Origin: Deltaproteobacteria bacterium
GTDB taxonomy: Bacteria > Desulfobacterota > Deferrimicrobia > Deferrimicrobiales > Deferrimicrobiaceae
Assembly (NCBI GenBank): GCA_016219515.1
Contig: JACRMU010000031.1
Location: 1-35,445, forward strand
Direction of reading: 5' to 3'
Length of the DNA: 35,445 bases
Part shown: piece by piece, positions 1-35,445 of the stretch
Layout of the letters: each line of letters opens with the position of its first letter
How positions within the stretch are numbered: the first letter of the stretch is position 1
Program-made: the position numbers and the translations under genes
Notes under the pieces: model-generated
Database searches by the model: none
Told to the model about the DNA's origin: nothing
Seen by the model: the letters and a program-made list of their open reading frames with translations, nothing else

Positions 1-785
1 GTGGCGATCACCGCGGCCATCGAATAGCCGGGCTGGAACACCGACAACAGGATGTCGGGCCTGTTTCCTATGACCATTGTGACCGCCATCGTTTCCCCGA
101 GCGCCCTCCCGAGTCCCAGGATCGTCGCGCCGAAGATCCCCGGGATGCAATGCTGGCCGATGACGATCCGGATCATCTCCCAATGCGTCCCCCCCAGCGA
201 AAGGACGGCCTCCTTCTGCAGGCGCGGGACGGTCGCCAGGACCTCCCGGCTCACGGAGAGGATGAACGGGATGATCATGATGGAGAGCAGCACGCCCGCC
301 GCCAGCATGCTGGGTCCGTACACGGGCCCCTTGAAGAAGGGAATCCATCCGAGATATTCCGCCGCCAGCTTCATGAGGAAGTCCCGCAAGACGAGGACCA
401 GGACGAAGATCCCCCAGAGCCCGTAGATCATGCTCGGGATGGCCGCAAGGAGCTCCGCGAGGAACGCCACCGGGGTCTTGAGCCATTCCGGCGCGAACTC
501 GTTGATGAAGATGGCGGACCCGACGGCGAGCGGCACCGCGATCAGCAGGGCGATGAAGGAGGAAACGAGCGTACCGTAGATGAAGGTGAGGGCGCCGAAA
601 TTTTCCGCGACCGGGTCCCACGTTTTCGTCGCGAGGAACGACAGGCCGAATTTCCGGATCGAAGGGAGCGACTCCCGCACCAGGAGCGCGAAGAGCAGGA
701 CGGCCAGGAAAAGGACGCCGAACGCAAAAAGGGCGGTCGTCTTCTCGAAGAGGAGGTCTTTCGGGTTGTCGCCAACCTTCATCAT
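1..785 (-). CDS. pstC: Phosphate ABC transporter permease PstC (3' end off window)
   Basis: Inner-membrane permease subunit of the high-affinity PstSCAB phosphate importer. Reading the minus strand from an ATG at 785 gives about 261 open residues that run off the left edge. There is a first membrane segment near residues 16-36, then several further hydrophobic helices. The binding-protein-dependent permease signature includes LAAIPSMIYGLWGIF (about residues 112-126) and, near the edge, LGLGRALGETMAVTMVIGN, which is typical of PstC. The start overlaps the pstS stop by one base (TGATG), so translation is probably coupled. A GGGGGAAG stretch inside the pstS tail can serve as ribosome binding site. 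pstA and pstB are expected beyond the window. Identification is firm; only the C-terminus is missing. Confidence 0.93.
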   Translation of the reverse strand, partial: MMKVGDNPKDLLFEKTTALFAFGVLFLAVLLFALLVRESLPSIRKFGLSFLATKTWDPVAENFGALTFIYGTLVSSFIALLIAVPLAVGSAIFINEFAPEWLKTPVAFLAELLAAIPSMIYGLWGIFVLVLVLRDFLMKLAAEYLGWIPFFKGPVYGPSMLAAGVLLSIMIIPFILSVSREVLATVPRLQKEAVLSLGGTHWEMIRIVIGQHCIPGIFGATILGLGRALGETMAVTMVIGNRPDILLSVFQPGYSMAAVIA

Positions 786-1855
786 CAGTACAGACTCTTC
801 CCCCGGAAGTTGACCTGCCGCAATGCCTGGTCGACCTTCTCGACCACGGGTTTCGGGATCGGCGCGTAGAGGAGCGGCGCGTTCATCTTCTGACCGTCCC
901 GTATCGCCCATTTCAGGAACCCGACGAGCGCTTTCCCCTTTGCTTCATCCCGCTGGTTCTTGTAAACGAGGAGCCAGGTCAGGCCGCAGATGCCGTAGGA
1001 ATTCTTTCCGGGGGCGTCCACTAGGGTCAGCCGGAAGTCGGCGGGCATCGTTTTGGCCGCTCCTGCCGCCGCCGCGGAGGTCGCATCGAGCGTCGGGAGC
1101 ACGAAATTCCCCTCCCGGTTCCGAAGGGCGGCCGCCGTCATCCGGTTCTGCATCGCGTAGGCGAGCTCGACATATCCGATGGCGCCGGGGGTCTGCTTGA
1201 CCACTCCGGCGACTCCTTCATTCCCTTTCCCCCCGAGCCCGACCGGCCAGTTGACCGATTTCCCGCGGCCGATCTTGGCTCTCCATTCCGTGCTCACGGC
1301 GGAAAGATAATTGGTGAAGATGTCCGTCGTCCCCGAGCCGTCCGACCGGTGGGCGACCACGATGTCCGCCCCCGGAAGCTTGACGCCCGGGTTCAGGCCC
1401 GCGACCCGCGGATCGTTCCACTTCGTGATTTTCCCGAAGTAGATGTCCACCAGGACATCGGGGGTGATTTTGAGGCCGCCCGCGACTCCCCCCAGGTTAT
1501 AGACGACCGCCACCGCGCCGATCGCGGTAGGGACGTGGAAGATCGGCCCGGGAAGCTTCGCCAGTTCATCCTCGGTCATCGGAGCGTCGGTCGCCCCGAA
1601 ATCGACGGTCCCCGCGGTGATCTGCTTGACGCCGCCGCCCGACCCGATCGACTGGTAGTTGAACTTCAGCCCGGGGTGGGAATTGGAATATTCATAGAAC
1701 CACTTGGAATAGAGCGGGTAGGGGAACGTCGCCCCCGCCCCGGTGACGACCACGTCCGCCGACATCGCCGGAAGCGCCCACGTCAGACCCAACACCGCAG
1801 CTATCGCCAGCGCGACGCCCGCGAACACGATCAGTGCTTTCAAACGATTTCGCAT
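785..1855 (-). CDS. pstS: Phosphate-binding periplasmic protein PstS
   Basis: Periplasmic phosphate-binding protein that delivers Pi to PstCA. The 356-residue product has a Sec signal peptide (basic MRNRLK, then a hydrophobic stretch ending near ALPAMSA). It carries the PstS hallmarks GAGATFPYPLY, SIGSGGGVKQ, DFGATDAPM and HRSDGSGTTDIF, whose Ser, Thr, Asp and Arg residues line the phosphate site in the family. An ATG 36 bases further upstream is in frame, but the ATG at 1855 has a GGTGGAGGAG Shine-Dalgarno 6-8 bases before it and sits directly before the signal peptide, so 1855 is preferred. It is the first gene of a pstS-pstC transcript, with a four-unit Pho box upstream (1913-1951), which implies induction by PhoB under phosphate limitation. 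Confidence 0.95.
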   Translation of the reverse strand: MRNRLKALIVFAGVALAIAAVLGLTWALPAMSADVVVTGAGATFPYPLYSKWFYEYSNSHPGLKFNYQSIGSGGGVKQITAGTVDFGATDAPMTEDELAKLPGPIFHVPTAIGAVAVVYNLGGVAGGLKITPDVLVDIYFGKITKWNDPRVAGLNPGVKLPGADIVVAHRSDGSGTTDIFTNYLSAVSTEWRAKIGRGKSVNWPVGLGGKGNEGVAGVVKQTPGAIGYVELAYAMQNRMTAAALRNREGNFVLPTLDATSAAAAGAAKTMPADFRLTLVDAPGKNSYGICGLTWLLVYKNQRDEAKGKALVGFLKWAIRDGQKMNAPLLYAPIPKPVVEKVDQALRQVNFRGKSLY

Positions 1856-1912
1856 CGCTTTCTCCTCCACCTTCATTGGAAAGTTTTTCATGGAGGAATC
1901 TTATGAAATGTA

Positions 1913-1951
1913 TGTCAAGGCGAGGTGAGGGGGATGTTAAGTTCGTGTTAA
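1913..1951 (-). promoter_or_regulatory. Pho box: four 6-bp units with 11-bp period upstream of pstS
   Basis: Reading toward pstS, the units are TTAACA (1951-1946), TTAACA (1940-1935), a degenerate CTCACC (1929-1924) and TTGACA (1918-1913). All are spaced by exactly 5 bases, giving an 11-bp period. This matches the known direct-repeat architecture of PhoB/PhoP binding sites, closest to the TTAACA-N5-TTAACA form. A possible -10, TAAGAT, lies at 1903-1898. The phoB gene is nearby, so the site is likely bound by that regulator. Confidence 0.75.
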
Positions 1952-1964
1952 GAAACCGCCACCG

Positions 1965-1992
1965 CCGCCATACCGCAACCGCCGTGCCGCAA
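1965..1992. repeat. Two tandem 14-bp direct repeats abutting the tumE -35 box
   Basis: CCGCCATACCGCAA (1965-1978) is followed immediately by CCGCCGTGCCGCAA (1979-1992), with two mismatches in 14. The second copy ends one base before the TTGACG -35 element at 1994. The repeats lie between the Pho box and the toxin-antitoxin promoter and could be binding sites for the antitoxin or an activator. The function is inferred from position only. Confidence 0.45.
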
Positions 1993-1993
1993 C

Positions 1994-2030
1994 TTGACGG
2001 GCAGTAGCCGTGTTGGTATTATCTCCAACA
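1994..2030 (+). promoter_or_regulatory. tumE promoter with inverted-repeat operator; predicted leaderless start
   Basis: TTGACG (1994-1999), 17 bases, then TATTAT (2017-2022) is a near-consensus sigma70 promoter. Seven bases after the -10 comes the ATG of tumE at 2030, so transcription should begin on or next to the start codon. No Shine-Dalgarno is visible. The -10 lies within a perfect 6-bp inverted repeat, TGTTGG-N8-CCAACA (2011-2030), a plausible operator for the co-encoded winged-helix-like antitoxin. Confidence 0.65.
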
Positions 2031-2311
2031 TGAAGGCCGCCCTGCTGCTCGACGAGCGCCATATCGTCGCCGCGAACGCCTTCGTGGAACTCGTCGTCTG
2101 GCGCCTCGGCGCGCGCCTTCCGGGCAGCAGGCACCATTTCAAGTACCGGCTGGCGCTGGTCGTCGATGGACGATGTGTTCTCCGGTACGACAACGAACCT
2201 GGAAAGGGCGATCACCGGCACGTCGGGAAGAAGGAACATCCTTACGCCTTCTCGACCGCGCAACGGTTGCTGGACGATTTCTGGAGCGAAGTGGACCGAT
2301 GGAGGTTCTGA
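2030..2311 (+). CDS. tumE: TumE-family toxin of a toxin-antitoxin pair
   Basis: Small 93-residue protein resembling the TumE (DUF6516) toxin family. Family members are encoded as the first gene of a two-gene module with a DNA-binding antitoxin. Recognisable features are the N-terminal KAALLLDERHIVAANAFVEL segment, a FKYRLALVVDG strand, the conserved RYDNEPGKGDHRHVGKKEHP block (about residues 52-71), and a C-terminal helix ending DFWSEVDRW. The GDHRH cluster is the likely active or conserved site. An in-frame TTG at 1994 is part of the -35 box, so ATG 2030 is chosen. It lies immediately 3' of an inverted repeat and 7 nt after a -10. The antitoxin ATG follows after one spacer base. The molecular target cannot be read from the sequence. 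Confidence 0.8.
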   Translation: MKAALLLDERHIVAANAFVELVVWRLGARLPGSRHHFKYRLALVVDGRCVLRYDNEPGKGDHRHVGKKEHPYAFSTAQRLLDDFWSEVDRWRF

Positions 2312-2312
2312 C

Positions 2313-2654
2313 ATGCGGAAGGTGACCCTGGAAGTCGCTTCACGCGAAACCGTAAACCGCCGGTTCCGAAGCGCGCTCGCGGGCAAGGCGCAGGGAGCGC
2401 GGCTCAGTTTCGAGTCTCCGGCGCTGCTGATCAAGGTGCTCTCCGGGCAAAGATGGAATCTTCTCAAGGTGATGACCGGAGCCGGCCCGATGACGATCCG
2501 GGAGGCGGCGCGACGCATCGAGAGGGATGTCAAGGGTGTTCACACCGATGTCCACACGCTTCTTGCGGCCGGGCTGTTGCGAAAGACCGACGACGGTCGG
2601 ATCGTTTTCCCGTACGACGTCATCCATGTGGACTTCACGTTGCGGGCGGCGTGA
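2313..2654 (+). CDS. tumA: TumA-like HTH antitoxin / transcriptional regulator
   Basis: 113-residue protein with a winged-helix-like middle region. The order is an N-terminal strand (KVTLEVASRE), a helical segment (PALLIKVLSGQRWNLLKVM), then GPMTIREAARRIERDVKGVHTDVHTLLAAGLLRK, which reads as a MarR/ArsR-type helix-turn-helix. A wing follows (DGRIVFPYDVIHVDF). Family members of the HVO_A0114-like DNA-binding type are the usual partner of TumE toxins. The start ATG at 2313 is one base after the toxin stop, with GGAGG at 2301-2305, so the pair is translationally linked. It probably neutralises TumE and represses the promoter at 1994-2030. The toxin-first gene order is a seen fact; the repressor role is inference. 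Confidence 0.75.
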   Translation: MRKVTLEVASRETVNRRFRSALAGKAQGARLSFESPALLIKVLSGQRWNLLKVMTGAGPMTIREAARRIERDVKGVHTDVHTLLAAGLLRKTDDGRIVFPYDVIHVDFTLRAA

Positions 2655-2864
2655 GAGGCATCGGAAAACCGTTCGCCGGCAGAGCAAGGCAATCCTCGCA
2701 GTAACCCATTCAGACCAAGATCACAGGCCTTGGGAACGACCACCCGGACGACCGATTCGACGTCTCCGACGCTGGGCCGGAAGCTGAAAGACCGCATGTC
2801 CCTTGGGAAAAACGACTGGAAGGGCGCGCCGGACGTGGATTCGTACGCGATCTGAACCCCTACA
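2655..2864. other. Non-coding gap between toxin-antitoxin module and phoR
   Basis: About 210 bases between the convergent tumA and phoR genes. No convincing gene, hairpin with T-tract or known repeat was found. A short plus-strand open frame (roughly 2730-2858, ending DWKGAPDVDSYAI) has no visible start or family and may be decayed coding sequence left by insertion of the toxin-antitoxin module. Confidence 0.4.
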
Positions 2865-4646
2865 TTACGCGGGGATCCGGATCAGGAACCGTGTCCCTAC
2901 CACCAGGCGGCTTTCCGCCCGGATCGTCCCGCCGTGCGATTCGACGATGTGCTTCGCGATGGAGAGCCCAAGACCCGTTCCCCCGAGGTCGCGGGACCTT
3001 CCCTGGTCCACCCGGTAGAACCGCTCGAAGATCCGGGGCAGGTGTTCCGGGGGAATCCCCGGCCCGTCATCCACGACCTCGATAAGGCAGTCTCCCTCCG
3101 ACATCCTCCCGGAAATGGTGATGCGCCCGCCCTCCTTGCCGTACTTGATTGCGTTGTCCGCAAGGTTCGACACGGCCAGGGTCAGCTTGCGGATGTCCGC
3201 CCGCAGGGTGACGTCTTCCCCATGGACCGCAAGGATCTTCCCGGCGCGCTCGGCCGCCGGCCGGTGAAGGGCGGCGACGCGTTCGAGAAAAGCGGCGAGC
3301 GGGACCTCCTCGATTTCCAGCGTCGCCTGCCCGGACTCCGCTCTCGACAGTTCCAGGAGGTCCTCGATGAGCCGGTCCATCCGGATCGCGTTCGCACAGG
3401 CGATCGAAAGAAAGGAAGGATCGACCGGCGCCCCCTCCTTGAGCGCATCTTCCATCGCTTCCAGGTATCCCCGGATGTTCGTCAGGGGGGTCTTGAGCTC
3501 GTGCGAGGCGTTGGAGACGAAGTCGCTTTTCACCCGCGCCAGCCGTTTCTCCTCGGTGACGTCCCGAAGGGTCAGCAGGAGGTCCGTCCCCTGCTCCCCG
3601 GAGGACTGCACCGCGGCGCCGGCGAGGCGCACGATCCGGTCGCCGGTGCGCGAGGGGATGAACGCTTCCCTGGGAGCCGGATTCTCTCCCTTGATCCAGC
3701 CGTCGATGAACGCCAGGACCTCGGGGTGGCGGATCGCTTCGGCGACGGGGCGTCCCTCCGGCGGCGCGCCGGTCGCCCCCAGGATTTTCGCGGCTTCGAG
3801 GTTCAATATCCGCGCCGTCCGGTCGGAAGCGATCACGACGACCCCTTCGGAGAGACTCTCGATGATCGTCGCCAGCCGGGCTTTTTTCGCTTCCAGCCGG
3901 GAGATGGTCTGTTCGAGCCGGGATGCCATCGAATTCATCGCTTCGGCCAGCGTTTCCAGCTCGTCCCCGGTCCTGACCTGGATGCGCGTCCCGAAATTCC
4001 CAGACGCCAGCTCCCTTGCAGCGGCGGTCATCTCCTTCAAAGGCCCCGTTACGCGCTTCGCGCGGATCGCGGTCCCGGCGAGCATCAACAGAAATGCCGC
4101 GATGCCCGTTCCCCAGGTGATCGCCCGGATCCGGTCGAGCCGCCGGTGGAGATGGGTGACCGGTATGGACGTTCGCGCGACCCCCACGATCCGTCCGCCG
4201 GAGAGGATCGGGATCGCAAGGTAACGCTCTTCTTCGCGCACCGTGATGCTGCGGCGCAGGGATACGCCGGGCTTGCCGGAGAGCGCCGCCTGGACCTCGG
4301 GACGGTCGGCGTGGTTCTCCATTTCAGGCACCCTGGGTGCCCCGACGGTCGAGTCCGCTACCGCCGTTCCGTCGGGGAGGATGATCGTAAGGCGGATCTC
4401 CAGGTCCTTACCGAGCCGGTCGCCTTCCTGCGCGATCTTCCCCCTGTCCGGGGCGGGACGGTCCAGGAGGGGGCGGAACACTTCCGAAACCAGCCGGGCC
4501 TGCCGTTGAAGGTTGCCGTCCACTTCGTCCGTCGCGTATTTCCGGAACTGGAGGTACCCGGCCATCCCCGCGAAGGCGAGGGCGGCGCCGGTGATCACGA
4601 AATAGGTGAGGAAGAACTTCGTCGCGATGGAGATCCGGGCCCGCAC
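2865..4646 (-). CDS. phoR: Phosphate-regulon-type sensor histidine kinase PhoR
   Basis: 593-residue membrane sensor kinase that phosphorylates the adjacent PhoB. Domains in order: TM1 (about residues 9-29), an extracytoplasmic sensing region of about 140 residues, TM2 (about 175-195), HAMP, a PAS domain (IIESLSEGVVVIASDRTARI), HisKA with the phospho-acceptor His in FVSNASHELKTPLTNIRGYL, and HATPase_c with N box LADNAIKYGKEGG, G1 DDGPGIP, F box IFERFYRVD and G2 GGTGLGLSIAKHIVESHGG. A periplasmic domain this large is unlike the short E. coli PhoR and closer to the longer Gram-positive/deltaproteobacterial form. The GTG start is 4 bases after the phoB stop and GGAGGATTGA supplies the ribosome site. 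Synteny with pstSC supports phosphate signalling over another stimulus. Confidence 0.9.
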   Translation of the reverse strand: MRARISIATKFFLTYFVITGAALAFAGMAGYLQFRKYATDEVDGNLQRQARLVSEVFRPLLDRPAPDRGKIAQEGDRLGKDLEIRLTIILPDGTAVADSTVGAPRVPEMENHADRPEVQAALSGKPGVSLRRSITVREEERYLAIPILSGGRIVGVARTSIPVTHLHRRLDRIRAITWGTGIAAFLLMLAGTAIRAKRVTGPLKEMTAAARELASGNFGTRIQVRTGDELETLAEAMNSMASRLEQTISRLEAKKARLATIIESLSEGVVVIASDRTARILNLEAAKILGATGAPPEGRPVAEAIRHPEVLAFIDGWIKGENPAPREAFIPSRTGDRIVRLAGAAVQSSGEQGTDLLLTLRDVTEEKRLARVKSDFVSNASHELKTPLTNIRGYLEAMEDALKEGAPVDPSFLSIACANAIRMDRLIEDLLELSRAESGQATLEIEEVPLAAFLERVAALHRPAAERAGKILAVHGEDVTLRADIRKLTLAVSNLADNAIKYGKEGGRITISGRMSEGDCLIEVVDDGPGIPPEHLPRIFERFYRVDQGRSRDLGGTGLGLSIAKHIVESHGGTIRAESRLVVGTRFLIRIPA

Positions 4647-4650
4647 GCCT

Positions 4651-5340
4651 TCAATCCTCCCGCAACTTGTAACCCAGGTCCTTGACCGTCTCGATCGCCT
4701 CCGACAGGAACGGGATCTTCTGGCGGAGCTTCGCGATGTGGACGTCGACCGTGCGGTCGATGACGTGCGTTCCTTCCCCCCAGGCCTTCTGCAGGATCGA
4801 TTCCCGCGTGAGGACCCGGCCGGGGGCGGAAAGGAGCGCCTGGAGGATTCGGAATTCCTTCGACGTCAGGGAGACGGGTTTCCCCTTGAAGCGGACCTCG
4901 TGCCGGGCCACGTCCAGCCGCAGCCCGTCGTATTCGTAAACGCTCTCTTCCATTTCTTCCGGCGGTTTCCGGCTGCGCCGGAAGATGGCCTTGATCCGCG
5001 CCACCACCTCGCGCGGGCTGAACGGCTTGGGGATGTAGTCGTCGGCGCCCAACTCCAGGCCCACGATCCGGTCCGTCTCGTCTCCCTTCGCGGTGAGCAT
5101 CGCCACCGGGGTCCGGGCGATTTCCCGGTCGGCGCGGATTTTCCTCAAGAGCTCCAGCCCGTCCATCTTCGGGAGAAGAATGTCGAGCAGGATCAGGTCC
5201 GGTTTTTCCGACCGGGCTTTCGAAAGCCCCTCTTCGCCGTCGAGGGCGAGCAGGGGGGTGAACCCTTCCTTTCGAAGGTAGTGGGCCAATAGATCACGGA
5301 TCTCTTTTTCGTCCTCCACGATGAGGATCGATCGGCCCAA
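4651..5340 (-). CDS. phoB: Phosphate regulon response regulator PhoB
   Basis: OmpR/PhoB-class response regulator. The receiver domain (residues 1-120) has the acidic pair E9/D10, phospho-acceptor D53 (LILLDILLPKMDG), the MLTAK threonine and the lysine in DYIPKPF. The C-terminal winged helix contains LTSKEFRILQALLSAPGRVL and DVHIAKLRQKI. An ATG at 5412 is in frame, but a perfect TATAAT lies at 5382-5377, downstream of that ATG. A TTG at 5340 has GGGAGG five bases before it and gives 229 residues, the canonical PhoB length. TTG 5340 is therefore the likely start. It is first in a two-gene operon with phoR, and the Pho box before pstS is its probable target. Confidence 0.92.
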   Translation of the reverse strand: MGRSILIVEDEKEIRDLLAHYLRKEGFTPLLALDGEEGLSKARSEKPDLILLDILLPKMDGLELLRKIRADREIARTPVAMLTAKGDETDRIVGLELGADDYIPKPFSPREVVARIKAIFRRSRKPPEEMEESVYEYDGLRLDVARHEVRFKGKPVSLTSKEFRILQALLSAPGRVLTRESILQKAWGEGTHVIDRTVDVHIAKLRQKIPFLSEAIETVKDLGYKLRED

Positions 5341-5376
5341 TGGGTCCTCCCGATTCCGGGCTGCGGCGGCTTCCCC

Positions 5377-5382
5377 ATTATA
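5377..5382 (-). promoter_or_regulatory. -10 element of the phoBR promoter
   Basis: A perfect TATAAT reads toward phoB, about 37 bases before the proposed TTG start. No good -35 is visible 17 bases upstream, so activation by a regulator is plausible. It decides against the longer in-frame phoB start at 5412, which would lie upstream of the transcript. Confidence 0.5.
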
Positions 5383-5570
5383 TGAGAAACCGCCGAAATC
5401 CGCGCCATCCATGCCGCTTTATCCCAGATAGGGTTGCGATATTTTGCAGGACGATTTGTCGCCCGCGGCGCTTCTTCCTTTTCGAAGAGTCATCTTAAAG
5501 AAACAGAGAACCATCTTCGACCGTCGGTCGGCGGTCCTATCCCATTTCAAGGAGCGACGGAGGAACATCG

Positions 5571-5972
5571 ATGAAAAAGATCGTCTTGATCGCTCACGAC
5601 GCAAAAAAGGGAGACATCATCGAATGGGCCCGGTTCAACCGGGAGGCGCTGGTTCCGAAGGAGCTTTTCGCCACCCGTTCGACGGGGGAGGAGATCATCG
5701 AGAAGGTTGAACTACCGGTCAACCTGCTGCGCCACGGTCCCGAAGGGGGGGACGCGCAGGTGGGGGCGATGATCGCGGAGGGGAAGGTGGACCTGCTGAT
5801 CTTCTTCTGGGACCCGCTTTCCACCCATCCTCACGATGTGGACGTGAAGGCGCTGCTTCGACTGGCCGTCCTGCACGACGTTCCCACCGCCTGCAACCAC
5901 CGCACCGCGGACTTCCTCATCTCCTCGCCGCTCTACCGGGAGGAGATCCAGCCGGGAGAGGCGGCGCTTTAG
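5571..5972 (+). CDS. mgsA: Methylglyoxal synthase
   Basis: Converts dihydroxyacetone phosphate to methylglyoxal plus phosphate, a bypass of lower glycolysis used when phosphate is scarce. The 133-residue protein has the family blocks IALIAHD-like (VLIAHDAKKGD), LFATRSTGE, GPEGGDAQVGAMIAEGKVD with the catalytic Asp, IFFWDPLSTHPHDVDVKALLRLAV with the second Asp and His, and TACNHRTADFLISS. E. coli MgsA is 152 residues, so this is a compact version without the N-terminal extension. GGAGGAACATCG before the ATG gives a good ribosome site. Methylglyoxal synthase is inhibited by phosphate in characterised members, so its position next to phoBR may be meaningful. Confidence 0.93.
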   Translation: MKKIVLIAHDAKKGDIIEWARFNREALVPKELFATRSTGEEIIEKVELPVNLLRHGPEGGDAQVGAMIAEGKVDLLIFFWDPLSTHPHDVDVKALLRLAVLHDVPTACNHRTADFLISSPLYREEIQPGEAAL

Positions 5973-5990
5973 GGGACGCCGGGCCGCGGC

Positions 5991-6878
5991 TCAATCCCCG
6001 GATCCCCGGGAGGAATATTCCTTCGGGACGACGATCCGAAGCACGACGTCCGTCATCTCGAACCGGACGGGCAGGGGGCCGAGGTACTCACCGTCCACCT
6101 GGGCGGCGGATGGGATCCGGCAGCGCACGAACACGGACCGGGTTTCCCGGATCAGGACGGACGGCGAGGCGGCATGCTTTTCCCGCAACGCATCGATCGC
6201 GAACCGCAGGATCGCCCACCGCCCGGTTTTCCGCAGCGCGACGACCTGCAGGGTATTTCCTTCGAGATTTCCGCCGGGAGCCATCGTCGCGAGGCCGTAG
6301 GTTTTCCCGCGGCAGAGGATCACGGCCTGGGCTTCCATCCGTTCCCGGTCGGGAAACTCCATCCACAACGTGGGCTGGGAGCGGAGCAGATGCCGCATTC
6401 CGGCCAGCACGTAGGCGCCGATCCCGAGGATGTTTTTCCCGCGATGGCTCATCCGCTCCACGACCTCGGCGTCGAACCCCGCCGAAGCCATGAGCACGAA
6501 GTACCGTTCTTCCGCCCGGGCAAGCGGGACCTCGATCGTCTTTCCGTTTTCCAGGAGATCCAGGCATCCCTCCGCCGTATCCGGGAGCCCCACCTCGCGC
6601 GCGATGACGTTCCCCGTGCCGTGGGGTACGACCAGGAGTCTCGTGGCGCTTCCCGCCAGTCCGTTGGCGACCTCGTTCATCGTTCCGTCCCCGCCGGCCG
6701 CGACGACCGTGTCCGCCCCCGCGTGCGCCGCTTCCCTCGCAAGGAGGATCGCATCTCCGGGTCCCGAGGTCTTGAGGATTTCGAAGGGGATCCCCCGCCC
6801 GGAGAGAGAGGCGCGGATCCGGTCGATTTTCGAGGCGATCTTCGGACCGGCGACGGGATTGTAGATCACGCGGAGCAT
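5991..6878 (-). CDS. Diacylglycerol/lipid kinase family protein (YegS/BmrU-like)
   Basis: Soluble lipid kinase of the DAGK_cat superfamily, expected to phosphorylate diacylglycerol or a related lipid. The 295-residue sequence has the N-terminal RVIYNPVAGPK nucleotide-binding start, the GGDGTMNEVANGL motif (about residues 66-78) and PHGTGNVIAREVG, then a C-terminal beta-sandwich ending with the AQVDGEYLG motif. These are the standard family landmarks. The ATG at 6878 directly precedes the conserved start; another ATG lies six codons upstream at 6896. Neither has a clear Shine-Dalgarno, and a TAGAAT box sits 8 bases before 6878. It converges on mgsA with 18 bases between stops. The physiological lipid substrate cannot be assigned. 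Confidence 0.87.
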   Translation of the reverse strand: MLRVIYNPVAGPKIASKIDRIRASLSGRGIPFEILKTSGPGDAILLAREAAHAGADTVVAAGGDGTMNEVANGLAGSATRLLVVPHGTGNVIAREVGLPDTAEGCLDLLENGKTIEVPLARAEERYFVLMASAGFDAEVVERMSHRGKNILGIGAYVLAGMRHLLRSQPTLWMEFPDRERMEAQAVILCRGKTYGLATMAPGGNLEGNTLQVVALRKTGRWAILRFAIDALREKHAASPSVLIRETRSVFVRCRIPSAAQVDGEYLGPLPVRFEMTDVVLRIVVPKEYSSRGSGD

Positions 6879-7019
6879 ATGCCGGGATTCTATCATGCGG
6901 GAAACGGCATCGCTCGCGGGTCCCGCCGCATCTTACGTTTCAGAACCGAAACGTATCGATCGACAACGCAACCGGCGACGAGCCCGGCAAGAAATGCGGG
7001 CCAAGGGGAGGGCAACGGT

Positions 7020-7622
7020 ATGAGGCGGATCGCATTGACCATAATTACCGTGGGCGTGTTTCTGGGGGCGCTGGCCTTCGTCTCGGCGGCGGAGGAAGAT
7101 TGTCTCCAGACGGCGAAACTCGAAATTGCACAGAGCACGTTCCCGCCGTCCGGCTCTCGAGCGGCCGGCGTGGTCCAAAGGGTCGGCGGGACGGACGGCA
7201 ACCGGTACTTGATACGGGCGGTAAGCGGCTTCTTCCAGCCCGGCGACGACGTGTCCGTCTTCACCCTCCAGGGGAATTTCGTCGCCATCGGGAAGATCTA
7301 CAGCACGTACGGGGAAGAGTCGTACATGGACGTTTTCAACGCCCCCGAGTACGCGATCGGTACCGGTGACGGGGTCTTCCGGAATTATACGAATGCGGAA
7401 GCGAGAGCCGCGGTTCTCGACAAGCAGAACGTTTTCGGGAACGTAGCGGCGGCGGCAAGGATGGAAGAAGAACGGGTCGAAAACCAGATCGCGGCGGAGC
7501 AGCGGAGGGAAAACGCGGATCGGCTGAAGTGGCAGGATGACATGACAAGATTGCGGCTGCAGCTGGATGCCCAATACTCTTCGTATTACTACGGGTACCG
7601 CTCCCCCTATTTCTATCCCTAA
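7020..7622 (+). CDS. Secreted hypothetical protein, coiled-coil with Tyr-rich tail
   Basis: Not recognised as a known family. The 200-residue product starts with a clear Sec signal peptide (MRRIALTIITVGVFLGALAF, cleavage near VSAAEED). A mixed region around residues 25-125 has several beta-like strands (NRYLIRAVSGFF, DDVSVFTLQGNFVAIGKI). A charged alpha-helical, probably coiled-coil segment (ARMEEERVENQIAAEQRREN) follows, and the C-terminus is strikingly aromatic (YSSYYYGYRSPYFYP). It contains one cysteine after the signal (EEDC), not in a lipobox. GGGGAGGGC 8-9 bases before the ATG is a good ribosome site. It stands alone, divergent from the lipid kinase, and is followed by a strong terminator. 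Probably periplasmic or surface-associated. Confidence 0.7.
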   Translation: MRRIALTIITVGVFLGALAFVSAAEEDCLQTAKLEIAQSTFPPSGSRAAGVVQRVGGTDGNRYLIRAVSGFFQPGDDVSVFTLQGNFVAIGKIYSTYGEESYMDVFNAPEYAIGTGDGVFRNYTNAEARAAVLDKQNVFGNVAAAARMEEERVENQIAAEQRRENADRLKWQDDMTRLRLQLDAQYSSYYYGYRSPYFYP

Positions 7623-7647
7623 GAGGCGGTCGAACCGCGGGTGCGGA

Positions 7648-7685
7648 AACAGGGCGGCCTCCCCGTGAGACCGCCCTGTTTTTTT
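7648..7685 (+). terminator. Rho-independent terminator
   Basis: Perfect 10-bp stem AACAGGGCGG / CCGCCCTGTT (7648-7657 with 7671-7680), a 13-base loop and a run of seven or more T residues. It ends the transcript of the secreted protein at 7020-7622 and separates it from the phosphodiesterase gene. Confidence 0.85.
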
Positions 7686-7706
7686 AACGGCTGTTTCTCC
7701 CCCCGC

Positions 7707-8468
7707 ATGCGGTATCTTAATCCTGTGGAACGATCGCTCCTCAGGGGGGGAGGGGGCTCCCCGCTCGTCGTGGCGCACCGCGGCGCTTCGGACCGCGCGC
7801 TGGAGAATTCCCCCGCGGCGATCGCGCAGGCCGTCGCCGACGGCGCCGACATGGTCGAGATCGACGTCCGGCTTTCCGCCGACGAAGAGCCGGTCGTGCT
7901 TCACGACGCCCGCACGGGGCGCACGGCCCGGGAGAACCTTCCCGTCGCCTCCACTCCCGCGGCGCGCCTGCGACGGGTCCTGCTGAAAAACGGAGAGCCG
8001 CTCCCGTTCCTGGCCGATGCGCTGGAAATTCTGGGAGGGGTCGTCCCGGTCATCCTCCACGTGAAGACCGCGGGAGGGACGGCCGCGGCTTGCAGAACGC
8101 TTGCCGCAACCGGGTATCGCGGCGAAGTGGCCCTCTCCTCGGGGATTCGCGAGGAGTGCCTCGCGGCGCGGGCGGTGCGCCCCGACCTTCCGTGCGGGCT
8201 GGTGACGGGGCGACCCTCCGCATCCGACATCGCCTTTTGCCTTCGGCACTCCCTCCCCTCGATCCATCCCGATTTCCGGAAGCTCACTTTCCTCCGCATC
8301 CGCAGGGTGAAGAACGCGGGGCTGCTGCTGATCCCCTACACGGTGGACGATCCGGATCTTTTTTTCCGCCTGGTCGAGGAGGGCGTGGACGGAGTTTTTT
8401 CGAACCGGGCGGAAACATTGCGGGCGGCCTGGCGCGCCAAGATGTCGGATAAGCCGGAGGGGACATGA
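7707..8468 (+). CDS. Glycerophosphodiester phosphodiesterase family protein
   Basis: GDPD-type TIM-barrel phosphodiesterase, which would hydrolyse glycerophosphodiesters to an alcohol and glycerol-3-phosphate. Visible motifs are AHRGAS (H24, R25), LENS, VEIDVRLS (E51, D53), VVLHD (H66) and the C-terminal IPYTVDD and VDGVFSNRAE. The strand that normally carries a metal-binding Glu (I-E-x-K) reads ILHVK, with His at position 118, so the metal site may be altered. Start choice is uncertain: ATG 7707 has no Shine-Dalgarno, and GTG 7725 lies 6 bases after TATCTT. Starts further upstream fall inside the preceding terminator and are excluded. The stop is one base before the next ATG, so it forms an operon with the thioredoxin-fold gene. 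Confidence 0.85.
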   Translation: MRYLNPVERSLLRGGGGSPLVVAHRGASDRALENSPAAIAQAVADGADMVEIDVRLSADEEPVVLHDARTGRTARENLPVASTPAARLRRVLLKNGEPLPFLADALEILGGVVPVILHVKTAGGTAAACRTLAATGYRGEVALSSGIREECLAARAVRPDLPCGLVTGRPSASDIAFCLRHSLPSIHPDFRKLTFLRIRRVKNAGLLLIPYTVDDPDLFFRLVEEGVDGVFSNRAETLRAAWRAKMSDKPEGT

Positions 8469-8469
8469 C

Positions 8470-9726
8470 ATGAACAGCCGCAGGAGAAGCGCGCTCGCGG
8501 GAATCCTTTGCCTGTGGGCGTTTTCCTTTCCCCTGTCCGCCTCCTCGTTCGCCCTCCGGGGGATGGACAAGGGGAGCCGGGTCCCGGACATGGAGTTCGT
8601 GGGAATTTCCGCGCAGGGGGGCAAGCTCTCCTCCTTCGCGGGTGAGAAGGGGCTGGTCGTCATCTATTGGGCGACGTGGAGCTCCCGTTCCCCCGATGTT
8701 CTTGCCTTTGCGGAGAAGGAGCTTCGGCGGTACGAGAAGCTGGGGATGAAGTTTCTGGCCGTCAACGCGGACCACCAGGAGATGAGCGCGGGGCAAATCG
8801 CCGCGGTCAAGGCGGTCGTCTCGGAGCTGGGGCTCACCTTCCCCGTGGTGCTCGACGCCGGGCTGAAAGGATACAACGAGATCGGGGTCATCAGCCTGCC
8901 CACGACGATCTTCCTGGACAACGGGCTCAAGATCGTCGACGCGTACCCGGGCTTCCCCTCGGTCGCCAGGGACGACATCCCCGGGCGGATCGACGCCTTC
9001 CTGGGAATCGTCAAGGAGAAGCCGGTCGAGAAGGCGCAGTACTTCCTGGAACACAAGCCGAAGAACTACGCGCTGCAGTACTACAACCTGGGGAAGCGTC
9101 TGTTCCTCGCGGCCCGCTCGCCCTCGGGGGAGCTCAAGGGGATCCCCGACGCGGCGGTCGAGCGGCTCGACGAGGCGATCCGGCGCGACCCGGACTTCTT
9201 CCGGCCGTACCTGCTGAAGGCCATCATTCTCGACCTGGCGAAGGCGAACGGGCGCAGGGAGGCCGCTCTGCAGGAATTGAAAAAGAGGGAGTTCCAGGAG
9301 GCGTTCGAACGGCGGATGCTTGGGTTCGGCTATCTCTACCTGGGGCTGGACAACCAGGCGGAGGATTGCTTCCGGCTCCTTTCCTCCCAAGTCTCCGACG
9401 ATCCCGGCATGCGCTTCGGCGAAGCCGTCGCGGCGGCGCGGAGGAAGGACGGGCCGGCCGCGAAAAAGGCGCTATCGGCGCTTGCCAGGATTTCCGGGGC
9501 GAAAGAGGCGCTCGGGTTCGAACACGCTCCCCTGTTCGCCGCGTCGGGGGAACTTGCAGCGGGATCGGAGACGGCCCTGCGTGCGGCGCTCGACCGCCTG
9601 CTCGATATCGAAAAACCCGCGGGCGGGGGGATGATCCGGCAAGACGCGCCCCTCGCGGCGCCTCCCCCCGTGTCCGTTCCGGCTTCCGCGCCGCCGCCGG
9701 GAGCGGCCGGCGGCAACGAAAAATAA
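8470..9726 (+). CDS. TlpA-like thioredoxin-fold protein with helical repeat tail, redox cysteines lost
   Basis: 418-residue exported protein. After a signal peptide (residues 1-28) comes a TlpA/AhpC-TSA-type thioredoxin fold (about 33-165): VPDMEFVGISAQGGKLSSF, VVIYWATW, and a cis-proline-like SLPTTIFLD. The usual WCxxC active site reads W70-S-S-R-S74, so both catalytic cysteines are serine and the domain cannot act as a disulfide oxidoreductase. The remaining about 240 residues are helical with TPR-like spacing (LDEAIRRDPDFFRPYLLKAI, RMLGFGYLYLGLDNQAEDCF), ending in a Pro/Ala-rich tail. GGAGGGG precedes the ATG. It lies in an operon with the GDPD gene and is convergent with the reductase three bases downstream. 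Probably a periplasmic scaffold or binding protein. Confidence 0.82.
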   Translation: MNSRRRSALAGILCLWAFSFPLSASSFALRGMDKGSRVPDMEFVGISAQGGKLSSFAGEKGLVVIYWATWSSRSPDVLAFAEKELRRYEKLGMKFLAVNADHQEMSAGQIAAVKAVVSELGLTFPVVLDAGLKGYNEIGVISLPTTIFLDNGLKIVDAYPGFPSVARDDIPGRIDAFLGIVKEKPVEKAQYFLEHKPKNYALQYYNLGKRLFLAARSPSGELKGIPDAAVERLDEAIRRDPDFFRPYLLKAIILDLAKANGRREAALQELKKREFQEAFERRMLGFGYLYLGLDNQAEDCFRLLSSQVSDDPGMRFGEAVAAARRKDGPAAKKALSALARISGAKEALGFEHAPLFAASGELAAGSETALRAALDRLLDIEKPAGGGMIRQDAPLAAPPPVSVPASAPPPGAAGGNEK

Positions 9727-9729
9727 GGG

Positions 9730-10698
9730 TTACCGGCCGAGGTCCCCCGAAAGGATATATTCCTTGGCCGAGTTGACCGCGGTGGCGGCCTCCCCCGAGC
9801 CCGCGGTGATCAGCAGGATCTTGCCCGGATAGGTGGCGATGTCTCCCGCCGCATACACCCCCGGCATGTTGGTGGACATGTCGGGGGCGACGGCGATCCC
9901 GCTACCGACGATGTTCAGGCCCCACTCCCGGAACGGCTCCAGGTTGGTGAGCATCCCGATCGAGAGGACGATCGCGTCGACGGCGATCTCCTCCTCCTTC
10001 CCGCTGCGCTCGTTCCAGATCACCGCGCCCGTGACATGGTCCTCCCCCAGCACGGCCTTCAGCGTGAAGTAGGGGAACTTGACGCGGACGCCGGAGGCGA
10101 GGAGCTTGTCGACCGTCGCCTCGTGGGCCTGGAACTTGTACGTTCGGTGGGCGAGGGTGACCTCCGCGGCGATCCCTTCCAGCGAAAGGGCCCAGTCCAC
10201 GGCGCTGTTCCCTCCCCCCACGATAAGGACCTTTTTCCCCCGGAGCGCCTCGAACGATTTCAGCCAGTAATAGATCCCGTGCCCTTCCAGGTCGATCAGG
10301 TGCGGGATGTCCAGTTTCCTGGGGACGAAGGCGCCCGACCCCACCGCGATGATGGCGGTCTGCGTGTAATGCATCCCCCGGTCCGTCGCAAGCTCGATGA
10401 CCCGTTCCCCAAGGATCCGCAGACAGGTGACCCGCTCGTGCAGGACGACCGCCGGACGGTACTGCATCGCCTGTTCCGTGAGCAGCCGGACCAGGTCGGC
10501 GGCGACGATCTTCGGGTGGCCCGCGACGTCGAAGACCTCCTTTTCCGGGTACATGGAGATGAGCCGTCCGCCGACCTGGGGGTACATCTCGATGAGCTTG
10601 GTCCGGCAGTCCCTAAGGCCCGCGTAGTAGGTGGCGTACAACCCCACGGGCCCCGCGCCGACGATGGTGATATCGTACATCTCGCTCTGCAGCACCAT
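9730..10698 (-). CDS. Ferredoxin--NADP+ reductase, TrxB-like type (YumC family)
   Basis: FAD- and NAD(P)-binding oxidoreductase related to thioredoxin reductase but without its CxxC. It contains the FAD Rossmann motif DITIVGAGPVGLY, the MYPQVGGRLISMYPEK block with DVAGHP that is diagnostic for the B. subtilis YumC-type ferredoxin-NADP reductase, a second Rossmann motif VLIVGGGNSAVDWAL for NADP(H), and the C-terminal GVYAAGDIATYPGKILLITAG. At 322 residues it matches the family. ATG 10698 lies 7 bases after TATATT and lacks a Shine-Dalgarno. ATG 10680 (MYDITIV) is the alternative. The enzyme would pass electrons between NADPH and ferredoxin in the cytoplasm. It is divergent from the nitronate-monooxygenase-like gene. 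Confidence 0.88.
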   Translation of the reverse strand: MVLQSEMYDITIVGAGPVGLYATYYAGLRDCRTKLIEMYPQVGGRLISMYPEKEVFDVAGHPKIVAADLVRLLTEQAMQYRPAVVLHERVTCLRILGERVIELATDRGMHYTQTAIIAVGSGAFVPRKLDIPHLIDLEGHGIYYWLKSFEALRGKKVLIVGGGNSAVDWALSLEGIAAEVTLAHRTYKFQAHEATVDKLLASGVRVKFPYFTLKAVLGEDHVTGAVIWNERSGKEEEIAVDAIVLSIGMLTNLEPFREWGLNIVGSGIAVAPDMSTNMPGVYAAGDIATYPGKILLITAGSGEAATAVNSAKEYILSGDLGR

Positions 10699-10711
10699 TG
10701 GGTACAATATA
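10699..10711 (-). promoter_or_regulatory. -10 box 7 nt before the reductase ATG (candidate leaderless promoter)
   Basis: TATATT (10711-10706) is followed by seven bases and the ATG at 10698. No Shine-Dalgarno precedes that ATG. A matching -35 is not obvious. The geometry is identical to the tumE and murJ starts. Confidence 0.4.
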
Positions 10712-10808
10712 GCAGATTGCCGCCGGAACCTCCGGATGCTCCATTTCCCGGATGGCTAAGGAAGGCATATGATATAGTCTTACGGATTGTCTGAAGGAGA
10801 ACCGCCGA

Positions 10809-11850
10809 ATGGAAATGAAGCATCTTGCTGCGGCGTGGAAGCGGGGGACCGATTTTCTCGGCACCCGGTACGCGATCCTTTGCGGCGCCATGACCTGGGT
10901 GTCCGAGTCGAACCTCGTGTCCGCCATTTCGAACGAGGGGGGGTTCGGGGTCCTCGCCGCGGGGAACATGCCCCCCGACCTGCTGGCGAAGGAGATCGAG
11001 GACACCCGGCGGAAGACGACGTTCCCCTTCGGAGTCAACCTGATCACCGTCGCGCCCTGCTTCCGGGACCACATCGACGTAGTGGTCCGGGAGAAGGCGC
11101 CGTTCGTCTTTTTCGCGGGGAGCATCCCCTCGGGAAAGGACATCGAGCATGCCAAGGCCTCCGGGGCCAAGGTCGTCTGTTTCGCGCCCGTTCTGTCCCT
11201 GGCCCGGCGCCTCATCAAGCAGGGGGTGGATGCCCTTGTCATCGAGGGGAACGAGGCGGGAGGCCACATCGGGCCGGTCGCAACGTCCGTCCTGGCCCAG
11301 GAGTTCCTCCTGAACATCACCGAGGTCCCCATCTTCGTGGCGGGAGGGATCGGCACCGGCGAGATGATCGCCCAATACCTGGCGCTCGGCGCGTCGGGAG
11401 CGCAGCTGGGGACCCGCTTCGTCGTGGCGGAAGAGTGCGCACCCCCGCTTCAAGGAGGCGTTCATCCGGGCCCAGGCGCGGGACGCCATGCCCACTTCGC
11501 AGTTCGACGCCTCGCTCCCGACGATCCCCGTGCGCGCCATCGTGAACGAGGGGACGAAGGACTTCAACCGCCTGCAGCTCGATTTGCTGAACAAGGTGAA
11601 GTCCGGGGAGCTTCCTCGGGATGAAGCGCAGATCCGGCTCGAGGAGTTCTGGATGGGCGCCCTGCGGCGGGCCGTGGTGGACGGAGACATCGAGCACGGG
11701 TCGCTGATGGCGGGGCAGAGCGTCGCCTTCGTCAAGAAGGTCCAGCCCGTGCGCGAGATCATCGAGGAACTGGTGACCGCGGCGGAGAGGAAGCTTGCGG
11801 AGATGTCGAACGGAGGTCCCTGGGCCGCACCCGAACCGATTTGCCGATAA
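10809..11850 (+). pseudogene. Nitronate monooxygenase / FabK-like flavoprotein, frameshifted
   Basis: FMN-dependent TIM-barrel enzyme of the 2-nitropropane dioxygenase / enoyl-ACP reductase II family. The first frame (10809 to about 11437) encodes ILCGAMTWVSESNLVSAISN, GGFGVLAAGN, FGVNLI, VIEGNEAGGHIGP and VAGGIGTGEMI...LGASGAQLGTRFVVAEEC. The family sequence then continues in another frame from about 11440 (HPRFKEAFIRAQARDAMPTS...) to the TAA at 11850. At TGCGCACCCCCGC about one or a few bases appear to be missing. Together the two parts make a full-length protein of about 347 residues with no other damage, so this may be an assembly error at a C-rich site or a recent mutation. AAGGAGAA precedes the ATG. 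Confidence 0.8.
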
Positions 11851-11901
11851 GCGCGAAGGGCTTTTTTCCGATACCCCCCCAAGACCACAAGGAGCCGCTC
11901 C

Positions 11902-12519
11902 ATGTTCCGCATTCTTCCGACCGACCATGCGTTCTTCGACATGTTCGAGAAGGCGTCGCAGAACATCCAGGAAGGGGCCGAGATCCTCAAGGACCTGCTG
12001 GACAACTTCCTGGACGTGAAGGATAAGGCCCGTCAGATCGAGGAGGTCGAGCACCGGGGAGACACGATCACCCACGATATCGTGAAGAAGCTGAACACGA
12101 CCTTCATCACGCCCATCGACCGGGAGGACATCCTGGCGCTCGCCTCCGCGCTCGACGACGTCATCGACCTCATCCACGCCGCGGCCACGCGCATCACTCT
12201 TTTCAAGATCACCGAGTCGACGCCGCAGGCGAAGGAGCTCGGGTTCCTGATCCTGAAGTCCGTCCGGGAGCTGAACCGGGGGATCGCCCTCATGGGGAAG
12301 AACATGAACAAGGTTTACGACCACTGCGTCGAGGTGAACTCGCTGGAGAACGAAGCGGACCGCGTCTGCCGGGACGCGATCGCCTACCTCTTCGAGCACG
12401 AGAAGGACCCCATCACCATCCTCAAATGGAAGGAGATCTACGAAACGCTGGAGACGGCGACCGACCGCGCCGAGGATGCCGCCAACGTTCTGGAAGGAGT
12501 GGCCCTCAAGAATGCTTGA
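11902..12519 (+). CDS. DUF47 / PhoU-like phosphate transport accessory protein
   Basis: 205-residue all-helical protein of the DUF47 (TIGR00153) family, a PhoU relative. Two symmetrical three-helix units carry ExxxD-type metal-binding motifs: EVEHRGDTITHD (about residues 48-59), SLENEADRVCRD (about 150-161) and ATDRAEDAANVLE near the C-terminus. Such proteins are nearly always encoded directly before a PitA phosphate permease and are thought to modulate it. That holds here: the stop overlaps the pit start by 8 bases. AAGGAG lies 8 bases before the ATG. It is expected in the cytoplasm at the membrane, bound to iron or other metals as in PhoU homologues. Confidence 0.92.
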   Translation: MFRILPTDHAFFDMFEKASQNIQEGAEILKDLLDNFLDVKDKARQIEEVEHRGDTITHDIVKKLNTTFITPIDREDILALASALDDVIDLIHAAATRITLFKITESTPQAKELGFLILKSVRELNRGIALMGKNMNKVYDHCVEVNSLENEADRVCRDAIAYLFEHEKDPITILKWKEIYETLETATDRAEDAANVLEGVALKNA

Positions 12520-13519
12520 GGGCTCTTTCGCGCTCCTGGCGCTGGTGGTCTTCGCCGCGCTGGCGTTCGACTTCATCAACGGGTTCCACGACACCGCCAA
12601 CGCCATCGCCACCTGCATCTCCACCCGGGCCCTTTCGATCCGCAATGCCATCCTGATGGCGGCGGGCCTGAACTTCGTCGGGGCGCTCGTCTCCACGCAC
12701 GTGGCCGCGACGATCGGGAAGGGGATCGTCGATCCGTCGCAGGTGACGCAGGTCGTCGTCCTCTCCGCCCTCGTCGGCGCGATCTTCTGGGACCTCCTTA
12801 CCTGGCGCTACGGGATTCCCGCCTCCTCCTCCCATGCCATCATCGGCGGGCTCGTAGGGGCGGTGGTGGCGGACCGCGGCTTCGGCGTCCTGAAGTGGGA
12901 CGGGCTGACGAAGATCCTGGCCGCCATCGTCATCTCCCCGCTGACCGGCACGCTGGTGGCCTTCCTGATCATGGTCGCCATTTTCTGGATCTTCCGGGGA
13001 TACCACCCTTCCCCGCTGAACCGCGGCTTCCGGAAGCTGCAGATCGTTTCGGCCGCCTTCATGGCGTTCTCCCACGGCTCCAACGACGCACAGAAGTCGA
13101 TGGGCGTCATTACGCTTGCGCTGGTCTCGTACGGCGCCCTCGCCACGTTCCACATCCCCGTCTGGGTGATCCTGTCGTGCGCCGCCTCCATGGCCCTCGG
13201 GACGGCGATGGGCGGCTGGCGCATCATCAAGACCGTGGGAACCGATTTCGTCAAGCTCGATCCCGTCCACGGCTTCTGCGCCGAGACCTCCTCGGCGGCG
13301 GTCATCCTCACCGCCTCGGCGATGGGGATCCCCATCAGCACCACGCACGTCATCACCTCCGCGATCCTCGGGGTCGGGCTCTCCCAGGGGCACCGGAAGG
13401 TGAACTGGATCGTGGGCGCCCGGATCGTCTGGGCGTGGATCCTCACGATCCCCGCGTCGGCGATGGCCGGCTACTTCGCCTACGACATCCTCCGTCCCAT
13501 CTTCCTCCTCCACCGGTAG
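12512..13519 (+). CDS. pitA: Low-affinity inorganic phosphate transporter PitA
   Basis: 335-residue PiT-family permease, which carries metal-phosphate with protons or sodium across the inner membrane. Both inverted-repeat signatures are present: FDFINGFHDTANAIATCIST at residues 17-36 and AFSHGSNDAQKSMGVI at about 188-203, with the paired GIPASSSHAIIGG and GIPISTTHVITSA segments. About ten hydrophobic helices are visible, and there is no long cytoplasmic insert. Translation starts at the ATG inside the 3' end of the DUF47 gene (8-base overlap; GGAAGGAG upstream), indicating coupling. The window thus holds both high-affinity Pst and low-affinity Pit routes. Confidence 0.95.
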   Translation: MLEGSFALLALVVFAALAFDFINGFHDTANAIATCISTRALSIRNAILMAAGLNFVGALVSTHVAATIGKGIVDPSQVTQVVVLSALVGAIFWDLLTWRYGIPASSSHAIIGGLVGAVVADRGFGVLKWDGLTKILAAIVISPLTGTLVAFLIMVAIFWIFRGYHPSPLNRGFRKLQIVSAAFMAFSHGSNDAQKSMGVITLALVSYGALATFHIPVWVILSCAASMALGTAMGGWRIIKTVGTDFVKLDPVHGFCAETSSAAVILTASAMGIPISTTHVITSAILGVGLSQGHRKVNWIVGARIVWAWILTIPASAMAGYFAYDILRPIFLLHR

Positions 13520-13599
13520 CGGGCCGCGTTTTCCGGTTGGCGCATTCCCCCGGTTTGGGTTTACATTGAAATATTCAGGATTCGCAGGGAGGTGAAGCG

Positions 13600-14013
13600 A
13601 TGATCCGCAGGATCCAGCACATCGGCGTGGCGGTCCGGAAGCTTGACGACGCCATTCCCTACTACCGCGACGTTCTGGGGCTTCCCCTCGTCGGCGTCGA
13701 GGAGGTGGCGGAACAGAAGATCCGGGCGGCGGTGTTCCGGGTGGGGGAGAGCACGATCGAGGTGATCGAGTCCACGTCGCCGGACGGCCCCGTCGGGAAG
13801 TTCCTCGAAAAAAACGGGGAAGGGATCCACCACCTCTGCTTCCAGGTGGAGGACGCATCCGCCGCGCTGGCCCGGGCGAAGGAGAAGGGGGTACGCCTGA
13901 TCGACGAGGCCCCCCGCTCGGGAGTGCACGGCATGAAGATCGGGTTCCTCCATCCCAAGTCGACGTTCGGCGTCCTGACCGAGTTCGCCCAGGAGGGAGA
14001 CGAGCATCCGTGA
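13600..14013 (+). CDS. mce: Methylmalonyl-CoA epimerase
   Basis: Interconverts (R)- and (S)-methylmalonyl-CoA in propionate metabolism. The 137-residue glyoxalase-fold protein has two beta-alpha-beta-beta-beta modules. The metal ligands are visible as H7 in IQHIGVAV, the His in GIHHLCFQVED, and the Glu in VLTEF near the C-terminus. RYRDVLGLP-like (YYRDVLGLPLVG) and ESTIEVIES are typical of the family, and the length is canonical. GGGAGGTGAAGCG precedes the ATG. Its last codons overlap the GTG start of the GH57 gene, an unusual partner. No mutase or carboxylase gene is in the window. Confidence 0.93.
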   Translation: MIRRIQHIGVAVRKLDDAIPYYRDVLGLPLVGVEEVAEQKIRAAVFRVGESTIEVIESTSPDGPVGKFLEKNGEGIHHLCFQVEDASAALARAKEKGVRLIDEAPRSGVHGMKIGFLHPKSTFGVLTEFAQEGDEHP

Positions 14014-16142
14014 GTTCCGCGGCGTCCGTCCAACCGCAGCGCACGCTGCTTTTGTGCCTGCACAACCACCAGCCGGTGGGAAACTTCGATTCCGTGCTCG
14101 AGGAGTCGTGCCGAAAGGCCTACCTGCCGTTCCTCGAAGCGCTCGACCGTTTCCCCGGAATCAAGGTGACCCTTCACTACTCGGGCCATCTTCTCCGCTG
14201 GATCGTCGAAAACGCACCGGAAGTGTACGACATGCTGAGGAAAATGGTCTCCCGTGGACAGGTGGAGATCCTCGGCGGCGGGATGTACGAGCCGATCCTT
14301 GCGCTTCTGTCCGAGCGGGACCGGCAGGGGCAGTTGCGCGCCATGGCGGAAAGCGTCCGGGACTGCTTCGGAAGGCGGCCGGAAGGGATCTGGCTTGCCG
14401 AGCGCGTCTGGGAGCCCGACCTCGCCGCGACGCTGCCGGCGGCCGGCGCGAGGTACCTTCCCCTGGACGATTACCATTTCCTGCGGGCGGGGCTTTCCCA
14501 TGAGGACCTGGACGGCGTTTACCTGACGGAGGCCGGGGGCGGCGCGGTGCGCGTATTTCCGGGGAGCGAGCTGCTCCGGTACCTGATCCCCTTCGGCTCC
14601 GTGGAGGAGACGCTTGCAGCCGTCGATCGGATGACGTCGAGGGACGTGCCGTACCCCGCCGCGATCTTCGCGGACGACGGCGAGAAGTTCGGCGTGTGGC
14701 CCGGGACGCACAAAAGCGTCTACGAGGAAGGGTGGCTGCGGCGATTCTTCGAGGGGGTCTGGGCGCGGCGGGATTGGCTCGCGACGATGACCCTGGGAGA
14801 ATATGCCTCCCGGGCGCCGCTTCGGGGGAAGATCTATCTTCCCGCCTGTTCCTACATCGAGATGGGGGAGTGGACCCTTCCTCCCGGGAAGGCGGCACGG
14901 TTCGGCGACCTTCTCCACGATTTCCGGGCGGGCAGGATGCAGGAAATGAAGCCCTTCGTGCAGGGAGGTCACTTCCGGAACTTCCTGCGGAAATACGAGG
15001 AGTCCAACCAGCTTCACAAGCGGGTTTGTTGGATAAGCGACCGGGTCGAGGAGGCCGCCCGCAGGAGCGGGGACACGGTGGGACGGGAGTTCCTCTACCG
15101 GGCGCAGTGCAACGACGTTTACTGGCACGGCGTGTTCGGCGGCTTGTACCTGAACCACCTCCGGGAAGCGGCATACGCCAACCTGCTCCGCGCGGAGGAG
15201 GCCTCGGACCGGGTGCTGCATGCCGGGAAGAACGACTGGACGGAGGCCGTCAAGGGCGACCTCGACCTCGACGGGGGGATCGAAGTGCTCCTCAAGACCT
15301 CGCACCTCACCCTCCTGGCGCATGCCCACGACGGCGGCGCCCTTACCGAGATTTCCCTGCCGAAAAGAGGGGTGACGCTCGGACACGTGCTGACGCGGCG
15401 GGAAGAGGGGTACCACGCGAAGCTGCGGAAGGCGGGAGGCGCGTTCGACGGCTCCACCAGCATCCACGACGTCATCGTCCTCAAGGACCCGTCGGTGCTC
15501 GATGCGTTGTCCGTCGATCCGTGGCAGCGGGCGTCGTTCCGGGAGGCGCTCTACCGGGAGGGGGATCCGACGGAGGGGATCCTGGACGAAACGATTCCCC
15601 CACTCTGCGCCACCGCGGGAAGGGAAGCCGGGGTGGAGATCGCCCGCAGCGGTTCGCGGATCGTCCTTTTCCAGCGGCTGCAACTGCCGGTGGAAAGGGC
15701 CGAGCTCTCCCTGGAGAAAGTGCTGGAAGTCGGCGAGGGGGAGGAGGGGTTTTCCGTCCGGTACCGGCTCATCAACCAGGGGAAGGAGCCGATCTCCGGC
15801 AGGTTCGCCTCGGAGTGGAACCTGAACTTCCTCTCGGGGAGCGGGCCCGACCGCCGGTACGAGGGGACGGGCGGAGACGCCGCGTTATCCTCGCGGGGCG
15901 CGGCGGACGGCCTTCGGGAGTTCCGGATCGTGGACGGATGGCGCAACGTGGCGGTCAAGGCGAGGACGGACCGGGAGTTCTCGCTCCTTCGCTACCCCAT
16001 CGAAACGGCCTCGCTTTCCGAATCCGGCGCGGAAAAGATCCACCAGGGGGTTTGCCTGCGGCTCCTTTTCCCGGCGCGTCTCCCCCCCGGAGGATATGAA
16101 TATTATTCATTGTTTTGGTCCGTAATTTCTGTTGCCCCCTGA
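14010..16142 (+). CDS. GH57 alpha-amylase / 4-alpha-glucanotransferase
   Basis: 710-residue cytoplasmic glycoside hydrolase family 57 enzyme acting on alpha-1,4-glucans, probably in glycogen or maltodextrin turnover. The conserved regions appear in order: HNHQP (residues 18-22), GGGMYEPIL (89-97), WLAERVWEP with the likely nucleophile E131, and FADDGEKFGVWPGT (220-233) holding the acid/base Asp. C-terminal DUF1925/DUF1926-like beta domains follow (about residues 280-700), the arrangement of the T. litoralis-type glucanotransferase. There is no signal peptide. The GTG start overlaps the mce stop (GTGA) and AGGAGGGA lies 12 bases upstream. Amylase versus glucanotransferase activity cannot be decided from the sequence. 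Confidence 0.9.
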   Translation: MSSAASVQPQRTLLLCLHNHQPVGNFDSVLEESCRKAYLPFLEALDRFPGIKVTLHYSGHLLRWIVENAPEVYDMLRKMVSRGQVEILGGGMYEPILALLSERDRQGQLRAMAESVRDCFGRRPEGIWLAERVWEPDLAATLPAAGARYLPLDDYHFLRAGLSHEDLDGVYLTEAGGGAVRVFPGSELLRYLIPFGSVEETLAAVDRMTSRDVPYPAAIFADDGEKFGVWPGTHKSVYEEGWLRRFFEGVWARRDWLATMTLGEYASRAPLRGKIYLPACSYIEMGEWTLPPGKAARFGDLLHDFRAGRMQEMKPFVQGGHFRNFLRKYEESNQLHKRVCWISDRVEEAARRSGDTVGREFLYRAQCNDVYWHGVFGGLYLNHLREAAYANLLRAEEASDRVLHAGKNDWTEAVKGDLDLDGGIEVLLKTSHLTLLAHAHDGGALTEISLPKRGVTLGHVLTRREEGYHAKLRKAGGAFDGSTSIHDVIVLKDPSVLDALSVDPWQRASFREALYREGDPTEGILDETIPPLCATAGREAGVEIARSGSRIVLFQRLQLPVERAELSLEKVLEVGEGEEGFSVRYRLINQGKEPISGRFASEWNLNFLSGSGPDRRYEGTGGDAALSSRGAADGLREFRIVDGWRNVAVKARTDREFSLLRYPIETASLSESGAEKIHQGVCLRLLFPARLPPGGYEYYSLFWSVISVAP

Positions 16143-16161
16143 TTTGCAAAACGGTATGTTA

Positions 16162-16212
16162 GTCCCCACCAATACCCATTGGGGACATTTCCTGGGGGAC
16201 ATTCCTGTTGCA
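16162..16212. repeat. Hairpin plus GGGGACATT short tandem repeat
   Basis: GTCCCCA (16162-16168) pairs with TGGGGAC (16180-16186). Overlapping its right arm, GGGGACATTTCCTG is followed at once by GGGGACATTCCTG (about 16181-16208), a near-perfect tandem pair. It lies between the GH57 stop and the porin start. The sequence resembles small dispersed intergenic repeats of deltaproteobacteria, but copies elsewhere in the genome cannot be checked here. Confidence 0.5.
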
Positions 16213-16283
16213 GCGCACGATCGGGATTGTCCGGGCCGTCGTTTGAGGAGTGTCTACCGCCAGTGAAAAAAGGAGGGGAAACG

Positions 16284-17612
16284 ATGAGGATCGGGAAAGG
16301 ATTGGTCGTGTTGCTGGTTCTGGTTTTCTCCGCCACGTCGGCGATGGCGGCGGGATTCCGTCTGCCCGAAGCGGGGGCGAAGGCGATGGGGATGGGGTTC
16401 GCCTTCACCGCGCAGGCGGACGACCCGTCGGCGATCTACTTCAACCCGGCGGGGATCATGCAGCTCGAAGGCACCAACGTGATGGCCGGCGCCACCTTCA
16501 TCAGGGAGAACGGCGCGACGTTCACGGGGACCACTCCGGTCCAGGCGACGTCGATTTCGGAAACGCAGAAGGACCTGAACTTCATCGTTCCGAATGCCTA
16601 CTTTACGAGGAAAGTCTCATCGAATTTCGCTTACGGCGTCGGGATTTTCACCCCGTTCGGGCTTGGCCAGGAGTACAAGGACAGGAACAGCAGCATCTTC
16701 CGGAACCAGATCACCAAGATCGACCTGCAGACGGTCGTCGTCAATCCCACGGTCGCGTTCAAGGTGAACGATGTCCTTATGGTAGGAGCGGGGATCGATT
16801 ACATGTACGGGAAGGCGAAGCTGGAGAAAACCGGGGTCATCAACACCGCGCTCCCGGGGAGCAGCACGCCGTCGAAAATCTTCCTTCTGGACCTGGAAGG
16901 AACCGGAGACGCATGGGCGTACAACTTCGGGGTCCTTTTGAAGCCGGCGCAGAACTGGAAAGTGGGTTTCTCCTTCAGGGGCCCGTTTACCCTCGAAATC
17001 AGGGAAGGGGACGTGAAGCTTACGGAAATCACCAGCACCGCGATTCCCGCTCTCGGCGGAGCGAGTGCGCAGGCTGTATTCGGGGGCACCTCGTTCAATA
17101 CCAAAGGATCGACGAAGATATCCATGCCCGCGACCGCGGCGCTGGGCGTCGCCTACATAAAGGACCGCCTCACCCTCGAAGTGGATGCCGACTGGACCGG
17201 CTGGCACACCTACAGATCCCTGATCATCGACATCAAGAACAATACGGCGCTGCTTCCCGACTCGGCCAGCACGAAGGACTGGAAGGACGTGGTGGCGCTT
17301 CGGATCGGCGCGGAATACCGGGTGACAGACCCTCTCGCGCTTCGACTGGGCTTCGCGTACGATCCGACCCCGGTGCCGGCGTACTCGATGGACCCCTCGC
17401 TTCCCGACGCGACCCGGTTGAATTACATGGTGGGTGCCGGGTACAAGTATAAGAATTGGACGTTCGACGGCTCCTACTTCTACGTCGACAAGAAGGACAG
17501 GACCGTCAGCAACCAGGTGAGCGTGTCGTATCCCTCCTACGGGACCGGTTTTGACGGCAAATGGACGGGCGACGCCCATCTCGTGGCGTTCGACGTCGGA
17601 TACAAGTTCTAA
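16284..17612 (+). CDS. FadL/OmpP1-type outer membrane transporter
   Basis: 442-residue outer-membrane beta-barrel of the OmpP1/FadL/TodX family, which takes up long-chain fatty acids or other hydrophobic compounds. A signal peptide ends at TSAMAA. The mature protein begins GFRLPEAGAKAMGMGFAFTA, followed by the family signature DDPSAIYFNPAGIMQLEG. Alternating strands fill the rest and the final residue is Phe (VAFDVGYKF), the barrel-assembly signal. An upstream in-frame ATG at 16179 is rejected because AGGAGGGG sits 6 bases before ATG 16284 at the start of the signal peptide. Transcribed alone. The substrate is not evident; the crotonase and epimerase genes in the window suggest fatty-acid metabolism. 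Confidence 0.92.
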   Translation: MRIGKGLVVLLVLVFSATSAMAAGFRLPEAGAKAMGMGFAFTAQADDPSAIYFNPAGIMQLEGTNVMAGATFIRENGATFTGTTPVQATSISETQKDLNFIVPNAYFTRKVSSNFAYGVGIFTPFGLGQEYKDRNSSIFRNQITKIDLQTVVVNPTVAFKVNDVLMVGAGIDYMYGKAKLEKTGVINTALPGSSTPSKIFLLDLEGTGDAWAYNFGVLLKPAQNWKVGFSFRGPFTLEIREGDVKLTEITSTAIPALGGASAQAVFGGTSFNTKGSTKISMPATAALGVAYIKDRLTLEVDADWTGWHTYRSLIIDIKNNTALLPDSASTKDWKDVVALRIGAEYRVTDPLALRLGFAYDPTPVPAYSMDPSLPDATRLNYMVGAGYKYKNWTFDGSYFYVDKKDRTVSNQVSVSYPSYGTGFDGKWTGDAHLVAFDVGYKF

Positions 17613-17649
17613 AGAAGTTTTTCGAGGGATTTTAGATCGTGTCGATTGC

Positions 17650-17673
17650 GGGGGCGGCCGGAAGGCCGCCCCC
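17650..17673 (+). terminator. GNRA-loop hairpin terminator between convergent genes
   Basis: Perfect 10-bp stem GGGGGCGGCC / GGCCGCCCCC closed by a GGAA tetraloop, followed by GTCTCATTTG with only a weak T tract. It lies between the convergent porin and ferritin-like genes and probably serves both. Confidence 0.65.
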
Positions 17674-17696
17674 GTCTCATTTGTGCCTGCGGACGA

Positions 17697-18179
17697 TCAA
17701 GCGAGCGACGCCAGCTCCTTTTCGATCGTCTGGACGTGCCCCTTCTCGAAGGCGGCGAGGTGGTCGAACACCTTCTTTACGTCCGGGCTCTTGGAACGGG
17801 AGGAAGCGTCGCTGAACAGTCCGAACGCCTCCTTCTCCAGCGAAAGCGCCATCTCCAGGACTTCCTTTTTGCCTTTCAGCTTCGCCATCTTTCCCAGCAG
17901 CTCTTTGTGGGTGCCCTGCACCAGCTCGTCGATGTCGGGCAGGCCGTCCTTGCCGAGGATGTCCTTGTATGGCGCCCAGCACTCGGAGCGCACGTTCTCG
18001 TCGAATTCGTCCTCCAGGATGAGGAAGTGCCCTTTTTCATCCATGGCGAGCTTGTCGAGGATTTTCCCGAGAGATTCGTCCTTGACCAGCTTCCGGGCGC
18101 GCTTGTAGAAGACGTACGCCGCGATCTCGGACTCGATCCCCAGGTTCAGATACTTGAGCGCCTCTTCGCTGAATTTCAT
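17697..18179 (-). CDS. Ferritin-like / rubrerythrin diiron protein
   Basis: 160-residue four-helix bundle with the paired diiron signatures of erythrin-type proteins: GIESEIAAYVFY ... DEKGHFLILEDE in the first half and LEKEAFGLF ... FEKGHVQTIEKE in the second (the E and ExxH ligands). There is no C-terminal rubredoxin domain, so this is the short rubrerythrin/ferritin-like class, likely for peroxide reduction or iron handling in the cytoplasm. An in-frame start exists at 18287, but ATG 18179 has GGAGGAAT upstream and begins at the first helix. A selenoprotein glutaredoxin-like gene lies 113 bases upstream on the same strand, suggesting a shared oxidative-stress role. Confidence 0.88.
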   Translation of the reverse strand: MKFSEEALKYLNLGIESEIAAYVFYKRARKLVKDESLGKILDKLAMDEKGHFLILEDEFDENVRSECWAPYKDILGKDGLPDIDELVQGTHKELLGKMAKLKGKKEVLEMALSLEKEAFGLFSDASSRSKSPDVKKVFDHLAAFEKGHVQTIEKELASLA

Positions 18180-18292
18180 CGATGGATTCCTCCGGCGGGA
18201 TTTGGCAATCGGGAGCATCAAGGATATCACGGCCGCACAGGCCCGTTCAACCGGGTGTCCCGCGCGGCCCACGGCCGCGCCGTTCACACCGC

Positions 18293-18508
18293 TCAGCTTC
18301 CTCCGTAGCCGATGGTCACCTTGTCGTCTTCCAGGAGAACCGGCACGTCGCGGATCCCCCGGGTCAACGCGACCATCTCGGACATCGCGGCACGGTCGTT
18401 CTCGACGTCCTTATATGCCACCTTCGCTCCGGCCTTCTCGTAGTCCCTACGAGCCCTGGTGGTGTAGGGTCAGCTGTCCTTCCCGAAGATCGTCACGGTG
18501 CGCGGCAT
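18293..18508 (-). CDS. Glutaredoxin-like selenoprotein (in-frame UGA = Sec13)
   Basis: From ATG 18508 (AAGGAGGG just upstream) the frame reads MPRTVTIFGKDS, then TGA at 18472-18470, then PYTTRARRDYEKAGAKVAYK and on to VPVLLEDDKVTIGYGGS, stopping at TGA 18295-18293. Without the internal TGA it is a complete 71-residue glutaredoxin fold. The TGA stands exactly where the first active-site Cys of C-P-Y-C belongs, giving U-P-Y-T. The substrate-binding VPVLL and C-terminal GYGG also match. A hairpin 17 bases after the UGA fits a bacterial SECIS. This resembles the Uxx-star glutaredoxin-like (seleno)protein group. Cytoplasmic thiol/selenol redox function is inferred. It requires SelA, SelB, SelC and SelD elsewhere in the genome. 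The alternative is a nonsense mutation, which is unlikely given the position. Confidence 0.88.
18437..18453 (-). promoter_or_regulatory. Bacterial SECIS hairpin for Sec13
   Basis: On the mRNA strand, CUCGUAG-GGA-CUACGAG forms a perfect 7-bp stem whose apical loop begins with G. The stem begins 17 bases after the UGA, so the loop lies 24-26 bases downstream. Known bacterial SECIS elements have the apical loop 16-37 bases after UGA and a G in its first two positions, so both criteria are met. An alternative CCCUAC/GUAGGG pairing overlaps it. Confidence 0.78.
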
Positions 18509-18573
18509 GCGGCCCTCCTTTGGGGGAATCGGGCTGCCGGTATTTCCCGGCCAGTGTATAGAATGTATGATGA

Positions 18574-21000
18574 ATGTCAATCGATGGACGATTTCCATAC
18601 TCGACAGGAAAAGTGAAGGCCACGTCCGCAAGGGATAAGGACGCATGGAGAGGGGCTTCGCCCCTCCCGGACCGCCAGGCGAAGGCCCCTCCCTCCCCGC
18701 CGTTTCCGGAGCTGCTGGCTCCCGCGGGCTCCGTGGAGGCCTATTTCGCCGCCGTGTCGGCGGGGGCGGACGCCGTCTACCTCGGGCTCCAGAGGTTCAG
18801 CGCTCGGGAGAGGGCGGAGAACTTCACCCTGGAGGAGCTGTGCCGCGTCCTGCCGCACGCGAAACAGCGCAGCGTGCGCGTTTACCTGGCGATGAACACC
18901 CTCCTCACGGAGACCGACCTTCCCGCGGCGATCGAGCTGTTGCACCAGGTGGTCCCCCTTTCCCCCGACGCCGTCATCGTGCAGGACCTGGGCCTTCTGC
19001 GGATCGTGCGCGAATTCTTCCCGGGGCTTTCCGTCCACGTGAGCACGCAGGCCGGCTGCGCCTCGGCGATGGCCGCCGGGGAATTCGCGCGCCTGGGAGC
19101 GCAGCGGGTGATCCTGGAGCGCCACCTGCGGCTCGATGAGGTGCGGCAGATCGTTCAGCGGGCCGGCGTGGGCGTGGAGATCTTCGTGCACGGCGCGATG
19201 TGCTACTCCTATTCGGGAAAGTGCTTCTTCTCGTCGTACCTGGGGGGCAAGAGCGGAAACCGCGGGGCGTGCGTGCAGCCGTGCCGGCGGCTCTACGGAT
19301 ATCCCGGCGGGGAAGAAGCGGTCTTCTCGACGCGCGATCTTTCCCTGATCGATTCCCTGCCGGAGCTCATCCCGCTGGGGATTGCGGCATTCAAGATCGA
19401 GGGGCGGATGCGCAGCGCGGAGTACGTTTCCGGCGTGGTTTCGGCCTACCGGACCGCCCTGGACCTCATCCGGGCGGGGAAGGCCGCCGAAGGGGTCGCC
19501 GCAGGGAGGAAGATCCTGTCGGATGTGATCGGGCGGGAGGAAACCCCCGGGCTCACGGGGGGAGCCGCCCCCGGAGATGTCGTCGCGGGCGGGAGCACGG
19601 GGAGCATTGGAGAACTCCTGGGGGCCATCCGGGAGGTCCGCGACGGCTGGGCGCATCTCCCGGGAGAGGTTCCCGTGTCGCGGGGCGACCGGCTTCGCGT
19701 CCAGTTCCAGTGCGACGGATCGGGGAAAGGGTTCTCGGCGCTTTCGATGCGCGCCGGTCCGCAGGGCTTCTACGTCAAGGTCCCCTTTCCCGTTTCGGAG
19801 GGCGATCTCCTGTTCCGCGTGGGCGGCGGAGGGCGGGCGGAAATCACCCGCCTGGCCAAAAAGGAGATGGAGTCGATCCCCTCGAAAGGGGTCTCTTTCC
19901 GGGTCGCCGCCGGCGACGGGATCGTGGCCGTCGAGGCGACGTACGGAAAGGTCAAGGGCGCGGTCTCCTTCCGGGTTTCGGGAGGGAAGGCCGCCGGGGC
20001 GGTAAAGATCCCGCCGGACGCGGAAGCGAGGCTTGCGGCGGCCTACCGCGGAGATCTCCCCCTGGGAGAGGTCCGCGTCGAGGGGCGCGGCGCCACGGTT
20101 TCCTGGCCCGACGTGGAGGCCCTGTTCGTCAAGGCCGCCCGGAAGTTCGACCGGGACTTCTACCTGGCGGGAAAGGAGCTGCGCCTCTCCATCCTTCCCA
20201 CGCTGCGGGTGACGGGGAACCGCCGGGAGAAGCTTCCGACGGTCTTTTTCACCGGCTGCCGGGTGGAGCAATTGCCGCATCTTCCGCAGGAGGAGGAGAT
20301 CGTCCCGGTCGTGGATTTCACCCGGGGGCTGGCAAGGGATCCGTCCCCGGCCGGCCGCGGCGCCTTCCGGGACCGGATCTACCTTCGGCTGCCGCCGCCG
20401 CTCCTCGAGTCCGACGCGGCCTTTCTCCGCCGCACGGTGAAGGAGGCGGTTCAGAAGGGGCACCGGCGGTGGGTGGTTTCCGACGTGGGCCACTTCGCCC
20501 TCTTCGGCGGGTTCGATTCGAGGCGGGAGGTGACCCTGGTCGCCGACCACTACTTGTACGGCTTCAACCTGGGGGCGCTGTCGGTCCTGTCCCGGCTGGG
20601 CGCTTCCCGGATGGTCCTCCCGATCGAGGCGCCGCTTTCGGCGATCCGGGCGGTGGGGAAATACCTGCACGGCCTGGGGATCGCGGTGGCCTACTCTTCC
20701 GTCCCTCTCATGATCTCCCGGTTGATCCCCGCCGGAGGGTTTCGGGGAGGAGAGGTCGTCAGCCCGAAGGCGGAACGGTTCGTCGTCGAGGTGGACGACC
20801 GGGGATCGACCCTCCGTCCCGTGCGGCCGTTCTCCGCATCCGGCGCCCTGCACGAATTCCGGGCGGCGGGAATCCAGGATTTCCACGTGGACTTGCGGGG
20901 TGTTCCTCCGCTGGAGATCGCGCCGATCTTCGCGGCGCTGCGGGAGGACCGGGGAATCCCCGATACCTCCACGTTCAATCTCTTCCGGGGAAACTTCTAA
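18574..21000 (+). CDS. U32 family protein with DUF3656, RlhA-like
   Basis: 808-residue U32-family protein. The N-terminal half has ELLAPAGSVEAYFAAVSAGADAVYLG, STQAGCASAMAAGEFARLGAQRVILER, EIFVHGAMCYSYSGKCFFSSY, GNRGACVQPCR and FKIEGRMRSAEYVSGVV. The four clustered cysteines are those of the family. A long C-terminal part corresponds to the DUF3656/collagenase-like region. This architecture is that of E. coli RlhA (YdcP), which hydroxylates a cytidine in 23S rRNA, rather than a true protease. ATG 18574 gives an extended N-terminus; GTG 18613 is an alternative, and neither has a strong ribosome site. Its stop abuts the start of an EF-G paralogue, consistent with a ribosome-related role. Confidence 0.87.
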   Translation: MSIDGRFPYSTGKVKATSARDKDAWRGASPLPDRQAKAPPSPPFPELLAPAGSVEAYFAAVSAGADAVYLGLQRFSARERAENFTLEELCRVLPHAKQRSVRVYLAMNTLLTETDLPAAIELLHQVVPLSPDAVIVQDLGLLRIVREFFPGLSVHVSTQAGCASAMAAGEFARLGAQRVILERHLRLDEVRQIVQRAGVGVEIFVHGAMCYSYSGKCFFSSYLGGKSGNRGACVQPCRRLYGYPGGEEAVFSTRDLSLIDSLPELIPLGIAAFKIEGRMRSAEYVSGVVSAYRTALDLIRAGKAAEGVAAGRKILSDVIGREETPGLTGGAAPGDVVAGGSTGSIGELLGAIREVRDGWAHLPGEVPVSRGDRLRVQFQCDGSGKGFSALSMRAGPQGFYVKVPFPVSEGDLLFRVGGGGRAEITRLAKKEMESIPSKGVSFRVAAGDGIVAVEATYGKVKGAVSFRVSGGKAAGAVKIPPDAEARLAAAYRGDLPLGEVRVEGRGATVSWPDVEALFVKAARKFDRDFYLAGKELRLSILPTLRVTGNRREKLPTVFFTGCRVEQLPHLPQEEEIVPVVDFTRGLARDPSPAGRGAFRDRIYLRLPPPLLESDAAFLRRTVKEAVQKGHRRWVVSDVGHFALFGGFDSRREVTLVADHYLYGFNLGALSVLSRLGASRMVLPIEAPLSAIRAVGKYLHGLGIAVAYSSVPLMISRLIPAGGFRGGEVVSPKAERFVVEVDDRGSTLRPVRPFSASGALHEFRAAGIQDFHVDLRGVPPLEIAPIFAALREDRGIPDTSTFNLFRGNF

Positions 21001-23022
21001 TTGCGCGCGATCGAGAAGGTCCGCAACATCGGAATCATCGCCCATATCGACGCCGGAAAGACCACGTTCACGGAGCGCGTGCTGTTCTACGCGGGGATCA
21101 CCCACCGGATGGGGGAGGTCCACGAGGGCGATGCCCAGATGGACTACCTCCCGCAGGAGCGGGAACGCGGGATCACGATCACGGCGGCGGTCACGCAGTT
21201 CGAGTGGCTGGGAGCGGAGGTCCACCTGATCGACACGCCGGGACACGTGGACTTCACGATCGAGGTGGAGCGGTCGCTTCGGGTGCTGGACGGCGCGGTG
21301 GTGATCTTCGAGGGGGTGGCCGGCGTGGAGGCGCAGTCCGAGGTGGTGTGGCGGCAGGCGGACCGGCACCGGATCCCCCGGCTGGCGTTCATCAACAAGC
21401 TCGACCGGCCGGGGGCGGACTTCGACCGGGTGATCGTCGAGATGCAGCGGAAGCTCTCCGCGCGGGGCGTGCCGGTGACGGCGCCGCTGCTCCGGGACGG
21501 ATCGTTCTTCGCCGTGGCGGACCTCGTCGCGATGGAACGGCTGGAGTTTTCCGAAAACGGGCAGGGGTCGGAGGTCCGGCGGACCCCGCTCTCGGCGGTG
21601 GAGATGCAGGCCGTCCTCCCTTACCGGGAGGCGCTCCTCGAGGCGGCGGGGGATGCGGACGACGGCGTCGCGGAAAAATACCTGGCGGGGGAGGAAATCC
21701 CTCCCCCCCTGCTCCGGAGCGCGATCCGCAAAGGGACGCTTCAAAGCCGCTTCTTTCCGGTCTTCGCGGGCGCCGCGCTGCGGAACAAGGGGATCCAGCC
21801 GGTGATGGACGGGATCGTCCATTTCCTGCCTTCCCCCACGGAGGTTCCCCCCGTCAAGGGAGACGATCCCCGCACAGGGGTCCCCGTGACGCGGGAACCC
21901 TCGCCTGCCGCCCCGTTTTCCGCGCTGGTCTTCAAGGTGCTGATGGAGGAAGGGCGCAGGACGGTCTACCTGCGGGTCTATTCCGGGAAGGTGGGAGAAG
22001 GAGACGTGGTGCTCAACGCCGCCACGGGCGAAGAAGAGAAGATCGCCCGTCTTTTCCGCATCCACGCCGCGAAGAAAGAGCGGATCGAAGAGGCGCGGGC
22101 GGGGGACATCGCGGGGGCGAGGGGGGTGAAATCCGCGCGGACGGGCGACACGCTCTGCGATCCGAAGACGCCCATCATCTACGAATCGATCGAAGTGCGG
22201 AAACCCGTCGTGTCGATCGCCGTGGAGCCAAGGACCTTGAGGGACATGGACCGCCTTCGGGACACGATTCATCACATGGTGGACGAAGACCCGACCCTTT
22301 CCCTCCGGGAGGACGCCGATACCGGCCAGATCATCCTTTCCGGCATGGGGGAACTTCACCTGGAAGTTTTGGTGGAGCGCCTCGCGCGGGAGTTCGGGCT
22401 GGTCGTGCGCACGGGAAAGCCGCAGGTCCTCTTCCGGGAAACGGTGGCGGAGAAGGCGACGGCGGACACGGTCTTCGAGCGGGAGATCGCGGAGAGGCAG
22501 GTCGCCGTGAAAGTCTCCCTGTCCGTCCTGCCGGGGCCGCGCGGCTCGGGGGTCAAGGTATCCGACCGGTTGAGGATGCTGGGGCAATCGAAGGAGGTGG
22601 CCGACAGCGTGGAGGAGGGGATCCGCGAAGGGGCCTTCGCGGGGGTGCTCGGATACCCGGTGGACGACGTGGCCGTGGAGGTGGAGGGCCTGGAGTTCCT
22701 TTCCGGGATCCCCACGCCCCTGGCCGCGAAGGTCGCGGCGACCAAGGCGTTCCTCACCGCGTGCGAGAAGGGGAAGCCGTACCTTCTCGAGCCGATCATG
22801 GCGGTGGAGATCTCCATCCCCGACGAGTTCACGGGAGGGGTGATCGGAGACATCAACGCGCGAAGGGGGCACCTGACTTCCGTCGATCGGCGGCAGGACG
22901 CGACCCTCCTTTCCGCCAGGGTGCCGCTGAAGGAGATGTTCGGATACGTGACGGCCCTGCGCTCCCTCTCCCAGGGACGGGGGATGTTCATGATGAAATT
23001 TTCGCATTACGATAGCGCGTAA
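21001..23022 (+). CDS. Elongation factor G paralogue (EF-G-like GTPase)
   Basis: 673-residue translational GTPase slightly shorter than canonical EF-G (about 690-700). The G motifs are intact: IIAHIDAGKTTFTERVL (G1), RERGITITAA (G2), DTPGHVDFTIEVERSLRVLDG (G3) and FINKLDRPGADF (G4). Domains II to V follow, with domain IV VFERE...LPGPRGSGVKV and the C-terminal FTGGVIGDINARRGHL. It starts with TTG directly after the U32 stop (TAATTG), with GGGGAAA upstream. The main fusA normally sits in the str operon with rpsL/rpsG/tuf, so this stand-alone copy is probably a second, specialised EF-G (recycling or stress form). This is inferred from context. Confidence 0.87.
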   Translation: MRAIEKVRNIGIIAHIDAGKTTFTERVLFYAGITHRMGEVHEGDAQMDYLPQERERGITITAAVTQFEWLGAEVHLIDTPGHVDFTIEVERSLRVLDGAVVIFEGVAGVEAQSEVVWRQADRHRIPRLAFINKLDRPGADFDRVIVEMQRKLSARGVPVTAPLLRDGSFFAVADLVAMERLEFSENGQGSEVRRTPLSAVEMQAVLPYREALLEAAGDADDGVAEKYLAGEEIPPPLLRSAIRKGTLQSRFFPVFAGAALRNKGIQPVMDGIVHFLPSPTEVPPVKGDDPRTGVPVTREPSPAAPFSALVFKVLMEEGRRTVYLRVYSGKVGEGDVVLNAATGEEEKIARLFRIHAAKKERIEEARAGDIAGARGVKSARTGDTLCDPKTPIIYESIEVRKPVVSIAVEPRTLRDMDRLRDTIHHMVDEDPTLSLREDADTGQIILSGMGELHLEVLVERLAREFGLVVRTGKPQVLFRETVAEKATADTVFEREIAERQVAVKVSLSVLPGPRGSGVKVSDRLRMLGQSKEVADSVEEGIREGAFAGVLGYPVDDVAVEVEGLEFLSGIPTPLAAKVAATKAFLTACEKGKPYLLEPIMAVEISIPDEFTGGVIGDINARRGHLTSVDRRQDATLLSARVPLKEMFGYVTALRSLSQGRGMFMMKFSHYDSA

Positions 23023-23066
23023 CGCGTCCGCAGGACGGCGGGAGAATCCGATCGGGCGGAGGTCGC

Positions 23067-23540
23067 ATGAAGGTATTCGACGAGGAATTCTACAAGACCC
23101 GGGTGAACACGTTTCCCTTCATCCGTCTGATGGGCTTGAAGCTTCTCTCCTCGGGGGGCGGCAGGAGCGTGATGGAGTGCCGGATCCGTCCGATCCTGAA
23201 GAACTCGTTCGGGACGCTGCACGGAGGGGTGATGGGGGCGCTGGTCGACACTTCGGTGGCGACCGCGTTGCGGAGCGTGATGCCGCTGTCCTCTAAGATG
23301 ACCACGGTGGAGTACAAAGTGAACTTCCTCAAGCCGGTCACGGAGGGGACGGTGACCGCGCACGGGAACATCCTGCGGCTGGGCAAGACGATCGCGGTGG
23401 GGTCCACGGAAATCCGGGACCGGGAGGGAGAAGTCGTCGCCTTCGGGTCGGCGACCTTCTACATCATGAACGTACGTTCCCCGGAAACCGCTCCTGCTAT
23501 AATGGAAGGGAAAAAGGGGCGCGGGAGGAAGCACGGATGA
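23067..23540 (+). CDS. PaaI-family hotdog thioesterase
   Basis: 157-residue hotdog-fold acyl-CoA thioesterase. The signature NSFGTLHGGVMGALVDTSVATAL (about residues 49-71) holds the catalytic-region Gly/Asp. The following strands (TTVEYKVNFLKPVTEGTVTAHG, AVGSTEIRDREGEVVAFGSATFYI) are typical of PaaI/YdiI members. GGGCGGAGG precedes the ATG. Its stop overlaps the start of the DUF1858 gene (ATGA), so the two are translationally coupled. The C-terminal basic tail (GKKGRGRKHG) is unusual and may simply reflect the overlap. The acyl substrate is unknown. Confidence 0.88.
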   Translation: MKVFDEEFYKTRVNTFPFIRLMGLKLLSSGGGRSVMECRIRPILKNSFGTLHGGVMGALVDTSVATALRSVMPLSSKMTTVEYKVNFLKPVTEGTVTAHGNILRLGKTIAVGSTEIRDREGEVVAFGSATFYIMNVRSPETAPAIMEGKKGRGRKHG

Positions 23541-23752
23541 CGAAGGAAGGGCCCATCAAGCCGGAAATGATACTGGGGGACGTCCTCAAGGCGTACCCTT
23601 CCGTGCGGGAGAAGATCAGGGAGTTCTTCGGCCTCGAGTGCCTGCAATGCCATTCGAACCGGCGGGAAACGATGATCTACACCTCCTGGCACAGGGGGCT
23701 GGACCCGGCCCAGGTGTGCCGGGAGCTGAACGCGCTGCTCAAGGAAAAATAG
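23537..23752 (+). CDS. DUF1858 small CxxC redox-disulfide protein
   Basis: 71-residue protein matching the DUF1858 / hybrid-cluster-protein-associated redox disulfide domain. It starts with KPEMILGDVLKAYPSVREKIREFF and has the LECLQCHS motif, a CxxC at residues 35-38 placed at the start of a helix as in the family. The function is not established. In other genomes these small proteins accompany redox enzymes. It is coupled to the thioesterase by the ATGA overlap and GGAGGAAG upstream. One further cysteine (QVCREL) follows. Confidence 0.82.
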   Translation: MTKEGPIKPEMILGDVLKAYPSVREKIREFFGLECLQCHSNRRETMIYTSWHRGLDPAQVCRELNALLKEK

Positions 23753-23770
23753 GGAACCCTCCCTCCGGGA

Positions 23771-24658
23771 CTATCCCCGCGCGGCGTACCGGTCTCCATG
23801 GCGGGACGCCTCCCCTCTTGCGAGCATTCCTTCCAGGTGTTTCGTCATCAACGCCCATTCGCCGTAATCGAACCACGGCCCCGGGCGCCCGTCTCCGTAC
23901 ACGATCCGGCGGTCGATGATCTCCCGCATCGTTCGCGGCTGCCGGAGAAACCCGCGCAGGGCCTCTTCCCTCCGGTCGATGTGCGACAGGTAGGCGGCTG
24001 CCTTGGATCCGATGTCTCCGCTATGGACCGGGATGTCGTGCGAGACGACGTGGATCTTCGCACCGATGTCCGCAAGGCGCTTCGTCGAGCGGCGGAACTC
24101 CTCGATGCTTCCCGGCTTGTCCCCGTACCAGGGACCGAAATCGGAGAGATCGTAGTCGGCAAGGAACAGGATCCCGTCCGCGGGGAATTGGAGGCAGAGA
24201 TGGCCCGGCGTGTGTCCGGGCGCGATCACCGCGGTCGCCTCGGTGCGGCCGAACGTCAGACGCTCGCCGTCGGAGATTCTTCGTGCGATGCCGCGGGGCC
24301 GGTAGGAAAACTTCTCCGACAGGAGGGACCGGAAAAAGGTTTCCCATTCCGACCCGAGGAGCCCGTACCGGTCCAGCAGCGTCTCGAAGGATTCCAGCGC
24401 GGGGGCGTCCTCCGCGGAGGCCCATACCTCCACGTCCGGCAGTGCGTGGAGGAAGAAAAAGTGGTCCTCGTGGTAATGGGTCATCACGACGGTCCGCAGT
24501 CCGTCCTCTTTTTTCAGCCGGAGGATCTCCTGCAGATCCGACCCGCAGTCGATCAGGACTCCTCCCCCGTCGCGGATGTAAAGGGAGTGGGCGTACGGGT
24601 ACCGGCCGCCCTTGCCGCCCTCGATCAGCCATATCCTTTCGGCCAGCCGCTGGATCAA
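23771..24658 (-). CDS. Metallo-beta-lactamase fold hydrolase
   Basis: About 295-residue MBL-superfamily hydrolase. It contains GGGVLIDCGSD, the metal motif THYHEDH (HxHxDH), the APGHTPGHLCLQF histidine, LADYDLSD with the bridging Asp, and VVSHDIP with the last histidine. A full binuclear zinc or iron site is therefore present. After the core comes an about 80-residue helical C-terminus, as in glyoxalase-II-like and quinoline-synthase-like members. The start is uncertain: no ATG precedes the fold nearby. TTG 24658 starts just before the first strand but is 14 bases from AGGAGG; TTG 24694 is the alternative. It converges on the DUF1858 gene. The substrate is unknown. Confidence 0.8.
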   Translation of the reverse strand: MIQRLAERIWLIEGGKGGRYPYAHSLYIRDGGGVLIDCGSDLQEILRLKKEDGLRTVVMTHYHEDHFFFLHALPDVEVWASAEDAPALESFETLLDRYGLLGSEWETFFRSLLSEKFSYRPRGIARRISDGERLTFGRTEATAVIAPGHTPGHLCLQFPADGILFLADYDLSDFGPWYGDKPGSIEEFRRSTKRLADIGAKIHVVSHDIPVHSGDIGSKAAAYLSHIDRREEALRGFLRQPRTMREIIDRRIVYGDGRPGPWFDYGEWALMTKHLEGMLARGEASRHGDRYAARG

Positions 24659-24727
24659 CTTGGTGCCGCTCTCCTCCTGCCGCTCCGCGCGCAATGCGCC
24701 GGGCCGGGGTATGATGGGAGGTATTCT

Positions 24728-25168
24728 ATGCGGGAAGAGAGAGTGCCGCAAATGCGAAAGATCCTTCTCCTTCCGTTCTGCCTGTCGCAGTCGTCCCTGG
24801 CGGTCATCGAGCGGCTGGCCGCGGAGAGCGGCTACGCGGTGGTCGTCGCGCGGTCGACCGCGAAGGCGCTGGCCGAAGTGCGGCGGCACGTCGGTCCCGG
24901 CAGCGGAGAGCCGGCGAGGATCGTCGGCGTCGTCTGCGACGGGAGGGCGAAGAAGGTCTGGGCGGGGCTTGTCCTCCTGAAAATCCGCCAGTGGGGGAAG
25001 AAGGCGCTGGGCTTCAAGGCCCGCAGGATCGAGCTGGCGCGCGTGGGGATCGTCGGCGGGACCAAGGCGCTCTTCGGGCGGCGAAGCTGCCGCGTGGGGT
25101 TCAACCTGGCGGACGAGGAGGGGTTGCGGCGCGCGCTCGCCGGCGGGGAGACGTTCATGCGCCTTTAG
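24728..25168 (+). CDS. Conserved hypothetical protein, 146 aa
   Basis: Not confidently recognised; possibly DUF116-like. It opens with KILLLPFCLSQSSLAVIERL, a strand-helix start with a Cys. VGVVCDGRAKKVWAGLVLLK and GIVGGTKALFGRRSCRVGFN follow, giving three cysteines in all (in FC, VC and SC contexts) that could be metal or Fe-S ligands. It is basic and probably cytoplasmic, with no signal peptide. ATG 24728 has GGGAGG six bases upstream and a TATGAT box just before it, and an internal ATG at 24752 is less well served. It is divergent from the MBL hydrolase and convergent with murJ. Confidence 0.6.
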   Translation: MREERVPQMRKILLLPFCLSQSSLAVIERLAAESGYAVVVARSTAKALAEVRRHVGPGSGEPARIVGVVCDGRAKKVWAGLVLLKIRQWGKKALGFKARRIELARVGIVGGTKALFGRRSCRVGFNLADEEGLRRALAGGETFMRL

Positions 25169-25195
25169 GCCTCACCCCGCGGAAAGCGCCACGGA

Positions 25196-26797
25196 TTACG
25201 GCAGGTCCGCCCCGGGAGGCGTCGGAGGCGCACCGGGCGGATGGAGGATGTCGCGGCCCCCCCGGATCGTCCGGGCCGTCCCGCTGCGGAGCAGGAACGC
25301 GCAAAGGAAAAAGGCGGCGGCGATGGAAGCTCCTCCGATCGCGAACCGGACGACCGACCCCGCCAACGTTTCCCACGAAATCCAGCGGGAGGAGATTCCC
25401 AGCCAGTACCATCCCGCAACGGCGGCCGCAACGCCGGAAAGGGCGATCTTCCCGTATTCCAGGACCTCTCCGAGCGCCTTCCTTCCCACGGTCCTCGCCA
25501 TGAGAATGCCGTAAAGAGCCGTCGCATGGAGAAAGATCCCGATGCTGCTCGCCAGCGCCAGCCCGAAGACCCCCAGCTTCTGCGTGAGCAGGTAGTAGGC
25601 GGGCAGGCTCAGGATCCACGCACCGGTCCCCACCAAGGTGGGGGTCCACGTGTCCTTGAGCGCGAAGAAGCCGCGCGACACGATCGACTGGCCGCACCAG
25701 AAGGGGATCCCGATGGAGAAGGCGGCGAGTGCGGACGCGGTCGAGAGGGTGTCGTCGATGGTGAACGCCCCCCGCTTGAATACGGCCAGCACGACCTCGC
25801 GGGAAAGGATGCCGAAGATCGCGGCCGCGGCGCAGGAGACGAAAAAAACCCAGCGCAGCGTCGACGACAGCGTCTTCCACATCTCTTCCCGTTCTCCCCG
25901 TGCGGCCAGCGCGGAGAGAAACGGGTAGGAGGCCACCCCCGACGCCTGCCCGAAGATGCCGACGGGCACCTGCATCAGCCGGCGGGCGTTGTTGAGCCAG
26001 GTGATCGCTCCCGCAAGGAGGAAGGAGCCGAAGATCCGGGTCATCCACTCGTCGACGACCACCAGCGAGAAGCCGAGCATGATCGGGATCGACAGCCGAA
26101 TGAACTCCCGGAGCCCGGGGTCGGCGAGGTCGATCCGCGGAAAGAACGCAAGCCCCGCCCGGCGGGCTCCGTACAGCTGGACGGCGAAATTGCCGACGAA
26201 CGAGCCGATGAGGACCCCCCAGGCGAACCCGGCCATGCCGTGGGAGGGCCCCAGCAACAGCCCTCCGGCGATGATTCCGGCGTTATAGATCAGCGGAGCG
26301 GCGGCGGGGATGAGGAACCGGTTCCGCGCGAACTGGACGGCCATCAGCAGCCCGCCCAGGTAGAAGAAGATCTGCGCGGGGAGAACGATCCGCGTGAGCT
26401 TTGCGGCCATGGCGACCTGGTCGGAGGGGAAACCGGGAGCGATCAGCAGGATCAGCCGCTCGGCGAGGAATTCGCCCAGGATGATGAAGAAGATCATCCC
26501 GATGCCCATGACCGTGGCGATCACGGAGAAGGAGCGGTATCCTTCGTCTTCCTTCCCTTCCGCGAGATATTTCGAGAAGATCGGGATGAACGTGATCGAC
26601 AGCGAACCGCCCGCAAGGAGATAGTTGAGGAAATCGGGGATCGTGAAGGCGGCGAAGTAGGCGTCGGTCTCGGGGGTCGCCCCGTGCTGGTAGGCGATGA
26701 CCGCGTCGCGCGCATACCCCAGGAGGCGGCTCAAAAACACCGACGCCATCATGACGACGGCCGCCCGGCCCATCTGTTTCCGAGCTGAGTGGGACAT
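25196..26797 (-). CDS. murJ: Lipid II flippase MurJ (MviN)
   Basis: 533-residue MOP-superfamily membrane protein that flips lipid II across the inner membrane for peptidoglycan synthesis. About 14 hydrophobic helices are visible. The MurJ landmarks are ASVFLSRLLGYARDAVIAY, TDAYFAAFTIPDFLNYLLAGGSLSITFIPIFSKY near the N-terminus, PVGIFGQASGVASYPFLS, and FFALKDTWTPTLVG. The open frame continues far upstream, but ATG 26797 directly precedes the conserved start. It lies 7 bases after TATAGT with no Shine-Dalgarno, so longer starts are rejected. Divergent from mrp. Confidence 0.94.
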   Translation of the reverse strand: MSHSARKQMGRAAVVMMASVFLSRLLGYARDAVIAYQHGATPETDAYFAAFTIPDFLNYLLAGGSLSITFIPIFSKYLAEGKEDEGYRSFSVIATVMGIGMIFFIILGEFLAERLILLIAPGFPSDQVAMAAKLTRIVLPAQIFFYLGGLLMAVQFARNRFLIPAAAPLIYNAGIIAGGLLLGPSHGMAGFAWGVLIGSFVGNFAVQLYGARRAGLAFFPRIDLADPGLREFIRLSIPIMLGFSLVVVDEWMTRIFGSFLLAGAITWLNNARRLMQVPVGIFGQASGVASYPFLSALAARGEREEMWKTLSSTLRWVFFVSCAAAAIFGILSREVVLAVFKRGAFTIDDTLSTASALAAFSIGIPFWCGQSIVSRGFFALKDTWTPTLVGTGAWILSLPAYYLLTQKLGVFGLALASSIGIFLHATALYGILMARTVGRKALGEVLEYGKIALSGVAAAVAGWYWLGISSRWISWETLAGSVVRFAIGGASIAAAFFLCAFLLRSGTARTIRGGRDILHPPGAPPTPPGADLP

Positions 26798-26810
26798 CGT
26801 TAAGACTATA
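26798..26810 (-). promoter_or_regulatory. -10 box 7 nt before murJ ATG (candidate leaderless promoter)
   Basis: TATAGT (26810-26805) is followed by seven bases (CTTAACG) and the ATG at 26797. No Shine-Dalgarno is present, so the transcript would begin at or beside the start codon. No consensus -35 is seen. Confidence 0.45.
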
Positions 26811-26921
26811 ATCGAAGGGAGAAGGACGCTCCACAGGGAAATGGCGCGCTTGATCCGTATCAAGAGTGGGCGTGCCCGAAGCGGGTTACAATAGGGGCAA
26901 GAAACCGATCGGGAGAACTTC

Positions 26922-28004
26922 ATGGGCATCTTCAAAAAGCGTGAACCGGCGGGGACGGTGACGGCGGATGCCGTCCTGGCGGCGCTCGGGAAGGTCATGG
27001 ACCCCGAACTGGGGAGAGACCTCGTGAGCATGAACATGATCCGCAACGTGGCGGCGTCCGGGGGAAACGTCTCCCTCGACCTGGTCCTGACCACTCCGGC
27101 CTGCCCGAAGAAGTCGGAGATCGCGCAGGCGGTGGAGGGAGCGGTCCGTGCGCTTCCCGGCGTTTCTTCCGTGGACGTGCGGGTTTCCGCCGACGTGAAG
27201 GCCGCGCGGGACCCGATGGAGGGGAGGCGCCCCATCCCCGGAGTCCGCAACATCATCGCGGTCGCGTCGGGGAAGGGCGGGGTCGGCAAGTCCACCATGA
27301 GCGTGAACATCGCGGTCGCGCTGCAGCGGACGGGAGCCCGCGTGGGCCTGCTCGACGCCGACATCTACGGCCCGTCGATCCCCACGCTCCTGTCGCTTGC
27401 GGGGCACCGGCTCATGGGAGAGAACGGGATGATCCTTCCCGCGGAGAGCCACGGGATGAAGGTGCTCTCCATCGGGTTCATGCTGGAGGACGACTCGCCG
27501 GTCATCTGGCGCGGCCCGATGCTGATGAAAGCCCTGGAGCAGTTTCTCCACGGGACGAAGTGGGGGGAGCTGGACTACCTGGTCATCGACCTGCCGCCGG
27601 GAACGGGCGACGTGCAGCTGACGCTCGTCCAGACGACGCCGGTCGCGGGCGCCGTCGTCGTGACGACGCCGCAGGACCTTGCCCTGATCGACGTGAAGAA
27701 GGCGGTCCGGATGTTCGAGAAGGTCGGCGTGCCCATCCTGGGGGTGATCGAGAACATGAGCTACTTCCTGTGCCCCCGCTGCGCGGGCAGGAGCGAGATT
27801 TTCGGGCACGGGGGGGCGGAGCAGGCGTGCCGCGAGATGGGGCTGCGGTTTTTGGGCGAGGTGCCGCTGCAGATGGAGCTGCGGGAATCGTCCGACGAGG
27901 GACGTCCCCTCGTTTCCCGGAACCCGGACGCGCCGGCCTCGCGCGCCATCGTCAAGGCGGCCTCAGAGGCGGCCGCCGCCCTTGCGGTCCTTGAAGCGAT
28001 CTAA
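26922..28004 (+). CDS. mrp: Mrp/NBP35-family iron-sulfur cluster carrier ATPase
   Basis: 360-residue cytoplasmic P-loop ATPase that binds and transfers [4Fe-4S] clusters. It has an N-terminal MIP18/DUF59 domain (residues about 14-95: VLAALGKVMDPELGRDLVSM, TTPACPKK) and a deviant Walker A (ASGKGGVGKSTMSVN, about 117-131). LLDADIYGPSIP and VIDLPPGTGDVQLT follow, then the cluster-binding CPRC in MSYFLCPRCAGRSEIFG. These are all ApbC/Mrp hallmarks. GGGAGAAC lies just before the ATG. It ends in a long inverted repeat shared with the convergent acetyltransferase gene. The neighbouring region encodes heme and Fe-S electron-transfer proteins that would demand such a carrier. Confidence 0.94.
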   Translation: MGIFKKREPAGTVTADAVLAALGKVMDPELGRDLVSMNMIRNVAASGGNVSLDLVLTTPACPKKSEIAQAVEGAVRALPGVSSVDVRVSADVKAARDPMEGRRPIPGVRNIIAVASGKGGVGKSTMSVNIAVALQRTGARVGLLDADIYGPSIPTLLSLAGHRLMGENGMILPAESHGMKVLSIGFMLEDDSPVIWRGPMLMKALEQFLHGTKWGELDYLVIDLPPGTGDVQLTLVQTTPVAGAVVVTTPQDLALIDVKKAVRMFEKVGVPILGVIENMSYFLCPRCAGRSEIFGHGGAEQACREMGLRFLGEVPLQMELRESSDEGRPLVSRNPDAPASRAIVKAASEAAAALAVLEAI

Positions 28005-28009
28005 GAAAC

Positions 28010-28047
28010 GGGACGTTCTTGAAAAGGCGGGTTTTCAAGAACGTCCC
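28010..28047. terminator. Perfect 16-bp inverted repeat, bidirectional terminator or REP-like element
   Basis: GGGACGTTCTTGAAAA (28010-28025), a 6-base loop GGCGGG, and TTTTCAAGAACGTCCC (28032-28047), with no mismatch. It sits between the convergent mrp and acetyltransferase stops, with TGATTTTG on the right. The GGGACGTTCTT arm resembles dispersed palindromic repeats of deltaproteobacteria, so it may be both a terminator and a mobile palindrome. Confidence 0.75.
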
Positions 28048-28055
28048 TGATTTTG

Positions 28056-28658
28056 TCATCCCTCCATCTCGCGCGTGGGATAGGAGAAGTACTCGTGGAT
28101 CTGGATGCTCGCCCAGAACTCCTCGAGGTCCTTGGTCAGCACCAGGAGGTCGTGCCGCACCCCGATCTGGTCGCGCACGTGCCCCCGGAAAACCGCCTCC
28201 TGCTTGAACCCCAGCTTTTCGAAAACCTTTTTCGCCCCCTGCTGCGTCTCCATCATCTCCGCGACGATCTTCTCCAGGCCGGACTTGAGCGCGTGGAGGA
28301 ACAGTTCGTTGGCGAGGATGCTGCCCACCCCCTGGCGCTGGTACTCCTTCGCCACCACGATGCGGATCGTGCCGATGTGCTTCATCCAGCCGCCGAGGTT
28401 TTTATGGAGCGTGGCGTCGGCGACCACATCGTTCCCTTTCCAGGCGAGGAGCGGGTAGACCTTGTCGTAATTCAGCTCGGTCGCCCAGCGCTCAACGACC
28501 GCCGGATCGGTGACGTTGTCCTTGAGGAAGAGCCGGTCGGACTCGGCGAGGCCCGCGAAGAACGCAAATAGGGCATCCTTGTCCTTCTTCTCGAAAGGGC
28601 GCAGCACCACCGTGCTTCCGTCTTTGACCTTGACCTCTTTGGGATATTCCTGCGCCAT
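28056..28658 (-). CDS. GNAT family N-acetyltransferase
   Basis: 200-residue Gcn5-related acetyltransferase. The central fold shows VVLRPFEKKDKDALFAFFAG at the N-terminus, then IGTIRIVVAKEYQRQGVGSILANELF, the acetyl-CoA pyrophosphate-binding motif A (R/Q-x-x-G-x-G/A), and GAKKVFEKLGFKQEAVFRGHV, the motif B. A C-terminal extension of about 40 residues (HDLLVLTKDLEEFWASIQIH) is longer than in minimal GNATs. GGAGGACAATTCAC precedes the ATG. It is transcribed alone. The acceptor substrate (protein, amine or small molecule) cannot be inferred. Confidence 0.88.
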   Translation of the reverse strand: MAQEYPKEVKVKDGSTVVLRPFEKKDKDALFAFFAGLAESDRLFLKDNVTDPAVVERWATELNYDKVYPLLAWKGNDVVADATLHKNLGGWMKHIGTIRIVVAKEYQRQGVGSILANELFLHALKSGLEKIVAEMMETQQGAKKVFEKLGFKQEAVFRGHVRDQIGVRHDLLVLTKDLEEFWASIQIHEYFSYPTREMEG

Positions 28659-28693
28659 GTGAATTGTCCTCCTTTTTCAGGGTTGGAGGCAAC

Positions 28694-28714
28694 TATAAAA
28701 TAACGTTATAAAAT
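28694..28714. repeat. Two TATAAAAT direct repeats flanking AACGT upstream of the acetyltransferase gene
   Basis: TATAAAAT (28694-28701), AACGT, TATAAAAT (28707-28714). The centre also forms the palindrome ATAACGTTAT. It lies about 40 bases upstream of the GNAT start in an AT-rich patch, so it may be its promoter or operator. Confidence 0.4.
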
Positions 28715-28853
28715 TATATGCAACTGAGGCCGATTGTCAATCCGTGCCATGGACGCTCCATCGGGTCACCCCGCGTCATTGACTTATTGCGTATAGATGC
28801 GCTTTTCCATATAAAGTAACGGAAATAACGCCGATGACCGGCGAGGGGGATCC

Positions 28854-29406
28854 ATGGGAGGGAAAGTCGTCGTCGAAAGGGATGGAAAGATCGCGACCGT
28901 CACGATTTCGAACCCGGTGAAGAAGAACGCGTTGAACCTCCGGCTCCTCGGCGAACTCCGCAGGGTCTTCGGAGAGCTTTCCTCTCCGGAGACGCGGTGC
29001 GTCGTTCGGGATGACGCCCGCGCGCCTCGGGATCATCTACCGGCCGGCGGGGTTGATGCGGTTCGTCGACGTGATCGGGCTGCCCGCCGCCAAGGAGCTT
29101 TTCTACACGGCGCGCAAGGTAAGCGCCCGCAGGGCAGTGGACCTGCGGCTCGTCAACCGGGCCTGTCCCCCCGAGGAGCTGGAGCAGGTCACCTACGAGA
29201 TGGCGCGGGAGATCGTCGACAACGCCCCGCTCTCCATCCGCGGCACGAAAAGGATCCTGTCGATGTGCATGGAGTTCCGCGGGCTGCCGGAAGAGGAGGC
29301 GAAAGAGGCGGAGGATCTCATCCGGCATTGCATGGAGAGCAAGGACCTCATCGAGGGGAAGAAGGCGTTCCTCGAGAAGCGAAAGCCGAAATTCCAGGGG
29401 AAGTAA
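28854..29406 (+). pseudogene. Enoyl-CoA hydratase (crotonase) remnant with core deletion and frameshift
   Basis: The N-terminal part (GGKVVVERDGKIATVTISNP, KKNALNLRLLGELRRVFGEL, ETRCVV) is a normal crotonase start of about 50 residues. At about 29000-29008 the sequence jumps, in another frame, to FGMTPARLGIIYRPAGLMRFVDVIG, which in full proteins lies around residue 125-140. The C-terminal part then runs normally (ARRAVDLRLVNRACPPEELE ... KAFLEKRKPKFQGK) to TAA 29406. About 75-85 codons are missing, including both oxyanion-hole strands and the first catalytic acidic residue region, so no active enzyme can be made. A GGGGGATCC stretch before the ATG is a remnant ribosome site. A strong terminator follows. 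Confidence 0.85.
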
Positions 29407-29438
29407 AAAAGGCCCCGGATTTCTCCGGGGCCTTTTTT
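29405..29438. terminator. Strong bidirectional terminator
   Basis: A perfect 15-bp stem AAAAAAGGCCCCGGA / TCCGGGGCCTTTTTT with a TTTC loop gives a T-tract in both directions. It ends the crotonase remnant on the plus strand and the cytochrome operon on the minus strand. Confidence 0.92.
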
Positions 29439-29487
29439 CTTTAAAATACTCATGGGGCGGAAGATTCCCGCCCCTTGCCGGACGAAG

Positions 29488-31713
29488 TTATTGCAGCGGG
29501 TCGTACCCTCCGCCCGTCTGCGGGTTGTAGTTCGTCGCGTCCCGGCTCCCCGTCGGCCGGTTGGCGAGCAGCGCCGCCGGAGTCGGAATCCCCAGCCCGC
29601 TTGCGCCCGTCGTGTTGTTGTACAGGCTCTCGTAGGAATCCATCAGGAGCTGGATGATGTACCGGTAATTATGGACCGCCGCGGTCCGGTTCGGCACCCC
29701 GATCTGCGAAACGCCGGAAGGAAGCCCCTTGATGACGTACTGGAGGTTGAACGCGACCTTGAGCTGGGGTCTCGTCCAAGCCGTATACGAGCTGGTGGTT
29801 CCCTTGATGAAGAAGTAGGGGTATGACGTGTCGTTGTACGTGATCCCGTTGTTGTCGCGGAGGGTGATGAGCAGGTTCTCGAGCCCCGTGATCTCCTGGG
29901 CGACCCCTTCCACGGTCCCGTCCCCGTCGTAGTCCTTGATGGTCGCCACGACGTTGTCGTAGAAGGTGTTCATCTGCCCCGCCGCATTGGTGGTCGGGAC
30001 CCTGCCGTTGTGGCAGGAAGAGGTGTTGCAGGTGGTGCTGTTCACCGCGGAGTTGTCGTCCGCGATGATCTTCCACGTGTGGCCGCCGAGGCCGGAGGTC
30101 GAGCTCGACGCCATGTGGCAGCCGTTGCAGTTCGTATTCTGGTGCGCGGTCACCGCCCCGTACGACTTCGGCAGCGCCGTCCCCGTCGAATTGTCCGTGT
30201 ACTCGTACCCGTTGCGGGCCCACAACATCGCGCCCGTCCCGAGGTAATGGGGGTTGAGGAAACTCCCCGTCACGGTCGTGCCGGAGGCGATCCTCCTCTT
30301 GAACAGGGTGAATCCCGACTCGCGCCCCTGGTGGCAGAAGACGCAGATCGTCTCGTTCCCTGCCGCGCTCGGCACGGCGGTGTTGTCGAAGAAGACGTTC
30401 CCCTGGAACGTGGCCTGCGTCGAGGAGTACTTGCTCATCACGAGCGGCTTCCGGGTGTTCTTCGTGTTCCCCGTGACGTCGGTGTGGGGGTTGTGGCAGG
30501 TGATGCACGTCACCGTCATGTCGCCGAAGAGGACGTGCGCGCTCGAAGTTCCCTCCACGTTGTCCTGGTAGGCGATGGAGGCCAATCCATGATGGCACTT
30601 GAAGCAGGCGTAGTTGCTCTTGCCGGCGTTCTTCGTCGTCGTGGCCGGGCCGGTTGCGTTCACGGTGGTAATCGCCATGTCGAAGGGGTAGCTGGTCTGG
30701 TGATCCCCGAGCTCGAACGGCAGTCCCGTGTTGGCGTTCGTGTAGGCCGGAGGGTTCGCCGAGAACTCGGCGAATGCCGCGGCGTTCCGGTTCCCGTGGC
30801 CGGATTCCTTCCACTCCGTGTAGATGTCGCTCTGGTGCGTCGCCCCGCCGCTGTTCTGGTAGGTCCCCCTGGTGTGGCATGCGGCGCAGAGACGCTCCAC
30901 GTGCAGTTCGTTGTTCGTCCCGACGACCGAGGAGTTGTCCAGGGTGCCGCTGGACTTCACCGCCCCGTTGCCCTGGAAGATAAGGTTGTCGTTTGTCAGG
31001 TTGATCTGCGTGCCGAGAGTATTGTCCACCTGCGCCCCGGTCGCGCTGGACACGAGGAAGTTGCGGAAGCGGGGGTAATAGACGCTGGCGTTCGCCCGCT
31101 GCGGGACGGCCGTGGTGGCCACCGCCGGCTGATGCCCGTCGTGGCAGGAGCCGCACGTCACGGACGGGTTCGGCAGGGCGCTGGGAACGGGCTTGACCAG
31201 GTTCCCCGAGCTGTCGAATGAGAACCGCTGGTTGGGGTTGTGGCAGCGGGAGCATTCCTGGATGTGCCTTCCTGAAGAGGCCGAGGTCGAAATCTGCGAG
31301 AAGCTTCCGTCGGGGCTCTGGTTGGCGTTGGCGTGCTTCGTGTTGTCGAAGCCCAGGGTGCTCGGCGTCGCTCCCCCGTGGCAGGCCGTGGCGGCGCAGG
31401 CCGCGGCGGAAGGATTGGGATAGGGGATCGGGCCCGTGCCCCAATGTTCCCCCCCGCCCCCGTGGCAGTCCTCGCACTGGACGCTGAAATCCACCGTGTG
31501 GGTCGTGCTCGTCCAGGTCGTGGCGATCGCCTCGCCCAGGATGTCCACCGTGGCGGCGTGGCAGGTGTTGGTGCATTGCGTCGATCCCACCTTCGCCGGC
31601 GTGGAGGTCAGCCCTACGTTCAGCGAGGTGTCCTTGGAGGATCCCCAGCAACCCGCCAGTAGTGCCGGGGCCGACAGTGCAAGCAGAACGATCAAGACTC
31701 CTTGGCGTTTCAT
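29488..31713 (-). CDS. Outer-membrane multiheme c-type cytochrome lipoprotein (about 11 hemes)
   Basis: 741-residue exported cytochrome. The signal peptide ends in a lipobox (APALLAGC, Cys22), so it should be lipid-anchored, probably on the outer membrane. Eight standard CxxCH motifs are present (CEDCH, CSRCH, CGSCH, CAACH, CFKCH, CITCH, CVFCH, CNGCH). There is one Cx3CH (CTNTCH, 47-52) and two Cx4CH (CAATACH, CNTSSCH), giving 11 potential hemes. Many additional His residues could act as distal ligands. The C-terminal about 180 residues are heme-free. It is the last gene of a three-gene operon after a 9-heme cytochrome and a barrel, 19 bases from the former, with AAAGGAGG upstream. It is the probable terminal, extracellular electron-exchange component. 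Direction and acceptor are unknown. Confidence 0.9.
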   Translation of the reverse strand: MKRQGVLIVLLALSAPALLAGCWGSSKDTSLNVGLTSTPAKVGSTQCTNTCHAATVDILGEAIATTWTSTTHTVDFSVQCEDCHGGGGEHWGTGPIPYPNPSAAACAATACHGGATPSTLGFDNTKHANANQSPDGSFSQISTSASSGRHIQECSRCHNPNQRFSFDSSGNLVKPVPSALPNPSVTCGSCHDGHQPAVATTAVPQRANASVYYPRFRNFLVSSATGAQVDNTLGTQINLTNDNLIFQGNGAVKSSGTLDNSSVVGTNNELHVERLCAACHTRGTYQNSGGATHQSDIYTEWKESGHGNRNAAAFAEFSANPPAYTNANTGLPFELGDHQTSYPFDMAITTVNATGPATTTKNAGKSNYACFKCHHGLASIAYQDNVEGTSSAHVLFGDMTVTCITCHNPHTDVTGNTKNTRKPLVMSKYSSTQATFQGNVFFDNTAVPSAAGNETICVFCHQGRESGFTLFKRRIASGTTVTGSFLNPHYLGTGAMLWARNGYEYTDNSTGTALPKSYGAVTAHQNTNCNGCHMASSSTSGLGGHTWKIIADDNSAVNSTTCNTSSCHNGRVPTTNAAGQMNTFYDNVVATIKDYDGDGTVEGVAQEITGLENLLITLRDNNGITYNDTSYPYFFIKGTTSSYTAWTRPQLKVAFNLQYVIKGLPSGVSQIGVPNRTAAVHNYRYIIQLLMDSYESLYNNTTGASGLGIPTPAALLANRPTGSRDATNYNPQTGGGYDPLQ

Positions 31714-31732
31714 GTATCGATGCCTCCTTTCC

Positions 31733-32494
31733 TTAATGGCATTTCACGCAGGTGCGCTTTCCCGCAGCCCGGTTGAGTTTCCCCTGGATCGATCCCCAGT
31801 TGTCCGGGTGGGGATTGACGCGCAGTCCCGACCTGGCGCTGTGGCACTTGAGGCATACGTCGCCGTCGGCGTGGCATGCCTGGCAGGTGGGGAGATTCCG
31901 CTTCGCCTCCCGGGCGTGCGTGCCGGACCACTCGTGTGCGGGCAGCACGGAACCCGGGTGGCAGGTCTGGCAAGAGTCGGGGGGGAAGGTCGAGTGCTTC
32001 GCTCCTCCCGCAACGGCCGGCCGGTCCGACCACCCCTTCCGGTGCGACTGGAACATCAGGTCCTCCGGCCGGAACCGCTTGTGGCAATCCGAGCAGAAGG
32101 AGGACTGGTGGCATCGCGTGCAGGAGTTCGGGTTGTCGAACGCGGAGAGGGGGTGGACCTCCTGGAAGGATGTCCGGTGGCTTTTCGGCTTGTAGTTCGC
32201 CCCCCGGTCGTTCGACACGTGCAGGCCGGCGTCGATCCCACCGCCGTAATGGCAGTCCTGGCAGAACGACTGCTCGTGGCAGGCGGCGCAATTGGCGTCG
32301 GCCTTGACCGCGGCCAGCCGGTGGTCCGCGTTCCAGCCGGCGCGGTGGTTGGGGGAGACGTTTGCGTCCCGGTGGCATTCGGTGCATTCGGAGATCTTCA
32401 TTTCCTTGTACGGCCGGTGGTTTTCCGCGGCGAAGAGCATCGTCGCCCAGGCGGCGAGGGAAGCGACGATCAGGGGCAAGAGAATTTTTTTCAT
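31733..32494 (-). CDS. Periplasmic nonaheme c-type cytochrome
   Basis: 253-residue secreted cytochrome with a signal peptide cleaved near MLFAAEN. There are nine CxxCH motifs: CTECH, CAACH, CQDCH, CTRCH, CSDCH, CQTCH, CQACH, CLKCH and a final CVKCH that forms the very C-terminus. Heme density is about one per 26 residues, similar to the elongated MtrA/DmsE-type cytochromes that sit inside or under an outer-membrane barrel. It lies between the barrel gene (13 bases away) and the lipoprotein cytochrome, with AAGGAGGG upstream of its ATG. Role as trans-outer-membrane wire is inferred from this synteny. A soluble periplasmic shuttle is the alternative. Confidence 0.91.
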   Translation of the reverse strand: MKKILLPLIVASLAAWATMLFAAENHRPYKEMKISECTECHRDANVSPNHRAGWNADHRLAAVKADANCAACHEQSFCQDCHYGGGIDAGLHVSNDRGANYKPKSHRTSFQEVHPLSAFDNPNSCTRCHQSSFCSDCHKRFRPEDLMFQSHRKGWSDRPAVAGGAKHSTFPPDSCQTCHPGSVLPAHEWSGTHAREAKRNLPTCQACHADGDVCLKCHSARSGLRVNPHPDNWGSIQGKLNRAAGKRTCVKCH

Positions 32495-32507
32495 GTCGTC
32501 GCCCTCC

Positions 32508-33719
32508 TTAGAAATCGACGTTCAGGGCCAGCCGGGCCCTCACGTCCTGTTTGAATTGCTGGCTGTGCGTGTCCTCGATCCGCGCCTGGACCGAGACGTT
32601 TTTCCGCAGCTTCGCCTCTCCCCCGATCCAGAAACGGGTCGCCGAGTCGTGGCTGTCCATCAGCTCCCGCCGGAAATTGTCGTGCTGCACCCCGGCGGAG
32701 AGGATGTAGTTCTTCCGGAACACCGTGTCGCCCGAGAGCTCGAACCCCGCGAGGTTTCCGCCGGTGCCGTTCCGCCAGATCCCGGCTCCGTAAAGGGACA
32801 TGCCGTCCCTTGGGCGGTAGCGCAGCCCCAGCTCGCCGACGTTGGCGGTGTCGCCCCCCCCGTAGCTCTCGTTCCGGTACTCGCCGCTCAGGCTGAGCCT
32901 GGGGTCCATGTCGTACTGGGCCCGGAACAGGACCTCCTGGAACCGCTCCACCGCGAACACGGAGAAGATGGAGGTGGCCTCGAAGACGGGGATCGTCCGG
33001 AAAAATTCGGCGTTGAAGGTGAACTTCGGGAGGATCGCCGAGCGGGCGCCCACCTGGATCTCGCTCCACACCTTCGAGATCATGTCGTATCGAAGCTGGG
33101 TATACAGCTCGCCGTACTTCGAGAACCGCTTGGAGGCCGAAAGCCCGACGATCTCCTTGGCGAGATCGTTCTCGTCGTAGGAAGTGAAGTACGACAGGTC
33201 CATGGAGCCCCCGGGGATATTGGTGAGGCTCGCCTGGACCGCCGCCGCGAAGTCTCCCCGCTTCGTCCCCTCGCCGGTCGTGTTGAAGAATACGTGGCGG
33301 CCGCCGACCACGGTGATCGCCACCGGCCCGAACGGCCGGGTGTCCACGCGGGCGCCGTCCACGATCGCCGATCCGGCGCTGACGAAGAAGAACTGCCTGC
33401 CCAGCCGGACATCCGTCTGCTTCGGCAGGCCCTTCCTGTCGATATACAGGTAATACAACCTCCCATCCACCCCGCCTCCCTGCTGCGCGTCCCCCCATGC
33501 CCGTCCATAGCCGCTGACCGACACGGTGTCGGCCGCGTCAAGCTGCCGGGCGTGGAACCGGAGGTACTGGGAGAGATCGAAGTGGTCCGCCCCGAACTCA
33601 TCCGAGAACCAGAGCGCCTGCGTGGAAGCTCTTCCGCTCAGGGAGGCGGCCTGTGCGGAAAGCGTCCCGGCGCCGAGGATGAGCAGTGCCACCAGAAAAA
33701 TCCGTGTGCACCTCTTCAT
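32508..33719 (-). CDS. Outer membrane beta-barrel of porin-cytochrome cluster
   Basis: 403-residue exported protein. The signal peptide ends at LSAQAAS. The mature chain has many alternating amphipathic strands (LSGRASTQALWFSDEF, VSVSGYGRAWGD, LSASKRFSKYGELYTQLRYD, NVGELGLRYRPRDGMSLYGAG) and ends LALNVDF, the C-terminal Phe of barrel proteins. It is much shorter than MtrB or OmbB (about 700 residues) and lacks an MtrB-like CxxC, so it may belong to a different small-porin class. ATG 33719 with AAAGGGGGT upstream is preferred over an in-frame start at 33767. It is first in the operon with the two cytochromes and is preceded by an AT-rich regulatory region. Confidence 0.8.
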   Translation of the reverse strand: MKRCTRIFLVALLILGAGTLSAQAASLSGRASTQALWFSDEFGADHFDLSQYLRFHARQLDAADTVSVSGYGRAWGDAQQGGGVDGRLYYLYIDRKGLPKQTDVRLGRQFFFVSAGSAIVDGARVDTRPFGPVAITVVGGRHVFFNTTGEGTKRGDFAAAVQASLTNIPGGSMDLSYFTSYDENDLAKEIVGLSASKRFSKYGELYTQLRYDMISKVWSEIQVGARSAILPKFTFNAEFFRTIPVFEATSIFSVFAVERFQEVLFRAQYDMDPRLSLSGEYRNESYGGGDTANVGELGLRYRPRDGMSLYGAGIWRNGTGGNLAGFELSGDTVFRKNYILSAGVQHDNFRRELMDSHDSATRFWIGGEAKLRKNVSVQARIEDTHSQQFKQDVRARLALNVDF

Positions 33720-34213
33720 TGCTCGGACCCCCTTTGTTAGTGCACCGCTTCTCAAATACCTTGGCATACGAGCGCCGCAGCATCCGTTCCCGTTATGTTC
33801 GCGGAACTGCCTTGGCCATTGCGAATTGCGTTAACAATAAAATGAATATAATTCCATTTTGCGCAGCAAGTAAAATTAAATGAATGGTAATTAGGGTACC
33901 TTTTCACCTAAGGAAAATCAATAATTAATTCTATTTACTGGTTTCGGCACACGCTTGGAAAATATTTAGAACTATTTTCCTGCAGTGAGATGGCTTTGCA
34001 GGTCTATTGTTTTAAAAAATGTTGTTTTGCGTGAGGTTATGCGGTTTAATTGTTAATGATATTCCCTTTGCGTATCATGAACGGGAGATCGACGAACGGT
34101 GCCGATGGAACCGGAGTTTAACGATTTCGCCCGGCATCCCGGGCGGGCGGCCAGGCATCGAATCGACATTCCCCAGGTAGCGGATCTGGGCGAAAGAGAA
34201 AGGTTCGTTCCTA
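33720..34213. other. AT-rich non-coding region upstream of the porin-cytochrome operon
   Basis: No gene is supported in this about 490-base stretch. From about 33820 to 34070 it is sharply AT-rich (38 G+C in the 120 bases 33841-33960) in a genome that is otherwise GC-rich. It contains a perfect 8-bp inverted repeat GGAAAATA-N8-TATTTTCC (33957-33980), a distant inverted pair TTAACAAT (33831) / ATTGTTAA (34049), and a GC hairpin CGCCCGG-CATC-CCGGGCG (34128-34145). It is likely the control region of the barrel-cytochrome operon and perhaps the edge of acquired DNA. Confidence 0.6.
33957..33980. promoter_or_regulatory. 8-bp inverted repeat, candidate operator
   Basis: GGAAAATA (33957-33964), 8-base spacer, TATTTTCC (33973-33980), a perfect dyad in the AT-rich region about 240 bases upstream of the barrel start. 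The symmetry suits a dimeric regulator; the identity is unknown. Confidence 0.4.
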
Positions 34214-34393
34214 TTGGCGCGCGACGACTGGAAATATTACGACGAAGAGATGGAAGAGGGAGAGGAGGAAACGGGGCAAGCCTCCCCTCCCGAGAAGCAA
34301 TGCGGGAACTGCCTCCACTGGGTCCAGAGGGAGGCCCCGACCTGCTCCTGGTGCGGGAAGCCATTTGACGACGACGGGGGCCGTTCGTTGTAA
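34214..34393 (+). CDS. Small acidic zinc-ribbon protein, 59 aa
   Basis: Very short gene. From TTG 34214 it reads LARDDWKYYDEEMEEGEEET, then QCGNCLHW, a short linker and TCSWCGKPF, ending DDDGGRSL at TAA 34393. The two CxxC pairs (CGNC and CSWC) spaced by about 11 residues form a minimal zinc ribbon. The N-terminal half is strongly acidic. AAAGG lies about 10 bases before the TTG; an internal ATG at 34250 is the alternative. A stop at 34178 rules out a longer N-terminus. Upstream is the AT-rich region, and an imperfect GGGGGC-type hairpin lies at its end. Function unknown; a nucleic-acid or protein adaptor is possible. Confidence 0.65.
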   Translation: MARDDWKYYDEEMEEGEEETGQASPPEKQCGNCLHWVQREAPTCSWCGKPFDDDGGRSL

Positions 34394-34457
34394 CAACGCC
34401 CCCGTTCTATCCCTTCATCGTTATCCCGGCGGATCGCCCGACCCGCCTTGACGAAAG

Positions 34458-35445
34458 CTATCCGTTTCCTGCGCCGTAGCGGACGCGCAGCCGCCGCGCC
34501 GCGAAGAGAGCCGGCGGGAGGAGCAGGACCAGCGCGGCCGGCCATCCCTCTTCCGCGGGCATCTTCCTTCCCCCGGTCATCGTGCAACCGCCGCCGCCCC
34601 CGCCGCTGCCGGATGACGAGCCGCCGGAGCCCCCGGCCGTCGTGAACGACGAGGTGAAGATCGAAGCCATCGCATTCCCGCCATAATCCTGGACGCCGGT
34701 CGTCACGGTGACGGTATACAACGTCCCCGCCGCCAGGTTATCCGCGGGGGTGAACGTCGCGGTGCGGACCCCGTCGTAGGTCACCGTCCCGGTCACGCCG
34801 GCGACGGTGATCGTCGTGTTGTCGATCGTGGACGCCGTCATCCGCTCGCTGAACGTCACGCGGACCGTATTGTCGACGGGAACGCCCGTTGCCCCCGCAG
34901 AGGGGAGGACGGAAGACACCGTGGGGGCGGTGCTGTCCACCGAGAGGGTCGCGTCGAATTTCGCGATGAAGCCGTCGTAATAGATTCCGGGGAGGTTGAA
35001 GCTCTCCTGGACCGCCCCGGCCGTCGTTGGAATGGACGCGTAGTTCGTGATGCCCGCCACGTAGATGTTCCCGGTGCCGTCAAGGGAGAGAAACGCTCGC
35101 GGCGAGTTCGTGGAAGTCGATCCCAGGAAGAGGAAAGAGGAGTACTGAAGGGACGCCAGGTCCCCGCTATAGCAGCGGACGAAGACGTCGAGGACTCCGT
35201 TGAATGAGTTGTCGAAGGCGCCCGAAGTGGCGGCGAAGTCGGAGGATGCGGTCTGTCCGGTCGCGTAGACGGAGCCGTCCGTCGCGGCTGCGATGCCGGT
35301 GACGAAATCGTCGCCGCTCCCGCCCACATACGTCGATGCAAGGAGGGAAGAAAGGGCGCCGTTGAGTTTCGCCACGAATCCTTCCTTCGATGCGTACGTC
35401 GTACGATGCGCACCCCCCGTGACGGGGAAGGCGCTGGAGGAAGCA
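34458..35445 (-). CDS. SBBP beta-propeller repeat surface protein with Ig-like domain and C-terminal sorting tail (5' end off window)
   Basis: The frame is open to the right edge, so the N-terminus is missing. About 329 residues are seen. The N-terminal part has SBBP-type repeats of the pattern AFPVTGG-x-EGFVAKLNG, STYVGGSGDDFVTGIAAATDGSVYATGQT and GNIYVAGITNYASIPTTAGA. Next comes an SbsA/Big_5-like Ig domain (APTVSSVLPSAGATGVPVDN ... VRVTFSERMTASTIDNTTI ... YTVTVTTGVQDYGGNAM). The tail is GSGGGGGGCTM, then a hydrophobic helix (WPAALVLLLPPALFA) and basic ARRLRVR, i.e. a CTERM-like anchor or sorting signal with a conserved Cys. It is probably exported and surface-displayed. A GTG at 35375 is internal, not the true start. 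Confidence 0.82.
   Translation of the reverse strand, partial: ASSSAFPVTGGAHRTTYASKEGFVAKLNGALSSLLASTYVGGSGDDFVTGIAAATDGSVYATGQTASSDFAATSGAFDNSFNGVLDVFVRCYSGDLASLQYSSFLFLGSTSTNSPRAFLSLDGTGNIYVAGITNYASIPTTAGAVQESFNLPGIYYDGFIAKFDATLSVDSTAPTVSSVLPSAGATGVPVDNTVRVTFSERMTASTIDNTTITVAGVTGTVTYDGVRTATFTPADNLAAGTLYTVTVTTGVQDYGGNAMASIFTSSFTTAGGSGGSSSGSGGGGGGCTMTGGRKMPAEEGWPAALVLLLPPALFAARRLRVRYGAGNG

Follow-up and report, generated by a model that had tools for sequence, protein, structure and literature searches.

The window, by which we mean the whole 35,445-nucleotide stretch analyzed here (contig JACRMU010000031.1, positions 1 to 35,445, from a Deltaproteobacteria bacterium of the Deferrimicrobiaceae), almost surely carries on its minus strand an intact gene for a 74-residue protein with two selenocysteines (Sec), a member of UXX-star selenoprotein family 1. 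This reading draws on the translation, on family profiles and on the behavior of both UGA codons among homologues. The features of the locus are as follows.

18553..18580, minus strand: sigma-70-like promoter, TTGACA-16-TACACT, upstream of the UXX-star gene (from a consensus scan only, 10/12 matches)
18514..18521, minus strand: ribosome-binding site AAAGGAGG, just 5' of the ATG at 18508 (from the sequence)
18284..18508, minus strand: UXX-star selenoprotein family 1 gene, 74 codons plus stop, two Sec (translation and NF041114)
18470..18472, minus strand: UGA codon 13, Sec at the active-site position, U-P-Y-T (TGA in 32/34 distinct homologues)
18437..18453, minus strand: SECIS-like hairpin 1, CTCGTAG-GGA-CTACGAG, 7 bp, with the loop GGA starting 24 nt after UGA13
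18293..18295, minus strand: UGA codon 72, second Sec, third residue from the C terminus (TGA in 34/34 distinct homologues; the NF041114 alignment crosses the codon)
18284..18286, minus strand: true stop, TGA here and TAA or TAG in many homologues (translation)
18262..18280, minus strand: SECIS-like hairpin 2, GCGCGGCC-GTG-GGCCGCGC, 8 bp, loop GTG, beginning three bases 3' of the true stop
17697..18179, minus strand: ferritin/rubrerythrin-like protein, 160 amino acids from ATG, downstream of the UXX-star gene (PF02915, 41 bits)
18574-21000, plus strand: U32 peptidase-family gene, divergent neighbor of the UXX-star gene

Gene boundaries and family membership

Translated from the ATG at 18508, the frame begins as glutaredoxin-like sequence, MPRTVTIFGKDS-U-PYTT..., and reading past UGA72 gives GYGGS-U-A-V and then the stop; the complete product, with U for Sec, is MPRTVTIFGKDSUPYTTRARRDYEKAGAKVAYKDVENDRAAMSEMVALTRGIRDVPVLLEDDKVTIGYGGSUAV. 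A preliminary description of this DNA had placed the start, the UGA at codon 13 within U-P-Y-T (18472-18470) and a ribosome site ahead of the ATG where we also find them, but it recognized a single in-frame UGA and ended the protein after 71 residues at 18295-18293. The TGA at that position is instead the second Sec codon, so that there are two, at codons 13 and 72, and the chain continues for 74 amino acids to 18286-18284. A UXX-star gene called at the second UGA would still be wrong. The locus had also been described as a hidden gene, which holds insofar as it is small and easily missed, although an NCBIfam model for the family already exists.

That model, NF041114 (UXX-star selenoprotein family 1), matched residues 5-72 of the translation with 100.1 bits against a cut-off of 72 when C was written for U. 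Applied to the genome DNA read through stops, it scored 88.6 bits, with the full model (1-70) aligned and two TGA codons inside the alignment. The Pfam glutaredoxin model PF00462 gave 36 bits (cut-off, 22.9), the similarity running across UGA13, and the earlier claim that the translation is glutaredoxin-like is thus upheld by both searches. Assignment to the UXX-star group had likewise been anticipated and agrees with the NF041114 score, but the C-terminal Sec-X-X-stop from which the group takes its name had been overlooked.

In its UxxT motif, two Sec residues, C-terminal Sec-X-X-stop and length, the product is like other members of UXX-star family 1, and we found nothing in which it differs; it is an ordinary member. 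NF041114 is listed with the motif UxxT and two Sec (PMC13188914), and family 1 corresponds to the “Distant Grx-like protein 1” of PMC9312934. The family, its two Sec and the UxxT motif are therefore already catalogued, and the locus adds a new member. UXX-star families 2 and 3 and the HUGP/GUXX-star fusion (NF041211, NF047338, and NF045501) contain the same domain, but against these models the locus scored 43.7 to 47.6 bits, well under their respective cut-offs of 100, 97, and 325 bits. With the classical and selenoprotein glutaredoxins (PF00462, CPYC or UxxC) it shares the domain and, by profile, the active-site position, whereas it has Thr for the second active-site Cys, ends its chain after the Gly-Gly turn and carries a second Sec at the end.

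Conservation and decoding of the two UGA codons

To follow the two codons beyond the window, the genomes of 198 relatives were searched in six frames with NF041114, which yielded homologues above the cut-off in 57/198, most of them with two in-frame TGA codons. Codon counts were made over 34 distinct homologous proteins, the window's own included. Codon 72 was TGA in every one, and codon 13 was TGA in 32 and TGC (Cys) in the other 2, so that the random damage at this codon that had been named beforehand as evidence against a selenoprotein did not appear. The final stop was TGA in 18, TAA in 9, and TAG in 7, and the two codons that separate it from UGA72 were conserved, mostly as G/A-V. This is the pattern that marks a Sec codon: TGA is retained at one position, and the stop that follows three codons later changes freely.

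These counts bear directly on two other readings of the gene. If UGA13 alone encoded Sec and UGA72 were a real stop, the product would be a single-Sec protein of 71 residues, and the hairpin that follows would be a terminator or some other 3' element. We regard this as very unlikely: a real stop would be expected to drift to TAA or TAG, as the next in-frame stop does and codon 72 does not, the two codons beyond it are conserved, mostly as G/A-V, and NF041114 itself extends two positions beyond codon 72. The strong, G+C-rich hairpin 3' of the gene is terminator-like and speaks for the single-Sec protein; its properties are considered below. Alternatively, a Cys glutaredoxin gene might have been broken by point mutations to TGA, or the TGA codons might be sequencing errors, and it is true that glutaredoxins normally have Cys at position 13 and that some relatives have TGC there. 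We give this almost no credence, as dozens of genomes from many families share both TGA codons, nothing else interrupts the frame, and the genome has a complete set of Sec machinery genes.

The machinery was examined in the window's genome (2.09 Mb, 97.5% complete), where all four of the genes proposed earlier as a check, selA, selB, selC, and selD, were found; absence of selB and selC had been put forward as grounds for rejecting the selenoprotein. The tRNA-Sec gene selC scored 74.8 bits, above the cut-off, and was assigned the anticodon tca by ARAGORN. SelA scored 576.6 bits, SelB 298 bits (322.8 bits with a neighboring second piece), and SelD 326.9 bits. The SelD gene (L053, G000:C114:11647-12441) has an in-frame TGA at CAG-U-ASK, and SelD, being itself a selenoprotein, is an independent sign of active Sec decoding.

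The two Sec positions did not behave alike. Six loci (L014, L018, L083, L085, L086, and L091) have Cys at position 13 and keep the C-terminal TGA, and none of the homologues read showed the reverse pattern, with Sec13 kept and Cys at 72. As Sec72 was never Cys in these homologues and Sec13 sometimes was, the C-terminal Sec would seem to be the more critical of the two. In the part of the gene 3' of UGA13, substitutions relative to 11 relatives from the same taxonomic family were commonest at third codon positions, though replacements were also many, a pattern in which selection for coding is visible but not extreme.

One sister-family genome (G024) has two UXX-star genes above the cut-off (L070 and L086), which differ in having Sec or Cys at position 13. 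In two variant relatives (L084 and L090), the motif reads UPYA or UPFC and an insertion precedes a GGT-U-PV segment, with the result that the Sec is not third from the end.

Hairpins following the two UGA codons

The published rules for bacterial SECIS elements (bSECIS) specify a loop of 3-9 nt, a G in the first two loop positions, a spacing of 16-37 nt, and an energy of -7.5 or lower (PMC13188914). Hairpin 1 fits the loop, spacing and G rules but, at -7.1 kcal/mol for the hairpin alone, narrowly misses the limit of -7.5; among the TGAs of the window, 10% are followed by a hairpin as good by energy. In 17 homologues, 89% of the cells in its columns were paired, with one pair showing a compensating change (G-C to A-U), and the covariation score was 0.143, compared with 0.133 in shuffles, 96 of 500 of which reached 0.143. 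The 7-bp hairpin of the preliminary description retains its SECIS-like form, its loop occupying nt +24 to +26 after the UGA, but its energy is unremarkable and its covariation weak. As conserved residues are encoded across this stem, conservation of the protein may account for part of the pairing, and it is mainly conservation and position that point to hairpin 1 as a SECIS element.

Hairpin 2 conforms to all of the bSECIS rules, its loop starting 21 nt after UGA72 (a spacing of 20 nt) and its energy being -16.2 kcal/mol, a value matched by the hairpins after only 0.4% of the window's TGAs. Among 38 distinct homologous sequences, 35 form, after UGA72, a stem of 5 bp or more whose first two loop positions include G, where the same search of shuffled sequences led us to expect 6.5 of 38 (maximum, 13 in 200 shuffles). 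The spacing from UGA72 in this set was mostly 17-22 nt. For the covariation score, 23 sequences could be placed in a single 19-column register. Each of the eight pairs had changed on both sides, compensating cells numbered 64, compared with 20.9 after shuffling, and the score was 0.851, compared with 0.278 in shuffles, with no slid register above 0.18. These 23 sequences were anchored on their own hairpins and are therefore biased towards pairing, and the 38-sequence search, in which the shuffles were searched alike, is the fairer guard.

A terminator was considered for hairpin 2 and rejected, as the window and nearly all relatives lack a U-tract. In the 35 bases examined at each of 35 loci, the window included, no run of at least six T was seen after the hairpin; the exception is a sister-family relative, L070, in which a run of 8 T occurs soon after the hairpin and which is the one locus to lend the single-Sec protein support of this kind. 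The near-fixed spacing and the G-containing loop start are further points against that protein. Our preferred interpretation, which keeps UGA72 as a Sec codon, is that hairpin 2 is very probably a 3' untranslated region (3'-UTR) SECIS element outside the coding region.

Bacterial SECIS elements have been described as lying inside coding regions (PMC13188914). An engineered element in the 3' untranslated region, however, works for a C-terminal Sec in a recombinant protein in E. coli (PMC9595596), which makes the arrangement mechanistically sound, and our literature searches for natural bacterial 3'-UTR SECIS elements returned nothing relevant. A natural, covarying 3'-UTR SECIS is the sole point here that is possibly underdocumented. 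The observations support a model in which SelB and Sec-tRNA-Sec would recode UGA13 with the help of the hairpin in the coding region and UGA72 with that of the hairpin beyond the true stop. It is likely that a natural SECIS element wholly 3' of the stop, conserved and strongly covarying across many families, serves the third-last codon and that a separate element within the coding region serves the first Sec, giving opposite placements in a gene of 75 codons. Such a gene would be a compact natural system for studying how two UGA codons are recoded within a single short mRNA, the second of them lying three codons before termination and having its hairpin past the stop. The locus contributes a clean set of proteins with two selenocysteines, encoded at syntenic positions.

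Predicted function and gene neighborhood

The nearest solved structures by profile are glutaredoxins (best E, 2e-7), and glutaredoxins are also the top Foldseek matches of an AlphaFold2 model (five sequences), all with E above 0.1. Mean pLDDT of the model was 72.6, residues 70-74 fell below 50 as a disordered tail, and the distance between Sec13 and Sec72 is unreadable from it. A truncated glutaredoxin fold is the best explanation of the protein, in which the Gly-Gly before Sec72 is conserved in sequence and Thr takes the place of the resolving Cys.

In the mechanism that we envisage, Sec13 of U-P-Y-T would be the attacking selenolate of a glutaredoxin-type redox center without the usual second Cys, and Sec72, on a short flexible tail after the Gly-Gly turn, would be its partner. 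Sec72 might then resolve oxidized Sec13 as a diselenide, or pair with Sec13 on a soft metal or metalloid. We give about even chances to a redox partnership of Sec13 and Sec72 as the predicted function; in broader terms, the protein is most likely a thiol/selenol redoxin or a soft-metal(loid)-binding protein, as predicted from its sequence. That the Sec pair binds or delivers a soft metal or metalloid, rather than taking part in thiol-disulfide exchange, is a tentative alternative. Sec in the UXX-star family has been proposed as a possible metal ligand, or as interacting with unknown substrates (PMC13188914), and replacement of the resolving Cys of CxxC by Thr is in keeping with a metal site. 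The overall sequence, by PF00462 and by the profiles of solved structures, is nonetheless glutaredoxin-like, and the conserved ferritin/rubrerythrin-like neighbor fits oxidative-stress redox chemistry as well as it fits metals.

Conservation of neighbors was assessed by tblastn, clustering of longest open reading frames being too noisy in this G+C-rich DNA. Counting the window, 13/14 same-family loci have the ferritin/rubrerythrin-like gene downstream, as do 2/2 sister-family loci (the window, L057, and L059-L071); it is absent in G006 (L058) and missing from most of the more distant homologues. Outside the class, we found no common neighbor, the exceptions being L012, with a rubrerythrin-like gene nearby, and L076, with a distant match. 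This synteny may reflect a functional link or plain lineage synteny, and the neighbor offers a first lead on physiology in the lineage. Just upstream of the UXX-star gene in L060, L063, and L070, on the same strand, is a gene, absent in the window, for a zinc-ribbon, M48-like membrane protease (HExxH by eye).
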